NCBI RefSeq assembly: GCF_000012885.1
Contig: NC_007498.2
Span: 1,736,001-1,800,000 of the forward strand
Source of the DNA: Syntrophotalea carbinolica DSM 2380
GTDB lineage: Bacteria > Desulfobacterota > Desulfuromonadia > Desulfuromonadales > Syntrophotaleaceae
Direction: 5' to 3'
Length of the DNA: 64,000 bases
Below, one piece after another: positions 1-64,000 of this stretch. Every line of letters begins with the position of its first letter. Within the stretch, counting starts at the first letter, position 1. The notes below the pieces were generated by a model, which was given only the letters and a program-made list of their open reading frames with translations, did not search any database and was not told the DNA's origin. A program made the position numbers and the translations under genes.

Positions 1-435
1 CACAAGGAGTACCATAACGCTCAGGAGGAAGGGGTGACCTTTCTCTTTCACCGCGCGCCGACGAAGATTATTGTCGACGAGGGTGACGGACATCTGACCG
101 GGGTCGAGGTTTTGAAAACCCAGCTCGCCGGTCTCGGTGCCGATGGCCGCCATCGGGTGGCGAATGTCCCCGACAGCGAGCACTGCATTCCGGCCGAGGT
201 GCTGATTCTGGCTCTCGGTTTCGATGTCGAGGAATTTGCCTTTTTGCAGCAGGTCGGGGTGGAGACCGACGGTCGCCGGCGGCTGGTTACCGAAACCCGC
301 AGCGGGCGCACCTCGCATCCGAAAATCTATGCCGGCGGCGATTGCGCGCGCGGCTCGCACCTGGCAGTGACCGCGGCCGCCGATGGCCGGCGTGCGGCCC
401 TGGCGATTATCACACAGCTGCTGGATGATGCCTGA
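1..435 (+). CDS. C-terminal part of glutamate synthase small-subunit-like NAD(P)H oxidoreductase (5' end outside window)
   Basis: The reading frame is open from base 1 and ends at a TGA at 433-435, giving 144 visible residues, so only the C-terminal part of the protein is present. The stretch AGGDCARGSHLAV (about residues 110-122 of the fragment) is the GGD-x-x-x-G flavin/nucleotide motif that closes GltD-type proteins and the related NADPH-dependent glutamate synthase and dihydropyrimidine dehydrogenase family. It is followed by the usual ADGRRAA helix. An upstream ALGFD is also typical of the family. These enzymes pass electrons from NAD(P)H through FAD and iron-sulfur centres. The paired large subunit and the Fe-S N-terminus would lie to the left of the window, so glutamate synthase itself cannot be told apart from a sulfide-dehydrogenase (SudA)-like or other GltD paralogue. 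Confidence 0.8.
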   Translation, partial: HKEYHNAQEEGVTFLFHRAPTKIIVDEGDGHLTGVEVLKTQLAGLGADGRHRVANVPDSEHCIPAEVLILALGFDVEEFAFLQQVGVETDGRRRLVTETRSGRTSHPKIYAGGDCARGSHLAVTAAADGRRAALAIITQLLDDA

Positions 436-499
436 TCCGTTTCGGCAAAGGTGTTTTTAGCGGTTTTTTCTTAATCCTCGTTACTACCTTGATATGGTC

Positions 500-539
500 G
501 AGCCTCCCGATTCCGAAATAATCTATGGACGGGAGGCTC
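500..539. terminator. Inverted repeat between convergent genes, possible bidirectional terminator
   Basis: A perfect 10-bp inverted repeat, GAGCCTCCCG at 500-509 and its complement at 530-539, encloses a 20-base loop. It sits between the end of the glutamate-synthase-like gene and the end of the convergent protease gene. Neither strand has a clean T-run, so termination is inferred mainly from position. Confidence 0.4.
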
Positions 540-577
540 AATCGTTTGTTTCGTTATCCAAGCCTTTATATCTACGG

Positions 578-1216
578 TCATTTCATGTTTTGCCAGTAAA
601 TTACCTGTTCTCGATAATCGATGCGGTAATGATGATCTCTGAGAAAATCCATGCCGAGCAGGCCATCGAAGGGGGCTTCGGAATCCTGTACTTCGATGAC
701 GTACACCGTAGGTTTTTGCATGGTATGAGGGCCGACTTTAAGGTAATTCAGACGAACCTTGTCGGTAGCGATCAATTCACCGCTGGCCAGGCGCGACCAG
801 CCTCTGGCCAGGCGTTTGGTGTGCAGGTATTCCATGGTGCGGCGATGGAAAACCGTTTGCGAAGCACCGGTGTCGAGCAACAGTCGGACGGTGACCCGGG
901 TTGAGCCGTCACTGATCTCCACCGGTACCAGCACCATGTTGTCATGTACCTCAATCGGGGTGATTCCGGTGCGGCTCCGGGCTTGCTCGGCGGCGCGTGT
1001 TTTTCGTTGGTATTCCTGACGTTCTGCCGGGGAGAGATCTCTATCGTCGACGAATACCGGGGTGCCGTGTTCGTCGAGATATCGAATCATTTCTGCATGT
1101 CCCGTAAGGGGGATAAACAGGATGATGGCAAAGAGCAGGGACGGAAGGCGTCGCCCCGGAACCAGGTGGCAAAAGAGCAGAGGCTTCGTCGATGTATCCG
1201 ATAAGGTTTGAGGCAT
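578..1216 (-). CDS. Exported retropepsin-like aspartic protease (clan AA)
   Basis: The product has 212 residues. A hydrophobic stretch (about residues 24-40, ending GHA-E) looks like a signal peptide or a single membrane anchor. It is followed by a short DUF4124-like segment (MIRYLDEHGTPVFVDD, residues 43-58) and a retropepsin-like domain. The active-site signature LLLDTGAS is at about 112-119, and the second conserved hydrophobic-Gly turn, GLLGMDFL, is at about 185-192. A single D-T-G per chain implies that it acts as a homodimer, as retroviral-type bacterial proteases do. The start is supported by an AGGAAG nine bases upstream. It probably acts in the periplasm. Its substrate is unknown and no neighbour points to one. 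Confidence 0.75.
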   Translation of the reverse strand: MPQTLSDTSTKPLLFCHLVPGRRLPSLLFAIILFIPLTGHAEMIRYLDEHGTPVFVDDRDLSPAERQEYQRKTRAAEQARSRTGITPIEVHDNMVLVPVEISDGSTRVTVRLLLDTGASQTVFHRRTMEYLHTKRLARGWSRLASGELIATDKVRLNYLKVGPHTMQKPTVYVIEVQDSEAPFDGLLGMDFLRDHHYRIDYREQVIYWQNMK

Positions 1217-1421
1217 CTTTTTCGTCTTCCTGTATCGTAAATCCGGAAAAGTGATCGAAACTGGTATTTTTTGACAAACACTTTGCTGTCATTGTATCGC
1301 AGGAAACAGGCCGGACAAGGGTTGCTTGCAGGGTTGATAGACCTACTGTCGCCGAGATATTGTGAAAACTTTGGATCCGCTGATAGGGTGGACGAATTTT
1401 TTTTCAGAGATAGCGAGTCTT

Positions 1422-2063
1422 ATGAAAATCATCGGTATGGATCTGTCGGGGCCGAGTAACACCGACGAAACGGTTTGCGTGGTATTTGAGGAGCAGGGAG
1501 CGCTACTGCGTCTGGTCGACTTCATCGACGGGGCAACGGATCGGGATATTGTGGCTATGCTGGCCGCTGTGGAGCATTGCGAACCCGTGGTCATCGGGTT
1601 GGATGCACCCTTGTCCTACAACCCAGGAGGCGGAGACCGACCCTCGGACAAAGATCTGCGCCAGGCGATTATAAAGGCGGGATTGCATTCCGGCAGCGTC
1701 ATGACGCCGACCATGACCAGAATGGCGTATCTGACGCTGAGAGGTATGGGCATTGCCCGGTTGGTGGCAGCGGTTGGAAGTACCATGTTCAGAGTGGTGG
1801 AGGTACATCCGGGTGGCGCCATGGTTCTTGGCGGTGCGGATATTGAGGCTGTAAAGGCTATGAAAACCGATGGTGTCGCTCGCCAAAGTCTGCTGGCGTG
1901 GTTGGCCGGGGAGGGGTTGCAGGGAGTGGCTCGGGATCATGCTACCGATCACTATGTCGCTGCCTGTGCCTGTGCTCTTGCTGCCTGGAAATGGTCACGG
2001 GGGCGCTCGGTGTGGTATTGGCCGGCTTGTGCTCCCTACCATCCTTACGATTTTGCCTGTTAG
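1422..2063 (+). CDS. DUF429-family protein (predicted RNase H-fold nuclease)
   Basis: The protein begins MKIIGMDLSGPS, the N-terminal strand with a catalytic-type Asp followed by G-x-S/T that characterises DUF429 proteins. Further family-like features are GLDAPLS in the middle and VVEVHPGGA followed by a terminal DHATDHYVAACACALAAW stretch. An in-frame ATG exists at 1362, but the family N-terminus starts exactly at the ATG at 1422, so I chose that one (213 residues). The ribosome-binding site in front of it is weak. The family is predicted from fold to bind or cut nucleic acid, but no activity is established that I can cite. It stands alone, with a strong terminator downstream. Confidence 0.7.
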   Translation: MKIIGMDLSGPSNTDETVCVVFEEQGALLRLVDFIDGATDRDIVAMLAAVEHCEPVVIGLDAPLSYNPGGGDRPSDKDLRQAIIKAGLHSGSVMTPTMTRMAYLTLRGMGIARLVAAVGSTMFRVVEVHPGGAMVLGGADIEAVKAMKTDGVARQSLLAWLAGEGLQGVARDHATDHYVAACACALAAWKWSRGRSVWYWPACAPYHPYDFAC

Positions 2064-2097
2064 TATGAGGTGAAAAAACGTGTTTGTCGACGGAAGC

Positions 2098-2135
2098 AAC
2101 AAGGCCGTCCGGTGATGACACCGGACGGCCTTGTT
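2098..2135. terminator. Strong bidirectional intrinsic terminator
   Basis: A perfect 17-bp stem (2098-2114 pairing with 2119-2135) closes a four-base loop. The stem starts AAC and ends GTT, so modest A/T tracts flank it on both strands. It lies between the convergent DUF429 gene and the flavoprotein gene and serves both. Confidence 0.85.
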
Positions 2136-2160
2136 TGTGATGTTTTGCCGGTCGTCACGA

Positions 2161-3582
2161 TCAGCAAAGCGGCAGTTCGGGGCAACTTTCGCAGAGTGTC
2201 AGTTCTTCTTTGCTATGCATATGGTGCAATTGCCGGGCGGCGTCGCGCAATGCCGTGCGTAATCCTTCCTCGACGGTGGGGTGATAAAAAGGCATGGTCA
2301 GCATGTCGTGCACCGTCATCTCCCGGTGGATGGCGAGGGCCAACAGTTGGGCGAGATGCTCGGCGTCGGGGACGATCATTTCACCGCCGAGGATACGGGC
2401 ATCGGCCTTATTCACGTACAGGTGCATGAGACCGGCGTTGCGGCCTTCGGCGATGGCGCGGGATTGCTCTGAAAAATCGGCGCGGGCGACAATGATGTCG
2501 GCGTCTTCAAGTTTATTCAGGGTCTGGCCGACAGCAGCGACCTGCGGATCTGTGAAAACGATTTTGAGACCGGCGCGGCGGCGGTATTTCTGTATCTGGG
2601 TTCCCGTTGCGTTGCGTCCGGCGATGAATCCCTCGTCCTGCGCTTCATGCAGGATCGGCAGGCAGCCGTTGGCGTCGCCCGCAACATAGACCGGCAGATC
2701 ACCAATCTGCGTGGTGTAGGGATGGTAGGGCGGCAGGCCGCGTGCGTCTAACGGGACGCCGAGATTTTCCAGTCCGAGGTTATCCATGTTGGGGGTTACG
2801 CCGAGGGCGGCGATGACGGCATCGACTTCGACTTCGTGAAAGCCGTTACGGATGCGGAGGGTTTTTCCCGCGGGCGTCATTTCCGCTTCATCGCCGACAT
2901 GAAGAGGGAATTGCCGGCCCAATGTCTCCAGGGCGACGCGATTGATTTCCGGATCGCGGATGCCGCAGATATGCGGATTGCGGCCGAATCCCGTGACTTC
3001 GATGCCCAGTCTGGCCAGGGCCTGACCGAGTTCCAGACCGATAATGCCGAGGCCGACCACCGCGATACGGCGCGGCAGGTCCTGTTGCTCGAAAAAGGTG
3101 TCGGCGGTCAGAATCCGATCGGAAAATCCCCGCCAGGCCTCCGGTATGGTGGGGCGTGACCCTGTTGCCAGAATGATGCTGGAGCATGTGATTTCTTCGT
3201 CGTTGACCAACACGCGGTTCGGTCCGAGCAGGCGTGCAGCCCCCTTGATCAAACGGTCTCCGGCAAGTTTGCGGGTAACCTCCACCATGCCGGAAGCGAA
3301 ACGATTGCGCAACCGGCGCACATGTTCGAGCACGGCGGGAATATCGCAGTCGGCAGGGGCGGTGCCTGTCAGCCCGGCCTGAGCCAGGCGGGTTGCTCCA
3401 TGGAAGTCCCTGGCCACCTTGATAAAGGCTTTGGACGGCATGCATCCCACCCTGGCGCAGGTGGTGCCCAGCGGACCCTGGTCGATGAGCAGATAATTGT
3501 CGGTGGTTTTTTCTATTTGCCGCACGGCGGCTAGCCCGGCGCTGCCCGCCCCGATAACTATGACGTCGACTTTTTTATTCAT
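2161..3582 (-). CDS. Dihydrolipoamide-dehydrogenase-like pyridine nucleotide-disulfide oxidoreductase
   Basis: The product has 473 residues when started at the ATG at 3582, which has AGGAGG seven bases upstream; an in-frame start 18 bases further out lacks this. Domains in order are FAD binding (G-A-G-S-A-G at 11-16), the redox-active disulfide TCARVGC (C42 and C47), NAD binding (VVGLGIIG near 180), and a C-terminal dimerisation domain with the HPT-x-E catalytic signature (YHPTVEEG). This architecture fits lipoamide dehydrogenase, mercuric reductase and soluble transhydrogenase relatives. No 2-oxoacid dehydrogenase subunits lie nearby, so the substrate is open. An unusual tail ending CESCPELPLC adds three cysteines after the normal end of the fold. 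It is transcribed divergently from the MgtC-like gene across a region with tandem direct repeats. Confidence 0.85.
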   Translation of the reverse strand: MNKKVDVIVIGAGSAGLAAVRQIEKTTDNYLLIDQGPLGTTCARVGCMPSKAFIKVARDFHGATRLAQAGLTGTAPADCDIPAVLEHVRRLRNRFASGMVEVTRKLAGDRLIKGAARLLGPNRVLVNDEEITCSSIILATGSRPTIPEAWRGFSDRILTADTFFEQQDLPRRIAVVGLGIIGLELGQALARLGIEVTGFGRNPHICGIRDPEINRVALETLGRQFPLHVGDEAEMTPAGKTLRIRNGFHEVEVDAVIAALGVTPNMDNLGLENLGVPLDARGLPPYHPYTTQIGDLPVYVAGDANGCLPILHEAQDEGFIAGRNATGTQIQKYRRRAGLKIVFTDPQVAAVGQTLNKLEDADIIVARADFSEQSRAIAEGRNAGLMHLYVNKADARILGGEMIVPDAEHLAQLLALAIHREMTVHDMLTMPFYHPTVEEGLRTALRDAARQLHHMHSKEELTLCESCPELPLC

Positions 3583-3638
3583 AAAGCCTCCTTCAGTCAA
3601 AACTCCGGTGTCCCGGAAACCATCATTCCCAATATCTA

Positions 3639-3690
3639 TTGCGCTTTATTTATAAGGATATTATAAGGTTGCGCATTATTTAAAGGATAA
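3639..3690. promoter_or_regulatory. Tandem 22-bp direct repeats, 30 bp apart, in a divergent promoter region
   Basis: TTGCGC-TTTATTTATAAGGATA at 3639-3660 recurs as TTGCGC-ATTATTTAAAGGATAA at 3669-3690. The period is exactly 30 bp (about three helical turns), so a protein bound to both copies would face the same side. The repeats lie between the divergent flavoprotein (start 3582) and MgtC-like (start 3781) genes, in unusually AT-rich DNA. An operator for a shared regulator is the natural reading. The regulator is not known. Confidence 0.5.
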
Positions 3691-3780
3691 TCTTATCTTA
3701 GTCGCAATAGGAAGGTGTGAAAACCGCTATCCGCCGTTAAAATTAAAGGTAAGCGACTGGTTTAATACAGAGGATGGGGT

Positions 3781-5016
3781 ATGGATATTCAGATCTGGCA
3801 ACAATTCGGTATAGCGCTCGGTCTGGGGTTGCTGGTCGGATTGCAACGTGAATGGGCCGAGCCGGAAGCTGCAGGCATCAGGACCTTTGCGTTGATCACG
3901 GTGCTGGGTACCGCGTGTGCCCACCTGGCGGCACGGTTCGGCGGCTGGATTCTGGCTGGAGGGTTCATTGCTCTTGGGGGGCTGATGGTGGTCGCCAACC
4001 TGGGTCGGGAACGATCGAAGGGAGCCCACCCGGGACCGACCACGGAGGTGGCCGCTCTGGTTATGTTTGCGGTTGGAGCCTTGTTGCAGGACGGCATGAT
4101 TGCCGAATCCGCTGCTATCGGCGGTGGAGTGGCCCTGCTTCTTCACTGGAAAAAGCCTTTGCATCATTTCGTCGAGCGCATCGGCGGCACCGATATAAGG
4201 GCCGTGTTTCGCATGGTACTCATCGCCCTGGTGGTGTTGCCGTTGTTGCCGGACAGCTCCTTCGGGCCTTACGAGGTTCTGAATCCTTTCCGCATCTGGT
4301 TGATGGTGGTGCTGATTGTGGGGATTAGTATCGCCAGTTATCTGATGTCCAGGTATGTCGGAGCCCGGGCCGGTTCGGTGGTCAGCGGGGTTCTTGGCGG
4401 GCTTATTTCGAGCACGGCCACGACGGTCAGCTATGCCCGTCGATCCAAAACCGCTCCCGAGACCTCGGCCCTGGCTGCCCTTGTCATCATGATCGCCTCG
4501 ACCATTGTTTTTGTCCGGGTGGCTTTCGAGGTGGCGGTTGTTGCCCCCGATATTTTCTGGCAGGTGTTTCCCCAGTTTGCTCTGATGGGGCTTTGGATGG
4601 CTTTTATTGCCGCAGGGGCATACACTTTTTCGCGACAGAAACAGGAAGCCGGTCCCGAACCGAAAGATCCTTCGAATCTGGTCGCTGCGGTTGTATTCGG
4701 TGGTTTATATGCGCTGGTATTGCTGGCCGTGGCGGCAGCCAAAGAACATCTTGGGGATGGCGGTCTGTATCTGGTGGCGGCACTTTCCGGATTGACGGAT
4801 ATGGATGCCATCACCCTCTCCACTGCCCAGATGATTACCGCGCAACGACTGACCATCGATACCGGTTGGCGTATGATGATGATCGGCGCGCTGTCCAATA
4901 TTTTTTTCAAGGGCTTAGTCGTCGCGATGCTGGGGCATGCGCGCATGCTGGGCCGCATCGTTGTTCTGTTCGGATGTTCGTTGATCGGCGGAGGTCTGCT
5001 GCTTTGGCTCTGGTGA
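3781..5016 (+). CDS. MgtC-like / DUF4010 integral membrane protein
   Basis: The product has 411 residues and is strongly hydrophobic, with roughly ten to twelve membrane segments. The N-terminal part (GLLVGLQREW..., then AGIRTFALITVLGT) carries the MgtC/SapB pattern of a short helix followed by G-x-x-x-GLQRE and R-T. The second half (GVLGGLISSTATTVSYARRSK, and ALSGLTDMDAITLS) carries the DUF4010 signatures with conserved S-T-A-T and D-M-D-A residues inside membrane segments. The family is conserved in bacteria, but its transport or signalling role is unsettled. A GAGG sequence precedes the ATG. It is divergent from the flavoprotein gene and not part of an operon. Confidence 0.8.
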   Translation: MDIQIWQQFGIALGLGLLVGLQREWAEPEAAGIRTFALITVLGTACAHLAARFGGWILAGGFIALGGLMVVANLGRERSKGAHPGPTTEVAALVMFAVGALLQDGMIAESAAIGGGVALLLHWKKPLHHFVERIGGTDIRAVFRMVLIALVVLPLLPDSSFGPYEVLNPFRIWLMVVLIVGISIASYLMSRYVGARAGSVVSGVLGGLISSTATTVSYARRSKTAPETSALAALVIMIASTIVFVRVAFEVAVVAPDIFWQVFPQFALMGLWMAFIAAGAYTFSRQKQEAGPEPKDPSNLVAAVVFGGLYALVLLAVAAAKEHLGDGGLYLVAALSGLTDMDAITLSTAQMITAQRLTIDTGWRMMMIGALSNIFFKGLVVAMLGHARMLGRIVVLFGCSLIGGGLLLWLW

Positions 5017-5215
5017 TTGCGCATATCGAAGCGGTTTAATCTGTGCTGCGTTCTTTTTGAGACACGGTCAGGTCCGCTGATCTGGTTCCTTCCCTAGCTA
5101 TTCAAAATCCGCAATGACATTCTCCTCCCTCTAAAGCAATCACTTGGGTGTTGATCGCCGAGGGTTCGTGGCGGCATGGTAGTAAAACGGTTTTAATTCT
5201 TCCTTTGTACCGACA

Positions 5216-5245
5216 ATTATTGATAGTCTGTGAGAAATCAATAAT
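5216..5245. promoter_or_regulatory. Inverted repeat in the leader region of the RNase gene
   Basis: ATTATTGAT at 5216-5224 and ATCAATAAT at 5237-5245 form a perfect 9-bp inverted repeat with a 12-base spacer, about 70 bases before the RNase start codon. Its AT-rich symmetry suits an operator or a weak hairpin; a short T-run follows it. The function is inferred only from position. Confidence 0.35.
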
Positions 5246-5314
5246 CTTTTTAAGTTTCAGGTTCCTGTCTTTTCCCAAGTTGGGACGCAACAGGTTGGAC
5301 AAAGGAGATGGTAC

Positions 5315-6817
5315 ATGATGGAGCGATTCATTCAAATTTGTCATCACGGCGCCATGGATGGTGTTACCGGTTCTTGTCATGAGTTGCGCCTGGTTGAAGG
5401 GCCGGGGATCCTTATCGATTGCGGTATGTTTCAGGGGGGAGAGTTTTCTGCCGGCGGCGCCAGTGAGGAATATCCGGAAATTGAATTCCCCGTGGCGCAT
5501 ATCAAGGCATTGATCATTACCCATGTGCACCTGGACCATGTCGGCAGAATCCCTTATCTGATGGCGGCAGGCTTCGCTGGACCGATTTATTGCAGCGAGC
5601 CTTCGGCCGCTTTACTGCCGCTGGTTTTGGAGGACGCGGTTAAGGCGGCGCTAACCACCGACCGTCAGTTGTTAGACAAATTTCTGACAAAGCTGATTTC
5701 ACGGATCGCGCCGGTACCTTATGGACAATGGTTGGAAATCGATACGGGTACCCACGCGCAGTTGTCGTTCAAATTGCAGCCGGCAGGACATATCCTCGGT
5801 TCCGCATTTGTGGAATGTCGTGTTCGGCGTTGCATAACTGTTGCTGATCTTGGGCCCGATAAGGTAACATCGCCTGCCAAAATCATCGGTACCAAGGCGC
5901 CGTCGAAAAAAACGTCCGTTAATCGGGATGTGCGTATTCTGTTCTCCGGTGATCTCGGAGCACCCTATGCGCCGTTGTTGCCGGCGCCGCGGTCGCCATG
6001 GCGAGCAGATCTGCTGGTGCTGGAGAGCACCTACGGTGACCGTTTGCATGAGGGACGCCGCGCACGTCGCGCTAAGTTGCAGGAGATCGTCGAAACAGCT
6101 TTACGGGACCGGGGGGTGCTGCTGATACCGGCTTTCAGTATCGGCCGCACCCAGGAGTTGCTGTATGAGCTGGAGGATATTATTCACCGAAACCGCCGAC
6201 ATTTCGCGGCGGCCGGTTTGCCATGGGAGGAACTGGAAATCATCCTCGATTCGCCGCTGGCCAGTCGCTTTACCACTATCTATCGCGAACTCCGTGAGTT
6301 CTGGGATCGCGAGGCGAGTCGGCGGGTGAGGGCGGGCCGTCATCCATTGTCATTTGAACAGATGACGGTTATCCATCGCCATGAGGATCATTTGTCCGCG
6401 GTTGATTACCTTAAGCGCAAAGCGCGCCCCTGTGTCGTTATCGCTGCCTCAGGAATGTGCAGTGGCGGTCGGATTGTCAATTATTTGAAAGCCTTGCTCG
6501 GGGATTCCCGCACCGATATTTTGTTTGTCGGGTACCAGGCTCGGGGTACTGCCGGTAGGGATATACAAAAATACGGCCCCCATGGGGGGTATGTGGTAAT
6601 CGATGGAAAACACTACGATATTCGGGCGCGTATCCATACGATTACGGGGTATTCAGCACACGCCGATCAGCGAAATCTCGTCGATTTTGTCCGGCGTATG
6701 CGTGTCTCTCCCAAAGAGGTACGCCTTGTGCATGGTGACAGGCATGCGCGGCAGGCACTGGCCGCTGTAATGCAGGAGGAGTTGGGACAAGGCCTACGCA
6801 TACGTGTGGATTTCTGA
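5315..6817 (+). CDS. Metallo-beta-lactamase / beta-CASP family RNase
   Basis: The product has 500 residues. The metal site HVHLDH is at 70-75 (HxHxDH), followed by GHILGSA, the FSGDLG aspartate motif and LVLESTYGDR. The beta-CASP region follows (IPAFSIGRTQELLYEL; ASGMCSGGRIV), then the closing YSAHADQ and LVHGD motifs. Together these identify an RNA-processing beta-CASP enzyme of the CPSF73-like / COG1236 type, acting as a zinc-dependent endo- or exonuclease in the cytoplasm. Compared with the usual length near 455-465, it carries an insertion of about 40 residues (around 170-215, rich in Lys/Thr/Pro) between the GHILGSA and FSGD motifs. AAAGGAG lies eight bases before the ATG. Confidence 0.85.
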   Translation: MMERFIQICHHGAMDGVTGSCHELRLVEGPGILIDCGMFQGGEFSAGGASEEYPEIEFPVAHIKALIITHVHLDHVGRIPYLMAAGFAGPIYCSEPSAALLPLVLEDAVKAALTTDRQLLDKFLTKLISRIAPVPYGQWLEIDTGTHAQLSFKLQPAGHILGSAFVECRVRRCITVADLGPDKVTSPAKIIGTKAPSKKTSVNRDVRILFSGDLGAPYAPLLPAPRSPWRADLLVLESTYGDRLHEGRRARRAKLQEIVETALRDRGVLLIPAFSIGRTQELLYELEDIIHRNRRHFAAAGLPWEELEIILDSPLASRFTTIYRELREFWDREASRRVRAGRHPLSFEQMTVIHRHEDHLSAVDYLKRKARPCVVIAASGMCSGGRIVNYLKALLGDSRTDILFVGYQARGTAGRDIQKYGPHGGYVVIDGKHYDIRARIHTITGYSAHADQRNLVDFVRRMRVSPKEVRLVHGDRHARQALAAVMQEELGQGLRIRVDF

Positions 6818-7029
6818 AGCCTTTTGTACGTCCTGTCGATTTTTCGAGCATCGCTTCGCTTTAGTTCTGTTGTGTATTGAACGTTTGTCGAAAAGCAAGT
6901 TTAAGCCGTGTAGCATCCTCTGTTTTAAAATAAATCCCTGAACAGGCTGGTCTTCAACGTCGACGGATTGCCGCTGGGTGAATTCGGGTAATAAACCCGT
7001 GTCAAAAAAACGTATTTACTGCAAAAAAC

Positions 7030-7057
7030 TTGAAAAAGTCTCATTGTTATTTATTAT
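7030..7057 (+). promoter_or_regulatory. Candidate sigma-70 promoter for the WecA-like gene
   Basis: TTGAAA (7030-7035) and TATTAT (7052-7057) are separated by 16 bp, about 45 bases before the start codon of the phosphoglycosyl transferase gene. The surroundings are markedly AT-rich relative to the coding DNA. This is a motif match only. Confidence 0.4.
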
Positions 7058-7101
7058 ACATAGGCTTGATCGCTGTGATGGTTTAAGTGGAGGGGATAAA
7101 A

Positions 7102-8757
7102 ATGGTTTGGTTGCATCAATTGTATATTTTTATGACGGCGTTGTTCATGGCGCTCATCATGGTGCCTGCGCTACGTCGTTGGGCCATTGAGAAACGGCAG
7201 TTCGATGTTCCCAACGGCCGCAAGGTTCATGTACGACCCAAGCCTCGTCTCGGTGGGGTCGCCATATTTATCGCTTTTTTATTCGCCATGCTGGTCTTCG
7301 ATGATATCGGCCGTCAGGTCAAGGGGATCCTGGCCGGGTCTTTGATCATGTTCGCGACCGGTTTGGTCGATGATCTTTATGGGCTGTCCGCCAAAAAGAA
7401 ATTTATGGGGGAGATTTTTGGCTGCCTGGTAACGATCGCTGTCGGCAATCTCTATATCACCAGCCTGGGTAATATCTTTGGTACCGGCGTTATCGAAATG
7501 CCGACATGGTTGGGGATTCCCTTTACCGTTTTTGCCATCGTCGGCGTTATCAATGCCCTCAATCTGCTGGATGGACTGGATGGTCTGGCCGGCGGGTTTG
7601 CCGCCGTGGCTCTGGGGACTTTCATATTGCTCGGCTACCTGGACGGTAATATGGTCGTGGTGAGCCTGTGTGCGGCCCTGGTCGGGGGAATTTTTGGTTT
7701 CTTGCGTTTCAATGTTTATCCCGCCCGCATATTCATGGGGGATGCCGGCAGCCTTACCGTCGGTTTTCTGCTCGGTTTTCTGGCGATTTTTCTGACTCAA
7801 GCGTCCGGCTCCACAGTACAGCCTGTCATCCCTTTTATCATCCTTGGCTTGCCGATCATCGATACCGTGCGCGTCATGGGTGAGCGTCTGATGCGGCGCG
7901 GCAATCCCTTTTTGCCGGATCGTACCCATGTTCATCATCGTTTTCTGGATCTTGGCTTCCATCACCGCTTTACGGTATTGATCATTCACGGTTTGACCCT
8001 GTTCTGGGCTCTGGTGGCCATGTTCTGCTATGAGCAGCCTGCCCACTGGTTGCTTTTCTCCTACATCGTCTTGTCTGTTCTGTTTTATTCTGCATTGCGT
8101 TTGTCGTTGCAATACAAAGATAAAATTCCTCTTCTCAACCGGGATTCGGATCGGAGCCTTCGTGAGTCACGGCTGTTCTGTTTTCTGGCACATTGGAACC
8201 ACAAGGTCGATCCGGTATTGGCGGTTTTGCTGCTCGTGTTTTTCACCTGGACGGCTTTCAGCCCCATCGATGTCGGTGAACAGGTTTTCCGTACATCCAT
8301 TGTCTTGCTGTTGGTCAGCTCCGTATCCTTTTTTATCTCCAGGGATTTACGCAATCCGTTTCTGATGGCGCTGCTTTTCATGTCGGGTATGCTCATCGCT
8401 TTTCAGAGTGAACAACTGGGGCTTTCCGGCGACGGTTTCATGCTTTCTCAGTCGATATTCAGCAATCTGTTGTTTTTCGTGGGAGGGTTGCTGGTTGTTT
8501 ATAAGGTCCTGTTTCGGAATGGTGAGCGTCTTCTGTATCAGCCGTCGATGGATTTTCTGCTGTTTGCCATGGCGCTTTCCCTGGCGATTATCTCGCCGGA
8601 GTTGAAGCTGACCTATCGATTGCATGAGGTTATCCTCAAGGGGATGGTGCTGTTCATTTCGTTTAAGATCCTGGCGGTTCATTCGCGGCTGATGCTTCGG
8701 TGGGTGTTCTGGGGTATTCACGGCCTGCTGCTTACGTTTGTGTTGCGTGGTATGTAA
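7102..8757 (+). CDS. WecA/MraY-family undecaprenyl-phosphate sugar-1-phosphate transferase with long C-terminal membrane extension
   Basis: This polytopic membrane enzyme transfers a HexNAc-1-phosphate from a UDP-sugar to undecaprenyl phosphate, the first step of O-antigen or enterobacterial common antigen-type polymers. Family signatures are VHVRPKPRLGG, the Mg-binding LVDDLYG, NALNLLDGLDGLAGG, RIFMGDAGS and the cytoplasmic HVHHRFLDLG (HIHH-like sugar-specificity loop of WecA relatives). I start it at the ATG at 7102, which has GGAGGGG seven bases upstream; an in-frame GTG lies at 7087. The length is 551 residues against about 340-370 for WecA. The extra ~200 residues are further membrane helices with no motif I recognise. 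The gene is monocistronic and far from the EPS cluster further on. Confidence 0.85.
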   Translation: MVWLHQLYIFMTALFMALIMVPALRRWAIEKRQFDVPNGRKVHVRPKPRLGGVAIFIAFLFAMLVFDDIGRQVKGILAGSLIMFATGLVDDLYGLSAKKKFMGEIFGCLVTIAVGNLYITSLGNIFGTGVIEMPTWLGIPFTVFAIVGVINALNLLDGLDGLAGGFAAVALGTFILLGYLDGNMVVVSLCAALVGGIFGFLRFNVYPARIFMGDAGSLTVGFLLGFLAIFLTQASGSTVQPVIPFIILGLPIIDTVRVMGERLMRRGNPFLPDRTHVHHRFLDLGFHHRFTVLIIHGLTLFWALVAMFCYEQPAHWLLFSYIVLSVLFYSALRLSLQYKDKIPLLNRDSDRSLRESRLFCFLAHWNHKVDPVLAVLLLVFFTWTAFSPIDVGEQVFRTSIVLLLVSSVSFFISRDLRNPFLMALLFMSGMLIAFQSEQLGLSGDGFMLSQSIFSNLLFFVGGLLVVYKVLFRNGERLLYQPSMDFLLFAMALSLAIISPELKLTYRLHEVILKGMVLFISFKILAVHSRLMLRWVFWGIHGLLLTFVLRGM

Positions 8758-8819
8758 GGTTTATACGGTTCTTTTCAACCCCTTAATTTCACACGACAGT
8801 TGGGGAAGAAAAAAAACGC

Positions 8820-8867
8820 ATGGCCGAAAACTTTTTTGTTGCATTGGGTTCGGCCATTTGCTATAAG
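8820..8867 (+). promoter_or_regulatory. tRNA-Leu promoter overlapping an inverted repeat
   Basis: TTGCAT (8839-8844) and TATAAG (8862-8867), spaced 17 bp, form a good sigma-70 promoter just upstream of the first tRNA-Leu. A perfect 9-bp inverted repeat (ATGGCCGAA at 8820-8828, complement at 8849-8857) spans the -35 and spacer. It could be an operator or the weak terminator of the preceding gene. Confidence 0.5.
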
Positions 8868-8872
8868 TTGTC

Positions 8873-8968
8873 TCGCTTCAAGCCGAAGTGGTGGAATTGG
8901 TAGACACGCTAGGTTCAGGGTCTAGTGGCCGTAGGGCCGTGGGAGTTCGAGTCTCCCCTTCGGCACCA
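8873..8968 (+). repeat. Left copy of a 96-bp perfect direct repeat containing a whole tRNA-Leu
   Basis: Bases 8873-8968 are identical to 10445-10540. The repeat covers the entire tRNA plus eight bases in front (TCGCTTCA) and ends exactly at the encoded CCA. It brackets a 1,476-bp segment that carries the Sel1-repeat gene. Confidence 0.9.
8882..8968 (+). tRNA. tRNA-Leu (anticodon CAG)
   Basis: This 87-base type II tRNA has a 7-bp acceptor stem (GCCGAAG with CTTCGGC), a long variable arm, the T-loop GTTCGAGTC and an encoded CCA. The anticodon loop TTCAGGG places CAG at 8916-8918, which reads CTG leucine codons. It is preceded by a good promoter. An identical second copy lies 1.57 kb downstream. 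Confidence 0.95.
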
Positions 8969-9338
8969 TTCAAAAGAACCCCTTGTTGATCAAGGGCTTA
9001 AACCTGGATTCACTCTGTTGGTACCAAGTCTGGTACAAGCCGAGAGGAGCCAGGTTTTTTTATGCCCCATTTCCGTATTCCCTCAAGTGCGCCGCTCATT
9101 TTTACCTCCATTTCAAGGGTTGCTGCTAAGCGTCCATTCAGAACTGTGAACCTGAAGGCTGCTTGTCCATTGATGATTCTAAGTTTACCTCCTGATCCTT
9201 CTGGTCAACCGTTGCCTGAAGGACCATATGTGCGGGATTCGAAGGGTGGGAGCTTGTGCTATCTTCTTGAGCCTGCCATATGTTCATGGTACCTTTCCAA
9301 TCTTTTAAGGTCGTTGCATATCATTCCAAGGAGGCTAC
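8969..9338 (+). other. Intergenic stretch after tRNA-Leu, no gene called
   Basis: I see no convincing gene here. A short hairpin (CCCTTG at 8980-8985 with its complement at 8991-8996) and a wider repeat (AACCTGG near 9001 with CCAGGTTTTTTT near 9050) could act as the tRNA terminator. Short open frames run through into the Sel1 gene in other frames, but they have no recognisable protein features. Confidence 0.5.
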
Positions 9339-10250
9339 ATGCGGCTCAGGGTCCCTACGATTTGTCTTATTTTGTTGTTGGTCGTTACGTCTTTCGCCTG
9401 GGCCGGTTTCTTTGAGGAGGGGCTTCAGGCATACGATGCCGGGGATTTTGGGAAAGCGTATAGCTTGTGGCTTTCCGCAGCCAAGCAGGGAAGTGTTGTT
9501 GCTGTATACAACATCGGTACCATGTATGATAAAGGGCAAGGCGTACCGCAAAATTCCAAACGGGCAGTGAGTTTATACCAGTTAGCTGCTGAAAAGGGGT
9601 ATGTCAAAGCTCAATATAACCTTGGTGTTCGCTATAAAGAAGGCCAAGGCGTACCTCAAGATTACAACGAAGCAGTGAAGTGGCTCCGTTTAGCTGCTGA
9701 ACAGGGGCATGCCAGCGGGCAATATCTTCTTGGTGCTATGTGTTGCAATGGAAAGGGCGTACTCCAAGATTACAAGGAAGCTGCGAAGTGGCTCCGGTTA
9801 GCTGCTGAACAGGGTCATGCTAGCGGGCAATATCTTCTTGGTGCTATGTATTGCAATGGAAAGGGCGTACTCCAAGATTACAAGGAAGCTGCGAAGTGGC
9901 TCCGGTTAGCTGCTGAGCAGGGGCATGCTGGCGGGCAACATATTCTTGGTACTATGTATTGCAATGGAAAAGGCGTACCTCAAGATTACAAGGAGGCTGC
10001 GAAATGGTTCCGGTTAGCTGCTGAGCAGGGGGATGCCAAAGCTCAATTGAATCTAGGGTTTTTATATATCCAAGGCTTGGGTGTTACACAAAGCAATATA
10101 GATGCTTATGCGTGGTGGGTTGTGTCCGCTGCAAACAATAATCAGAAGGCTCATGAAAACATGAAGGCTGCACAAGGTCAGTTATCACCTTCCGAAATTG
10201 AAAAGGGGCAGCGACGGGCCAAGGAAATCTGGGAGAGAATCAATAAGTAG
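9339..10250 (+). CDS. Exported Sel1-repeat (TPR-like) protein
   Basis: The product has 303 residues. Residues 1-22 are a signal peptide ending AWA-G. Six to seven Sel1 repeats follow, each 36 residues and built on A-x-x-WLRLAAEQGHA-x-x-QY-x-LG-x-MY-x-x-GKGV-x-QDYKEA. Sel1 repeats form alpha-solenoids used for protein-protein contacts, often in cell-envelope or stress signalling. The central repeats are almost identical at DNA level with a 108-bp period (about 9731-9838 against 9839-9946), a sign of recent internal duplication. An AAGGAGG seven bases upstream fixes the start. The gene lies inside the segment bracketed by the two identical tRNA-Leu copies and looks lower in GC than the genes outside. 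Its partner is unknown. Confidence 0.85.
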   Translation: MRLRVPTICLILLLVVTSFAWAGFFEEGLQAYDAGDFGKAYSLWLSAAKQGSVVAVYNIGTMYDKGQGVPQNSKRAVSLYQLAAEKGYVKAQYNLGVRYKEGQGVPQDYNEAVKWLRLAAEQGHASGQYLLGAMCCNGKGVLQDYKEAAKWLRLAAEQGHASGQYLLGAMYCNGKGVLQDYKEAAKWLRLAAEQGHAGGQHILGTMYCNGKGVPQDYKEAAKWFRLAAEQGDAKAQLNLGFLYIQGLGVTQSNIDAYAWWVVSAANNNQKAHENMKAAQGQLSPSEIEKGQRRAKEIWERINK

Positions 10251-10285
10251 GAAAGGTTTTGTATTCACTATCCTTTTGCTTGACG

Positions 10286-10432
10286 ATGAGTCGGGATAGT
10301 GGTACAAACACTGGCACTAAAACTGGTACGAAAAAGTCACCTGAAAGAGCAGCCATGAGCTATCCCAGTGGTTGTTGCAAGATCTTGATTCAGGGTGAAT
10401 GTAGAAAGGTCAAAATCAAGTTAACTACTTGA
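10286..10432 (+). other. Short open frame (48 codons) next to the second tRNA-Leu, doubtful
   Basis: The frame begins MSRDSGTNTGTKTGTKK and ends 12 bases before the tRNA repeat. It has no ribosome-binding site. The Ser/Gly/Thr-rich run resembles tails sometimes seen at the ends of tyrosine-integrase genes next to tRNA attachment sites, so it may be a remnant, but nothing catalytic is present. Confidence 0.2.
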
Positions 10433-10444
10433 AAATATGACCCT

Positions 10445-10540
10445 TCGCTTCAAGCCGAAGTGGTGGAATTGGTAGACACGCTAGGTTCAGGGTCTAGTGG
10501 CCGTAGGGCCGTGGGAGTTCGAGTCTCCCCTTCGGCACCA
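10445..10540 (+). repeat. Right copy of the 96-bp perfect direct repeat containing tRNA-Leu
   Basis: This copy is identical base for base to 8873-8968. Upstream sequences differ completely outside the repeat, and no promoter of comparable quality precedes this copy. Confidence 0.9.
10454..10540 (+). tRNA. tRNA-Leu (anticodon CAG), second identical copy
   Basis: The 87-base sequence is identical to the first copy, including the CAG anticodon and the encoded CCA. It has an intact fold but only a poor match to a promoter upstream, so its expression is uncertain. Confidence 0.93.
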
Positions 10541-10759
10541 AAGAAATCAAAGGGTCGGCGATTGAATCGCTGGCCCTTTTTTCTTTGGCATAGTCAACGG
10601 TAGATGGGATGGTTGTCTTGTGACGATGACTTCCAGCTTTTCTCGGTGTACCTTCACGTTAAAATGATATTGCGTGAAGTACGGTTATTGATTTCGCTGC
10701 TTTTGCTTACGATCTCGGGACATGGATGCTTACATGCCGAGGTTCCAAGGGACTCCCGA

Positions 10760-11434
10760 ATGGATGAGCGTGAAGCTATAAAGCGTTGCCCCTTGTTTGC
10801 CGGGGTCACCGATAAAGATCTGGATGACCTGACGGGCATCGCCCGGCGGCAGAAGTATGTCAAAGGGCAGATGGTTTTTTCCGAGGGGGATGACGCCACG
10901 GGGTTCTTTATTCCTATCGAGGGCAAGGTGAAGATATTCAAATTGTCTCCGGATGGTCGTGAACGCATTTTACGTATTGCCCATCCGGGCCGGACTTTTG
11001 CCGAGGCCGCCATTTTCGACGTGGGTGTTTTCCCTGCTTATGCGCAGGCGATTGAGGATTCGGTTCTGTTGTTTTTTCCCAAACAGGCGATTCTTAATCT
11101 TCTGCATTGCAATGCGCAGCTCGCCATTAACATGATCGGTGGTATTTCGCGAATCCTGCGAGAACTCATGGATCATATGGAATCCCTGACATTCAAGGAT
11201 GTGCCTTCGCGGCTAGCTCGCTATCTGCTCGATTTGTCTGAGATGAAGCAGCGGGAAGTCCGATTGCCCGTTTCCAAGACGCAATTGGCGGCCAATCTGA
11301 ATACGGCGGGTGAGACATTGTCCCGCTCGTTGCGTAAGATGTCCGACGAAAATCTTATTGCGGTTAGGGGGCGGAATATTGAAATCCTGAATTTTCAGGG
11401 GCTCCTGGACCTGGCAGCCAAATACAAGGAATAG
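10760..11434 (+). CDS. Crp/Fnr-family transcriptional regulator
   Basis: The product has 224 residues. An N-terminal cyclic-nucleotide-binding-type beta-roll (about 8-125; GQMVFSEGDDATGFF and IEGKVKIFKLSPDGRERILRI) leads through a long dimerisation helix to a Crp-type winged helix (about 150-215; PVSKTQLAANLNTAGETLSRSLRKM as the recognition region). There is no cysteine cluster of the FNR [4Fe-4S] kind, so oxygen sensing by that route is unlikely and the effector is unknown. I start at the ATG at 10760, where the fold begins, with AAGGGA upstream. The frame is open back to 10604, but that would add a hydrophobic signal-like segment that makes no sense on a DNA-binding protein. Confidence 0.85.
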   Translation: MDEREAIKRCPLFAGVTDKDLDDLTGIARRQKYVKGQMVFSEGDDATGFFIPIEGKVKIFKLSPDGRERILRIAHPGRTFAEAAIFDVGVFPAYAQAIEDSVLLFFPKQAILNLLHCNAQLAINMIGGISRILRELMDHMESLTFKDVPSRLARYLLDLSEMKQREVRLPVSKTQLAANLNTAGETLSRSLRKMSDENLIAVRGRNIEILNFQGLLDLAAKYKE

Positions 11435-11519
11435 CTAGCATCCGGTAGGTGGTTTAATTACGAGCGTGCAGCATATCGCCTGATCGGCGTCTCTTTTTTA
11501 CTCGGTTTTTGGGAGCTAC

Positions 11520-11924
11520 ATGGTCACGACAACAACCAATTTGATTGTGCGCTATGCGGAAACCGACGCGCAAGGCGTGGTGCATCACGCCAATTATCTG
11601 GTCTGGTTTGAAGAAGCGCGATCCGATTTTCTGCGCCAGCAGGGGTTGGCCTATAGCGACATGGAGCGCGACGGATTTTACGTGGTCGTTTCGGAGGTCG
11701 CCGCCACGTATCGGGCCCCTGCATTTTATGAAGACCGGATATGCATAGAGACGACTTTGGCAAAAGCCCGCAGTCGGCTTCTGGAGTTCACCTATCGGAT
11801 TCGAAACAGCGACGCTAAATTGTTGGTTGAAGGGCGTACGCGGCATATTGTAGTGGGGGCTGACAAGAGACCTGTGTCCTTGCCTAAACCGGTATTGGAA
11901 AAACTTTTGGCTGCCCGTCCGTAA
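11520..11924 (+). CDS. YbgC/FadM-type acyl-CoA thioesterase (hotdog fold)
   Basis: The product has 134 residues, the usual length for the 4-hydroxybenzoyl-CoA thioesterase family. The diagnostic N-terminal motif Y-x-E-T-D-A-Q-G-V-V-H-H-A-N-Y (residues 12-26) supplies the catalytic Asp at 16, and the rest fits a single hotdog domain. It hydrolyses short or medium acyl-CoA or acyl-ACP thioesters in the cytoplasm. YbgC itself is usually linked to the Tol-Pal genes, which are not adjacent here. GGAG lies six bases before the ATG. Confidence 0.85.
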   Translation: MVTTTTNLIVRYAETDAQGVVHHANYLVWFEEARSDFLRQQGLAYSDMERDGFYVVVSEVAATYRAPAFYEDRICIETTLAKARSRLLEFTYRIRNSDAKLLVEGRTRHIVVGADKRPVSLPKPVLEKLLAARP

Positions 11925-11994
11925 AGATTCGTTTGCCGGACAAAGCAGGTCTCGGCACGGATTGGTGGCAGGTCGAAATTGGGGCAATATTTTA

Positions 11995-12023
11995 TTGACT
12001 TGTTCCGCACCGCTTGATATAAA
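11995..12023 (+). promoter_or_regulatory. tRNA-Val promoter
   Basis: TTGACT (11995-12000) and TATAAA (12018-12023) are separated by 17 bp, and the tRNA begins 12 bases further on. This is a near-consensus sigma-70 promoter. Confidence 0.75.
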
Positions 12024-12035
12024 TTCAATCACTTC

Positions 12036-12110
12036 GGGCGTTTAGCTCAGCGGGAGAGCACTGCCTTCACACGGCAGGGGCCACTGGTTCAATCCCAGTA
12101 ACGCCCACCA
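12036..12110 (+). tRNA. tRNA-Val (anticodon CAC)
   Basis: This 75-base tRNA has acceptor stem GGGCGTT paired with AACGCCC, D-arm GCTCAGCGGGAGAGC, anticodon stem CTGCC/GGCAG around the loop TTCACAC (anticodon CAC, reading GTG), T-loop GTTCAATCC and an encoded CCA. A near-consensus promoter precedes it and a terminator follows immediately. Confidence 0.95.
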
Positions 12111-12117
12111 TAAATTC

Positions 12118-12152
12118 AAGGGGTTAGATCATGTAGATCTAACCCCTTTTTT
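12118..12152 (+). terminator. Intrinsic terminator of tRNA-Val
   Basis: A perfect 13-bp stem (12118-12130 with 12136-12148) closes a five-base loop and runs into a stretch of T residues. Confidence 0.85.
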
Positions 12153-12174
12153 AATTTGATCAGCATATGGACTC

Positions 12175-12209
12175 AACAGCCCGCCTGGCAACAGGGCGGG
12201 CTGTTTTAT
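12175..12209 (+). terminator. Second intrinsic terminator downstream of tRNA-Val
   Basis: The 11-bp GC-rich stem AACAGCCCGCC (12175-12185) pairs with 12195-12205 and is followed by TTATTT. It backs up the tRNA terminator. Confidence 0.65.
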
Positions 12210-12279
12210 TTACCGGAGATAAGAGATCAATAATTCCACATTTCAATCGGAGCGTGCGAATCTGACGGATTCGATTAAC

Positions 12280-12501
12280 CTAGTGCATACTGCAGACCTC
12301 CGGGCGATAGGCCAGTAAAACGACATGCAACTCTTTTTCCAGTTTTTGCACCTTTTCGAGGTCTTCCTCGCAAAGCTGTTTAACGGTGTTGTGAGGCTCC
12401 AGGGCGAGGATGCAGGCTCCCAGTTCTTTTTCCAGATGGCGAATTCGGGTTATGGACGATTCATCAAGATTGTTCGCTATTTTGTAAGATTCAGTGGCCA
12501 T
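12280..12501 (-). CDS. Small conserved-looking helical protein of unknown function
   Basis: The product has 73 residues from the ATG at 12501, which has AAGGAG upstream; an in-frame ATG 45 bases further out has no such site. I do not recognise the family. The protein is charged and helical, with no signal peptide. It contains an internal near-repeat: a helix LEKELG-x-CILALEP (about 24-37) is echoed by LEKELH-x-VLLAYRP (about 54-67), suggesting a two-helix hairpin or a coiled coil. The good ribosome-binding site and the patterned sequence argue that it is real. Confidence 0.6.
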   Translation of the reverse strand: MATESYKIANNLDESSITRIRHLEKELGACILALEPHNTVKQLCEEDLEKVQKLEKELHVVLLAYRPEVCSMH

Positions 12502-12811
12502 GATGAACTCCTTTGCTGCGGGGGGAGAAACATACTCTGCTGCCATAATTCCAAGTTAAATGCTGGCTCTATTTTTTGTCAACCATGGTTGCCGGATATC
12601 CGTCTAAAACTAAGAGGACCTTCCGGTCAAGGCATCAGATGGCTGTTGGTTGCCGGGGAACGATGCCTTTTCGGTTTCGCAACGCGCTCAATCTATGCTG
12701 ACATCAGAACCTGGGCGTGTCTACCGTTTGCCGTGTTGATAGAATAGAAGTCGAAGCGTTTAGCACAGGGGGGGGGATCTCCCTGTTTAATTGAAAACGA
12801 AAGGAGGCTAT

Positions 12812-13132
12812 ATGCGATATTTCGGAGTGTTCACCGCATTTTTTACCGTGATTTTCCTGGCAGCCGGTTCGGTCACGGTATCGGCCATGCGATGTGGGAA
12901 TAGGATCGTGGGAGAGGGTGACACCAAAGCCGAGGTGCTGGTCAAATGCGGCCAACCTTTATTGCGGGAATACATTGGTGAGGATGTCGAAATGGAATAC
13001 GGCTACGGTACCTACAGCAAGCGTATTGTGGAAGAGTGGACGTATAATTTCGGCCCAAGCAAGTTCATGCAGATTCTGCATTTTCGAGGGAACAAGCTTA
13101 TCGAAATAAGAAACGGCGACAAGGGGTTTTAG
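12812..13132 (+). CDS. DUF2845 small exported protein
   Basis: The product has 106 residues from the ATG at 12812, where AAAGGAGG sits at ideal spacing; an in-frame ATG at 12791 is less favourable. Residues 1-25 form a signal peptide. The mature part begins MRCGNRIVGEGDTKAEVLVKCGQP, the defining DUF2845 pattern of two cysteines around a G-D-x-x-x-E-V segment. It continues with aromatic strands (EWTYNFGP; LHFRGNKLIEI) like the SmpA/BamE-type fold. It probably sits in the periplasm with a disulfide between the two cysteines. Function is unknown. It converges on lpxA with only 15 bases between them. Confidence 0.75.
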   Translation: MRYFGVFTAFFTVIFLAAGSVTVSAMRCGNRIVGEGDTKAEVLVKCGQPLLREYIGEDVEMEYGYGTYSKRIVEEWTYNFGPSKFMQILHFRGNKLIEIRNGDKGF

Positions 13133-13147
13133 TGGCGGTTTGTGGGC

Positions 13148-13939
13148 TTATTCGGCAAGTTTGCCCCGACCGCTGCCGACGCCTCGTTTCGAAGCGCGAA
13201 TGAAATCGATAAGCATGCGCACATCGGGTGTCACCTCTTTTTGAGATTCCAGCTCCTGGATGCTGTCTTCGAGGCGTTTCCCGGTGCGGAAAATGGCTTT
13301 GAAAGCTCGTTTAACGGCAAGAATGCGGGAGGTGTCGAAACCGTTGCGTCGCATGCCGATCAGGTTGACGGAACGGATCCAGCTCATTTCGTCGTTGATG
13401 CAAAAAGGCGGCACATCCTTGGTGGCGCCAGAGCCGCCACGCATCATGGCCAGCTCGCCGATACGCACAAATTGGTGTACCTGGCAGTTGCCCGAGATGA
13501 TGGCGCGATTGCCGACTTCGACGTGGCCGGCCAGTAGGGCGCCGTTCACCAGGATGACGTGGTCGCCAATGCGACAATTGTGGGCGATATGGCTGTTGAC
13601 CATAAAAAAGTTGTTGTTGCCTATGACGGTTGAGGTGTTCTCGCGGTTGCCTCGATGGACGGTGACGCCCTCGCGAAAAATATTATGGTCCCCAATAACG
13701 GTATGGGCTTCCTCCTGGTTGTAACCGATGTCCTGCGGGGCCTGCCCGATGACGGCATAGGGGAAGATCTGGTTGCCGTTGCCTATCGTTGTCCAGCGAC
13801 CGATATGCGCACCATGCATGAGGCGGGTGCCGGCTCCGATGGTGACGTTGGCGTCGATGAAGACATTGGGGCCGATCTCGACATCTTCAGCCAGGTTGAC
13901 GGACGAGTCGATGATTGCGGTTGGATGGATGATGGCCAT
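13148..13939 (-). CDS. lpxA: Acyl-ACP--UDP-N-acetylglucosamine O-acyltransferase
   Basis: LpxA catalyses the first step of lipid A synthesis, transfer of a 3-hydroxyacyl chain from ACP to UDP-GlcNAc, in the cytoplasm as a trimer. The 263-residue protein shows the left-handed parallel beta-helix hexapeptide pattern ([LIV]-G-x-x-x-x) over about residues 1-190, the catalytic-type His in NSHIAHNC (H120, matching His125 of the E. coli enzyme), the HQFVRIG and GGSGATKDVPPF segments, and the C-terminal helical domain. AAGGAG precedes the ATG. It is not beside lpxD, fabZ or lpxB here, unlike the usual cluster, so it may be a stand-alone or second copy. The acyl chain length cannot be read from the sequence. 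Confidence 0.92.
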   Translation of the reverse strand: MAIIHPTAIIDSSVNLAEDVEIGPNVFIDANVTIGAGTRLMHGAHIGRWTTIGNGNQIFPYAVIGQAPQDIGYNQEEAHTVIGDHNIFREGVTVHRGNRENTSTVIGNNNFFMVNSHIAHNCRIGDHVILVNGALLAGHVEVGNRAIISGNCQVHQFVRIGELAMMRGGSGATKDVPPFCINDEMSWIRSVNLIGMRRNGFDTSRILAVKRAFKAIFRTGKRLEDSIQELESQKEVTPDVRMLIDFIRASKRGVGSGRGKLAE

Positions 13940-14346
13940 AATGGCTCCTTCGACGATAAGGTGGTTAATGAAGCGCGAGGTTTTTCAGCTGGTTCGGTGC
14001 TGCCCCGATCGCCTATATACTGCCGCAAATAGGGCTGGCATACAAGGGTTTTCGATGGGGTCAGATTCCAGAAGATGGTCGGACTTCGCAAATCTTCGGA
14101 CAAACATGAGGTCGGTGAATATTCTTGCGACGATTTGATCTCTGCCGCCATGGCTTTCCCGCAAAATTTTATAATCCCTTGTAATTCCCCCCCGTTAGTC
14201 ATGACAAGCTTCCCGGTCAGTGAGGTTTGCGCAGTCTCTTGCAAGGTAAAGTGCATCTGATAAGCTGAAAATGATCATGTTCGCTGCTTTGTGCAGTTTA
14301 CCGTGGTGTGATAGCGAAAAATCACTAAGGGCCAGGAGTTATCGTG
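13940..14346. other. Divergent intergenic region between lpxA and the aldehyde dehydrogenase gene
   Basis: These 407 bases hold the outward promoters of both genes, but I see no clear -35/-10 pair, hairpin or repeat. Short frames present here have no protein-like features. Confidence 0.5.
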
Positions 14347-15837
14347 ATGACGACAATACAGAATTTCATTGGTGGTCAATGGGTGCCCCCATCGACGGGC
14401 GAATATGGACAGAGTGTGAATCCCGCCCATGATATGGAGGTGGTAGCACGGTATCCCTTAAGTGCCAAGTCCGATGTCGATCGAGCGGTTCAGGCCGCAG
14501 TCGATGCATTTCCGGGGTGGAGGGCCATGCCCGCGCCAAGGCGTGCCGAGATTCTGTTCAGGGCGGCTGAAATTCTCTGCCGTCGCAAGGATGAGCTTGG
14601 GCAGTTGGTAACGCGTGAAATGGGGAAGGTCTTGTCTGAGGGCCTCGGCGATGTGCAGGAAGCCATCGATATGGCCTATTTTATGGCCGGTGAAGGGCGT
14701 CGCCTGCAAGGCGAGACGGTGCCTTGCGAACTTCCGAATAAAGACGCCAAGTCTTTTCGGGTTCCATGGGGCGTATTCGCTCTGATAACCCCCTGGAACT
14801 TTCCCATAGCCATCCCTTCATGGAAAATCTTCGCCAGTCTCATCTGCGGCAATACGGTCGTATTTAAACCTTCCTCCGATTCGCCTTTGTGTGCGACGCG
14901 CCTGGTGGAGGTGTTGGAAGAGGCCGGCATGCCCCCGGGGGTTGTAAATATGATCACCGGTGCCGGGGAAACAGTAGGCGAGACACTCGCCATGCATCCT
15001 GATGTTCAGGGCGTATCTTTTACCGGTTCCTGTTCCGTCGGCGAAGCGCTGGCTTGTTCCGTGGCCCAATTGCATCGGCCCATTGCCATGGAAATGGGCG
15101 GAAAAAATGCCATCCTGATTATGGACGATGCCGACCTGGATCTGGCCCTTGAAGGTGTGTTGTGGGGCGCGTTCGGAACGACAGGGCAACGATGCACCGC
15201 CGCCAGTCGCATTATCGTGCATGAAAAAGTGTACGATGAGTTCCTCGATCGTCTGGTGCGGGCCGCCAATGCCATGCGCCTGGGTGACGGACTCGAAAAA
15301 GATACCGACGTCGGCCCCTTGATCAACCGGCGGGCATTAAACAAAGTACTCAACTATATACGCATCGGTAAAGATGAGGGGGCGCGGTTGTGTTGCGGCG
15401 GCAACCAGGCCAAGCACAATGGGCTTACCGAAGGCTACTTTGTCGAACCGACGGTTTTTTCCAACGTGACGCCAAGTATGCGCATTGCTCAGGAAGAGAT
15501 CTTCGGACCGGTGGTGTGCCTGATAAAATGTGACTCCTACGAACAGGGCATTGCCATCGTCAATCAAAGCCGCTTCGGTCTGTCCACGGCGATTTATACG
15601 CGCGATGTAAACATTTCCGCACGGGCAGAAGGGGACTTGGACTCCGGGTTGGTGTATATCAACGCCAGCACCATCGGCGCTGAAATTCAATTGCCTTTCG
15701 GTGGGTTTAAGCATTCGGGGTCAGGTCATCCGGAGGCTGGTGGACGTATGGGGGCACTTGATTTCTTTTCCCGCATCAAGGTGGTGTATCGCGATTTCAG
15801 CGGTAAATTGCAGAAGGCCCAGATCGACATAACCTGA
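14347..15837 (+). CDS. NAD(P)-dependent aldehyde dehydrogenase
   Basis: The product has 496 residues, standard for the family. Active-site residues are all present: Asn of TPWNFP (about 151), general base Glu of MEMGGKN (about 249), nucleophile Cys of GQRCTA (about 283) and the cofactor-binding FTGS. The C-terminus (GGFKHSGSGHPEAGGRMGALDFF) fits the semialdehyde-dehydrogenase branch rather than acetaldehyde or glyceraldehyde-3-phosphate enzymes. I prefer the ATG at 14347 over a GTG three bases earlier because it lies eight bases from AGGAG. The next gene starts 20 bases after its stop, so the two are probably co-transcribed. The physiological aldehyde is unknown. Confidence 0.88.
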   Translation: MTTIQNFIGGQWVPPSTGEYGQSVNPAHDMEVVARYPLSAKSDVDRAVQAAVDAFPGWRAMPAPRRAEILFRAAEILCRRKDELGQLVTREMGKVLSEGLGDVQEAIDMAYFMAGEGRRLQGETVPCELPNKDAKSFRVPWGVFALITPWNFPIAIPSWKIFASLICGNTVVFKPSSDSPLCATRLVEVLEEAGMPPGVVNMITGAGETVGETLAMHPDVQGVSFTGSCSVGEALACSVAQLHRPIAMEMGGKNAILIMDDADLDLALEGVLWGAFGTTGQRCTAASRIIVHEKVYDEFLDRLVRAANAMRLGDGLEKDTDVGPLINRRALNKVLNYIRIGKDEGARLCCGGNQAKHNGLTEGYFVEPTVFSNVTPSMRIAQEEIFGPVVCLIKCDSYEQGIAIVNQSRFGLSTAIYTRDVNISARAEGDLDSGLVYINASTIGAEIQLPFGGFKHSGSGHPEAGGRMGALDFFSRIKVVYRDFSGKLQKAQIDIT

Positions 15838-15857
15838 AAATCCAACTATGAGCCGAT

Positions 15858-17201
15858 ATGAAGCCTATGCGCATTCTTATTTTGGGGGCGGGCGGCCGCG
15901 ATTTCCATAATTTCAACCTGTTGTATCGCCACCGCAGGGATGTGGAGGTCGTGGCTTTTACCGCATCACAGATTCCGTTTCAGGTGGGACGCCTGTATCC
16001 TCCGGAGTTGGCCGGCCCTCTTTATCCCGACGGCATACCGATTCTTGCCGACGACGGCCTGGAGGCGCTGGTCGGTCGACTCAAAATCGATGCGGCGGTG
16101 TTTTCTTACAGTGACATATCCCATGTTCGGGTCATGGAAATCGCATCGCGTCTTTTGGCGGCCGGTTGCGATTTTTATTTTATCGGTGCCGACCGTACCA
16201 TGCTCCAGTCCGGTTTGCCTGTTATTTCGGTGTGTGCTGTGCGCACGGGGTGCGGCAAAAGTCCTGTTACCCGATTTTTGTGTCGGGCATTGCGCCAGCA
16301 GGGTCGCAACCCGGTCGTGGTGCGCCATCCCATGGCTTACGGTCGTCTCGAACGTCGAGCGGTACAGTCGTTTCGTTCTTCGGAAGATCTCGATGCCCAA
16401 GGTTGCACCCTTGAAGAGCGCGAAGAGTATGAGCCTTTGCTGCAACTGGGAGTGCCGCTTTTTGCCGGTATCGATTACGAGGCTATCCTTAAGGTCGCAG
16501 AAAAAGCCGGGGATGTATTGATTTGGGATGGCGGTAATAACGATACGCCATTTTACCGTCCGGATCTGGAGATCGTTCTTGTCGATCCTTTACGGGCAGG
16601 AGATGAGCTGTCTTATTATCCAGGCTATATCAACGTCTTGCGCGCTCATCTTGTCATCGTCGGCAAGTTCGACGGCGTTCCTCCGGAAAAACTCGGCCTT
16701 GTTCTCCAAAATTTGCAACGGACCGTACCTGAAACTAGGGTGATACAGGGCGATCTGTCCGTATCCGCGGAGGATCCGGGGGCGGTGGCCGGCAGGCGGG
16801 TCCTGGTTATCGAGGATGGCCCTACGGTGTCTCATGGCGGGATGGCTTTCGGTGCCGGGGTGGTCGCTGCCAGGCGTTTTGGGGCTGCGGAGATTGTCGA
16901 CCCCCGTCCCTTTGCAACAGGCAGCTTGAAACAGGTGTTTATGGATTATCCGAAACTGGCCTCGATCATCCCTGCCATGGGGTACAGCAAGGCCCAGCTG
17001 AACGATTTGAAAGACACTATCGATGCCGTTCCCTGCGATCTTGTTTTATCGGCGACCCCGGTTGATCTCGGCCGACTCATACCTATAGCCAAACCTCTTA
17101 TTCGGGTGGGGTACGAATTCAAGGAGTTGGTTCCCGGCGCTTTGATGACCGAAGTTCTCCGAATGTTGGCCAAATTCGATAAGGCGAGGGGGGTATCATA
17201 G
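15858..17201 (+). CDS. Cyclic 2,3-diphosphoglycerate synthetase-like P-loop protein
   Basis: The product has 447 residues. The N-terminus is a Rossmann-like segment (ILILGAGGRDFHNFN, 6-20) with DISHVRVMEIASRLLAAGCDF. It is followed by a P-loop AVRTGCGKSP (about 127-136) and a GTPase-like body with WDGGNND, VDPLRAGDELSYYPGYINV and VLSATPVDLGRLI. This order matches the COG2403 family that includes archaeal cyclic 2,3-diphosphoglycerate synthetase. In archaea that enzyme makes an osmolyte from 2,3-bisphosphoglycerate. In bacteria without that solute the role is unclear, and some members may act on other phosphates. It follows the aldehyde dehydrogenase gene by 20 bases with no strong ribosome-binding site, suggesting translational coupling. 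Confidence 0.7.
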   Translation: MKPMRILILGAGGRDFHNFNLLYRHRRDVEVVAFTASQIPFQVGRLYPPELAGPLYPDGIPILADDGLEALVGRLKIDAAVFSYSDISHVRVMEIASRLLAAGCDFYFIGADRTMLQSGLPVISVCAVRTGCGKSPVTRFLCRALRQQGRNPVVVRHPMAYGRLERRAVQSFRSSEDLDAQGCTLEEREEYEPLLQLGVPLFAGIDYEAILKVAEKAGDVLIWDGGNNDTPFYRPDLEIVLVDPLRAGDELSYYPGYINVLRAHLVIVGKFDGVPPEKLGLVLQNLQRTVPETRVIQGDLSVSAEDPGAVAGRRVLVIEDGPTVSHGGMAFGAGVVAARRFGAAEIVDPRPFATGSLKQVFMDYPKLASIIPAMGYSKAQLNDLKDTIDAVPCDLVLSATPVDLGRLIPIAKPLIRVGYEFKELVPGALMTEVLRMLAKFDKARGVS

Positions 17202-17564
17202 GGGCGCCTCACCCTTCAGCGCAAGTACGCCATAACCTGTCCTTGTTTCCCTTGTCTCGCGTTGATCTCCGTATCTTCGTTGTCGGTCCTTTTCTTTATC
17301 CGTTTTTATTGGCGCGAACTGGTTTGAGCCCATAAAGAAAATCTTGACAGATACGCGCGGCAGTGTAGGATATTTGCGGCTTGAAGATATCGTATACGGA
17401 AGGCGAAATCGCCGAGTGCCGGAAATGCTGATAAATTATCTAGATCTATCGGCTATTCATTATTTTTTCCGACTGGGATGCAATACGTTAGGGAGTATTT
17501 TTTTCTTCTTTCCTTAATTTCCAGCGGGGTGTATTTTGTTCATTCATGATGACTAGGAGGTAAA
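17202..17564 (+). promoter_or_regulatory. Promoter and long leader of the DUF2148 gene
   Basis: TTGACA (17344-17349) and TAGGAT (17366-17371), 16 bp apart, form a likely promoter, leaving a leader of about 185 bases. The leader contains a small GGCGA-TCGCC hairpin near 17403-17414. A weak 5-bp hairpin (17482-17486 with 17495-17499) runs into a T-rich stretch and could attenuate transcription. I do not recognise a known riboswitch in it. The rest of the gap is featureless. Confidence 0.45.
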
Positions 17565-18089
17565 GTGCTGCTCTTTGATGACGAAAAAAACGGGATGCTC
17601 GAGATGGCCAGGATGATTTGCGCGGCAGCGCGGACGGCACCCAAGGGGCGCAGCATGGATCTTTTGACCACCGCCATCGTTGATGGGGAAGAAAAAGATC
17701 GATTGGCTGAGCGTATGCGGCATATCGGCAAAAGGGATGGGCTGGCTTTTTTTGAACGCGATGCCGGCAATGTCAGTCAGGCTCAACTTATCATTTTATT
17801 TGGCAACAAAAATCAGCCTCTGGGGTTGCCCAAGTGCGGATATTGCGGTTTCGACAGTTGTCAGGAGCTCAAGCGGGCCGGCGGCGTCTGTGCTTTTAAC
17901 AGCGGCGATCTCGGTATCGCCATCGGTTCAGCCGTCAGTAGGGCCGCCGATCTGCGTATTGACAACCGCATTCTCTACACGGCGGGCAAGGCGGCTCTCG
18001 AACTCGGGTTACTGGGAGAAGACATCGCTCTGGCTTACGGTCTTCCTCTCTCGATAACCGGTAAAAATCCGTTTTTTGATAGAAAATGA
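17565..18089 (+). CDS. DUF2148 ferredoxin-domain protein
   Basis: The product has 174 residues from a GTG start with a strong AGGAGG six bases upstream. The family signature is the cysteine cluster CGYCGFDSC...GGVC (C91, C94, C99, C109), expected to bind an iron-sulfur cluster. The protein starts with a conserved AARTAPKGRSMD segment and ends with a YGLPLSITGKNPFFDR tail. DUF2148 proteins occur mainly in anaerobes, often near enzymes of one-carbon or amino acid metabolism, but no reaction is assigned. The last four bases overlap the start of the Nudix gene (ATGA), so the two are translationally coupled. Confidence 0.75.
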   Translation: MLLFDDEKNGMLEMARMICAAARTAPKGRSMDLLTTAIVDGEEKDRLAERMRHIGKRDGLAFFERDAGNVSQAQLIILFGNKNQPLGLPKCGYCGFDSCQELKRAGGVCAFNSGDLGIAIGSAVSRAADLRIDNRILYTAGKAALELGLLGEDIALAYGLPLSITGKNPFFDRK

Positions 18090-18598
18090 TTGAAGGGATG
18101 GCTGGCGAGGAGTGGTTTGATATCGTCGATGACGACGATCGGATTGTCGGTCGGGCAACCCGAGCCGACTGTCACGGCAATCCCGGCCTGATACATCGCG
18201 TTGCGCATGTTTTGGTTTTGAACCGCAAAGAGCAGATTCTTCTGCAAAAACGGTCCATGTCGAAAGATGTGCAACCGGGGCGCTGGGATACCAGTGTCGG
18301 AGGGCATCTTGATCCGGGCGAGTCTTATCTCGACGCCGCCTTGAGGGAGATGCGGGAAGAGCTGGGGATTGTCGACGTGCCTCTTCAGTTTCTCTATCAT
18401 TCGCGTATCCGGAACCATTTTGAATCAGAGAATGTCGCCACATATTTGACGCGTTACAATGGTGAAATTCGTTTCGATCCTAGCGAAATTGATGCGGTTC
18501 GTTTTTTCTCCGCTGAGGACATTGTCAGCAGGCTCGGCACGGGATATTTTACGCCTAATTTCGAAGAAGAGTGGCAAATGTATAGCAAATGGTGTTAG
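18086..18598 (+). CDS. Nudix hydrolase
   Basis: The product has 170 residues. A complete Nudix box runs from G73 to I95 (G-x5-E-x7-R-E-x2-x-E-E-x-G-I), which binds Mg and cleaves X-linked nucleoside diphosphates. The preceding GRWDTSVGGHLDPGES and the N-terminal DEDD-rich strand with HRVAHVLVLN resemble the YfcD / isopentenyl-diphosphate-isomerase-like branch, so an isoprenoid substrate is possible though not shown. The ATG overlaps the DUF2148 stop by four bases. Confidence 0.85.
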   Translation: MIEGMAGEEWFDIVDDDDRIVGRATRADCHGNPGLIHRVAHVLVLNRKEQILLQKRSMSKDVQPGRWDTSVGGHLDPGESYLDAALREMREELGIVDVPLQFLYHSRIRNHFESENVATYLTRYNGEIRFDPSEIDAVRFFSAEDIVSRLGTGYFTPNFEEEWQMYSKWC

Positions 18599-19309
<711 letters not shown>

Positions 19310-19367
19310 GCCGGCCTAGTTTCCGGATCTTACGGTTATCTTTATTTCAGTCAAAGGAGTAATCGCA

Positions 19368-20777
19368 ATGACGCCTAAAGAGGTAATGGAGTTCGTCAAG
19401 GAAAACAACATCCAGATGGTGGATTATAAATTCCTCGACTTTGTCGGTATTTGGCAGCATGTTTCGGTACCCATTTGTGAATTCAGCGAAGAGACTTTCG
19501 AAGAAGGTCTCGGTTTCGATGGCTCGTCCATTCGTGGCTGGCAGCCTATCCATAACAGCGATATGGCTATTATCCCCGATCCCAAAACTGCCAAGCTGGA
19601 TCCTTTCATCAAGGTTCCGACCTTGAGCCTGATTTGCAACATTATCGATCCTATTACCAGAGAAGGTTACTCTCGCGACCCTCGCTTCATTGCCCAGAAA
19701 GCTGAAGCGTACCTCAAGTCGACTGGTATCGGCGATACTGCTTTCTTCGGTCCCGAGCCCGAATTCTTCATCTTTGACGATGTTCGTTATGCCTCCAGCT
19801 GCAACGAGTCTTTCTACAGCGTCGACTCTACTGAAGGTATCTGGAACACCGGCCGCGAAGAATTCCCCAACCTCGGCTACAAACCCCGTCACAAAGAAGG
19901 CTACTTCCCTTGCGCTCCCACCGACTCCCTGGTGGATCTGCGTAACGAGATGGTTCAGGTTTGCCAGGAAGTCGGCATTCACATCGAAGCTTCTCACCAC
20001 GAGGTTGCTACCGGTGGTCAGTGCGAAATCGACTTCAAATTCGATACCATGCTGGAGCAAGGCGATACCCTGCAGTGGTTCAAATACGTCATCAAAAACG
20101 TTGCCGTCCGCAACGGCAAAACCGTTACCTTCATGCCGAAGCCTCTCTTCGGCGACAACGGTACCGGTATGCACTGCCACGTTTCCATCTGGAAAGACGG
20201 CGAAAACACCTTTGCTGGCGACGGCTATGCCGGCATGTCCAAAACTGCCCTGTACTTCATCGGCGGTATCATCAAGCATGCCAAAGCCCTGTGTGCCTTC
20301 ACCAACCCCAGCACCAACTCCTACAAGCGTCTGGTGCCCGGCTTTGAAGCTCCGGTAAACCTGGCCTACTCGGGTCGTAACCGCTCTGCCGCTCTGCGTA
20401 TTCCTCAGGCAGCCAGCCCCAAAGCGAAGCGTGTCGAGTACCGTACTCCCGATCCCTCGGCTAACGGTTACCTGTGCTTCTCCGCCATCCTGATGGCCGG
20501 CCTTGACGGTATCGAAAACAAAATCGATCCGGGCGAGCCTTTGGATAAAGACATTTACGGTCTTCCCCCCGAAGAGCTGGCCGACATCCCCAGCGTTGCC
20601 GGCAGCCTCGAAGAAGCTCTCAGTGCTCTCAAGGAAGATCATGCCTTCCTGCTCAAGGGCGATGTCTTCACTGAAGACGTTATCCAGAAATGGATCGAGT
20701 ACAAGACCGAAAATGAAGTGGATCCCGTTCGCATGCGTCCGGTTCCCGAGGAATTCGCTCTGTACTACGACTGCTAA
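19368..20777 (+). CDS. glnA: Glutamine synthetase type I
   Basis: GlnA condenses glutamate and ammonia with ATP hydrolysis in the cytoplasm as a dodecamer. The 469-residue length and sequence are those of the GSI-beta class: [11 protein letters not shown] near the N-terminus, [10 protein letters not shown], the metal site residues around [24 protein letters not shown], and the adenylylation site [11 protein letters not shown] with the target tyrosine at exactly residue 397. It should therefore be controlled by GlnE-type adenylylation through GlnB. AAAGGAG lies before the ATG. The gap from glnB is only 58 bases without a terminator, so both are probably transcribed from the sigma-54 promoter. 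Confidence 0.97.
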
Positions 20778-20795
20778 AAAGCTTTACCGATCAAT

Positions 20796-20827
20796 AAAAA
20801 GGCCCCCGTTCATCGGGGGCCTTTTTT
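20796..20827 (+). terminator. Intrinsic terminator of glnBA
   Basis: The stem GGCCCCCG (20801-20808) pairs with CGGGGGCC (20814-20821). It is flanked by five A residues and a run of T residues that extend it on both sides. Confidence 0.9.
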
Positions 20828-20910
20828 ATTGTCCATAAACAGGCTTTAGGTATTCGTTGGCTTGAAGGTATTGTGCAAGATCGGGGCTGGGTGAAAAATA
20901 TGGCAGAAAA

Positions 20911-20941
20911 AAAGCCCCGATCCTGAAAAGATCGGGGCTTT
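20911..20941 (-). terminator. Intrinsic terminator of thrC
   Basis: A 12-bp stem (20911-20922 with 20930-20941) closes a seven-base loop. Read on the minus strand it ends in a run of T residues just beyond the thrC stop codon. Confidence 0.85.
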
Positions 20942-20962
20942 GTGCTTTAGCGGGTGAATGTT

Positions 20963-22354
20963 TTATCGTAAGGCCTTTCGGCTGATGTAATCTTTGATGG
21001 TTTCTGTGTCTGCGTCGAGAATTTCACAGCGCCGCTCCCTGGTTTCGATCCCTTTGAACTCCGGAGGCATTTCAGGATCTTCTCCTATGGCCTGCTTGAC
21101 GGCTTCTCCGAACTTCGCCGGATGGGCTGTTGAAAGACAAATCAGGGGTACCTCGCCACCGGTGAGCTCTTTACCTACCTTAACGCCAACCGCCGTATGA
21201 GGATCCAGGGTGTAGCCGGTGGCTTTATGGAACGCTTGAATGGTGTCCAGGGTTTCCTGGCGTGTCGCCGATCCTGCCAAAAAGTCATTGGCTACGCGCG
21301 TCATGTCTTCAGCTTCGAACTTCAGGCGGCCATTGGCGGCCAGTTCTGCCATGGCATTGCGTACTTTTGCGTGGTCCTGGTTGAACAGGTAGAACAGGTA
21401 ACGTTCAAAATTGCTGGCCAACTGGATGTCCATGGATGGTGATGGGGTCGGCACAACCTGTGCGGTCGAGTAATCGCCCTGATTGATGAAGCGGGTGAGG
21501 ATGTCGTTTTCGTTGGTAGCCAGAATCAGGCGACGGATGGGCAGCCCCATGCGTTTGGCGATATAGCCGGCAAAGATGTCGCCGAAGTTCCCCGTTGGCA
21601 CGGAGAAGTAGACCTCCTGGCAGTTGGTGGCGCGCTGGACCCGGCCGAAGGCGTAAAAATAGTATACGACTTGCGCAAGGACCCTTGCCCAGTTGATGGA
21701 GTTGACGGCGCCCAGGGACATGCTTCCCTTGAAGTCCAGATCGCCAAAAATTTCCTTCACGATGCGTTGCCCGTCATCGAAGGTTCCGCGGATGGCCAGG
21801 TTGAAGACATTGGGGTCGGTAACCGTGGTCATTTGGAGTTCCTGAATGGGGGACACTCGCTGGTGGGGGTGCATAATGAAAATATTGATATTTTCTTTGC
21901 CTCGAACACCGTAAATCGCAGCACTTCCTGTGTCGCCCGAGGTGGCGCCGAGGATATTCATGTGCGCACCGCTTTGTTTGAGCAGGTACTCGAACATGTT
22001 GCCCAGAAACTGCAGGGCAATGTCTTTGAAAGCCCGGGTTGGGCCGTGGAACAGTTCGAGGATGTAGATTCCGTCTTTATGAACGACCGGTGCAACTTCC
22101 GAATGGCTGAAGGTCTGGTAGGATTTATCAATAAGCTGCTTCAGGTCTGCTGCGGGAATGTTCCCGGCAAACATGGAGATAATGCGAAAGGCCAGGTCGG
22201 GATAGGCCATTTTAGTCAGGGCGGCGATGTCTCCGGGGGAAAGACTGGGGATCGATTCCGGTAGCAGCAGGCCGCCGTCATCCGCCAGGCCCATCATGAC
22301 TGCGTCTTTAAAGTTAATGCCGCTGGTCGTACCGCGGGTGCTCATGTATTGCAT
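20963..22354 (-). CDS. thrC: Threonine synthase
   Basis: ThrC converts O-phosphohomoserine to threonine using pyridoxal phosphate. The 463-residue protein starts MQYMSTRGTTSGINFKDA, typical of the yeast/E. coli-type class. It has the PLP lysine in HGPTRAFKD (K110), the phosphate-binding ATSGDTGSAA and the VPTGNFGDIFAGY motif. AAGGAG precedes the start and a strong terminator follows. It is not in a thrAB operon here. The enzyme that supplies phosphohomoserine may be the apgM-like gene further along (36,489-37,694), some relatives of which act as homoserine kinase. Confidence 0.95.
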   Translation of the reverse strand: MQYMSTRGTTSGINFKDAVMMGLADDGGLLLPESIPSLSPGDIAALTKMAYPDLAFRIISMFAGNIPAADLKQLIDKSYQTFSHSEVAPVVHKDGIYILELFHGPTRAFKDIALQFLGNMFEYLLKQSGAHMNILGATSGDTGSAAIYGVRGKENINIFIMHPHQRVSPIQELQMTTVTDPNVFNLAIRGTFDDGQRIVKEIFGDLDFKGSMSLGAVNSINWARVLAQVVYYFYAFGRVQRATNCQEVYFSVPTGNFGDIFAGYIAKRMGLPIRRLILATNENDILTRFINQGDYSTAQVVPTPSPSMDIQLASNFERYLFYLFNQDHAKVRNAMAELAANGRLKFEAEDMTRVANDFLAGSATRQETLDTIQAFHKATGYTLDPHTAVGVKVGKELTGGEVPLICLSTAHPAKFGEAVKQAIGEDPEMPPEFKGIETRERRCEILDADTETIKDYISRKALR

Positions 22355-22675
22355 CGCTTGAAAACTCCTTCATGCTGATAAGGGCATCTGCCGTTTGCCG
22401 GCAGTAATGTGTATCCTGTAGACAGGTCGAAATGCTCGTTGCAATCGACCCGCAAACTATACCAGTAACGGAGCGAAAATAAAAGAGTTGAGCCTGACAG
22501 ACATGGCCCGATTTCCAGTTTATGCTGATAGTTCGGTGGAAAGGGCGGGGGGCTTGAACTTTTTCGGATGGGGATTGACAGTACCCGGTTCAGGCTGTAG
22601 AAAGGGGATAGCTTGTTGGAGTGCTGTTTCATGGGGGTATTTTTAAAACACGTGATCTAAGGATGTTTTCCTTTT
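22355..22675. other. Divergent intergenic region between thrC and a phosphoesterase gene
   Basis: This 321-base region contains the start regions of both genes. I see no clear promoter pair, attenuator peptide or riboswitch, and no threonine-rich leader ORF before thrC. Confidence 0.45.
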
Positions 22676-23182
22676 ATGCTGAAAATAGGTGTACTCTCCG
22701 ATACTCATATACGGCAGGCCATGCGTCATGGAGATTTTCTTGACGCTCTTGACGGCAGGTTGTTTCGTGACGCTGAAGTCATTTTGCACGCCGGTGATCT
22801 GGTCGATCACGACTTGTTGAATATCTTTGCGCCGCGCGTTGTCCATGCTGTTCGCGGCAACATGGATTCTCCTGCTGTTGCATTGCCTGTTCGCAAGGTT
22901 TTTGAGGTGTCCGGTTTCCGGTTCGGCTTGATTCATGGGTGGGGGCCACCTGAGGGGCTGGGCACCCGCGTATTGAGGGAGTTTGATGCCGATTCTCTCG
23001 ATTGTCTTGTCTATGGACATTCCCATATGCCCGATTGTCGGCGATTGAACGATATGTTGTTGTTTAATCCGGGGAGTGCCACCAGCCCGCGAGGCGGTTT
23101 TCCGCCGAGTGTGGGAATGCTTGAAGTGGACGATTCGGGAATCCGCGGCAGGATTGTGTCTCTTGATGATCAGCGGTTTTGA
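22676..23182 (+). CDS. YfcE/MJ0936-type metallophosphoesterase
   Basis: The product has 168 residues and is the minimal calcineurin-like fold. All metal-binding motifs are present: SDTH (D9, H11), AGD (D41), RGNMD (N62), IHG (H87) and GHSH (114-117). These small enzymes are two-metal phosphodiesterases or phosphatases with broad activity in vitro and unclear physiological substrates. The HIT-family gene begins 23 bases after its stop, so they are probably co-transcribed. Confidence 0.85.
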   Translation: MLKIGVLSDTHIRQAMRHGDFLDALDGRLFRDAEVILHAGDLVDHDLLNIFAPRVVHAVRGNMDSPAVALPVRKVFEVSGFRFGLIHGWGPPEGLGTRVLREFDADSLDCLVYGHSHMPDCRRLNDMLLFNPGSATSPRGGFPPSVGMLEVDDSGIRGRIVSLDDQRF

Positions 23183-23205
23183 TTCGTGTCGTTAAAGGGG
23201 TAGGT

Positions 23206-23703
23206 ATGAAGCATTTATGGGCGCCATGGCGCATGACTTACTTGGAATGTAAGGACCGGCAAGCCAAAGACTGTTGCGTTTTTTGTGTGCGCGATATTCA
23301 AGGGGAGGATGCGCAACGGTTAATTCTATGGCGGGGCGAGCATGTATTTGTGGTTATGAACAAGTATCCCTATACCAACGGGCACCTTCTTATCGCTCCT
23401 TATCGACATGTTCCGGATATTCTTGATCTTGAATCTGCGGAGGAAGTGGAGATGTTCCAGTTGCTGCGTAAGTGCCGCAGGGTCTTGCAGGAATGTCTCA
23501 AGCCTCACGGGTTCAATATCGGTATCAACATCGGCAAGATTGCCGGTGCGGGCCTGGCGGATCACCTGCATATGCACATCGTGCCGCGATGGACCGGCGA
23601 TACCAATTTTATGCCGGTGTTTGCCGATGTGCATGTTGTGCCCCAGCACCTTGAGGAAACCTATGCTATCCTCCTGAACGGCTTTAATGCCCTCGACACC
23701 TGA
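23206..23703 (+). CDS. HIT-family nucleotide hydrolase/phosphorylase
   Basis: The product has 165 residues from the ATG at 23206, which has AAAGGGG upstream; an in-frame TTG lies further out. Sequence features are the N-terminal LWAPWRMTYL, a CCVFC cysteine pair (about 23-27) that often binds zinc in this branch, MNKYPYTNGHLLIAP, and the histidine triad HLHMHIV (H120, H122, H124). This combination is that of the Ap4A-phosphorylase-like / HIT branch, which cleaves dinucleoside polyphosphates or nucleoside phosphoramidates. Confidence 0.85.
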   Translation: MKHLWAPWRMTYLECKDRQAKDCCVFCVRDIQGEDAQRLILWRGEHVFVVMNKYPYTNGHLLIAPYRHVPDILDLESAEEVEMFQLLRKCRRVLQECLKPHGFNIGINIGKIAGAGLADHLHMHIVPRWTGDTNFMPVFADVHVVPQHLEETYAILLNGFNALDT

Positions 23704-23854
23704 GGGTCTTCTGTCTGCCATGTCATTTTTACTCGTTGTGACAACATAACGTCTTAGAAAGCATCGATAAATCAAATACCTGAACATACATCGCTAAGGT
23801 TTTGCATGATGTCTGTCCGGGGTTACTTCTGTCGTGAAAGGAACGCGTGAAACC

Positions 23855-24454
23855 ATGCTGGAGATTTTTCAAAAGGGCGGCCCCCTCATGTATCCGATTC
23901 TGCTCTGTTCGATTATGGCAATGGCCATTTTTTTCGAGCGCTTATGGATCTTTTTTCGCGTAGGCCGAGGTCGTGACGAATTGGTTCGCGAGGTGGAAAA
24001 CCTGGTCTCCAAGCTCCGCATCGACGAGGCCATTGTTGTTTGTCAGCGCAGCGACACTCCGCTGGCGCGGATTCTGTTGGCGGCTCTGCGCGCCCATGGA
24101 AGGACCCGCGATCAGATCAAGACCGTTGTCGAGGAGACGGGAAGTCGAGAGTCGGCTCCCCTGGAACGCTACCTGGGATTGCTTGGTACCATCGCTACTA
24201 TTTCGCCACTGCTCGGTCTGCTGGGCACCGTTCTCGGTATGATTCGCGCGTTTACGGTCATTGCCACCGCTGGAATGGGTACTCCCGAAACGCTTGGCGG
24301 CGGTATTTCCGAAGCATTGATCACTACGGCATCCGGATTGGCGGTTGCCATTCCTACCATTCTCCTGCACAAGTATCTGACCAGTCGTTTGGATCTTATG
24401 GTTCTCAAAATGGAAGAAAGTTCCTTGCGTCTGGTCGACATGCTGGGAGAATAA
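23855..24454 (+). CDS. exbB: MotA/TolQ/ExbB-type proton channel subunit
   Basis: The product has 199 residues from the ATG at 23855 (AAAGGAA upstream; an in-frame GTG lies 21 bases earlier). Three membrane helices are visible: one near the N-terminus (PLMYPILLCSIMAMAIFFERLW) and two after a cytoplasmic domain. These include the conserved GLLGTIATISPLLGLLGTVLGMI and EALITTASGLAVAIPTI segments that form the channel. With the ExbD-like partner four bases downstream it would power an outer-membrane or envelope process using the proton gradient. No TonB, TolA or Pal gene is adjacent, so ExbB and TolQ cannot be told apart with certainty. Confidence 0.85.
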   Translation: MLEIFQKGGPLMYPILLCSIMAMAIFFERLWIFFRVGRGRDELVREVENLVSKLRIDEAIVVCQRSDTPLARILLAALRAHGRTRDQIKTVVEETGSRESAPLERYLGLLGTIATISPLLGLLGTVLGMIRAFTVIATAGMGTPETLGGGISEALITTASGLAVAIPTILLHKYLTSRLDLMVLKMEESSLRLVDMLGE

Positions 24455-24457
24455 TTC

Positions 24458-24868
24458 ATGGCCTTTCTTCGTAAAAAACGTGAAGCACCGCGTGTCGACC
24501 TGACCTCCATGGTGGACGTGGTTTTTCTGTTGCTGATATTTTTCATGATCTCTACCACCTTTGTCGAGGCGCCGGGTATCGACGTCAAGCTGCCTGAATC
24601 TTCCTCGCAGGTTTCCGAATCCGAAGTCCGCGAGGTGAAGGTCTATCTGTCGCAGGACGGTGAGATATCGCTTGGCAAGGAGAAGGTTTCCCAGCAAGAG
24701 CTCGAGCGGCGCCTTCGCGCTTACAGATCTGAGGCCGGTGCCATGACCTTTGTATTGCTCGCTGACAAAAATGCCCTGCATGGTCAGGTGGTGCGGCTTA
24801 TGGACCTGGCTAAAGTGAATGGGTTTGGAAAGCTTGCCATAGCTACGGAGTATGCCAAAAATCCATGA
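24458..24868 (+). CDS. exbD: ExbD/TolR-type biopolymer transport protein
   Basis: The product has 136 residues: a short cytoplasmic N-terminus (KKREAPRVDLTSMVD), one membrane helix containing the essential Asp (D20 in MVDVVFLLLIFF) that carries protons with ExbB, and a periplasmic domain ending LMDLAKVNGFGKLAIAT. It starts three bases after the exbB stop and its last four bases overlap the ROK kinase start, so the three genes form a tight unit. Confidence 0.88.
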   Translation: MAFLRKKREAPRVDLTSMVDVVFLLLIFFMISTTFVEAPGIDVKLPESSSQVSESEVREVKVYLSQDGEISLGKEKVSQQELERRLRAYRSEAGAMTFVLLADKNALHGQVVRLMDLAKVNGFGKLAIATEYAKNP

Positions 24869-25824
24869 ACCCATCGGTTGTGATCGGCATTGATCTTGGA
24901 GGCACCAATTGCCGCGGGGCGTTGGTGACCGGTTCCGGGGAATTGCTTTGTCTGCAAAACTTTGCCACGGATATCGACTCGGGCTTTGACTGTTTTTGGC
25001 GTCGGTTTCTGGGGTTTTGTCGCTCCATGATGGCTGATGCTCAGGCGCAAGGTTTCCTGATCGAGGGACTGGGTCTGGGTTTCCCCGGCCTGGTTGCAGC
25101 TGATGGATCCATTACCGTGGCGCCGAATCTGCCCCCTTTTAACGGATTGGCGTTGAGAGAACGTCTTTGCCATGAACTCGGAATGTCGGTTCGGGTTGCC
25201 AACGATGTCAATGCCATTGCCCTGGGGGAGGCTCATTGGGGCGCCGGACGGGATTGTTCCGATTTCCTTATGGTGACTCTCGGGACGGGCGTCGGCGGAG
25301 GTCTGATCGTGCGGCGGCAACTGTGGAGTGGTTGCGACGGTGCGGCCGGCGAAGTTGGTCATATTGTTGTTGAGCCTGACGGGTATCTTTGTGGCTGCGG
25401 TTCCCGAGGTTGCCTTGAGCAATACGCTTCCGGGCCGGCGGTGGTCAGGAATTATCAGGCTATGGTCCGTCGTGGAACCTCAAAGATCCATGTGCCTGCC
25501 GTTCAGCCTAAGACGGCCGAGGAGGTTGCTGTGGCCGCTTTGAATGGAGATGCTGCTGCGATGGGCGCTTTTGAGGTCGCTGGTCGTTATCTTGGTCAGG
25601 TGCTTGCCGGCGTTGCCAACCTTCTCAATCTGGAGGCTGCCGTGATAGGGGGAGGGGTCGGTGCCAGTTTTGATCTTTTTCTTCCTTCTTTGCGTGCCGA
25701 GTTGGAGCATAGGGCCTTTGCCGTGGCAGCTCGCCGCATGCAGATAAAGCCAGCGCTTTTGGGTGATAAGGCCGGTATTCTCGGTGCGGCCAGCCTGGTT
25801 CGAGAAATGCTCCGGGCAAAGTGA
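24865..25824 (+). CDS. ROK-family sugar kinase (glucokinase-like)
   Basis: The product has 319 residues. The phosphate-binding IGIDLGGTN (7-15), the catalytic-type NDVNA, the TLGTGVGGG motif and the ROK zinc signature CGCGSRGCLE (C176, C178, C183) are all present. ROK enzymes phosphorylate glucose or N-acetylated hexosamines with ATP, and this sequence lacks an N-terminal helix-turn-helix, so it is a kinase rather than a repressor. It overlaps exbD by four bases (ATGA) and is followed by phosphofructokinase 78 bases later, consistent with feeding glycolysis. Confidence 0.85.
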   Translation: MNPSVVIGIDLGGTNCRGALVTGSGELLCLQNFATDIDSGFDCFWRRFLGFCRSMMADAQAQGFLIEGLGLGFPGLVAADGSITVAPNLPPFNGLALRERLCHELGMSVRVANDVNAIALGEAHWGAGRDCSDFLMVTLGTGVGGGLIVRRQLWSGCDGAAGEVGHIVVEPDGYLCGCGSRGCLEQYASGPAVVRNYQAMVRRGTSKIHVPAVQPKTAEEVAVAALNGDAAAMGAFEVAGRYLGQVLAGVANLLNLEAAVIGGGVGASFDLFLPSLRAELEHRAFAVAARRMQIKPALLGDKAGILGAASLVREMLRAK

Positions 25825-25902
25825 ATTTCCGGAAGTGTTTTTTTGCGGCTGAGCTTGAACCGCGCATCTGAAATCCAGCATTTTACAACAGGGGAATGAT
25901 AA

Positions 25903-26994
25903 ATGAGTCGATGTATTGCCCTATTGAACGGTGGCGGTGATTGTCCCGGATTGAACGGTGTGATTCGCGGTGTGGTGAGGGCTGCCGTTTTACAGCGGGG
26001 CTGGCGTGTGCTGGGGGTTGAAGACGGTTTCGACGGTCTTGTTGAAGGGCCGCGATGCCGGGAACTTGATCTCAAATCGGTGTGCGGCATACTCCCGCGC
26101 GGCGGGACCATTTTGGGTACCAGCAATCGAGGAAACCCCTTTCGTTATCCGGTGGCCAACGAAAATGGCGACGTTATTCTCAAGGATGTGTCCAGACAGG
26201 TCGTGGACCATTTTCAGAAGCTTGGAGCGGATGCGCTGGTGGCCGTGGGCGGTGATGGGACGCTCAAGATCGCCCGGCGCTTGAGCGATCTCGGGATACC
26301 GGTCGTCGGTGTGCCCAAGACGATCGATAACGATTTGCAGGAGACGGACGTTACTTTCGGCTACAATACCGCGGTCGGCATCGTCACCGAAGCTCTCGAT
26401 CGTTTGCAGACGACTGCCGAAAGTCATCATCGCGTCATGGTGGTCGAGGTGATGGGAAGGGATGCAGGCTGGATCGCCCTGGAAGCAGGCATTGCCGGTT
26501 CCGCAGAGGTGATCTTGTTGCCTGAAATACCCTTTGACCTGGATCTGGTATGTGACCACATCATGGACAGGCGCGCGCGAGGCAGTCGGTTTTCGATTAT
26601 CGTTGTGGCCGAGGGGGCTTTTCCCAAAGGGGGACGTAAAATCGTCCAGGCTTCGGCCGATCAGACTCATGGTCTTGAGCGCCTCGGCGGCATCGGTCAT
26701 TATGTAGCCGCTGAAATCGGGCGCCGCAAAGGATTGGAAACCCGTGTCGTGGTGCTGGGACATGTCCAGCGCGGCGGAACACCGTCGCCTTTTGATCGTA
26801 TCCTGGCCAGCCGTTTTGGGGTGCGCGCGGTGCAGCTTATCGAACGGGAAGAGTACGGGCACATGGTCGCCCTGCGTGGCCGGGATGTTGTGTCGGTGCC
26901 CATCGAACAGGCTGTTGATGGACAAAATCTGGTCGATCCGGATGCGAATCTGGTGTGGACGGCAGAGCAACTGGGTATCATGCTGGGACGCTGA
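25903..26994 (+). CDS. pfkA: 6-phosphofructokinase, group III type
   Basis: The product has 363 residues. It starts MSRCIALLNGGGDCPGLNGVIRG and carries GGDGT (116-120), PKTIDND (138-144), the MGRDAGWIA segment and GHVQRGGTPSPFDR. In this superfamily a Gly after GGD favours ATP over pyrophosphate as donor, while the Lys in PKTIDND is shared by the pyrophosphate and mixed group III enzymes. This combination predicts an ATP-using group III enzyme, but the donor should be tested. It lies 78 bases after the ROK kinase and ends at a terminator. Confidence 0.88.
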   Translation: MSRCIALLNGGGDCPGLNGVIRGVVRAAVLQRGWRVLGVEDGFDGLVEGPRCRELDLKSVCGILPRGGTILGTSNRGNPFRYPVANENGDVILKDVSRQVVDHFQKLGADALVAVGGDGTLKIARRLSDLGIPVVGVPKTIDNDLQETDVTFGYNTAVGIVTEALDRLQTTAESHHRVMVVEVMGRDAGWIALEAGIAGSAEVILLPEIPFDLDLVCDHIMDRRARGSRFSIIVVAEGAFPKGGRKIVQASADQTHGLERLGGIGHYVAAEIGRRKGLETRVVVLGHVQRGGTPSPFDRILASRFGVRAVQLIEREEYGHMVALRGRDVVSVPIEQAVDGQNLVDPDANLVWTAEQLGIMLGR

Positions 26995-27074
26995 GGGGAC
27001 TTTGTCTTGACGGGCTGATGTGATATTCAGGGGTCTGGTGCCGGTGTCGGCACTTATTCTTTTGCCGGGATCGT

Positions 27075-27107
27075 ACCGGGGTGCTTACAGGCATCCCGGT
27101 TATTTTT
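27075..27107 (+). terminator. Intrinsic terminator of pfkA
   Basis: ACCGGGGTGC (27075-27084) pairs with GCATCCCGGT (27091-27100) with one G-T wobble. It is followed by TATTTTTT and overlaps the stop codon of the convergent CDF gene. Confidence 0.75.
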
Positions 27108-28044
27108 TATTTGCGGACTCATCTTTGCCAAGGGGGAAATCGCCGGGGCATTTGTTGCGGCCGGGGCATGTCGGATAAGGGCACGGTTCGACATGGATGG
27201 TGATGTCGGCGCGCCCGATGCGGTCCTTCATGTGTTTTTCCAGATGGTCGGCGATGTCATGGGCCTCTCCCACCGACAAGTGCTTGCAGAGGGTGAGGTG
27301 GAAATCGATGATTTTCTGAGACCCGGCTCTCCGAGTACGAAGCCGATGGTAGCCCAGCAGTTTACCGCGATGCTGTTCGAGGATAGTGGCGATTTCTTCA
27401 CGAATCGTTTCAGGCAAGCGTTCATCCAGAATATCCTGCAGCCCGAAACGGAACAGACCGAAGGCCTGATAGAAAATATACAGCGCTACGACGATGGACA
27501 GCACGGGATCAAGCCAGGCGATATGGAACAGGCGGATGGCGAAAAGGCCGACCAGCAGAGCGAGATTGGTATAGACATCCATGGTGAAGTGAAGGGAATC
27601 GGCCTTAAGGGCGGTTGATTCCGTTTCGCGAGCGGTGCGGATAAGAAAGCGTCCGATCTGCCACGAAACCACGGCACTGAATGCCAGTACGGCCATGCCG
27701 CCTTCCAGATGACCGAGGGTGATACCTGTCAAGAGTCGGCGCCCCGATTCATAGCAGACCCATCCGCCGGACAGGCCAATGGCCAGGGCCTGCACGATGG
27801 TTGCCAGAGTTTCGAATTTGCCGTGCCCGAAGGGGTGTTTGGGGTCGGGCGGTTGTTCCGCCTGGCGTATAGCCAGGAAGTTGGCCACCGACATCACGAT
27901 GTCGAGCAACGAATCGATGGCGGAAGACAGCACAGCCATCGAACCGGTGAGGAAACCGGTAACCAGTTTCAGCAAGGTCAGGCCTGTGGCTGTGGCCATG
28001 GAAATGCGCGCTGCACGGATTTTACGTTGGGAAAGATTCTGCAT
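27100..28044 (-). CDS. Cation diffusion facilitator (CDF) metal efflux protein
   Basis: The product has 314 residues. Six membrane helices are expected. The typical motifs are SSAIDSLLD in helix II, HPFGHGKFE after helix II, and HFTMD in helix V (the second half of the metal site). A cytoplasmic ferredoxin-like C-terminal domain follows. Helix II has D-x-x-x-D rather than the H-x-x-x-D of zinc-specific members, which points to Mn, Fe or Co rather than Zn (inference). A tail with CPYPTCPGRNKC adds an extra cysteine cluster. No good ribosome-binding site precedes the ATG. Confidence 0.85.
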   Translation of the reverse strand: MQNLSQRKIRAARISMATATGLTLLKLVTGFLTGSMAVLSSAIDSLLDIVMSVANFLAIRQAEQPPDPKHPFGHGKFETLATIVQALAIGLSGGWVCYESGRRLLTGITLGHLEGGMAVLAFSAVVSWQIGRFLIRTARETESTALKADSLHFTMDVYTNLALLVGLFAIRLFHIAWLDPVLSIVVALYIFYQAFGLFRFGLQDILDERLPETIREEIATILEQHRGKLLGYHRLRTRRAGSQKIIDFHLTLCKHLSVGEAHDIADHLEKHMKDRIGRADITIHVEPCPYPTCPGRNKCPGDFPLGKDESANKK

Positions 28045-28417
28045 AAATAATCAGTCAAAATCGGGCTATTGTGGATGAGAGTCCGGTGGAAGCAGAGGCA
28101 TCACCAAAGGCAATGAATACGAGATGCATTTTTTTTAAAACCATGAATAGAAGACGTGCGGCAAAATTAGCACAGGTATTCTCAAAAATCGAGGCCCAGT
28201 TTCTTTTTCATTAAGGATAACCTCGGAGTTATTTCCCCTAATTATAAAGCATCTCCATGGTTTTGCCTGTCTTTTTCACCATGATACCGGTGTTGTGGAA
28301 AAGGATAGTGATCCGTATTTACTTAGCCACTGTGGTTTGTTAACATGCGCGTAATTTTTAATCTTTTTCAATTCGGTGCGTGACAGCTTGCCGAAGAATG
28401 CAGGATTTTTCAGTACT
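28045..28417. other. Divergent intergenic region before mutS
   Basis: This 373-base AT-rich stretch contains the upstream regions of the CDF gene and mutS. I see no clear promoter, repeat or regulatory RNA in it. A short frame on the minus strand has no protein features. Confidence 0.45.
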
Positions 28418-31030
28418 ATGACCAAGTTAACCCCCATGATGCGCCAGTATCTGGACATAAAGGCGCAGTATCCCGATGCCATTTTGTTTTTTCGCCTTGG
28501 CGATTTTTACGAGATGTTCATGGAGGATGCCGTTACCGCTTCGCGAATTCTCGATATTACCCTGACTTCCCGTAATAAAGGCGCCGCCGAGGAGGTTCCT
28601 TTATGCGGCATCCCATATCACAGTTGTCAACCCTATGTGGCGCGATTGGTTGAAGCCGGCCATAAGGTTGCGATCTGCGAGCAGGTTGAAGATCCCAAGA
28701 CGGTCAAGGGCATCGTCAAACGCGAAGTGGTGCGGGTGGTAACGCCCGGACTGGTGGTCGATGCCGATACGCTGACGCCCAAGGAAAATAATTTTCTTGC
28801 GGCGATCGCCGTCTCTGCCCAGGAGCGCTACGGTATTGCGGTGCTCGATATTACAACCGGCGAGTTTCGTGTTACCGAGGTCGAGGGACGGGAGGCCGCA
28901 TGCAGCGAAGTGGTGTCGTTGCAACCCCGTGAAATTCTTGTTTCCGAAGATCAACAGCAGTTCTGCGAACAGTTGTTGCAGGGGGCGTCCGGAAGCTGGC
29001 TGATCAATCCGTTGCCTGATTGGGTATGTGATCTCGAAGCGTGCGGGCAGCGTTTGCAGTCGTTTTTCAACTGCGGATCCCTGGAGAGCTTCGGTTGTGC
29101 CCGTCTTCCCGAGGCCGTCCGTGCAGCCGGTGGGGTCGTGTACTATGTCGAACAGACTCAAAAAGGTGTTGCAGGTCATATCCGGCCCTTGGTGACGTAT
29201 CACAGCCGCGATTATATGGTGCTGGACAACAGCACACGCCGCAACCTGGAATTGACGGCCACCTTGCAGGATGGCGGCCGCAAAGGTTCGCTGCTCGGGG
29301 TTCTCGATCGCACCGTGACGGCGATGGGGGGACGCAAAATCCGCCAGTGGATCCATCATCCCCTGGTGGATCTGAAGGCGATCCGGGATCGACATCTGTC
29401 TGTGCAGGAGCTGGTGGGGCAAAGCCTGGTGCGTGGCGATCTTCGTGCCGATCTGGACGGCGTCTACGATCTGGAGCGGCTTAACAGCAAGATCGCCATG
29501 GGCCACGCCAATGCCAAGGATCTTGTCGCACTCCGAAAATCGTTTGAAAAGCTGCCGCGGATTCTGCAGCATCTGGATGAACTCTCCGCCCCTCTTGCCG
29601 CCGGGATCGGCTCCCGTATCGACCCCCTGACGGATATGGCTGAGCTGATTGGCCGTGCTATCGTCGAGGATCCGCCGTTTGTGCTGCGCGAGGGAGGTTT
29701 GATGTGCGATGGTTACCATCTCGAACTCGATGAATTGCGGGATATCCGTCGCAACGGCAAAGAATGGATTGCCAAGCTGGAGGCCGATGAGCGTGAACGC
29801 ACCGGCATCGGTTCGCTGAAGGTACGCTTTAATAAAGTGTTCGGCTATTATATCGAAGTCACACGGACCCATCTGGGGCGGGTGCCTGAAGACTATCAGC
29901 GGAAACAGACCCTGGCCAATGCTGAACGGTTTTTTACTCCCCAGCTCAAGGAGTATGAGGAAAAAGTTCTCGGTGCGGAAGATCGGTTGTTCGATCTGGA
30001 GTTCGAGCTGTTTCAGGATTTGCGCGAACGGGTCGCGGAGCAGGGGGAACGGGTACAGCGGACCGCCGAGGCCCTGGCGGAACTCGATGTGCTCTTGTCT
30101 CTGGCCGATGTTGCCCACAGTTGCGATTATGTCTGTCCGACTATGGATGACAGTGACCGGCTTGTCATTCGGGACGGTCGCCATCCCGTTATCGAGGCCA
30201 TGAATCTGGGGGAACACTTTGTTCCCAACGATGTGGAGATGGATTGCCGGGAAAACCAGATCATGGTGATTACCGGACCGAACATGGCCGGTAAATCGAC
30301 TTATATGCGGCAGGTGGCCCTGATTACCCTGATGGCGCATATGGGCAGCCTGGTGCCGGCCGCCTCCGCCCATATCGGGTTGGTCGACCGTATCTTTACA
30401 CGGGTCGGCGCCAGCGATAATCTTGCCCAGGGACAATCGACATTCATGGTCGAGATGACGGAGGCGGCGCACATTCTCAACCATGCCACCTCCCGCAGCC
30501 TCATCGTGCTTGACGAAATCGGTCGGGGCACCTCCACATTCGACGGCATCAGTATTGCGTGGGCAGTGGCGGAGTATTTGCATGATAACGGACATGTGGC
30601 GGCTAAAACCCTTTTCGCCACCCACTATCATGAGCTGACCGATCTTATCCTGACCTGTGAGAGGGTAAAGAATCTGAACATTGCCGTGCGGGAATGGAAC
30701 GAACAGATCATCTTTTTGCGCAAGATCGTCAAAGGGCCTGCCAGCCACTCCTACGGTATTCAGGTGGCGCGGCTTGCCGGTCTGCCGGTGGCTGTTATCG
30801 ACCGGGCCAAGGAGATCCTTGTCAATCTCGAATCGGGGGAGCTGGCGGAGGAAGGGCAGCCGCGTCTTGCACAACGTGCAGGCGGAGGGCAACACAGGCC
30901 GAACCCTCAAATGTCCTTGTTTGACGCCGCCGCCGATCCCGTTCGTGAAAAGTTGGCGGCACTCGATATCTCCACCATTTCACCCCTTGAGGGGCTTAAC
31001 TTTCTCCATGAACTTCAAAAATTGGTCTGA
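28418..31030 (+). CDS. mutS: DNA mismatch repair protein MutS
   Basis: MutS recognises mismatches and small loops as a dimer and starts methyl-directed or nick-directed repair with MutL. The 870-residue protein has the mismatch-wedging F-Y-E in GDFYEMF (30-32), the connector, lever and clamp regions, and the ATPase: Walker [10 protein letters not shown] (620-628), the STFMVEM signature, and Walker [17 protein letters not shown], then FATHYHELT. The start is the ATG at 28418, which aligns with family N-termini; an in-frame GTG 42 bases earlier is possible. It ends four bases before the amidase gene. No mutL is adjacent. Confidence 0.96.
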
Positions 31031-31033
31031 TAG

Positions 31034-32767
31034 ATGAAAGTCTTGCGATATTTTTTAGCAATTTTTCTGATTTTGCTGCCTGTTTTGCCCGCATTCGCCG
31101 CAGCGGATGCCGGAGAACGGGCTTTTGTTCATGCAAAAGCGGAATATCGTCAGTTGCAGAATTCTTCGAAAGGCAAACTTTATCGCGAAAATTGGGAGCA
31201 GGTGATCCAGGGATTCAAAAAGGTAGCCGAGTCTTACCCACGCCACGGCCGGGCTGATGATGCCTTGTATATGGGGGGCAAAGCCAGCGAGGGTCTATAT
31301 GCGATTTCCAGGCGCAAGGGCGACGCGCGGCAGGCCCTTGAATTTTATGACCGCCTGGCAAAAAAATACCCGACCAGTAACCTGGCGGACGATGCCTGTT
31401 ATCTGGCCGGACGTATTCTTGAGCACAACCTAGATAACCGTTCAGAAGCCTATGTGCGCTACAAGCAGGGAGTCGACAAGCATCCCCGCGGCGACATGCT
31501 TGCGCTTTGCCGTGAGGGCGCAAAGCGCTTGTCGGCCTATGCGCCAAAGCGCAGTGTCGGGAAATCCGCTGCGTCAGATAGTGCCCGGAGCGATGCTTCC
31601 GGGCCCTTGAAGATTCATCAGGTCCGCTATTGGTCGAGTCCGGATTACACCCGTGTGGTTATTGAGATGACTCGCACCGGGCATTATACCCCACATCTGC
31701 TGCAAGCCGACAAAAGGGAAGGGCAACCGGTCCGTCTTTATGTGGATATTAAAGACGGCAACGTCGATGATCAGGTGCCCGCTGTCCAGAAAGTCGGTGA
31801 CGGTCTTTTGCGAAGCATTCGTGTCGGTAACCCTTCCGATGATCTGGCGCGGATTGTTCTGGATCTGGAAACGTACGAGGATTACAAGATTTTCACTCTG
31901 GGCAACCCGCAACGTATCGTTATCGATGTGTCGGGGCGACGTCCGGCCAGTTTGAAAACCGCGCGGCCTGTACTGCACGCGCCTGTATCCAAAGATGGGG
32001 ATGCCATCGCCAAGGTTCTGGATAAATCACCCGCGGAGAAACCTTTAAAAGTCACCCTGCCTGCCTCCCGGGTTTCGGGGAAATTGCGCCGCATCGTTGT
32101 CGACGCCGGCCATGGCGGTAAGGATCCTGGGGCCATCGGGCCCAGCGGCGTCAAGGAAAAGGATATTACTCTCGCCCTGGCCAAGCGACTTGCCGTCCGG
32201 CTCGAAAAAGAGCTTGGCTGCCAGGTTATCCTGACCCGCGACAAGGATGTTTTTCTGCCCCTGGAAGAACGAACCGCCATTGCCAATCGCGTAGGTGCGG
32301 ACCTTTTCCTGTCCATCCACGCCAATGCCAGTAATAATCGCAAAGCGCAAGGGGTCGAGACCTATTACCTCAATTTTTCCAAGAACGACAAGGCTGCTGC
32401 AGTTGCAGCCAGGGAGAACGGCACATCTCTGAAGCAGGTCAGCGATCTGGAGCTTATTCTGTTCGATCTTATGGCCAATGCCAAAATCAACGAATCCAGC
32501 CGACTTGCCGCCGAAATTCAAAAGTCGCTGGTGGATAATCTGAGCAAGCACTATTCCCCGGTTAAAAACCATGGGGTGCGCCAGGGGCCTTTTTATGTCC
32601 TGCTGGGGGCCAATATGCCTTCGGTGTTGGTCGAAGCGGCTTTTATCAGCAATAAAACCGAGGAGAGCAGACTGCGCAGTTCCAAGTATCAGGAACGCGC
32701 GGCCCGTGCCATTGCGCGTGCTGTCCATACTTTTTCCCAAGATTCTAAAACGATCGCAAACAAATGA
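31034..32767 (+). CDS. N-acetylmuramoyl-L-alanine amidase with AMIN domain
   Basis: The product has 577 residues. Residues 1-23 are a signal peptide (ending AFA-A). A TPR-like helical region covers about 30-165, an AMIN domain that localises to the septum or outer membrane covers about 190-300, and an Amidase_3 zinc hydrolase covers about 350-570. The amidase shows IVVDAGHGGKDPGAIG (His ligand), the Glu of EKDITLALAKRLA, SIHANAS (second His ligand) and VLVEAAFISN (catalytic Glu). It cuts the lactyl-peptide bond of peptidoglycan during daughter-cell separation. The N-terminal TPR region is an addition relative to E. coli AmiC. It overlaps the glnD start by four bases. Confidence 0.9.
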   Translation: MKVLRYFLAIFLILLPVLPAFAAADAGERAFVHAKAEYRQLQNSSKGKLYRENWEQVIQGFKKVAESYPRHGRADDALYMGGKASEGLYAISRRKGDARQALEFYDRLAKKYPTSNLADDACYLAGRILEHNLDNRSEAYVRYKQGVDKHPRGDMLALCREGAKRLSAYAPKRSVGKSAASDSARSDASGPLKIHQVRYWSSPDYTRVVIEMTRTGHYTPHLLQADKREGQPVRLYVDIKDGNVDDQVPAVQKVGDGLLRSIRVGNPSDDLARIVLDLETYEDYKIFTLGNPQRIVIDVSGRRPASLKTARPVLHAPVSKDGDAIAKVLDKSPAEKPLKVTLPASRVSGKLRRIVVDAGHGGKDPGAIGPSGVKEKDITLALAKRLAVRLEKELGCQVILTRDKDVFLPLEERTAIANRVGADLFLSIHANASNNRKAQGVETYYLNFSKNDKAAAVAARENGTSLKQVSDLELILFDLMANAKINESSRLAAEIQKSLVDNLSKHYSPVKNHGVRQGPFYVLLGANMPSVLVEAAFISNKTEESRLRSSKYQERAARAIARAVHTFSQDSKTIANK

Positions 32768-35484
32768 ATTCTATCCCCGATCTGTCCGATAATCTTGAAC
32801 TTCCCGATGCCCTGCAAAGCATAACTCGGGATACTTCGCGTCCCTATGACGATCGTCGCAAGGACCTGCTCGAAGCGGCAACAAGCTATTGGAGCCATTG
32901 CCGGGATGTGGTCATGGCATATCACCGTCGCGGTGCTAGCGGGCATGAAGTGGTGGCAAGGCTTACCGATGTCGCCGATGCGATGATGGCCTTGCTCTAT
33001 GATTTTGCAGCTTCGGATCTGCCGGGAAAAGGTCGGGTCGGGTGTACCGTCATCGCCTTGGGCGGTTATGGACGATGTCAGCTCAATCCACGCTCTGATA
33101 TCGACATTATGTTTTTCCATAACGGCAAGGGGAAAAAATTTACCGAACAGGTTTCCGAGCGCATGCTTTATCTGTTGTGGGATCTGGGGCTCGATGTCGG
33201 TTACAGCATCCGAACCGCCCGGCATTGTATCGACATTGCCGAGAAGGATCTTACCGCTCGGACCGCACTGCTCGATTCGCGGTATTTGTGTGGCAGCGAG
33301 AAATGTTTTCAGGAATATGAAAAAGGCGTGTTGGACAAGGTCCTCAACTGGAACAGCAAGGGGTATATCTCGGAAAAATTGGACGAGAGTTCCAGGCGCT
33401 TAGGTAAATACGGTTCCTCCGTGTATCTGCTCGAGCCTAATATTAAAGAAGGCGAAGGCGGATTGCGGGATCTGCATACCGCTCAGTGGTTGGCTCAGGT
33501 TAAATTCAAGGCGCGTTCCCTCTACGAGTTGGTTCTTAAGGGCATCATGACCGAAAAGGAATATGTCGAGTTCGAGGGGGCGTATGACTACCTGTGGCGC
33601 ATACGTAATGAACTCCATTTTCTGTCCACCGGCAAAAACGAGCAGCTCCGCTTCGATCAGCAGGAAAAAATAGCGAAATTCCTCGGTTACAAAGACAACA
33701 AGCGCGCCCTGGCGGTCGAACAGTTTATGCAGGATTATTATGCCCACGCCGTGCACGTTGAAGTCATATCATCGCACCTGATAGATAAGGTGCGGCTGCA
33801 CGATCAATCCGCACCGACTCCAAGTGCCAAGACCATATCGCGACGTACGGTCGAAGAAGGTTTTTACACGCTTCATGGCGAGTTGCGGCTTTCCCGGAGC
33901 AACCTGTTTGAGGAACATCCCGAGCGCATGATGCTGGCATTCCGCCTTGCGCAGTTGCACGAGGTGGCTTTGAGTCCGCAGGTTAAAAACCGAATTCGCG
34001 AGAATCTTCATCGTATCAATAATGCGGTTCGTCGCTCCAGGCCGATGGTGGATACCTTCATGGATATCCTACGTTACCATCGCGGAGTCATGCAGGCTTT
34101 GAAGGATATGCACTACCTGCGGTTTCTCAATCATTTCATTCCCGAATTCGGACGCATCTACTGCAGGGTGCAACACGATGCGTATCATGTTTTTACCGTT
34201 GATTCCCATTCGCTGTTTGCCATCGGCGAGCTACTCAAGTTGTGGGAGGGGGAGTACGCAACGGAACTGCCGAGCTTGACGGGGGTGGCCAACGATATCG
34301 AAAAGCGCGAGCTGCTTTTGCTGGCCATGCTGTTGCACGATGTAGGTAAAGGGGAGGGGCGCGATCACTGCAATAAAGGGGCGGATATGATGCCCACTGT
34401 CGCGCGGCGCCTGGGTTTGAGCCGCGAAGACAGTCAGCGGCTGGAGTTTCTGGTGCGGCATCATTTAAAGATGGCGCATATTTCCCAGCGTCGCGATATG
34501 CATGACGATCGGCTTATTATCGATTTTGCTCGCACTATGGGGATGAGCGAAAATCTGAAGATGCTTTATCTGCTTACCTTCGCCGATTTAAGGGCCGTCG
34601 GTCCGGATGTGTGGACCGCATGGAAATCGATGTTGCTGTGCGAACTTTTCGATAAAACCCACCTGGTTCTGGAGCGGGGCAATTTCCTGCTGGAAAAACG
34701 TTCTGAAAAGATACGCAACCGTAAACGGAAAATCCAAACTCTGCTGGAAGACGAAATCGATGCCAAGGTCGTGGCGGATCGGTTGCGCAAAGCCAGTACC
34801 CGCTACCTGTTGTCCTTCCGCAGTCATAGCATCGCTGAGCATATCCGCCTGATTCATGGCAGCCGCGATAAGCGTCTCGGATTTTTTGTGGCCGACGGGC
34901 CTGACGGTTTCTATACGCAGCTGACGATCGTTACCCACGACATGCCGGGATTGTTTACGATGATTACCGGGGTTATGGCCGCTTACGGAATCAATATCTT
35001 CGGTGCGCAGATCTTTACCCAGCGTGACGGTACCGCATTTGATATCCTCCAGGTCAAGGGACCTTCCGGTTATGCCGACGCGACCAGTGAAAAATGGCGC
35101 ACGGTGGAGGAGTCGCTGCTGGCCGTCATCGAGGGAAGACTCAAAGTCGAGGATCTGATTCGCAAGCGTCAGCGGCCTGTTTTTTGGGCCGATGCCGGTC
35201 ATCCCAAAGTACCCAGTCGTGTCGATATCGATAATGAGGTGTCTCAGGATTACACCGTGTTGGACGTTTTTACGCACGATGAAGTCGGTGTGCTGTATCG
35301 GATCTGCCGGACATTGCGTGATTTGGGACTGTATCTGGGGGTCGCCAAAATATCGACCAAGGTCGACCAGGTTGCCGATACCTTTTATGTCAAAGACATT
35401 TTCAGTCAAAAGATTACCGATCCCGATCGTATGGAAGAGGTGCGATCGCAGCTTCTCAACTGCCTCGATCATGAGAAGCTGTGA
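32764..35484 (+). CDS. glnD: [Protein-PII] uridylyltransferase / uridylyl-removing enzyme
   Basis: GlnD senses glutamine and adds or removes UMP on GlnB Tyr51. The 906-residue protein has the full architecture: a nucleotidyltransferase with GGYGRCQLNPRSDIDI (about 98-113), a GlnD-type helical linker (KEGEGGLRDLHTAQW), an HD hydrolase with LLHDVGKGEGRDH (about 523-535), and two ACT domains (from about 720 and from about 835) that bind glutamine. The ATG overlaps the amidase stop, so it is translationally coupled. Its target glnB lies about 13 kb upstream in this window. Confidence 0.95.
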   Translation: MNSIPDLSDNLELPDALQSITRDTSRPYDDRRKDLLEAATSYWSHCRDVVMAYHRRGASGHEVVARLTDVADAMMALLYDFAASDLPGKGRVGCTVIALGGYGRCQLNPRSDIDIMFFHNGKGKKFTEQVSERMLYLLWDLGLDVGYSIRTARHCIDIAEKDLTARTALLDSRYLCGSEKCFQEYEKGVLDKVLNWNSKGYISEKLDESSRRLGKYGSSVYLLEPNIKEGEGGLRDLHTAQWLAQVKFKARSLYELVLKGIMTEKEYVEFEGAYDYLWRIRNELHFLSTGKNEQLRFDQQEKIAKFLGYKDNKRALAVEQFMQDYYAHAVHVEVISSHLIDKVRLHDQSAPTPSAKTISRRTVEEGFYTLHGELRLSRSNLFEEHPERMMLAFRLAQLHEVALSPQVKNRIRENLHRINNAVRRSRPMVDTFMDILRYHRGVMQALKDMHYLRFLNHFIPEFGRIYCRVQHDAYHVFTVDSHSLFAIGELLKLWEGEYATELPSLTGVANDIEKRELLLLAMLLHDVGKGEGRDHCNKGADMMPTVARRLGLSREDSQRLEFLVRHHLKMAHISQRRDMHDDRLIIDFARTMGMSENLKMLYLLTFADLRAVGPDVWTAWKSMLLCELFDKTHLVLERGNFLLEKRSEKIRNRKRKIQTLLEDEIDAKVVADRLRKASTRYLLSFRSHSIAEHIRLIHGSRDKRLGFFVADGPDGFYTQLTIVTHDMPGLFTMITGVMAAYGINIFGAQIFTQRDGTAFDILQVKGPSGYADATSEKWRTVEESLLAVIEGRLKVEDLIRKRQRPVFWADAGHPKVPSRVDIDNEVSQDYTVLDVFTHDEVGVLYRICRTLRDLGLYLGVAKISTKVDQVADTFYVKDIFSQKITDPDRMEEVRSQLLNCLDHEKL

Positions 35485-35570
35485 TGGAAGAAACTCTGCC
35501 TGAATGTATCGGTTGGCACGGAGAGTGTCTCCGGGCAATCAGTAAAAGACACTATTTATATCAGTGATTT

Positions 35571-36458
35571 ATGGATCAATATCTCGACCTTTTTCTTAAT
35601 TATCTGGTGGTCGAAAAAGGCCTCTCCGCCAATACCCTGGATGCCTACGGGCGCGACCTTGCCCGATATCTGGAATTTCTCTCTGTCAAGGGGGTAACAG
35701 GCTTGGAGCAGGTCAGCCCGCCCATGGTGGTGGCCTTTTTGTCGGCTCTCAAGGAACGGGGGCTGTCGGCTCGCAGTCGCGCCCGCAAACTGGTTTCGTT
35801 GCGTATGTTTCATCGTTTTTTGCTGGCCGAGAATCTGGCAACGACCAATCCCGCTGCGCAGGTGGCGGCACCCAAAAGCTTTGCCAAGTTACCGCAAATA
35901 TTGACGCCTGACGAGGTTGAAAGCCTTCTCAGCGCCCCTGGCAATACCACCTGTTTTGATTTGCGTGACAAGGCCATGCTGGAAATTCTCTATGCCACAG
36001 GCCTGCGGGTGTCGGAACTGGTAGGACTTACCTTGCAGGATTTACAGCTCGATGTCGGTTATCTCACGGCCTTCGGCAAGCGCGCCAAGCAGCGTATCGT
36101 GCCTTTGGGAGATGCCGCCAGAGAGGCTGTTCTTGAGTATTTATCCCATGGCCGTGGCGAGTTGGCGGGCGAGGTCGGTTCGGGGTTTTTGTTTTTGAAT
36201 CGTTCAGGTAACGGGTTGACACGACAGGGGTTCTGGAAGATGATGAAGCGCAGAGCGATGGAGGCGGGCATCAATAAAAATATTACGCCTCACACTTTGC
36301 GACATTCATTTGCTACCCACCTGCTGGATAACGGCGCCGACCTGCGTGCCGTCCAGGCGATGCTGGGGCATGCGGATATTTCCACCACCCAGATTTATAC
36401 CCATGTAACCAGAGAGCGAATGAAGGTTATTCACCAACAGCATCACCCGCGTGGGTGA
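35571..36458 (+). CDS. xerD: Site-specific tyrosine recombinase XerD
   Basis: The product has 295 residues. The N-terminal SAM-like core-binding domain (YLVVEKGLSANTLDAYGRDLARY) precedes the catalytic domain. The expected residues are visible: Arg of ATGLRVSELVGL, Lys of FGKRAKQRIVPLG, HTLRHSFATHLL (His and Arg), LGHADISTTQIYTHV (His and nucleophile Tyr). The ending RERMKVIHQQHHPRG is that of XerD rather than XerC. It resolves chromosome dimers at dif with XerC. It follows glnD by 86 bases and has no strong ribosome-binding site. Confidence 0.93.
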   Translation: MDQYLDLFLNYLVVEKGLSANTLDAYGRDLARYLEFLSVKGVTGLEQVSPPMVVAFLSALKERGLSARSRARKLVSLRMFHRFLLAENLATTNPAAQVAAPKSFAKLPQILTPDEVESLLSAPGNTTCFDLRDKAMLEILYATGLRVSELVGLTLQDLQLDVGYLTAFGKRAKQRIVPLGDAAREAVLEYLSHGRGELAGEVGSGFLFLNRSGNGLTRQGFWKMMKRRAMEAGINKNITPHTLRHSFATHLLDNGADLRAVQAMLGHADISTTQIYTHVTRERMKVIHQQHHPRG

Positions 36459-36488
36459 GAGCTGGCGACCATATCGACAGAGGATACC

Positions 36489-37694
36489 ATGAAGTATGTA
36501 GTTTTATTAGGAGACGGCATGGCCGATGAGCCCATGGCCGAACTTGGCGGCAAGACTCCGCTGCAATGTGCTCATACGCCGTTTATGGACCGGCTCGCCC
36601 GGGAAGGGCAGGTTGGCCTTGCCCAGACGATTCCCGAGGGGTTTCCCCCCGGCAGCGATGTTGCCAATCTTTCGGTGTTCGGCTATGACCCTGCCAGCTG
36701 TTATAGCGGGCGTTCACCCCTTGAGGCAGCCAGTATGGGGGTATCTCTGAATGCGGAGGATGTCTCCTTTCGCCTCAATCTGGTGACCCTCGGCGAGAAC
36801 GACGATCAGCAGATCATGGAAGATTTCTCTGCCGGGCACATTTCCACCGAGGAAGCACGGGACATCGTGCTGACCCTGCAGCGGGAACTCGGTACCGAGC
36901 AGTTTCAGTTTTATCCCGGCGTGTCCTACCGTCATCTTCTGGTCTGGCGCGGTGGAATCGACAGCATGAATTTTACTCCGCCGCACGATATTACCGGTCA
37001 GTCCGTCGAAGGGCAGTTGCCGCGCGGTGAGGGGGCCGAAATCCTGCTGGAACTGATGGAACGAGCCCGTGGCATCCTTGCTTCGCACCCCGTCAATGAA
37101 CGGCGTCGGTCCGAAGGGAAACGACCGGCCAATGCCATGTGGTTGTGGGGGCAGGGGCGCGCACCGCACATGCAGACCCTGCAGGAACGTTTCGGTTTGA
37201 GCGGAGCCGTTATTTCCGCCGTCGATCTGATCAAAGGCATCGGCATCTATGCCGGCCTGGATGTTATCGACGTTCCCGGCGCTACCGGTTATCTGGATAC
37301 CAATTATCTCGGCAAAGCCGAATTTGCGCTGGAAGCCCTGAAAACCCGTGATTATGTCTATGTTCATGTCGAAGCACCCGACGAAGCTTCGCATGGGGGG
37401 CTGGTCCAGGAGAAAATCCAGGCGATCGAATCGTTTGACAAGCTGGTGGTGGGGACGATTGTCGAGGGCATGCAATCCATGGGGGATTTCCGCCTGTTGG
37501 TAGCGCCCGATCACCCGACTCCCTTGAGGCTTATGACGCATACGGATAAACCGGTGCCGTTTATTCTTTATGACTCCACAGGAGAATTCCTGACCGACCA
37601 GCCGGTCGCCGGATATGACGAATCGTCAGCCGCTTCGACGGGGCTGTTTATCGACCAGGGGTTCCGTCTTATGGAGAAATTGGTCGGTTGCTGA
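36489..37694 (+). CDS. apgM: Cofactor-independent phosphoglycerate mutase, archaeal type (ApgM/ThrB2-like)
   Basis: The product has 401 residues of the alkaline-phosphatase superfamily. Metal-site motifs are LLGDGMADEP at the N-terminus, the nucleophile-type Ser segment PPGSDVANLSVFGYDP, HVEAPDEASHGG and LVAPDHPTPL near the C-terminus. The family interconverts 2- and 3-phosphoglycerate, but close relatives have been annotated as, and in some lineages shown to be, homoserine kinases (ThrB2). A threonine synthase is present in this window and no classical thrB, so that role is a real alternative. CAGAGGA precedes the ATG and a strong terminator follows. Confidence 0.85.
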   Translation: MKYVVLLGDGMADEPMAELGGKTPLQCAHTPFMDRLAREGQVGLAQTIPEGFPPGSDVANLSVFGYDPASCYSGRSPLEAASMGVSLNAEDVSFRLNLVTLGENDDQQIMEDFSAGHISTEEARDIVLTLQRELGTEQFQFYPGVSYRHLLVWRGGIDSMNFTPPHDITGQSVEGQLPRGEGAEILLELMERARGILASHPVNERRRSEGKRPANAMWLWGQGRAPHMQTLQERFGLSGAVISAVDLIKGIGIYAGLDVIDVPGATGYLDTNYLGKAEFALEALKTRDYVYVHVEAPDEASHGGLVQEKIQAIESFDKLVVGTIVEGMQSMGDFRLLVAPDHPTPLRLMTHTDKPVPFILYDSTGEFLTDQPVAGYDESSAASTGLFIDQGFRLMEKLVGC

Positions 37695-37730
37695 ATTAAC
37701 AACTGTCTTCATGCGGTTAGGTTTTCGTCA

Positions 37731-37768
37731 AATGGCCGGTCGGAGTAATCCGACCGGCCATTTTTTGT
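37731..37768 (+). terminator. Intrinsic terminator closing the mutS-apgM run
   Basis: A perfect 14-bp stem (37731-37744 with 37749-37762) with a GTAA loop is followed by TTTT. It ends the housekeeping block before the accessory region. Confidence 0.9.
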
Positions 37769-38479
37769 CAATTGCCCAGACCTGGTCGAAAAAATCAAGC
37801 GACGGGTGTGTTGAACAAGATTTATTCCAATAGGGTGTGTTTCAAGAGCTTCGTTGTAAGTATTTGTATTCCAAAGAAAAATTCGGCATTGTATGCTGGT
37901 TTTTGAGCGAAAGAGGTTCGGTGTTGGCAGGGGCGGTTTTTTTAGTCTTTGAAACAGATCCCATGGACCGCAAGGTGTCACAGTATAACGACAAACCTTC
38001 CGGCGGGCCTGTTTTTGTCGATATGTTGTTTTGGTGGGGCTTTCGTATATTTTTAAGTGCCCGAAAATACACGGAAATATAATTTTATGTGACGCTTTCC
38101 TGCACGAGCTAAGGTGTCGCCAGGTAGTGACACTCCCAAATGGAATATTTTACGAGGACAAGGCTGCCTCACTTCATCGTTCTCATAATCTGTTCGGATA
38201 CTCAGGAAGAAACTGTCCAAGTATTGAATTTTTAGATCAAAAAATCTGTTCAATTTCCACGTAAAGGTAAGTGGGTTCCAATTATTCCACCCCTCCGATG
38301 GTTTGCTCTTTCCCTGTAACTTACCGTTACAATTACTATCCTGCCTTCCTCGCAAAAAAATCATTAGATGGAGTATATCTTAAAAAAGAAATGAGACCGA
38401 ACCATATTAACGACAGGTTTTTCATTATGAAAAACCTGCTGAGAAGGCATTTAAGTGTCCGAATTATCGAGGGAAGTTT
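37769..38479 (+). other. Non-coding stretch between the housekeeping block and the lyase promoter
   Basis: About 710 bases without a convincing gene on either strand. The base composition is more AT-rich than the flanks. Short frames here have no ribosome-binding sites and no protein-like patterns. It may contain decayed coding DNA, but I recognise none. Confidence 0.5.
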
Positions 38480-38495
38480 TGGCATGGCCGTTGCT
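38480..38495 (+). promoter_or_regulatory. Sigma-54 (-24/-12) promoter of the lyase gene
   Basis: TTGGCATGGCCGTTGCT (38479-38495) fits the sigma-54 consensus closely: GG at 38481-38482 and GC at 38493-38494, 12 bases apart. Transcription would start near 38506, about 110 bases before the riboswitch, and read through it into the lyase gene. This requires an enhancer-binding activator that is not in the window. Confidence 0.75.
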
Positions 38496-38616
38496 CTATG
38501 CTTAGCGCGTCACGAAATGACGGCCTAAGGATACGGTCGCGCGGATATCCGCTCGATGTCGACGGGTTACATTACCAACATGATTTGGGAGGGTATGTCG
38601 ATGGTATGAGGAAGCA

Positions 38617-38700
38617 ATTTTCGTTCAAGGCAAAGTCAGAGTAATCTGGCCACGCAAAACCACGGGTCCATGGTTCATGGATAGCCGGGTTGCCGAAAAT
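38617..38700 (+). ncRNA. GEMM-I (cyclic di-GMP class I) riboswitch
   Basis: The ATTTTCG...CGAAAAT ends (38617-38623 and 38694-38700) close the outer helix. Inside are the conserved GGCAAA (38629-38634), a 6-bp stem capped by a GTAA (GNRA) tetraloop (38635-38650), ACGCAAAACCACGGGTCC (38652-38669), a second stem with GTT loop (TCCATG/CATGGA), and the receptor strand GATAGCCGGGTTGCC (38680-38694). This is the GEMM-I order, including tetraloop and receptor. By my alignment the position equivalent to Vc2 G20 is G, favouring c-di-GMP. Relatives in Geobacter-type bacteria can instead sense cyclic AMP-GMP, so the ligand is not settled. Confidence 0.88.
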
Positions 38701-38743
38701 CCTTAATTCTTCAAAACACTTCAAGGTCAGTAGGTACATCTGC

Positions 38744-38784
38744 GGCGCTTTGCTCTGGAATTATAACGGCAGCGCCATTTTTTT
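38744..38784 (+). terminator. Riboswitch expression platform: intrinsic terminator
   Basis: GGCGCT (38744-38749) pairs with AGCGCC (38771-38776) around a loop of 21 bases, followed at once by A and seven T residues. It lies 44 bases after the aptamer and 75 bases before the start codon, so ligand binding probably controls transcript elongation. Whether the ligand turns the gene on or off cannot be read directly. Confidence 0.7.
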
Positions 38785-38858
38785 GTGCCCGCACAGGTAC
38801 AAAAAATTGAGAGACCCGGTTGATTCGGTGTCTAAAAAAAAACATTAAGAGGGAGCAT

Positions 38859-41800
38859 ATGAGAAGAAAATCCTTACTAAAAAATCTATCTACCATGGGA
38901 GGGCTGATTTGTGTGCTGTTGCTTGTCATGCAAATGGCTATTCCCGCAAGAGCTGCGGCAGCAACCGGAAGCTTTGAGTTCGATGCAAGCAGTTACTCTG
39001 TCGATGAAGGCGCCGGTCAGGCCAATGTTCTTTTGAAGCGTGTCGGTGGCGCGTCCGGTTCAGCAACCGTTCAGGTACGTACTCTGTCGGATACTACCGA
39101 TTGGAAAACCGATTACGAGAGTTTCTCCTGGACCACAGTCAGCTTTGCCGATGGCCAGACCCAAAAAACCGTCAGCGTTGTCATTAACGATGATGCGGAG
39201 CAGGAATCCAGCGAAACGTTGAATGTTTTGTTGCGAAAACCCAGCGACGGAACGACGCTCGGCACCGTTACCAGTACTGCGGTAACCATTGTCGATAACG
39301 ACTCCTTGCCCGGCAGTTTCGAATTTGCGCAGGCCGGCTATTCTGTTGCTGAAGACGGCGGCACGGTCGATGTTTTGCTGAAGCGGGTTGGCGGTACTTC
39401 CGGTGCGGCTACCGTCGGGGTGCGTACCATGGGGGTGACGGCTGATTATGCCACTGACTACAGCAGTTTTTCCTGGACCACGGTGAATTTTGCCGATGGC
39501 GAAACCCAGAAGCCTATCAGCATTGCCGTTACCGACGATGCAGCGGTGGAAGACAACGAAACTTTTACCGTGTTGTTGCAGAATCCCACCGGTGGCACCA
39601 GTCTCGGTTCTGTGACCGAAGCCACCGTAACCATTGTTGACAACGACGAAGCAGAGGCTCCTGTCTCCACGGAGCCGGGTAGTTTCGAGTTTGCGGCGGC
39701 CGGTTACTCTGTCGCTGAAGACGGCGGCACGGTCGATGTTCTGCTGAAGCGGGTTGGCGGTACTTCCGGTGCGGCTACCGTCGAGGTGCGCACCCTGGGC
39801 GTGACGGCCGATTACGCCACTGACTACAGCAGTTTTTCCTGGACCACGGTAAATTTTGCCGATGGCGAAACCCAGAAGCCTATCAGCATTGCCGTTACCG
39901 ACGATGCAGCGGTGGAAGACAACGAAACTTTTACCGTGTTGTTGCAGAATCCCACCGGTGGTACCAGTCTCGGTTCCGTGACCGAATCCACCGTAACTAT
40001 CGTCGATAACGACGAAGCGGCGGTTGGCGATACCACAGCACCGGTTGCAGCCATTACCACACCTTTGTCGGGCCTTGAAGTGACCAGCGCTCAGACTTTG
40101 ACCATCGTGGCCGAAGCCAGTGACAATGTTGCCGTCAGTAAGGTTGAATTTTATGACGGAAGCAACTTGATTGGGACCGATACCACCAATACTTACTCGG
40201 CTTCATTGGATGTTAGCGAAACCGATAACGGTACGCATAATCTTACCGTTGTTGCCTATGACGAAGCGGGCAATCAGACCACGTCTTCGCCTGTAACGGT
40301 AACCGTCAATATTGCCTCCGCCTCCACGGAGCCGGGTAGTTTTGAATTTTCGGCAGCCGCTTATTCCGTCGATGAAGATGGCGGCACGGTTGATGTACTG
40401 CTGAAGCGGGTCGGCGGTACTTCCGGCGCAGCCGCCGTCGAGGTGCGTACCCTGGGTGTGACGGCCGATTACGCTACCGACTACAGCAGTTTTTCCTGGA
40501 CCGTGGTGAACTTCGCCGACGGCGAAAGCCAGAAGACCATCAGTATCGGCATTACCGACGATGCTTTGGCGGAAAATGACGAAACCTTTACCGTATTGAT
40601 GCAGAATCCCACCGGCGGAACGACCTTGGGGGCGGTGACCGAATCGACCGTAACCATTGTGGATAACGATATCGATTCCGGCACGACCGTGAATCCGGAT
40701 CTGGGTTATTTGCCGACTTTCCCGGGTGCCGAGGGCTATGGTACCGAAACGGGTGGCGGCCGAGGCGGTCAGATCATCAAGGTCACCAATCTTAACGACA
40801 GCGGTACGGGATCTTTGCGTGCCGCCATACAGGCCAGCGGCGCTCGAATCGTGGTGTTTGAAGTCTCCGGCATTATTGAGCTGCAGAGCGAGCTGATCAT
40901 TACCAACCCCTATATCACCATCGCCGGTCAGACCGCTCCGGCTCCGGGCATCATGTTGAAAAACCGGCGGCTTAAAGTATCCGCCCATGATGTGGTGATT
41001 CAGCATATCCGCGTACGTCCGGGCGATGAGCGCTCCTACAACACTTCCGAAGAAGGGGAACGGGATTGCCTGGGGATCGTCGGTCATTCGGATATCTACA
41101 ACGTTGTGGTTGACCATTGCTCCTTTCAGTGGGCGGTCGACGAGGTCATCGGGCTGTGGGGATATAGCAACAGTCGACTGGACAACATCACCATTTCCAA
41201 CTGCATTGTCAGCGAAGGTCTGGATAACTCGATTCACCCGGAAGGCGCCCACTCCAAAGGGTTCCTTATCGGTGACTATGCCAAGAAGGTAACCGTACTG
41301 CGCAACCTGATTTCTTCAAGCGACGACCGCAACGGCCCGAACGCCAAGGGTGGCACCACCTCGGTGGTGATTAATAACTACGTGTACAATGCCGGCCGCA
41401 GCGGTCGCATGCACTACAGCGATTCCTACAATGCCGGGACCCTGTTTCAATCGACCGTCGGCAATGTTTTCCGGGATGGTCCGGAGTATGCGACCCAGGC
41501 TCCGCTGTGGTGGGCCGACAATACCAAGTCCGGTTCGCAAGTCTACGCCTCGGATAACCTCATACAGCGGCTTGACGAGTCGGTGGCTTCCGTACCGCTG
41601 ATGGATCCTCCGTCCTGGGGCAATCCGCAGGTGTCGACGCCGCCGGTGCCCTACGACAACGTCACCATCCTTCCGACGAGCAGTGTCAAAAGCTACGTAT
41701 TGCAGAACTGCGGAGCGCGACCTGCCGAGCGTGGAACGAGTGCCGGCGACAGTCTCGACGAGCGGGTCATAAATGACGTCTGGAACGGCAGCGGGGCCAT

Positions 41801-41954
41801 GATCGACACCCCTGCCCAGGGCGGCGGTTGGCCGACATATGCTAAGAACACCCGGCAGTTTGTCGCGCCTGCCAATCCCAACGGCGACGACGACGGAGAC
41901 GGCTACACCAATATCGAGGAAGTATTGCATCAGATGGCTGCCGCTGTCGAATAA
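38859..41954 (+). CDS. Secreted multidomain protein: four Calx-beta domains, Ig-like domain and pectate-lyase-like beta-helix
   Basis: The product has 1031 residues from the ATG at 38859 (GAGGGAG upstream; an in-frame ATG at 38820 is less favourable and overlaps the leader). A signal peptide spans about 1-31 (ending ARA-A). Calx-beta domains, Ca-binding beta-sandwiches typical of adhesins, lie at about 37-150, 152-265, 274-387 and 493-607, each with SFSWTTVNFADGE and VTIVDND. An Ig-like domain (APVAAITTPLSG) lies at about 390-487. From about 623 a right-handed beta-helix of the pectate lyase type runs to the end, with PGAEGYGTET, GSLRAAIQ and a Ca-binding DDDGDGYTNIEE. Such proteins bind or cut extracellular acidic polysaccharide. 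Expression appears to be set by a sigma-54 promoter and a GEMM-I riboswitch. Lyase activity is inferred from fold only. Confidence 0.88.
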   Translation: MRRKSLLKNLSTMGGLICVLLLVMQMAIPARAAAATGSFEFDASSYSVDEGAGQANVLLKRVGGASGSATVQVRTLSDTTDWKTDYESFSWTTVSFADGQTQKTVSVVINDDAEQESSETLNVLLRKPSDGTTLGTVTSTAVTIVDNDSLPGSFEFAQAGYSVAEDGGTVDVLLKRVGGTSGAATVGVRTMGVTADYATDYSSFSWTTVNFADGETQKPISIAVTDDAAVEDNETFTVLLQNPTGGTSLGSVTEATVTIVDNDEAEAPVSTEPGSFEFAAAGYSVAEDGGTVDVLLKRVGGTSGAATVEVRTLGVTADYATDYSSFSWTTVNFADGETQKPISIAVTDDAAVEDNETFTVLLQNPTGGTSLGSVTESTVTIVDNDEAAVGDTTAPVAAITTPLSGLEVTSAQTLTIVAEASDNVAVSKVEFYDGSNLIGTDTTNTYSASLDVSETDNGTHNLTVVAYDEAGNQTTSSPVTVTVNIASASTEPGSFEFSAAAYSVDEDGGTVDVLLKRVGGTSGAAAVEVRTLGVTADYATDYSSFSWTVVNFADGESQKTISIGITDDALAENDETFTVLMQNPTGGTTLGAVTESTVTIVDNDIDSGTTVNPDLGYLPTFPGAEGYGTETGGGRGGQIIKVTNLNDSGTGSLRAAIQASGARIVVFEVSGIIELQSELIITNPYITIAGQTAPAPGIMLKNRRLKVSAHDVVIQHIRVRPGDERSYNTSEEGERDCLGIVGHSDIYNVVVDHCSFQWAVDEVIGLWGYSNSRLDNITISNCIVSEGLDNSIHPEGAHSKGFLIGDYAKKVTVLRNLISSSDDRNGPNAKGGTTSVVINNYVYNAGRSGRMHYSDSYNAGTLFQSTVGNVFRDGPEYATQAPLWWADNTKSGSQVYASDNLIQRLDESVASVPLMDPPSWGNPQVSTPPVPYDNVTILPTSSVKSYVLQNCGARPAERGTSAGDSLDERVINDVWNGSGAMIDTPAQGGGWPTYAKNTRQFVAPANPNGDDDGDGYTNIEEVLHQMAAAVE
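39312..40677 (+). repeat. Calx-beta domain DNA repeats inside the secreted lyase gene
   Basis: Units starting at 39312 and 39678 are nearly identical over more than 330 bases (366-bp period), and a third, more diverged unit starts at 40335 after the Ig-like domain. The similarity at synonymous sites suggests recent intragenic duplication or gene conversion. Confidence 0.8.
40725..41954 (+). repeat. First copy of a 1230-bp tandem duplication (lyase module)
   Basis: This part aligns without gaps to 42267-43496. The two encoded 409-residue modules differ at about 16 positions by my count, clustered near the C-terminus around 41,690-41,770. Confidence 0.9.
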
Positions 41955-41997
41955 ACGACGGATAACGTCATTACAGATATTATGCATATGTTACGCG

Positions 41998-42028
41998 CGG
42001 GGTCGTTCTTTGGACGACCCCGTTTTTT
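41998..42028 (+). terminator. Intrinsic terminator after the first lyase gene
   Basis: CGGGGTCGT (41998-42006) pairs with ACGACCCCG (42014-42022) and is followed by six T residues. It separates the two lyase-like genes into different transcripts. Confidence 0.88.
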
Positions 42029-42067
42029 ATAGGCTGTATCGGATATGGCTTTCGGTCTGTGGGGTTA

Positions 42068-42094
42068 TTGTAATTAGAGATGGCTTGTTATAAT
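42068..42094 (+). promoter_or_regulatory. Candidate promoter of the second lyase-like gene
   Basis: A perfect TATAAT lies at 42089-42094, with TTGTAA at 42068-42073 giving a short 15-bp spacing. No sigma-54 site and no riboswitch are present here, so this copy appears to escape the control seen on the first one. Confidence 0.4.
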
Positions 42095-42143
42095 GACATT
42101 AAGAGTATGACTTTCAGCCTTTTTTCATAAGAGGATCAGAGCC

Positions 42144-43496
42144 ATGGCCCGTAATCTTTTTCTCTACATCTGGATGTCGTTTGCCATGGTCGTTATGTGC
42201 TGCATGTTAACTACCTGCAGTTATTACCAAATCTCCCCGCAGCGGGGTGAGTTGAAAATTTACCCTGGTGCCGAAGGCTATGGTACCGAAACGCCTGGCG
42301 GTCGAGGCGGTCAGATCATTAAGGTCACCAATCTTAACGACAGCGGTACGGGATCTTTGCGTGCCGCCATACAGGCCAGCGGTGCCCGAATCGTGGTGTT
42401 TGAAGTCTCCGGCATCATTGAGCTGCAGAGCGAGCTGATCATTACCAACCCCTATATCACCATCGCCGGTCAGACCGCTCCGGCTCCGGGCATCATGTTG
42501 AAAAACCGGCGGCTTAAAGTATCCGCCCATGATGTGGTGATTCAGCATATCCGCGTACGTCCGGGCGATGAGCGCTCCTACAACACTTCCGAAGAAGGGG
42601 AACGGGATTGCCTGGGGATCGTCGGTCATTCGGATATCTACAACGTTGTCGTTGACCATTGTTCCTTTCAGTGGGCGGTCGACGAGGTCATCGGGCTGTG
42701 GGGATATAGCAACAGTCGACTGGACAACATCACCATTTCCAACTGCATTGTCAGCGAAGGTCTGGATAACTCGATTCACCCCAAAGGCGCCCACTCCAAA
42801 GGGTTCCTCATCGGTGACTATGCCAAGAAGGTAACCGTGTTGCGCAATCTGATTTCCTCGAGCGACGACCGCAACGGTCCGAACGCCAAGGGTGGCACCA
42901 CCTCGGTGGTGATCAATAACTACGTGTACAATGCCGGCCGCAGCGGTCGCATGCACTACAGCGATTCCTATGGTGCCGGGCCGCTGTTCCAATCGACCGT
43001 CGGCAATGTTTTCCGGGATGGTCCGGAGTATGCGACCCAGGCTCCGCTGTGGTGGGCCGACAATACCAAATCCGGTTCGCAGGTTTACGCCTCCGATAAC
43101 CTCATACAGCGCCTTGACGAGTCGGTGGCTTCCGTACCGCTGATGGATCCTCCGTCCTGGGGCAATCCGCAGGTGTCGACGCCGCCGGTGCCCTACGACA
43201 ACGTCACCATCCTTCCGACGGACAGCGTTAAAAGTTATGTGCTGAAAAACAGCGGCGCACGGCCGGCAGAGCGCTGGACGACCTACGGCGACAGAATCGA
43301 CGAGCGAGTCATAAGTGACGTCTGGAACGGCAGCGGGGCCATGATCGACACCCCTGCTCAGGGCGGCGGTTGGCCGACGTATGCCCAGAACACCCGGCAG
43401 TTTGTCGCGCCTGGCAATCCCAACGGCGACGACGACGGTGACGGCTACACCAATATCGAGGAAGTATTGCATCAGATGGCTGCATCTGTCGAATAA
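42144..43496 (+). CDS. Membrane-anchored pectate-lyase-like protein (tandem paralogue)
   Basis: The product has 450 residues. A short hydrophobic N-terminus (MARNLFLYIWMSFAMVVMCCML) ends TTC at residue 25, an imperfect lipobox, so it may be a lipoprotein or simply exported. From residue 42 it is the same beta-helix module as the C-terminal part of the preceding protein, with about 16 differences in 409 residues, and has the same DDDGDGYTNIEE Ca motif near the end. It lacks the Calx-beta and Ig-like domains. GAGGA precedes the ATG. It has its own promoter region behind a terminator. Function as a polysaccharide lyase is inferred from fold. Confidence 0.85.
   Translation: MARNLFLYIWMSFAMVVMCCMLTTCSYYQISPQRGELKIYPGAEGYGTETPGGRGGQIIKVTNLNDSGTGSLRAAIQASGARIVVFEVSGIIELQSELIITNPYITIAGQTAPAPGIMLKNRRLKVSAHDVVIQHIRVRPGDERSYNTSEEGERDCLGIVGHSDIYNVVVDHCSFQWAVDEVIGLWGYSNSRLDNITISNCIVSEGLDNSIHPKGAHSKGFLIGDYAKKVTVLRNLISSSDDRNGPNAKGGTTSVVINNYVYNAGRSGRMHYSDSYGAGPLFQSTVGNVFRDGPEYATQAPLWWADNTKSGSQVYASDNLIQRLDESVASVPLMDPPSWGNPQVSTPPVPYDNVTILPTDSVKSYVLKNSGARPAERWTTYGDRIDERVISDVWNGSGAMIDTPAQGGGWPTYAQNTRQFVAPGNPNGDDDGDGYTNIEEVLHQMAASVE
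42267..43496 (+). repeat. Second copy of the 1230-bp tandem duplication (lyase module)
   Basis: This is the partner of 40725-41954. Homology begins at the Gly-Ala-Glu-Gly codons and ends at the stop codon, so the duplication is confined to the domain, with an unrelated N-terminus joined to it. Confidence 0.9.
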
Positions 43497-43779
43497 CGTC
43501 GCCGATATATCGCTGCCTCGATCCTACTGGTGGGTATTTCAATTCTCTTTTTGTTTCTGTGATTTCTCTGAATGCTGGCCAGTAGCCAGGGGGTTCTGTG
43601 GAGATTGTTCCGCAGGGCTCATGCCAGGGCATGTGGCGGAGTCGGCGTGGCCTTGCGGGGTGTGCGGTTTTTGTTATGCTGAAGTAGAACCTGCTGACCA
43701 CATTCCACGGTGATTCGAAAGCGCGTATTGTCGACAGGTCGGATCGCCGCTGGATTGCTGACTTAACGTATACTCAGGG

Positions 43780-45192
43780 ATGTTTTTATGGGGGTGCCAA
43801 GAGCAAAATATGCTTACCCTTATCGCTGCCACTCTTGGATTGTTGATCGTTGTGATCGAAATGGTTCGGCCCAAAAACCACCGACTCATGGACTTTTTCG
43901 GGTTTTTGAGTCTGCTCTACTTCATCGTTTTTGTCGTCTGCCCGATCATGGTCGCCTACTTTAGTCACACTGGCCTTGCAGACTCGGGCTTCGGCTGGTT
44001 GAAGTTTCATACCCTGGAGCCGATTGCTTTGGTTTACGGTGAGATCTACGCCTTGGCCGGCTATCTGCTCCTGTTTTTCGGTTATTGCGGATCCGGGGGG
44101 ATGGTTTCCTCTCTTTGTAATGGATTTAGACGAACGGATACGCTTTCCGATATAGACAGTCCTTGTGCTTATAGCCAAAAGTCACTGTTTATATGCGGTA
44201 CATTGCTTGCAGTGGTGGGCGGATCATCTTTGCTCATTTACGCTCGGGAGCTTGGTGGATTTATTGAATTGATCAGGCTGGCCGGACCTATGAGATCCGA
44301 TAACCCGCCTGTGATAACCCCTTATGCTTTTTTGAAGAACATCTCGCCTCTGCTTTTATCCTCGTCCTTCTTTTATTACGCCTTGTGGAAGGATTTCAAG
44401 AAGCCTCGTCGAACCTGGTTTTATGGTTCGCTGTTTTTTGTAACTTTTCTGTTGTCCCTGGTTCAACTGTTTCATATGGCCGGCCGCTTGGGGTTCGTTT
44501 CCTACGTTGTTACCTTTCCATTGGTCAGTATGATGATCCGTGGGCGTCTGAAAATACGGCCCCTTTTGTTCGGACTCGGTCTGGCCGTATTTGTGATCCT
44601 GTTCGGGAAACAGTTTGCCCATATCATCATCGATCCAGAGGCCATTTCGCGCAAAATTCTATTGCTTGGGTCTGAAAAATCTTCTGTCCTGGTGTCTATA
44701 TTGAGCGAATTCGCTTTTCCCCTGGTATCTATAGCCAATACGGTTTGTTTTGCTGTTCCTTACGAGGTTCCTTATCACTTGTTCGTCGACTTCCCATTGG
44801 CCATTGCCTATCTGGTTCCAAAGCGAATATTTCATGTCAATCTACCGGAGACCGCGGATAGTTTTAATTTTGCACAGTTTAACGGTCCCATGCCTATCGA
44901 CCTGATTTCTTTCGGATACTACAGTGGCGGAGTTATCGGCGTGGTGCTTCAGCTGCTTATATTCGGAGCCACCCTCAGGATGGCCGACCGTTTGTTCTCC
45001 GGTCGCAATGAAACGATTATTGAAGTATTCAGAGTGGCCTGGATGCTATTTCTTGGTTTCCGGATTATGTATGGCGGTCCGGTTATCTCGCTGAAAATCG
45101 GATTTTATCTGGTGATCGGAACGGCATTGTTGTTGCTTTGCCGGCGGCGCGACTTTCAGCGTGAAGCAGCCCTGAATACCCGAAAGGCTTGA
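43780..45192 (+). CDS. Wzy-like polysaccharide polymerase (O-antigen ligase/polymerase type membrane protein)
   Basis: The product has 470 residues with about ten to twelve hydrophobic segments and a large periplasmic-type loop in the second half (PKRIFHVNLPETADSFNFAQFNGPMPIDLISFGYYSGG). This resembles the oligosaccharide-repeat-unit polymerase (O-antigen_polysacc) family. Polymerases of this kind join undecaprenyl-linked repeat units in the periplasm. The ATG at 43780 is used here; another at 43810 would start directly at the first membrane helix and is equally possible. Its stop overlaps the start of the phosphoglycosyl transferase by one base. Together with the flippase at 51.5 kb it defines a Wzx/Wzy pathway. 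Confidence 0.7.
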   Translation: MFLWGCQEQNMLTLIAATLGLLIVVIEMVRPKNHRLMDFFGFLSLLYFIVFVVCPIMVAYFSHTGLADSGFGWLKFHTLEPIALVYGEIYALAGYLLLFFGYCGSGGMVSSLCNGFRRTDTLSDIDSPCAYSQKSLFICGTLLAVVGGSSLLIYARELGGFIELIRLAGPMRSDNPPVITPYAFLKNISPLLLSSSFFYYALWKDFKKPRRTWFYGSLFFVTFLLSLVQLFHMAGRLGFVSYVVTFPLVSMMIRGRLKIRPLLFGLGLAVFVILFGKQFAHIIIDPEAISRKILLLGSEKSSVLVSILSEFAFPLVSIANTVCFAVPYEVPYHLFVDFPLAIAYLVPKRIFHVNLPETADSFNFAQFNGPMPIDLISFGYYSGGVIGVVLQLLIFGATLRMADRLFSGRNETIIEVFRVAWMLFLGFRIMYGGPVISLKIGFYLVIGTALLLLCRRRDFQREAALNTRKA

Positions 45193-45836
45193 TGGGTATC
45201 CATTCCAGAGATGGTAGATCCAATATGGTTAGAAACCGCATCCAATATTCGATCAAAAGGATCTGCGACAGGATTCTTGCCGTTTTCATGCTCGTTGTTT
45301 TAAGTCCTGTTTTTCTCATTCTTTCCATTGTCATTAAGGCTGACAACAATGGCCCGGTTCTGTTTAGGCAAAAACGCCTCGGGTATCGCGGAAAGATTTT
45401 TTTCATCTATAAGTTCCGGACGATGGTACCTGGGGCAATCGATCTCAGAAACCCTGACGGCAGTACCTATAATGCCGCGGACGATACGAGGGTAACGAGG
45501 ATAGGGAAGATTCTTCGAACCTCCAGCCTGGACGAGTTGCCCCAGCTTTTCAATATTTTAAAAGGGGACATGAGCTTCATCGGACCCCGCCCGGATCTGC
45601 CTGAATTCTACGAGAAATATACATCGCGTCAAAAACATAAAGTAGATGTCTTGCCCGGGGTAACCGGCCTGGCGCAAATCAGTGGAAGAAATGAAATCTC
45701 TCATGCTGAAAGGATTGAACATGACCTGATTTATATAGAGAGTTATTCTTTGCTTTTAGACCTTAAAATCATATTCAAAACGGTTGTTAATGTCATGTTT
45801 GCCAAAGGCTTATACGTGAGGCAGGATAAAGATTGA
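45192..45836 (+). CDS. Initiating phosphoglycosyl transferase (bacterial sugar transferase, small type)
   Basis: The product has 214 residues. One N-terminal membrane segment (ILAVFMLVVLSPVFLILSIVI, about 29-49) is followed by the catalytic core: PVLFRQKRLG, YKFRTM, SSLDELPQLFNILKGDMSFIGPRP (Asp-Glu dyad at 114-115) and PGVTGLAQISGRN. It transfers a sugar-1-phosphate to undecaprenyl phosphate to start a repeat unit. Its ATG shares one base with the polymerase stop, and AAAGG precedes it. It is one of three such enzymes in this cluster. Confidence 0.88.
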   Translation: MGIHSRDGRSNMVRNRIQYSIKRICDRILAVFMLVVLSPVFLILSIVIKADNNGPVLFRQKRLGYRGKIFFIYKFRTMVPGAIDLRNPDGSTYNAADDTRVTRIGKILRTSSLDELPQLFNILKGDMSFIGPRPDLPEFYEKYTSRQKHKVDVLPGVTGLAQISGRNEISHAERIEHDLIYIESYSLLLDLKIIFKTVVNVMFAKGLYVRQDKD

Positions 45837-45962
45837 ATTTTCCTTTTCACTGATTTAGTGACGACCGGGAAGGCTTGAGAAAACATGGCATAATATAAGG
45901 GTAATGAGGATCGCAGGTCGGTTGTTTTGCGAAGTGTCCGGATTCTCCGGAAAGGGGAAAAC

Positions 45963-46946
45963 ATGTACAAAGTATTTGTGACCGGGCTAGGTGGTTGCGG
46001 TGTCGGCGAGGGGATAGCCAAAGCCTTGATAATGAATAATTATGAGGTGTTTGGCGGCAATAACGAACCGTTTTTTCCGTCCATGCCAAAGCTGACCACA
46101 CCTTTTGTCTTGCCTTCCGCAACGTCTCCGGAATACTTGGCAAAATTGGTGGACATTTGCAAAACTCATCAAATCAAGGCTGTTTATCCAGGCTCGGAAA
46201 TCGAAACCAAAGTGCTGTCTCGAGATCGAAAGGCGTTATTGGCAGAAAGCATCCAGCCCATGGTCAACCGCCCCGAAATCATCACCACTTTCCAAGATTC
46301 GTGGAGCACCTTCAAGACCCTAAAACAATTCGATTTTGTTCATGTCCCTGATACCTTTCTGCCTGAAAATATCAACCACGCTCTTCAGTCCAGCAGTTTT
46401 CCATTCATCATCAAACCGGTTTTCGGACACGGTTCCCAAAACATTCACATCGTGGAAAACGAACAGGAGCTTTCCTTTGTTCTGGACGTCATGGCGAAAA
46501 ACAACATTCCGGTTGTTATCCAAAAAGTGGTAGGGCGGCAGGATCAGGAATATACGGTTGGGGTTTTTTCAGATAAGGATGGACGTGTTATCAGTAAAAT
46601 CGCTATGAAAAGGCGGATGATTGCAGGGGCGACGCTCACAGCCCATATCGATGGGTATGTAGAGATAGAAGATTATTGTGCCAGGGTCGCGGTCGCTCTC
46701 GGTTCGCGGGGTCCCCTTAATATTCAATTGCGCAAGGTCGGAAACGAGTTTTTCATTTTCGAAATCAACCCGAGATTTTCGGGGACCACGCCATTTCGTG
46801 CCATGGTGGGCATCAACGAACCGGATATGATGTATCGCAATTCGATCCTTGGTGAAGCCCTCCCTCCCGCCAGCTATGAAAAAAACAAAATAATCATGCG
46901 CATGTTCCATGAGGTCATGATCGACAAAAAAGATATTTTGCGCTGA
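45963..46946 (+). CDS. ATP-grasp enzyme (carbamoyl-phosphate-synthase-like)
   Basis: The product has 327 residues from the ATG at 45963 with AAAGGGG upstream. The N-terminal preATP-grasp segment is Rossmann-like (VFVTGLGGCGVGEGIAKAL). It is followed by the ATP-grasp domain: FIIKPVFGHGSQNIHIV, VVIQKVVGRQDQEYTVGVF and the Mg-binding ending FIFEINPRFSGTTPFR. Such enzymes ligate a carboxylate to an amine. In polysaccharide clusters they are sometimes linked to amino acid or peptide decoration or to unusual sugar acids. The substrate is unknown. It lies 14 bases before a phosphoesterase gene. Confidence 0.8.
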   Translation: MYKVFVTGLGGCGVGEGIAKALIMNNYEVFGGNNEPFFPSMPKLTTPFVLPSATSPEYLAKLVDICKTHQIKAVYPGSEIETKVLSRDRKALLAESIQPMVNRPEIITTFQDSWSTFKTLKQFDFVHVPDTFLPENINHALQSSSFPFIIKPVFGHGSQNIHIVENEQELSFVLDVMAKNNIPVVIQKVVGRQDQEYTVGVFSDKDGRVISKIAMKRRMIAGATLTAHIDGYVEIEDYCARVAVALGSRGPLNIQLRKVGNEFFIFEINPRFSGTTPFRAMVGINEPDMMYRNSILGEALPPASYEKNKIIMRMFHEVMIDKKDILR

Positions 46947-46960
46947 ACAAGAGGTTCTCC

Positions 46961-47638
46961 ATGCAGATCGGCATCATATCGGATTTACACGCAAACCCGT
47001 TTGCCCTTGAATCAGCGATAGAATATTTTAAATCAAAAAATGTCGAAAAAGTTCTTTGTGCCGGGGATATTGTTGGATACAGCCCTCTTGTCAATGAGAC
47101 GATTGATTTTGTAAAGAAACACAACATTGAATCTATCATTGGAAATCATGATTATTATGTTATGACAGGATGTCCGGAAAAAAAAAGTTGTTTAGTAAGA
47201 GAATGCATCGCCCGGACAAAAGCTATAATCAGTGGTGAAAATCTAAAATTCCTATGGTCTTTGCCTAAACAAAAGTTTGTGGATCTTGAAGGTCATCGCA
47301 TAAAAATTGTTCATGGTAGTCCTTTTAATCTTCTGGAAGAGTACATTTATCCTGACAAGCAGTTCAATCCGGTTGATTATCGGTTAGATGACGAAGACTT
47401 ACTGATATTGGGGCACACTCATCATCAGATGGTGAAAGAGGTGTCGGCTTTCAGCATGGTCAATCCGGGCTCCATCGGCCAACCCCGGGATGCTTACGGA
47501 TTCGCCTGCTTTGCCATCTACGATAGTTCGACAAGGGACATTCGTCTGAGCAGGCTGGAATACGACACCACCCGTATGATTCGCGCTATTGAAAAAGCAG
47601 GTTGGCCGGCGATTCTGATGAAATATTTTTGCAGGTGA
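46961..47638 (+). CDS. Calcineurin-like metallophosphoesterase in the EPS cluster
   Basis: The product has 225 residues. Metal motifs are SDLHANPFAL (D8, H10), AGDIVGYSP, GNHDYYV, VHGSP and LGHTHHQM. The GYSP-containing second motif is typical of the YfcE-like Metallophos_2 branch that hydrolyses phosphodiesters or phosphomonoesters. Base composition is clearly more AT-rich than that of neighbouring genes, suggesting separate ancestry. AAGAGG precedes the ATG. Its position right after the ATP-grasp gene suggests that the two act in one modification step (inference). Confidence 0.8.
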   Translation: MQIGIISDLHANPFALESAIEYFKSKNVEKVLCAGDIVGYSPLVNETIDFVKKHNIESIIGNHDYYVMTGCPEKKSCLVRECIARTKAIISGENLKFLWSLPKQKFVDLEGHRIKIVHGSPFNLLEEYIYPDKQFNPVDYRLDDEDLLILGHTHHQMVKEVSAFSMVNPGSIGQPRDAYGFACFAIYDSSTRDIRLSRLEYDTTRMIRAIEKAGWPAILMKYFCR

Positions 47639-47689
47639 AATCGTGAAGCTTATTTAAACAAATCCTTTTGTCTCCGGGAGGTGGCTTGT

Positions 47690-48805
47690 ATGGCGAAAGT
47701 CCTCATGATCGGCCCCTTCGCAGACACCTTGCGAAATTTCAGGCACAATCTTTTGGGCGAAATGGTCCGCCGAGGGCACCAGGTCTTTGCCTGTGCTCCC
47801 GATGTCGCGCTTGAAGTACAGGAGCAGCTCGCCCGGATGCATGTGAGCTATCAGAATATCCCTCTGGAGCGGGCCGGTATGAACCTTTTTCACGACCTGG
47901 CCAGCCTCCGGGCTCTGGTGCGGATAATCGGACAGATCTCTCCGGATGTGGTGTTTCTGTACAATATCAAACCGGTTGTTTACGGTTCCATTGCCGCCAG
48001 TCTGACAGGCGTACCTATTGTCGGCTCAATGATCAACGGGCTGGGACACTCCTTCTCCTGCGATACATTCAAAAGAAAGATTCTCAACCAACTCGTCCGG
48101 CGTTTGTATAAATTTGCTCTTAATAAAAACGCCAAGGTGTTTTTTCAGAATCCCGATGATCTCAAACTTTTTCTAGAGCTTGGTTTGATTGAAAACCAGG
48201 GCAAGCCCGTTCTGGTTAACGGCTCCGGGGTCGATCTTGCATATTTTTCTCTCCAATCACCGCCGGATGAAATATCGTTTATTTTAATCTCTCGTTTGAT
48301 CAAGGAAAAAGGCATTACCGAATATCTGGAGGCCGCCCGGATCATCAAGGACAAGTATCCTCAAGTCAGATTTCGCCTGGCAGGATGGATAGACGAACAA
48401 CATCGTTCCGTTTCCAGAGAGGAGATTGAACGTTATCAGCGCCTTGAGATAGTGGAGTATCTTGGCAAACTGTCTGATGTGCGGCCTGCAATCGCCGAAG
48501 CTTCGGTTTATGTTCTCCCATCGTATTACCGCGAGGGCATACCCCGAACCTTGTTGGAGAGCATGGCCATGGGAAGGGCGCTGATTACAACAGATTCTCC
48601 CGGTTGCCGGGAAACTGTCAGGGATGGCGATAATGGATTTATGATCCCCGTTCAAGATGTGCCGGCATTGGTTCAAGCCATGGAATCATTCATCCTTCAC
48701 CCCGAGCTGGTAACACGCATGGGGGAAGCAAGCCGAAGAATAGCCGAGGCCCAGTTCGATGAAGCCCAGGTGAATAGACTCATTTTGGATAACTTGTCTC
48801 TTTAG
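47690..48805 (+). CDS. GT4-family glycosyltransferase
   Basis: The product has 371 residues from the ATG at 47690 with GGGAGG upstream; an in-frame GTG lies nine bases earlier. It has a GT-B fold with N-terminal VLMIGPFADTLRNFRHNLL, a middle NIKPVVYGSIAA and the C-terminal donor site EGIPRTLLESMAMGRALITTDSPGCRE (the E-x7-E motif of retaining GT4 enzymes). It is closely similar in layout to the protein encoded at 54331-55446 (shared NIKPV/TIKPV, DVRxAIA and EGIPRT), so the two are paralogues. Relatives often transfer HexNAc residues to undecaprenyl-linked acceptors. Confidence 0.87.
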   Translation: MAKVLMIGPFADTLRNFRHNLLGEMVRRGHQVFACAPDVALEVQEQLARMHVSYQNIPLERAGMNLFHDLASLRALVRIIGQISPDVVFLYNIKPVVYGSIAASLTGVPIVGSMINGLGHSFSCDTFKRKILNQLVRRLYKFALNKNAKVFFQNPDDLKLFLELGLIENQGKPVLVNGSGVDLAYFSLQSPPDEISFILISRLIKEKGITEYLEAARIIKDKYPQVRFRLAGWIDEQHRSVSREEIERYQRLEIVEYLGKLSDVRPAIAEASVYVLPSYYREGIPRTLLESMAMGRALITTDSPGCRETVRDGDNGFMIPVQDVPALVQAMESFILHPELVTRMGEASRRIAEAQFDEAQVNRLILDNLSL

Positions 48806-48972
48806 TCCGGGTTATCGCTTCGAGACGCTAGTTTAAAAGCCTTTCTCCCAGAGGAAGAAGAGATGTTCTATCTCGGCATGGTTGTCCAGTCATTGGAAGC
48901 ATCGCAGCAGCGAATATCTCTCCAGTTACTGGTTGTAGAAATAACATTTTGAATGCATCGAGGTGGTCGACA

Positions 48973-50136
48973 GTGAACCGGAAGTTTCGAATATCTTTTG
49001 TGATTACCGGCCTTGGCTCTAATGGCGCTGAAATGATGCTGTTGAAGTTGTTGTCCAATATCAACCGAGATGTTTTCGAACCTAAAGTCACCTCCCTACT
49101 TGCTTACGCTACACTACGCGAAAAATTTGAACAGATAGGCATTCCGGTCACCGTTCTCGGTTTGAAACCCGGAATCCCTGATCCAAGAGGCCTATTTAAA
49201 CTGATACACATGTTTAGGAAGGATAAACCGCAACTGGTTCAGACGTGGATGTATCATGCCGATCTCGCTGGCGGATTGGCAGCGAAATTGGCAGGAAATA
49301 TTCCAGTCGTATGGAATATTCGTCATAGTAATCTCGATCCTGAGGTTGATAAAAAAACAACTGTGTGGACAGCCAAAGTATGCAGTCGTATATCTTCTGT
49401 TTTGCCTCATAAAATCATATGTTGCGCTGAAAAGGCTAAAAATATTCATGTAAAGCTGGGTTATGACGCTAAAAAAATCGTTGTTATTCCTAATGGTTTT
49501 GATTTGTCTCAATTTTCATTTGACACTCATGCAAAAGATTCAATAAGAGCGGAATTATCCATCCCAAACGATTCGATAGTTATCGGGTTGGTGGCTAGGT
49601 ATCATCCTCAAAAAGACCACGATACCTTTTTTAAAGCTGCGGATTTGCTTAAACGACGTTTTCCCAATGTCCATTTTGTTCTTTGTGGATATGATATTAC
49701 CCGGGAAAATCCTGATCTTCTTCGTTCCATGAGTGGAAAAAACCTTGATGGCTCTGTACATTTGCTCGGTCTGCGAAAGGATATTTCTGCGGTTACGGCA
49801 GCTTTCGATATCGCAACTTCCTCTTCACGTTGCGGAGAAGCCTTCTCCAATACGATAGGTGAGGCGATGGCGTGTGGTGTGCCTGCTGTGGTGACGGATG
49901 TCGGAGATTCGGCTTATATCGTGGGGGAGACAGGCAGGATTATATCTCCGGGTCAGCCAGAGGACTTGTGCCGTGCCTGGCAGGAATTGATCGATCTTGG
50001 GCAGAAGGGTCGTGCCACGTTGGGTGCTCTCGGTCGACAACGCATACAGGACCGGTTCTCTGTTGATAAAATTGCTCGGCAGTATGAAAAAATCTATTCC
50101 GATATCCTTTGTCCGAACATGGAATCTAAAAGCTGA
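48973..50136 (+). CDS. GT4-family glycosyltransferase
   Basis: The product has 387 residues. I choose the GTG at 48973, which has GAGGTGG upstream and starts at the family N-terminus (RKFRISFVITGLGSNGAE); the frame is open back to a TTG at 48949. Features are GSNGAEMMLLKLL near the acceptor loop, HSNLD, IPNGFDLSQF and the donor motif EAFSNTIGEAMACGVPAVVTDVGD. It is probably membrane-associated and adds one residue to the lipid-linked repeat unit. Confidence 0.87.
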   Translation: MNRKFRISFVITGLGSNGAEMMLLKLLSNINRDVFEPKVTSLLAYATLREKFEQIGIPVTVLGLKPGIPDPRGLFKLIHMFRKDKPQLVQTWMYHADLAGGLAAKLAGNIPVVWNIRHSNLDPEVDKKTTVWTAKVCSRISSVLPHKIICCAEKAKNIHVKLGYDAKKIVVIPNGFDLSQFSFDTHAKDSIRAELSIPNDSIVIGLVARYHPQKDHDTFFKAADLLKRRFPNVHFVLCGYDITRENPDLLRSMSGKNLDGSVHLLGLRKDISAVTAAFDIATSSSRCGEAFSNTIGEAMACGVPAVVTDVGDSAYIVGETGRIISPGQPEDLCRAWQELIDLGQKGRATLGALGRQRIQDRFSVDKIARQYEKIYSDILCPNMESKS

Positions 50137-50184
50137 AAACAGGACGTTACAGGTATATCCCATACAAGGAGTATCTCGGCAACC

Positions 50185-51372
50185 ATGAATGCTTCCGCAA
50201 ATTCCGTTCATATACCTTATTCCCGCGTTGTCTGCGACGGTCAGGAACTCGAACTCATACGGGAAGTTCTGGAAAGCGGCTGGTTAACCACTGCCGGGAA
50301 ATGTGCCCTGTTCGAGGAAAAATTCGCCTCTGTCGTCAACGTCGAATTTGCCTGCGCAGTCAATTCCTGTACGGCGGCATTACATCTGGCCCTGGAATCT
50401 CTTGGTGTTGGCCCCGGGGATCGAATCTTTGTTCCAACCATGACCTTTACCGCCACGGCGGAGGTGGTCAGATATCTGGGCGCGGATCCGATTTTTCTGG
50501 ACGTGGAATATGGAACCAGTTTGGTTACTCCCTCCATATTGGAAAAAGCGGTTGCCGATCATCCCGGAGCTAAAGCCCTGATCGTCGTTCATTTCGGTGG
50601 ACAGGCTGCCGACATGCTTGGCGGACAAGGTCCCGGGCTGATGGATATTTGTCGGAGAAATGGAATACGCGTTATCGAGGATGCCGCGCACGCTTTTCCC
50701 GCACGGCAAAAGGAACAGATGGTGGGCAGTATCGGCGATATAACCTGCTTTAGCTTTTACGCCAATAAACCCATAACAACCGGTGAGGGGGGGATGGTTA
50801 CCACCAACGATCCCGAGCTTGCCCGCCGGATAAGACTTATGCGTCTGCATGGAATCGACCGTGATATCTGGAATCGATATACCGCGGATAAACCTTCCTG
50901 GGAATATGACGTACTGGCGCCGGGGTTCAAGTACAATATGCCCGATATCAATGCCGCCATCGGACTGGCGCAACTCGATCGAGCCTATCTTTTACGTCAG
51001 AACAGAGAACGGTGTGCACGTTTCTATTTCGATAAGTTGCAGAATCTCGAGGGTGTTGATCTTCCCGTAATCCTGGATAATTATGAAAATCATGCCTGGC
51101 ACCTGTTTCCCATTATTTTGCAGGATGCGATATCGGTCGATAGAAACGATTTTATCGAACGGATGGCAGCCAGGGGGATTGGTACTTCGGTTCACTACAA
51201 ACCGCTGCACAGGATGTCCTATTACCAGAATCGTTATTCTCTGAACCCAGTCGATTTTCCGAATGCAGAAAAAGTCTGGCGAGGTTGTGTCTCTCTGCCG
51301 ATTTATCCGTCTCTTAACGAGAATGAACTGCAGTATATTTGCTCTTCAATAGAGGATATCCTGAAACACTAA
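50185..51372 (+). CDS. DegT/DnrJ/EryC1-family PLP sugar aminotransferase
   Basis: The product has 395 residues. The family N-terminus (RVVCDGQELELIREVLESGWLTTAGKC) leads to the phosphate-binding NSCTAALHLAL, the cofactor Asp of IEDAAHA and the Schiff-base lysine in FYANKPITTGEGG (K195). HAWHLFPI and SVHYKPLH follow near the C-terminus. It converts a nucleotide-linked keto sugar to an amino sugar such as a 4-amino-4,6-dideoxyhexose. A second member of this family occurs at 57.6 kb. Confidence 0.88.
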   Translation: MNASANSVHIPYSRVVCDGQELELIREVLESGWLTTAGKCALFEEKFASVVNVEFACAVNSCTAALHLALESLGVGPGDRIFVPTMTFTATAEVVRYLGADPIFLDVEYGTSLVTPSILEKAVADHPGAKALIVVHFGGQAADMLGGQGPGLMDICRRNGIRVIEDAAHAFPARQKEQMVGSIGDITCFSFYANKPITTGEGGMVTTNDPELARRIRLMRLHGIDRDIWNRYTADKPSWEYDVLAPGFKYNMPDINAAIGLAQLDRAYLLRQNRERCARFYFDKLQNLEGVDLPVILDNYENHAWHLFPIILQDAISVDRNDFIERMAARGIGTSVHYKPLHRMSYYQNRYSLNPVDFPNAEKVWRGCVSLPIYPSLNENELQYICSSIEDILKH

Positions 51373-51504
51373 GACAGATGATTTCAAGGGATCCGCAGGG
51401 TGGTGGCAGGACCTTGAAGACTCTTTTAAAACAGTCGTACTGGCGGTTTCGTTATTCATCTGTCGTTACAGCGGGAATATCCTCTTTGCCTTGACGGGGA
51501 TTTT

Positions 51505-52932
51505 ATGCTTCTTCGCCATACCGCAGCATATGCCGTTTGCAGAGGACTTCCAGGGGCCCTGAATTTTGTGGCCATTGCCGCTTATACGCGCCTGCTGTCG
51601 CCGGACAACTATGGAAGATATGCTCTCGTCATTGCCGGTGTCGGTTTATTTAATGTCATATTTTTTCAATGGCTTCGCCTTTCTTTATTGCGTTTTCTTC
51701 CTTCCCACCAAGGCCATCCCAAAGGTTTTCTGTCCGCAATTCTCGCGGGATTCAGTTTGTTGATGCTTACAACCGGAGTGATCGGTATTCTCCTGGTGTT
51801 CTTGTGGCCCGATCCCACGTGGCGCGGTCTGATCGGAGTCGCCGTACCTTTGCTTTGGGCCCAGGCATGGTTCGAATTAAATCTGGAACTCGTGCGCAGT
51901 AAGCTCAATCCCGCTCGGTACGGCCTGCTATCAGGTACCAGAGCCTCCCTGGCCCTATGTTTGGGCGTTCTTTTTCTGCTTTGGGGATTAGGAGTTTACG
52001 GCCCGTTGCTGGGTATCCTGATCGGTTTGTTTGTTGCCGGCGTGTGGGTTCCAAGGCAGGAGTGGCGAGAGGTTTTGCCCCGCAATACCGATGGTCTGAT
52101 AAAGGAATTGCTACGCTACGGGCTGCCGCTTACCGCTGCGTTTGCATTAAGCTTTGTGGTCGGCAGTTCGGATCGTTTTCTTATTGCCTGGCTCATTGAT
52201 GACAAGGCCACGGGTGTTTATGCCGCAGGGTACGATATCACTCGTCATCCACTTATTACCTTAATGATGTTTGTGAACCTGGCTGCTTATCCGTTAGCGG
52301 TGCGCGCTTTTGAGCAGCACGGTGTCGAGGCTGCTCGCGGGCAACTGAGGCAAAATGCCGTATTGCTGTTTTCGGTAGCTTTGCCGGCTTCCGTAGGTGC
52401 GGTGATGCTTGCACCCAACATCGGTGGTCTTTTTTTGGGGGAGGCTTTTCGCAGTCGGGCCATTCCGCTTATTCCCTGGGTAGCCGTGGCTTCCTTGATG
52501 GCAGGTATTCGGGCGTATTATTTCGACCTCGCGTTTCAACTGGGGCGCCATACCCTGGTACAGGTGTTTGTCATCGGGTTTGCGGCACTCTTGAATGTCA
52601 TCTTGAACGTCCTGTTTATCCCTGCTTTTGGCATTGTCGGTGCCGCATACGCTACGGTTTTGGCATATGCCTCTTCCATGATTCTCAGTGCTATCGCGGG
52701 TAGAAAATATTTCCCCCTGCCGTTGCCTGTTTTGGAAATGTGCAAAATATCGATGGCCTGTTTGTGTATGGCCCTCTTGTTATGGCCTGTTCGTGGTGTA
52801 ACCGGACTAGCGGGCTTTTTTGCACAGATCGTAATGAGCGCAGTTGTATATGCCTCCATGATGGTGATTTTAAATGTAGCCCATGCCCGGGAGAAATTGA
52901 TGCTTTTCTGGAAGGAAAGGGCGCGTCTTTGA
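51505..52932 (+). CDS. Wzx-type polysaccharide flippase (MATE/MOP superfamily)
   Basis: The product has 475 residues with about twelve to fourteen hydrophobic helices. It has the Polysacc_synt/PST pattern: LLSPDNYGRYALVIAGVGLFN near the N-terminus and SSDRFLIAWLIDDKATGVYAAGYDI at the start of the second half. It moves undecaprenyl-linked repeat units across the inner membrane. No strong ribosome-binding site precedes the ATG. Confidence 0.85.
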   Translation: MLLRHTAAYAVCRGLPGALNFVAIAAYTRLLSPDNYGRYALVIAGVGLFNVIFFQWLRLSLLRFLPSHQGHPKGFLSAILAGFSLLMLTTGVIGILLVFLWPDPTWRGLIGVAVPLLWAQAWFELNLELVRSKLNPARYGLLSGTRASLALCLGVLFLLWGLGVYGPLLGILIGLFVAGVWVPRQEWREVLPRNTDGLIKELLRYGLPLTAAFALSFVVGSSDRFLIAWLIDDKATGVYAAGYDITRHPLITLMMFVNLAAYPLAVRAFEQHGVEAARGQLRQNAVLLFSVALPASVGAVMLAPNIGGLFLGEAFRSRAIPLIPWVAVASLMAGIRAYYFDLAFQLGRHTLVQVFVIGFAALLNVILNVLFIPAFGIVGAAYATVLAYASSMILSAIAGRKYFPLPLPVLEMCKISMACLCMALLLWPVRGVTGLAGFFAQIVMSAVVYASMMVILNVAHAREKLMLFWKERARL

Positions 52933-53039
52933 TGGTGTGAAAAGATTATTTCCAGGTTTTACGGATATTCGTCAAAACTCTGCAGAGAAATGGGGCGATG
53001 ATACAATAAATACAAGATTCGGGAAGGTGTGTCATAGAT

Positions 53040-53070
53040 AGTGTGCATCCGGAAACTCAGGATGCACACT
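53040..53070 (+). terminator. Hairpin downstream of the flippase gene, probable terminator
   Basis: AGTGTGCATCC (53040-53050) pairs perfectly with 53060-53070 around a nine-base loop. Only TTTT follows some bases later, so termination may be partial. It lies 60 bases before the next gene. Confidence 0.45.
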
Positions 53071-53132
53071 ATGTAGTTTTCATAAGGCGAAAGGGCCGTT
53101 TCCGGGTGAAAACTGGATAGAAAGGAAGCCTG

Positions 53133-54242
53133 ATGATGAATGATAAGTCCGAACTCGTCGCGGTGTTCCTGCCTTCATTGCGTGGAGGTGGTGCGGAACG
53201 TGCCATGCTCAATCTCGCCGAGGGGTTTCTTGAAGAGGGGGTAAATGTCGATTTGGTGTTGGCGCAGAAAGAAGGCCCTTATCTCCAGCGGGTTCCTCAA
53301 GGCGTATCGCTGATCGACCTTCATGCCCCGCGGATACGATACGCCATTGGGAGCCTTAAATCCTACCTGGCCCATAAACGTCCCATGGGGCTGATCTCGT
53401 CTATGGATCATACCAATGTGGCCTCCCTGGTTGCTCGCAGGTTGGCTCGAGTCCCGACTCGTATCGTGGCAACTCTGCACAATACCATGTCTATTAAAAT
53501 GAAAGATATGCCAGGATGGCGCCGCATGCTGGTTCCTCGTATTTTGAGAGGGGCTTACCGCAGCGCTTCAGCGGTGGTTGCCGTATCTCAAGGGGTGGCC
53601 GATGATGCCGCAAAGGTGACAGGGTTTCCCCTTAAGCGGATAAACGTGATTTACAACCCGGCTATCACTCCCGAATTGCTTACCAGAGCTTCTGAGCCCC
53701 TGGATCATCCCTGGTTTAAAAGCGGAGAACCGCCAGTCCTTCTGTCGGTGGGGCGTTTAACCGAGCAAAAGGATTACGGTTTGCTTGTTCGAGCCGTAAA
53801 AAGAGTACGTGAATCCTTGCCTGTACGCTTGATCATCCTTGGGGAAGGAGAGGAACGTGTATCTCTGGAGCAGCTTGTTACGGACCTTGACCTTCAGGAC
53901 AGCGTTGCACTGCCGGGGTTTGTATCCAATCCTTATGCCTACATGCGGCATGCAGCCATGTTTGTCCTGTCCTCGCGCTGGGAGGGGTTGTCCATGGTCC
54001 TTATCGAAGCCATGGCTGTGGGGGTACCGGTGGTGTCCACGAACTGCCCGAACGGGCCTTTTGAAGTCCTTAAAGGCGGGGAACTCGGCTCGTTGGTGCC
54101 GGTGGGAGATTTGTCCGCCTTGACGGAGGCTATTCTTGGCGTCCTTGAAGGAAGAGTGCGTTCCCCCGGCGACCTCGATCTCGGTCGCTTTCAAAAGGAG
54201 CAGGCGGTCCGGTCCTACCTGAAACTACTCAGGGGGGATTGA
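53133..54242 (+). CDS. GT4-family glycosyltransferase
   Basis: The product has 369 residues with AAAGGAAG before paired ATG codons. The acceptor-side LRGGGAERAMLNLAEGF motif, the nucleotide-site SVGRLTEQKDYGLLVRAVK, the GEGEER loop and the donor motif SRWEGLSMVLIEAMAVGVPVVSTNCPNGP identify a GT4 enzyme of the WbnK/PimB-like type. It should add a residue to the growing repeat unit in the cytoplasm. Confidence 0.87.
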   Translation: MMNDKSELVAVFLPSLRGGGAERAMLNLAEGFLEEGVNVDLVLAQKEGPYLQRVPQGVSLIDLHAPRIRYAIGSLKSYLAHKRPMGLISSMDHTNVASLVARRLARVPTRIVATLHNTMSIKMKDMPGWRRMLVPRILRGAYRSASAVVAVSQGVADDAAKVTGFPLKRINVIYNPAITPELLTRASEPLDHPWFKSGEPPVLLSVGRLTEQKDYGLLVRAVKRVRESLPVRLIILGEGEERVSLEQLVTDLDLQDSVALPGFVSNPYAYMRHAAMFVLSSRWEGLSMVLIEAMAVGVPVVSTNCPNGPFEVLKGGELGSLVPVGDLSALTEAILGVLEGRVRSPGDLDLGRFQKEQAVRSYLKLLRGD

Positions 54243-54330
54243 TGCGCTGAGGGAAAGCCTGGGGCTGGTACGCAAAATCGGAAAGTTTTGGTTGTAGGGT
54301 TCAAGCTTCGATAGTGGTGAGAGGCTTTTT

Positions 54331-55446
54331 ATGGCGCATGTCGTTGTTATTGGCAGCACGGCTTTTTCCCTGCTCAACTTTCGTGGGGCATTGCTCGAGG
54401 GGCTGGTGCGCAGGGGACATAAAGTCGGAGCGGTTGCGCCGTCCGCTTCCGAAGAAATCAAGTCCCGTCTTGAGCGTATGGGGGTTTCCTATTTCGATGT
54501 CCCTCTGCGGCGAAGGGGTTTGACCCCTGTTGGCGACATGATCTATCTTTGGCGGCTTTTTCGTTTGTTTCGATCCATTAAGCCGGATCTTGTTTTGAGT
54601 TACACGATCAAGCCGGTTATTTTCGTATCTCTGGCCGCCCGGCTTGCAGGTATTCCTTATATTTCCTCCATGATAACAGGTCTTGGTTATACCTTTTCCA
54701 GCCATACGCATTTGGCCAGGGCATTGGGTGTCCTTGCTGTTTGCCTGTACAGGATCTCCCTGCGTCATAATCGTGTCGTGTTTTTTCAGAACCACGATGA
54801 TCTAAACGTTTTCACCGATCTGCATCTTTTGCCCGGGTATGTCCGATCCGTTGTCATACCCGGCTCCGGGGTCGACGTGGAGCATTTCACACCGGCGCCT
54901 TACCCCGATCGGGATGCTTTTTTAATGATCGCACGTCTGGTCAGGGAAAAAGGTGTATTCGAATACCTGGAGGCGGCAAAAGTGTTGAATGCCGATTACC
55001 CCAAGGTCCGCTTTCGCCTGGCGGGTTTCCCCGGAAAGGGAACCTCGTATCTTTCGGAGACGGACTTTGCCGAAGTTAACGGCGCGGGGGCGGTTGAGTA
55101 TCTCGGCAGGCTGAAAGATGTCCGATCTGCGATAGCGGATTGTTCGGTTTATGTCCTGCCCACTCATGGCGGCGAAGGTATTCCCCGCACGGTACTGGAG
55201 GCCATGGCTATGGGGCGAGCCGTGATCACCACGGATACCGCCGGCTGCAGGGAGGCTGTTGTCGACGGCAAGTCCGGTTTGCTGGTGGCTCCGCGCAATG
55301 TGCCGGCGTTGGTGGCGGCGATGAAACGTCTGCTTGACGGCCAACGGGAAAAGGCAAAAATGGGCGATGCCGGCAGAAAGAGGGCGGTTCAGATATACGA
55401 TGTGCGCAAGGTCAACAACATGATTTTCGAAAATTTGGAGCTTTGA
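54331..55446 (+). CDS. GT4-family glycosyltransferase, paralogue of the gene at 47.7 kb
   Basis: The product has 371 residues, with N-terminal VVVIGSTAFSLLNFRGALLEGLVRRGH, SYTIKPVIFVSLAA and the donor motif EGIPRTVLEAMAMGRAVITTDTAGCRE. The same segments in the same order occur in the protein at 47690-48805, and the two C-termini align to the end. The duplication is clear at protein level but old, since the DNA differs widely. GAGAGG precedes the ATG. Confidence 0.87.
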   Translation: MAHVVVIGSTAFSLLNFRGALLEGLVRRGHKVGAVAPSASEEIKSRLERMGVSYFDVPLRRRGLTPVGDMIYLWRLFRLFRSIKPDLVLSYTIKPVIFVSLAARLAGIPYISSMITGLGYTFSSHTHLARALGVLAVCLYRISLRHNRVVFFQNHDDLNVFTDLHLLPGYVRSVVIPGSGVDVEHFTPAPYPDRDAFLMIARLVREKGVFEYLEAAKVLNADYPKVRFRLAGFPGKGTSYLSETDFAEVNGAGAVEYLGRLKDVRSAIADCSVYVLPTHGGEGIPRTVLEAMAMGRAVITTDTAGCREAVVDGKSGLLVAPRNVPALVAAMKRLLDGQREKAKMGDAGRKRAVQIYDVRKVNNMIFENLEL

Positions 55447-55552
55447 TGGCTCGTAAAGGGCTACCTGTTTGGTATCTGGATGATCCGTGCGGGCATCTGC
55501 AGGCTTACGCACTTCTGAAAACGATCAAACCGCAGCACTGGGGGAAGGTTTT

Positions 55553-56617
55553 ATGATGGGAACGTTTCTGGACCCCGGGGATAATCGATGGCGCGATTTT
55601 CTCCGCGGGGTTCGCCATGATGTCTATCATTTGCCGGGTTATGTCGCTCTTGCAGCCCGTTGCGAAGGAGGGAGGCCCATCGCATTTCATGCGAGTGACG
55701 GTGAAGATGCCATGCTTGTACCTCTGTTGTTGCGCAGGGTGCCGCAGGGCCTGTGCCGCGGAGACGAACTATGGGATGCAGTCAGTCCTTATGGTTATGC
55801 CTCGCCGCTGTTTACACGACCCGATTCTTCGGAGGTTTGTCGCAGGCTCATGGAGACCTTCATCGGGGCCGCTTGTGATCAGGGGCTGGTTACCCTGTTT
55901 TTGCGTATGCATCCTCTGCTCGATGGTCCATTGCAGGTACTGTCCGGCATGGGAACTCTTGTCGAACATGGAAATACGGTGAGTATCGACCTGCGACAAT
56001 CTCCGGATGAATTGTCCAGAGACATGAGCACCAATCATCGCAGAGGAATACGCAAGCTGTGCAAAGCCGGATTTCATGCGGTGCTGGATGTCTGGGAATA
56101 TTTGCCCGATTTTGTTCGCATCTATCGCCAGACCATGGCGAGAGTGGGGGCCGAAGTCTTTTATTTTTTCAAAGAAAGCTACTTCGAGGATTTGCGCACA
56201 TTTCTCGAAGCACACCTTCATCTGTGCTGTGTGCTTTCCCCCGATGGCAAGGTTGCGGCGGCCGGGTTGTTTACTCTGGTCGACGGCATTCTGGAATATC
56301 ATCTCGGTGGCAGTCGGGACGATTATCTTGACTTTGCTCCGTCAAAAATTATGTTCGCTTTCATGCGAAATTGGGGGCAGCGACAAGGGGAGCGGTTATT
56401 TCACCTTGGGGGAGGCTTGGGGGGACGCAACGATTCTTTGTTTGCCTTCAAAGCAGGATTTTCCTCTCGATTAACGCCATTCCATACCTTTCGTCTGGTT
56501 CTGAACCAAAATCTATACTCTTCATTATGTGCCTCATGGGAAAAGCGAAGCGGCATGCCCATGTTTGGAATAGACTTTTTTCCAGCCTATAGAAAGATTG
56601 AAAAAACGGACACTTAG
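55553..56617 (+). CDS. FemAB/GNAT-like acyltransferase
   Basis: The product has 354 residues from the first of two ATGs at 55553, with GGGGAAGG upstream. The central part (DMSTNHRRGIRKLCKAGF, then DFVRIYRQTMARVGAEVFYFF) and the C-terminal LEYHLGGSRDDYLDFAPSKIMFAFMRNWGQRQGERLFHLGGG match the double-GNAT FemAB-like family (Acetyltransf_6 type). Known relatives transfer amino acids from aminoacyl-tRNA or acyl groups from CoA onto cell-wall or sugar amines. In an EPS cluster an acyl or aminoacyl transfer to an amino sugar is likely (inference). Confidence 0.75.
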   Translation: MMGTFLDPGDNRWRDFLRGVRHDVYHLPGYVALAARCEGGRPIAFHASDGEDAMLVPLLLRRVPQGLCRGDELWDAVSPYGYASPLFTRPDSSEVCRRLMETFIGAACDQGLVTLFLRMHPLLDGPLQVLSGMGTLVEHGNTVSIDLRQSPDELSRDMSTNHRRGIRKLCKAGFHAVLDVWEYLPDFVRIYRQTMARVGAEVFYFFKESYFEDLRTFLEAHLHLCCVLSPDGKVAAAGLFTLVDGILEYHLGGSRDDYLDFAPSKIMFAFMRNWGQRQGERLFHLGGGLGGRNDSLFAFKAGFSSRLTPFHTFRLVLNQNLYSSLCASWEKRSGMPMFGIDFFPAYRKIEKTDT

Positions 56618-56786
56618 ACTATGGTATTTGATGACGGATAAAGGTTTTGGCTCGACACGGTTTCGTTGTTTTTCGATATTTTGCAAGTGATTGTTATCGG
56701 ATGCAAACCTGAACATCTATTGCAGGTATGGTGAATAGAGCGAAGGGTTTCTTCGATCGGGTAAACTATAGTGAATGTCGTATGCC

Positions 56787-56802
56787 CCTGTGCCGGCACA
56801 GG
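56787..56802. promoter_or_regulatory. 16-bp perfect palindrome upstream of a sugar transferase gene
   Basis: CCTGTGCCGGCACAGG lies at 56787-56802 in the 296-base gap before the PglC-like gene, a position suitable for an operator. Only weak -10-like sequence (TATAGT near 56767) is seen upstream. No other feature is visible in this gap. Confidence 0.35.
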
Positions 56803-56913
56803 AAGGGGGCGGAGGGAAGGAGCATCGGTCGCGATCATGTCCTTTCGGATTGAGAGTGATAGGTTTCATGTTTCGTTTGACCGGGATAAACCCGAGGATG
56901 AGGAAGACCACGG

Positions 56914-57594
56914 ATGGAACTGCAGCCTGATATGTTCTTGAAGCGTTGTCTCGATCTGTTTTTTGCGGCGACCCTGTTACTGCTGTTGTTGCCGCTGTTG
57001 TCGGGGGTGTGGTTGCTGGTGCGCTGGAAATTGGGTAAACCCGTTTTTTTTCGACAGGTACGACCGGGGCTGAATGAGCGTCCCTTCACTTTGTACAAAT
57101 TCCGCACCATGAGCATGGATCGGGACAATGACGGCAATCTGCTGCCCGACGGGGCGCGCCTGACTTCCCTGGGGCGCATTCTGCGCAATACCAGTCTGGA
57201 TGAATTGCCCGAGTTGTTCAATGTTCTAAAGGGGGATATGAGCCTGGTCGGACCTCGGCCTTTGTATAGCAAGTATCTGCCCTGGTACAGTCAGCGCGAA
57301 CGCCTGAGACATACGATAAAACCGGGAATTACCGGCTGGGCCCAGATTAACGGACGTAACAGGTTGCCATGGGATCAGCGGCTGGCAATGGATGTCTGGT
57401 ATGTCGAAAACCGGTCCTTGCTTCTGGATGGTAAGATTTTATTGAAGACCGTCTCGTTTGTCCTGAACCGCCATGGAGTATCTGCCGATCCGGATCTGGT
57501 GGAAAACGATCTGGATATCGAACGGTGCGAGCTTTCAACGGACGGAACATATCGTGGAAATATGATTCCCAGAGGAAATCATGACGAAGCGTAA
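56914..57594 (+). CDS. PglC-like initiating phosphoglycosyl transferase
   Basis: The product has 226 residues. A membrane hairpin near the N-terminus (about 15-37) precedes PVFFRQVRPG, YKFRTM, TSLDELPELFNVLKGDMSLVGPRP (Asp-Glu dyad at 96-97), YSQRERLRHTIKPGITGWAQINGRN and DVWYVENRSLLLD, the monotopic PglC signature set. PglC enzymes transfer a phospho-bacillosamine-type sugar to undecaprenyl phosphate. It overlaps the following PglE-like aminotransferase by 14 bases, consistent with use of an acetamido-4-amino-type sugar. Confidence 0.87.
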   Translation: MELQPDMFLKRCLDLFFAATLLLLLLPLLSGVWLLVRWKLGKPVFFRQVRPGLNERPFTLYKFRTMSMDRDNDGNLLPDGARLTSLGRILRNTSLDELPELFNVLKGDMSLVGPRPLYSKYLPWYSQRERLRHTIKPGITGWAQINGRNRLPWDQRLAMDVWYVENRSLLLDGKILLKTVSFVLNRHGVSADPDLVENDLDIERCELSTDGTYRGNMIPRGNHDEA

Positions 57595-58795
57595 TATGCA
57601 TATCGCGGCAAAAGCGGACACCGATGATTGGTTGATGCCGCCCTGGCCGGTCTTTGATGAGAATGACATTGCGGCTGTGACTCAGGTTTTGCAGTCAGGC
57701 AAAGTCAATTACTGGACCGGTGAAATTGCGAACCGATTCGAGATGGAATTTGCCAAACGTTTTGGCGCCCGCTACGCCGTCGCCCTGGCGAATGGAACGG
57801 TCGCCCTGGAACTCGCTCTGCGCGCCCTCGGCATCGGTCCCGGTGACGAAGTGATAACCACCTGCCGGACCTTTATTGCTTCAGCAAGTGCGGTGGTGAT
57901 GTGTGGTGCTACGCCTGTGCTTGCCGATGTCGATCCGGATAGCCAGAACATCACCGCCGATGCGGTGGCCGGACTCCTGACCCCTCGAACCCGTGCGATC
58001 ATTGTTGTTCATCTTGCCGGTCGGCCTTGCGAAATGGATCCCATTATGGCATTGGCCCGTAAACATTCCTTGAAGGTGATCGAGGATTGTGCCCAGGCGC
58101 ATGGTGCGACGTATCGTGGGCTACCGGTGGGAAGTATCGGTGATGTCGGAACTTTTTCTTTCTGTCAGGATAAAATCATGACCACAGGCGGCGAAGGTGG
58201 CATGCTGATAACCAATGATGAAGCCTTGTGGGAAAGGGCCTGGGCCTATAAGGACCATGGACGAAACTATGCGGCCGCGCACACTCGGAACAAAAACCCC
58301 GGTTTTCAATGGTTATACGATACTTTCGGGACTAACTGGCGCATGACCGAGATGCAGGCGGCCCTGGGCTGTATGGCTCTGAAAAAACTTGATGAATGGT
58401 TAAGAATAAGGCGACGGAATGCCGGTCTACTGACGGAAGCTTTGCAAGGCCTTCCGGTTTTGCGACTGCCGCAGCCCCCGCCTCATATGGAGCATGCCTA
58501 TTATAAATATTACGGATTTTTGTGCCCTGATCATTTACAGGCTGCCTGGAACAGACATCGTATTCTGCAAGCATTCGAAGAGCTGGGAGTGCCTGGATTG
58601 ACCGGCACCTGTGGCGAGATTTACCTGGAAAAGGCTTTTAAGGATGCAGGACTGGGACCACTTGAACGATTACCGAATGCACGCCATCTAAATGACACAA
58701 GCCTCATGTTTCTTGTCCATCCCACGCTTAAAAGCGAAGATATCACTATGATGGCGGAGCGTATCAAAAAAGTCCTCACCAAGGCTTGCCGGTAA
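57581..58795 (+). CDS. DegT/DnrJ/EryC1 aminotransferase, PglE-like
   Basis: The product has 404 residues. Motifs are WPVFDENDIAAVTQVLQSGKVNYWTG, GTVALELALRALGIGPGDEV, the Asp of IEDCAQAHGA and the PLP lysine in FCQDKIMTTGGEGG (K198). It is predicted to aminate a UDP-4-keto-6-deoxyhexosamine made by a PglF-type dehydratase such as the gene at the right end of this window. Translation is coupled with the upstream PglC-like gene by a 14-base overlap. An eroded transposase follows about 60 bases later. Confidence 0.87.
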   Translation: MTKRNMHIAAKADTDDWLMPPWPVFDENDIAAVTQVLQSGKVNYWTGEIANRFEMEFAKRFGARYAVALANGTVALELALRALGIGPGDEVITTCRTFIASASAVVMCGATPVLADVDPDSQNITADAVAGLLTPRTRAIIVVHLAGRPCEMDPIMALARKHSLKVIEDCAQAHGATYRGLPVGSIGDVGTFSFCQDKIMTTGGEGGMLITNDEALWERAWAYKDHGRNYAAAHTRNKNPGFQWLYDTFGTNWRMTEMQAALGCMALKKLDEWLRIRRRNAGLLTEALQGLPVLRLPQPPPHMEHAYYKYYGFLCPDHLQAAWNRHRILQAFEELGVPGLTGTCGEIYLEKAFKDAGLGPLERLPNARHLNDTSLMFLVHPTLKSEDITMMAERIKKVLTKACR

Positions 58796-58852
58796 AATTC
58801 CCTCCATGTCAGGAACTGTAACCGATCCTCCCGTTATCTTTTTCGAACTCCT

Positions 58853-59136
58853 CTGCTTGTCTCTGGCCTGAACGAACAGGGCAATCGGGAGGTTCTGGGG
58901 TTGCGAATCGGCGACAGGGAATCCGAGGCGTTTTGGCTTGATACCTTTCGCTGCCTGAAAAAGTGTGGCCTCAAAGAGGTTCACTGCGTTGTTTCAGATG
59001 ACCATAGCGGGTTAGTGAACGCGGCTCAGTGCTGCTTCCAGGGCGAGGGCAATGTTGCCAGGATGATTTTCTGCGCAATATCCTTTCCCATGCCAGTTCG
59101 AAACACAAAAAGGATTTGGGCGAAGGGCTCAAACAC
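58853..59136 (+). pseudogene. Fragment of an IS256-family (mutator) transposase, frameshifted
   Basis: The frame reads VSGLNEQGNREVLGLRIGDRE and then SEAFWLDTFRCLKKCGLKEV and VVSDDHSGLVNAA, the conserved catalytic core of IS256-type transposases. About 59070 the match jumps frame (FLRNILSHASSKHKKDLGEG, near 59073-59130) and then stops. Both ends of the transposase and any terminal inverted repeats are missing. It is a dead remnant and marks a recombination scar inside the EPS cluster. Confidence 0.85.
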
Positions 59137-59466
59137 AGCAACTATTGGCCTTGATCAATCAGTGCTGTATGGTAGTCTTTCAGTAGGTATCAAAGACTTT
59201 ACAATTAACATGTTGTTGACCCGAGTACTAAACTTTTTTCTGGCATACAGACTTATTTAGCTGGGTTATGTATGAGGCTTTTTCACCAAACCGGCAAGTG
59301 TTCGTCAGCTCAGGCCAAGCACAGGGAGTTGCTCTGAAGATGTACTTGCAGTACGCCGAAGCGCAAGGACTGAACACGGAGTGAGGTGGCGTGCATCTGG
59401 AAGTTGCAGCACAAATTTTTATGAATTGTGCGGATTAAGCAACGATTTTAGAAAGGATGAGTCTCT
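59137..59466 (+). other. Non-coding stretch after the transposase remnant
   Basis: I see no gene in these 330 bases. They may hold decayed insertion-sequence DNA. Short frames lack ribosome-binding sites. AAAGGATGAG at 59452-59461 belongs to the next gene. Confidence 0.45.
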
Positions 59467-59988
59467 ATGTGCCAGGTTAAACATATCCATGAGATGGGTT
59501 GTAAAAGACCCTTGAGATTAAAAATCGAACAATTTGTTTTATCTACATTAATTACTTTAAAAATACCGCTGATCAGAAAGAAAATGAGAAAAAGTAAAAC
59601 CTGTCTTATGAATTATTTAGGGAAACACCGATCCCCATCTTTAACAAAGAAGGCTTCTAAACAGCTCCCGTCTCTCGATCTTAAGGCGGGAGATATTGTC
59701 AGGGTTCGCTCAAAAGAACAGATAAGGCAGACGCTGGATGAAAACGGGCGTTTGGGCGGATGCGCGTTCCTGGATGAAATGTGGCAATATTGTGGCGGGG
59801 AATATGCCGTGGTCAAAAAAATGGAGCATTTTTTTGACGAGGCGAGTGTTAAGATGCGCAAATCTCGCGATCTTGTCCTGCTCGATGGGATTCATTGTTC
59901 CGGCCAGGGTATCCCCATTTTTAAACATGCATGTGACCGATATTGCTTGCTTTTCTGGAAGGAAGCCTGGTTGGAAAAGGTTGAATAA
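59467..59988 (+). CDS. Conserved protein of polysaccharide clusters, unknown function
   Basis: The product has 173 residues. After a basic N-terminal part the core reads GDIVRVRSKEQIRQTLDENGRLGG, then FLDEMWQYCGGEYAVVKK and DGIHCSGQG, and ends CLLFWKEAWLEKVE. I recognise this as a family found beside polysaccharide or acyltransferase genes, with conserved Cys residues in the YCG, HCSG and YCLLFWKEAWL positions that could bind a metal. No reaction is known to me. AAAGGATGAG lies before the ATG. The gene follows the transposase remnant and begins the more AT-rich part of the cluster. Confidence 0.7.
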   Translation: MCQVKHIHEMGCKRPLRLKIEQFVLSTLITLKIPLIRKKMRKSKTCLMNYLGKHRSPSLTKKASKQLPSLDLKAGDIVRVRSKEQIRQTLDENGRLGGCAFLDEMWQYCGGEYAVVKKMEHFFDEASVKMRKSRDLVLLDGIHCSGQGIPIFKHACDRYCLLFWKEAWLEKVE

Positions 59989-60052
59989 AACAGCGTCGTT
60001 TCTCATGCTTGAATCCGAGAGGTAGCGGCGGAAAAGAAGTGTACGCACCATT

Positions 60053-60082
60053 GTGTCCATCTGGAATTTCCGGCGTGGACAC
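60053..60082. repeat. Short inverted repeat before the fusion phosphoglycosyl transferase gene
   Basis: GTGTCCA (60053-60059) and TGGACAC (60076-60082) flank 16 bases. It may be a weak terminator of the preceding gene or an operator; the evidence is only the symmetry. Confidence 0.3.
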
Positions 60083-60191
60083 TACTTGTTCAGCTTGAAT
60101 TATTCTTAAAACTACGCTTGCCGTTTCGCGCAAACCCCGCATGGATAAGCCCAACTTACCCGGACGCTTTAGGGGAGAGCCAAAAAAGTTC

Positions 60192-61238
60192 ATGAAAATC
60201 TACGTGAATATATTCAAGCGGATTTTTGATTTTATCGTTACATTTGTCGGACTTACATTGCTGCTACCAGTATTGTTCTGCCTTGCGATACTGGTCAAAC
60301 TTTCCTCTCCCGGCCCGATTCTTTTCAAACAACAACGCATGGGGCAGGGGGGCAAACCCTTCATTTTCTTCAAATTTCGTACCATGAGAGTTGATGCTCC
60401 GGGGACAGGTCCTGGGGTTACCTGCGGGAACGATCCAAGGATTACCCCGGTAGGTCGCTTACTGCGTAAAACCAAGCTTGATGAACTGCCGCAGCTCTTT
60501 AATGTTCTTCGGGGCGACATGTCCTTAGTCGGACCAAGACCGGAGTTAATCAAATATGTGCAATATCATAGAGAAGACTTTGCCAAGATCCTTTCTGTTA
60601 AACCGGGCATAACGGATAATGCGGCTATCGATTACCGGTATGAAGAAGAGATATTGAAAGTCTGCAAAGATGTGGAATCGGCCTATATAGAAAAAGTTCT
60701 CCCTGAAAAAATCAAGTTGTATCACAAATATATTGAGGGTATCTCTTTTCGGACAGACCTGTCCCTGATATTTCGAACCTTCCTGCGTTTATTTGATTTG
60801 CCTCGCTTGCTGGAGCCATTTGGTATCGTGAAAAAGCAATGCAAAGTCTGCGAGGGCGTTCATGTCTGCCTGGTTGGGGCAAATCACCTGCAGAACGATT
60901 TGTTTGTCGCCTTGATGAAAAATGTCCTTCATTGCCGATGCAGGTTTACAAATATAGGCTCCAGGCACGAACTATCTCAAGTGATCTGGAACGAAACGGT
61001 CCAAAAGAATCTACTTTTTCTCGACTGTTTTGCTTTGGGAAATGGCGATGTAGAAGAAATTCTCCATTCAGTTAGGCAGGCCATTCCGTGCGGTACACGA
61101 TTGGCATTCTATAATTACCGGGAAAGCGCCACCTCTGAAGAAACGGTTTTGGCCCTTGGTGTGCGGTGTGTTTTTCATCCCGGCGACTCTCCCCAGCAGT
61201 TCTGTCTCGGAACCAGGGCTATTTTGAATGAAATGTAG
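60192..61238 (+). CDS. Phosphoglycosyl transferase fused to a CsgD/VpsT-like receiver domain without HTH
   Basis: The product has 348 residues from the ATG at 60192 (an ATG at 60141 would add 17 residues). Residues 1-205 are a complete small phosphoglycosyl transferase: membrane segment about 12-35, KFRTM, KLDELPQLFNVLRGDMSLVGPRPE with the Asp-Glu dyad at 97-98, and KPGITDNAAIDYRYEEE, the branch with N-A-A rather than A-Q-I-N-G. Residues about 222-348 are a different domain: VHVCLVGANHLQNDLF, LLFLDCFALGN with a phosphoacceptor-like Asp (D278), and ALGVRCVFHPGD-x-x-QQFCLGTRAIL. The last resembles the GVFY...GIRAI end of CsgD/VpsT/EpsA receiver domains. The LuxR-type helix-turn-helix that normally follows is absent, and the stop codon comes right after the receiver. 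Confidence 0.8.
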   Translation: MKIYVNIFKRIFDFIVTFVGLTLLLPVLFCLAILVKLSSPGPILFKQQRMGQGGKPFIFFKFRTMRVDAPGTGPGVTCGNDPRITPVGRLLRKTKLDELPQLFNVLRGDMSLVGPRPELIKYVQYHREDFAKILSVKPGITDNAAIDYRYEEEILKVCKDVESAYIEKVLPEKIKLYHKYIEGISFRTDLSLIFRTFLRLFDLPRLLEPFGIVKKQCKVCEGVHVCLVGANHLQNDLFVALMKNVLHCRCRFTNIGSRHELSQVIWNETVQKNLLFLDCFALGNGDVEEILHSVRQAIPCGTRLAFYNYRESATSEETVLALGVRCVFHPGDSPQQFCLGTRAILNEM

Positions 61239-61282
61239 CGGACTTTGCACTCAGAATTCATTAATTTAAAAAGGATATTTCT

Positions 61283-62179
61283 ATGTTGGTTAGCTCTGTT
61301 ACTGAACTTATAGGGAATGTACCAACCATTCAACTATCAAAAATATCCACGGGAAATGTTTTTGCTAAAGCCGAGTTTCTCAACCCCGGTGGCAGTATTA
61401 AAGATAGAGTGGCCAGGAACATCATTGATTCGGCAAAGAAAGAAGGGAAACTTACATCCGGCATGACTATTATTGAAGCCACTTCAGGGAATACAGGCAT
61501 CAGCCTTGCGTGGGTAGGAGCTCAATGTGGTCATCACGTCGTTTGCGTCATGCCGGAAAACGTCAGCGAAGAGAGAATGAAAATTATCCGGGCTTTTGGC
61601 GGAGAAACCATTTCTACGCCTGCTGATGAAAACCTCATCGGTTGTTTGAAAAAAGCAAAGGAAATCATGCAGTTAGAACCAGGAAAATATTTTTTTGTTA
61701 ACCAATTTTCAAATCCCCACAATCCGGAGACTCATTATAAGCAAACCGGCGCTCAAATCTGGGACGACCTGAAGGGTGAGATAGATATTTTTGTCGCAGG
61801 TGTTGGAAGCGGCGGTACGCTTCAGGGGGTAGCAAAGTTTCTGAAAGAAAAAAATCCTGCTATTAAAATAATTGCCGTTGAACCGAAGAACAGCGCAACA
61901 CTCTTGGGAAAGGAGCCAGGATTACACCAGATCCAAGGAATTGGTGACGGTTTCATCCCCGAGGTTCTCGACCTTGATCTGGTGGATAGCGTTTTTACCG
62001 TCTCGGACGAGGAAGCAATCGATACAACACGAAAGCTCTCTCGGCAAGAGGGCCTGTTGGTGGGGACTTCATCCGGAGCCAATGTGTTTGCAGCTCTTCA
62101 ATTCGATAATGGCCGGAATCGCGTGGTTACCGTCTTGCCTGACCGCGCGGAAAGGTATTTCAGCACAGCCTTAATTTAG
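61283..62179 (+). CDS. Cysteine-synthase-family PLP enzyme in the EPS cluster
   Basis: The product has 298 residues. The PLP lysine is in NPGGSIKDRVARN (K40), with ATSGNTGISLAW, the phosphate loop GVGSGGTLQGV and a C-terminal VGTSSGANVFAAL. This is the CysK/CysM/SbnA fold family. It is shorter than typical CysK and AT-rich, and it sits between a sugar transferase and an acyltransferase rather than with cysE or sulfur genes. A beta-replacement making a modified amino acid (for example diaminopropionate-type) for polymer decoration is as likely as bulk cysteine synthesis; this is inference. AAAAGGA precedes the ATG. Confidence 0.85.
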   Translation: MLVSSVTELIGNVPTIQLSKISTGNVFAKAEFLNPGGSIKDRVARNIIDSAKKEGKLTSGMTIIEATSGNTGISLAWVGAQCGHHVVCVMPENVSEERMKIIRAFGGETISTPADENLIGCLKKAKEIMQLEPGKYFFVNQFSNPHNPETHYKQTGAQIWDDLKGEIDIFVAGVGSGGTLQGVAKFLKEKNPAIKIIAVEPKNSATLLGKEPGLHQIQGIGDGFIPEVLDLDLVDSVFTVSDEEAIDTTRKLSRQEGLLVGTSSGANVFAALQFDNGRNRVVTVLPDRAERYFSTALI

Positions 62180-62216
62180 ATTCTTCAAGCGGGGTGAGAA
62201 TAAAGAGGAGAAAACT

Positions 62217-63104
62217 ATGGAAGAACATAGTGTCTTTTATGAGTTTTATAAAAATGCCGGATTTAAGGTGTACTCCTCGTCAAGTGGTGAATGGTGCGAA
62301 CTTCAGCCGAAAATGCTGATGTCCATCCCATACCATTGCCTCATCAATCCCAAGCAGGAAGAAATGGATCATTTGCTGAATATTTCAGGGGCCTGGGGGC
62401 TGCGATTTCCGACAGAGTTGGAAAATTACGGATTTTTCAGCAAATTGGAGGTTTGTGATCATGCCGGTTATGATCTTAAATATCTAAAGAAAAAGTTTCG
62501 AAACCGGGTTTCGAAAGGAATGAAAAATTGCGAGATAAGATCTGTAAGCATTGAGGAATTAAGAAATCAGGGCTATAAATTAAACCTGCTTACTTTGAGA
62601 CGTCAAAACAGAAATGATCCGAGGGCAAATCTGGAATACTGGCATAAAATATGCGCTAGTTTAGAGAAAGGTAACGGAGTAAATATTCTCGGTGCATACT
62701 ACCAGGAACAACTGGCTGCGTATGTGGTTATTCTGGAAACGCCAACTATGACGGAGATGATTATTCAAAACTCTGATTCAAGACTGCTGAACTACTGTCC
62801 GAATAATTTATTGACATATCATGTGACGCGGCATTACCTGACGGAAAAAAGTAACCCTGTCCCCATATGTTATGGTTTAGGTTCCCTTGAAGAAACCCCG
62901 GAGTTGGATAGATATAAAATAGGAATGGGTTATGTAATGCAGCCAATTAAGCAACGTTTGTACTTTAGGAAAAAAATAAGAGCTTTTCTTCGACCATCAC
63001 TGATTTATCCTGGAGAATTTATCAATAAACATATTGTAAAGGGACGAAGCTATAAGCTGGATAAGAGCTGTGCCATGCTGAAGCGCTATCTGGAGCAGCA
63101 ATGA
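62217..63104 (+). CDS. FemAB/GNAT-like acyltransferase (second, AT-rich copy)
   Basis: The product has 295 residues. The segment KKKFRNRVSKGMKNCEIRSV, then LTLRRQNRNDPRANLEYWHKIC, and QEQLAAYVVIL...IQNSDSRLLNYCPNNLLTYH, match the GNAT half of FemAB-like polysaccharide acyltransferases. It is diverged from the other member at 55.6 kb. AAAGAGGAG lies at good spacing before the ATG. It starts 37 bases after the cysteine-synthase-like gene, so the two are probably one transcript and may work in sequence (amino acid made, then transferred). Substrates are not known. Confidence 0.65.
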   Translation: MEEHSVFYEFYKNAGFKVYSSSSGEWCELQPKMLMSIPYHCLINPKQEEMDHLLNISGAWGLRFPTELENYGFFSKLEVCDHAGYDLKYLKKKFRNRVSKGMKNCEIRSVSIEELRNQGYKLNLLTLRRQNRNDPRANLEYWHKICASLEKGNGVNILGAYYQEQLAAYVVILETPTMTEMIIQNSDSRLLNYCPNNLLTYHVTRHYLTEKSNPVPICYGLGSLEETPELDRYKIGMGYVMQPIKQRLYFRKKIRAFLRPSLIYPGEFINKHIVKGRSYKLDKSCAMLKRYLEQQ

Positions 63105-63372
63105 ATTACCCACCCGGACCGCTGATTGCTTATCAATGCCCCTGTTCTGTTCATGCGCATCTATTACGAAACTTGCAAGAGAAGGTTGGATCAAGCTGAG
63201 CGTGCACTTTTCTCCTGCCCGCGCACCTATAAGGAACAATCCATGTGGCGAAGTTGAATATGACGAATGTTGACAACCCAAGTGGTCATGTTATCAATTA
63301 AATATACAGGAAAGCACAAAGGTTCATCTGTTGGGATTATCTCCCAACGCTATATTCCGGAAAGGGGGGGGC

Positions 63373-64000
63373 ATGCCAAAGGAGACTGCAGCAAGAACCC
63401 CCCGAAATCCGGTTTTCTATAACAGGGTCCGCAAAACCCTGATCCTCTTTTTTCATCTCCTGGTAGCATCCTTTTCACTGCTCCTTGCTTTCTCCCTACG
63501 TTACGATTTGCAGATCCCAACTGAATTATGGCCATCCATTCTGGAGATGCTGCCTGTCGTGTTGCTGTTGAAACTCGTGGTTTTTCGCACCATGGGGATG
63601 GCTGATGGTTGGTGGCGTTACGTTTCGATTCCGGATTTGCTGCAGATTTTAAAAGCCAATGTGGTGGCGTCTTTCGGGGTGGTGCTGTATGCCGTATTCA
63701 TCAGGGAAATGAATAACCTGCCGCGATCGGTCATTATTCTCGACTTTCTGGTTTGTTTCATGACCATGATCGGCGTGCGGGTTTTGGTCCGTATTCTCCG
63801 GGAGCAAAGGCGACAACTCACCAAAAGTTATCGTCGGAAGAAAAAAAGTGTTCTGGTCGTTGGTTCCGGCATTGTCGCCCAGACCATAGTGAGGGAAATG
63901 CGGGAGAATCCCAAAATGCTCAAGGCGGTACTGGGATTTATTGATCGCGACCAGGGACGCAAGGGGAAGGTTTTCAATGGCATACCGGTACTCGGAACCT
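63373..64000 (+). CDS. PglF/CapD-type nucleotide-sugar dehydratase, 5' part (runs off the window)
   Basis: An open frame of 209 codons continues past base 64000. The ATG at 63373 has AAAGGGGGGG directly upstream. The N-terminal third has four membrane helices (LILFFHLLVASFSLLLAFSLRYDL through VIILDFLVCFMTMIGVRVLVRIL), as in PglF/WbpM/CapD proteins. The start of the first Rossmann-like domain follows (KSVLVVGSGIVAQTIVREM, LGFIDRD-x-x-RKGKVFNGIPVLG). These enzymes act as UDP-HexNAc 4,6-dehydratases and would supply the PglE-like aminotransferase. The catalytic domain is outside the window, so activity cannot be judged. Confidence 0.85.
   Translation, partial: MPKETAARTPRNPVFYNRVRKTLILFFHLLVASFSLLLAFSLRYDLQIPTELWPSILEMLPVVLLLKLVVFRTMGMADGWWRYVSIPDLLQILKANVVASFGVVLYAVFIREMNNLPRSVIILDFLVCFMTMIGVRVLVRILREQRRQLTKSYRRKKKSVLVVGSGIVAQTIVREMRENPKMLKAVLGFIDRDQGRKGKVFNGIPVLGT

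Follow-up and report, generated by a model that had tools for sequence, protein, structure and literature searches.

A sigma-54 promoter element and a c-di-GMP-I riboswitch in series upstream of a predicted exported Calx-beta/PelZ-like protein in Syntrophotalea carbinolica

The window analysed here, a stretch of 64,000 nucleotides of the Syntrophotalea carbinolica DSM 2380 genome, contains on its forward strand a leader in which a sigma-54 promoter element (38480-38495), an aptamer of the c-di-GMP-I (GEMM-I) class (38619-38697) and a hairpin with a seven-T tail (38744-38784) precede, in this order, the gene for P0001 (38859-41954). This promoter-aptamer-terminator series before the gene of an exported protein had been proposed from the letters alone (hereafter the sequence-only reading), and a motif match, a covariance match to RF01051 and a hairpin followed by T7 now bear it out. 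The further claim of that reading, that enhancer-dependent initiation and second-messenger-dependent elongation both gate one exported protein, gains an anatomical basis and conservation within the bacterial order, and as an overall interpretation it is partly supported. We consider it quite probable that the region represents a conserved two-step leader upstream of an exported polysaccharide- or matrix-acting protein, in which c-di-GMP would switch the gene OFF. Each part of the leader is of a known kind; it is their combination that appears to be unreported, and no report of a sigma-54 promoter joined to a GEMM riboswitch was found in the literature searched, including the available portions of PMC2996986, PMC10599522, PMC12316311 and PMC13194489.

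In the first of the two proposed steps, RNA polymerase with sigma-54 would initiate near 38506 only in the presence of an active enhancer-binding protein. In the second, the c-di-GMP-I aptamer would fold in the transcript and, since an intrinsic terminator comes next, c-di-GMP would decide whether elongation gets to the gene: it would keep the aptamer closed, leaving the terminator free to form and the gene OFF. With the activator on and c-di-GMP low, the lyase-type protein would be made, which would suit matrix remodelling or detachment. An activator-dependent promoter followed by a c-di-GMP-type aptamer, repeated in one bacterial order, would amount to AND-type logic controlling an extracellular product that is costly to make, and it makes the locus a readily testable case of two-stage control.

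Conservation of the leader

As judged by sequence comparison, the promoter-aptamer stack is conserved in relatives of the same order, often with a mini-ORF beside the aptamer. In the 14 genomes of the family, for which the background count of aptamers is complete, 71 aptamers scored over the cut-off, and a sigma-54 score of at least 15.2 (on our own weighting, with the threshold chosen once the values were known) was found upstream of the aptamer in 7/7 cases before relatives of P0001 and in 0/64 others (Fisher 7.5e-10), so that the promoter sets the P0001-type loci apart from the other aptamers of the same genomes. As a control, the 450 nt downstream of the aptamers contained a sigma-54 site in 0/71 cases. 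Across the order, 15 of the 18 aptamer-linked lead genes (P0001 relatives, including that of G111, which carries the aptamer) have a score of at least 14.2, and the three with no strong site belong to G060 (12.2), G111 (13.2) and G112 (13.2). When 277 genomes were searched for a sigma-54 site followed after 118-148 nt by an aptamer core, 13 matches were obtained and none with the reversed control. Nine of these are P0001-type loci, and the other four, found blind to the gene, precede exported-looking proteins and carry Rfam aptamers that fit c-di-GMP-I-GGC (RF03167) or c-di-GMP-I-UAU (RF03168).

The terminator and the sign of the switch

The intrinsic terminator consists of a G+C-rich hairpin at 38744-38776, with the outer stem GGCGCT/AGCGCC (-10.1 kcal/mol), and of a T7 tail at 38778-38784, in agreement with the seven-T-tailed terminator described earlier; a simple terminator scanner, whose loop limit is 8, missed it. 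A G+C-rich hairpin with a T run was found in 61 of the 82 leaders scanned, among them 15 of the 18 related ones, and the terminator finder returned no terminator in 3/18 related leaders (G001:C71, G128 and G060).

The terminator starts 46 nt past the aptamer, and both coexist in the minimum-energy fold. Such a terminator, lying outside the aptamer, resembles that of the Cd1 c-di-GMP riboswitch, a transcriptional OFF switch whose terminator, according to the portion of PMC9262584 available, is separate from the aptamer and whose antiterminator is formed by an aptamer strand and a terminator arm. In the window the candidate antiterminator partner is the aptamer core GGCAAAG (38629-38635, forward strand), complementary to 38748-38758, and in the predicted ensembles the 5' arm of the terminator pairs with the aptamer. 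Pairing of the arm alone was rejected as a predictor of the sign, as it also reaches ~0.5 for several A-type leaders that by precedent may be ON; because it does not discriminate ON from OFF, a control with swapped arms was added. Pairing between arm and aptamer beats the mean of the swapped arms in all six family leaders tested, whereas outside the family it is not clearly above chance for several leaders, the number of swaps (of 18) as good as the native arm being 6 for G129, 5 for G014a, 13 for G014b, 9 for G025, 17 for G029 and 9 for G112. Complementarity to CTTCGG was also considered as an antiterminator and discarded, because this motif recurs in many terminator hairpins and is a common tetraloop.

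An OFF-type riboswitch of Cd1-like layout is weakly indicated by these folding predictions, and we lean towards it because no aptamer strand lies in the terminator, whose arm would be able to base-pair with the core of the aptamer in the manner of Cd1. In truncated transcripts of the window, however, the aptamer stays closed in minimum-energy folds, which counts against this reading. The leader differs from Cd1 in that the strand predicted to take part is the 5' core, that the promoter is of the sigma-54 type, and that an exported matrix-type protein takes the place of flagellar genes as the target.

The alternative that survives best keeps both gates and makes the riboswitch an ON switch, in which c-di-GMP would close the aptamer and thereby free a spacer strand to act as the antiterminator, so that the protein would be made at high c-di-GMP, helping to build matrix. 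We regard it as a possibility with a chance of roughly one in three. The sign may be ON because the cGAMP-type GEMM-Ib riboswitches of Geobacter are ON switches, as stated in the portion of PMC6456294 available, and pairing between the terminator arm and the spacer amounts to 0.58 in the window when the aptamer is set as closed. However, no aptamer strand forms part of the terminator, in contrast to the pilM GEMM-Ib riboswitch of Geobacter metallireducens, an ON switch for cGAMP, whose aptamer and terminator are described as mutually exclusive in the same portion of PMC9262584, and the excess of arm-aptamer pairing over the swaps in the six family leaders also argues for the OFF type.

The aptamer and its ligand

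The covariance search proposed by the sequence-only reading gave a significant and complete match to RF01051 at 38619-38697 (67.3 bits versus a gathering score of 35, E 5e-11, full model 1-87), and the GNRA tetraloop noted there was found as a GUAA loop on a predicted hairpin of the aptamer. The alignment upholds G as the ligand-selecting base, at model position 11 (38629), which we take to be the equivalent of position 20 in the usual numbering. It is G in all 19 related aptamers, a uniformity that supports the earlier preference for c-di-GMP and makes this dinucleotide the likely ligand. Within the family, G is present in 7/7 related leaders versus 41/64 others (p 0.09).

In most GEMM-Ib members the position-20 equivalent is A. 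The window aptamer, which belongs to the same structural family as that of pilM, differs from it by G at this position and by the separate terminator. A ligand other than c-di-GMP, be it 3',3'-cGAMP or a further dinucleotide, is improbable in our estimate: A is found at the selecting position in 3/9 aptamers of this genome (in one case followed by an atypical base), a Hypr-like GHLAGS motif is present in one GGDEF gene, and the variant c-di-GMP-I-GGC (RF03167) fits best for 10/19 related aptamers, but against these stand the G here and in every related aptamer and the fact that RF01051 is the window aptamer's own best family. RF03167 and RF03168 belong to the same clan, within which the window aptamer was reported as a match to RF01051 only and not to RF03167.

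The promoter and the region upstream

The sequence TGGCATGGCCGTTGCT at 38480-38495 fits TGGCAYG-N4-TTGCW with zero mismatches, so the element first described as near-consensus is in fact a perfect match. It is the sole match with at most one mismatch in the window (shuffled sequences average 1.5 at that tolerance), one of four perfect matches in 3.67 Mb (none for the reversed pattern), and the only site on either strand of the window with a sigma-54 score of at least 15.2. Given the established spacing between -12 and +1 in sigma-54 promoters, the transcript would start near 38506, where it had been placed before, and 38506-38618 would form the 5' part of the leader. That the riboswitch is real but the sigma-54 match is no promoter, transcription starting instead from a weak sigma-70-type site closer to the aptamer, is very unlikely: most other family aptamers lack a sigma-54 site and presumably have other promoters, but a promoter scan found no sigma-70-like site in 38300-38900, and both the association in the family and the conservation across families speak for sigma-54.

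The genome has one sigma-54 gene, 36 GGDEF matches and 24 matches to activator domains, of which 21 exceed 100 bits; the closest of the activator matches lies ~74 kb from the locus. A weak candidate for an activator site is the inverted repeat GTAAC-TTACC-GTTAC (38316-38330, forward strand), ~150-165 nt 5' of the -24 element; G007 also has GTTAC and GTAAC as an inverted pair about as far upstream, which makes 2/20 promoters examined, and G006b and G001 have single half-sites of this type at about that distance. The perfect palindrome CAGGTTTTTCAT-T-ATGAAAAACCTG at 38414-38438 was rejected as an activator site because its right arm is not conserved in the three closest leaders. In these, conservation is limited to a portion of the left half, TTTTCATTATG, with a single base changed in one leader, and the full palindrome may therefore be incidental.

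The exported protein

P0001 (1031 aa) is predicted to be exported, since on inspection by eye its translated N-terminus looks signal-like, and a domain search found four Calx-beta domains and Big_7. The C-terminal PelZ-like stretch scores 242.6 bits versus the cut-off of 840 for the PelZ equivalog (NF041900), which by sequence makes P0001 a relative and not a member of the equivalog; it is also related in sequence to PDB 9buj, entitled 'Pectate lyase', with E 2e-30. The earlier description was of a secreted Calx-beta/pectate-lyase protein; the lyase part scores far below the PelZ cut-off. The lyase domain was not found in some P0001 orthologues, and when genome contigs were scanned with the lyase alignment, the best 80 matches listed were mostly lyases of distant phyla. 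P0001 probably acts on the biofilm matrix.

A terminator follows at 41997-42023 (forward strand), with 12 pairs and then a T tail; the scan 3' of P0001 found this one where shuffled sequences average 1.8, the 12-pair stem being visible in the sequence. It argues against an operon of P0001 with the downstream polysaccharide genes and fits with one protein under both gates. Membership in a PEP-CTERM/exosortase regulon was also rejected: P0001 has no PEP-CTERM-like end by eye, and among the window genes scanned there are polysaccharide genes and no exosortase.

GEMM control of exported repeat-domain surface proteins has already been published for Geobacter (PMC2996986, PMC13194489 and PMC10599522, each in the portion available). 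There, as here, an aptamer of the RF01051 class precedes exported surface proteins, namely the fibronectin III proteins Gbem_1796/1798/1799, KN400_1971 and GSU1945, and the same portions of these papers mention neither a sigma-54 promoter nor a mini-ORF. P0001 differs from them by having Calx-beta, Big_7 and PelZ-like domains in place of fibronectin III.

A mini-ORF beside the aptamer

Next to the aptamer, the leader contains on its forward strand a Shine-Dalgarno-like GGGAGGG (38587-38593) and, at 38601-38609, a start-stop mini-ORF that reads ATG-GTA-TGA; with a start at 38595 the frame gives MSMV*. Neither these elements nor the conservation of the stack had featured in the sequence-only reading. 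With a strict test, the mini-ORF was found in 8/18 related leaders versus 2/64 others and not in the remaining 10/18; the G111 leader, scanned separately, has none with a strict Shine-Dalgarno. A strict Shine-Dalgarno core 12-70 nt 5' of the aptamer is present in 11/18 related leaders versus 9/64 others, and the mini-ORF search in 277 genomes returned six related loci, one tandem aptamer and three non-aptamer matches.

From their position, the Shine-Dalgarno and the mini-ORF probably let a ribosome sit beside the base of the aptamer. A more speculative extension, which we rate as rather unlikely, is a leader with three inputs, in which the sigma-54 activator would control initiation, c-di-GMP elongation, and a ribosome parked on the conserved mini-ORF would be the third. 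It is equally tentative that, with the stop codon of the mini-ORF in the aptamer-base helix, ribosome occupancy and aptamer closure would be mutually exclusive. If true, the riboswitch would also sense the capacity for translation initiation. Through its mini-ORF, the locus is also a readily testable case of possible interplay between ribosome and riboswitch. The lambda bar minigene is a minimal ORF of the same kind, with two codons and a Shine-Dalgarno, but the one in the window adjoins a riboswitch aptamer.

The leader in front of P0001

The sequence-only reading had placed a near-consensus sigma-54 element, a GEMM-I aptamer and a terminator with a seven-T tail in front of the gene for P0001, an exported Calx-beta/Big_7/PelZ-like protein (38859-41954, forward strand), and all three are present as it described. 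The -24/-12 element (TGGCATGgccgTTGCT, 38480-38495) is in fact a perfect consensus match, one of four in the single-contig genome of 3,665,893 bases, of which the window covers 1,736,001-1,800,000; the reversed pattern yielded none. The aptamer (38619-38697), for which a covariance search had been proposed, matches the full c-di-GMP-I model RF01051 with 67.3 bits, and it is followed by a terminator hairpin visible in the sequence (38744-38776, T7 tail 38778-38784) and by the gene start at 38859, preceded by AAGAGGGAG. P0001 comprises 1031 residues with four Calx-beta domains, one Big_7 domain and, at the C-terminus, a domain akin to PelZ and to PDB 9buj; a further terminator lies 3' of its gene (41997-42023). 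The next gene (42144-43496), with polysaccharide genes 3' of it, is a copy of the C-terminal lyase domain at 94-95% identity, which probably arose by recent duplication or gene conversion. Elsewhere in the window, two tRNA matches 1.6 kb apart (8882-8965 and 10454-10537) have equal scores and identical sequence in the alignments.

Conservation of the arrangement

The stack of promoter, aptamer and terminator is real and conserved; its parts are known, and their combination appears to be new. Nine c-di-GMP-I aptamers exceed the cut-off in the host genome; when the locus of each, about 3 kb long, was scanned with a relaxed sigma-54 pattern, only the one in the window gave a match. Up to 450 nt 5' of all 71 over-cut-off aptamers from the 14 genomes of the family were scored with a hand-made weighting of 16-mers (maximum 16.2; less than 450 nt was available upstream of three and downstream of one). 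A score of at least 15.2 was reached upstream of exactly the seven aptamers that precede P0001 relatives (G000, the host, G004, G007, and two each in G006 and G001) and of 0/64 others (Fisher 7.5e-10), a threshold picked after the values had been seen and genomes that, being of one family, are not independent. Two other family aptamers score 14.2, by virtue of one common site before a tandem pair, and in the 450 nt downstream none of the 71 reaches 15.2 and one reaches 14.2. The tandem aptamers of G013 and G008 (L034/L046 and L026/L035) have in common a TGGAATAYCCTTTGCT site just 40-47 nt 5' of the first aptamer.

P0001 matches occur in 42 of the 136 genomes of the order, many with just one domain in common. 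Eighteen lead genes have an aptamer in front (G000, G004, G007, G128, G119, G129, G014, with tandem aptamers, G130, G131, G025, G029, G112, G111, G060 and two each in G006 and G001), and 15 of them also have an upstream sigma-54 site of at least 14.2; no such site precedes those of G111 and G112 (13.2 each, identical TGGCYCAATAAATGCT) and G060 (12.2). One G009 gene, a second G119 gene and two G116 genes have a strong site without an aptamer at gathering score, and relatives with neither include those at G010:C80 and in G114. A gene-blind search for a sigma-54 site, 118-148 nt and an aptamer core in the 277 genomes of the class returned 13 matches in 12 genomes (reversed control, 0), nine of them at known P0001-relative loci. 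At the other four (G026, G030, G039, G132) the aptamer belongs to a variant family, UAU or GGC, and the genes behind, judged by eye, encode a pilin-like protein, two that resemble lipoproteins and one further protein with a signal. In family f8, four genomes have an aptamer before a Big_7-bearing gene, subtilase-like by eye; a degenerate sigma-54-like site (scores 13.7-14.2) lies at -136 to -139 in three of them and is missing from the fourth. L200, L211 and L214 (in G058, G057 and G054), secreted subtilase-like genes by eye, combine an aptamer, a Shine-Dalgarno-like stretch and such a site at the same distance.

The gene directly upstream of the leader in the window, for a phosphomutase, has upstream counterparts in G001, G004, G006 and G007, and downstream in G001, G004 and G007 there are glycosyltransferase matches. 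Domain make-up varies between relatives (Calx-beta and Big_7 in G007, where the lyase domain was not detected; Big_7 and fn3 in G004); the leader has thus been retained in front of exported cargo that differs. Sigma-54 has a single gene in the host, and its activator domain is matched 24 times there; 21 of these matches score over 100 bits, and the closest of the 24 lies about 74 kb from the leader. Of 20 promoters examined, only those in the window and G007 have, at a similar distance, a candidate site for an activator (GTAAC-N5-GTTAC or the inverse).

Three publications already describe GEMM control of Geobacter fibronectin III surface proteins (PMC2996986, PMC13194489, PMC10599522). A word search of the P. 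carbinolicus genome paper (PMC3543383) gave four instances of riboswitch and none of GEMM or RpoN, and in the main text of the paper on the RpoN regulon in G. sulfurreducens (PMC2725144) neither riboswitch nor GSU1945 nor GSU1948 occurs. In the literature searched, examined in part, no report of a sigma-54 promoter combined with a GEMM riboswitch was found.

A start-stop mini-ORF

Between promoter and aptamer lie a Shine-Dalgarno-like GGGAGGG (38587-38593) and the mini-ORF ATG-GTA-TGA (38601-38609). Requiring that an ATG, at most three codons and a stop fall within the final 45 nt and that a Shine-Dalgarno core lie 8-16 nt upstream, we found such a frame in 8 of 18 related leaders (all except that of G111) and 2 of 64 other family leaders (Fisher 4e-5, a value that overstates independence, because the eight come from the host genus and one other family, G128 and G129-G131). 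With at most one codon the counts are 7/18 and 1/64, and 2000 dinucleotide shuffles gave a mean of 0.2 and a maximum of 3/18 for the one-codon form. The two non-related leaders are a sigma-54-like tandem leader of the host (ATG-TAG) and one in G011. By the strict test the mini-ORF is absent from 10/18 related leaders, of which G001b, G006a, G014a, G014b and G025 still have the Shine-Dalgarno-like stretch; G001a has a ninth frame, ATG-ATT-TAA, with a weaker Shine-Dalgarno, and G111 has a five-codon ATG-...-TAA, the strict Shine-Dalgarno being absent. Since second codon and stop differ among members (GTA TGA, GTA TAG, ATC TAA, ACC TAG, ATT TAA, TTG TAA), it is the frame and not the letters that is kept. 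A pattern search of the 277 genomes gave 10 matches (reversed control, 0): six related loci, one G060 tandem aptamer and three without an aptamer. In G000, G004 and G006b the stop codon, and in G007 just its last base, falls within a predicted helix with the aptamer 3' flank; competition between a ribosome at this place and the base of the aptamer is thus to be expected.

Sign of the switch and its ligand

The transcriptional OFF riboswitch Cd1 has an aptamer-independent terminator, an aptamer strand being used by the antiterminator, whereas in the ON riboswitch pilM of Geobacter metallireducens (GEMM-Ib) the terminator uses an aptamer strand, as described in PMC9262584. Unlike that of pilM, the window terminator begins 46 nt beyond the aptamer, and both are present together in the minimum-energy fold, a separation that resembles Cd1. 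Between its 5' arm (CUUUGCUCUGG, 38748-38758) and GGCAAAG with flanking bases (38629-38635) a bulged helix can form. For the three closest leaders, at least some truncated transcripts fold with long-range pairing of this arm in place of the aptamer; those of the window do so in no minimum-energy fold. When mean arm-aptamer pairing probability was compared with the mean of 18 swapped arms, the real arm lay above the swap mean in all six family leaders tested, 0-2 of the 18 swaps being equally good; the seventh, G001:C71, in which the finder found no terminator, lies outside this control. No clear excess was seen in G129, G014a, G014b, G025, G029 and G112. Because of the Cd1-like separate terminator, the arm-aptamer pairing and the swap control in the family, the modelled folds incline us somewhat towards an OFF switch in the window.

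The ligand-selecting base, which we take to be position 20 in Vc2 numbering, corresponds to 38629; it is G there, as the sequence-only reading had it, and in 19/19 related aptamers. The other 64 family aptamers have 41 G and 23 A (against 7/7 G, p 0.09). The best Rfam clan member is RF01051 for nine related aptamers (the window, G004, G006 twice, G007, G001:C71, G119, G111, G112) and the c-di-GMP-I-GGC variant for ten (G001:C60, G128, G129, G130, G131, G014 twice, G025, G029, G060). Promoter and gene class are unchanged in the GGC-best half, which includes L109, L117, L123-L125, L158, L159, L162 and that of G131. The host has 36 GGDEF matches, and the motif was readable in 25 of 30 loci inspected, one of which (L195, G000:C1:1220960-1221418) has GHLAGS, a Hypr-like Ser change. 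Its product may make cGAMP, and thus both messengers may exist in the host; judging from sequence, c-di-GMP appears the likelier ligand of the window leader. At G000:C1:2399735-2400104 (L002, L009), tandem aptamers with A as the selecting base in the first and G in the second have one sigma-54-like site and ATG-TAG in front and, by eye, a pilin-like exported protein behind, and they are possibly a two-messenger gate.
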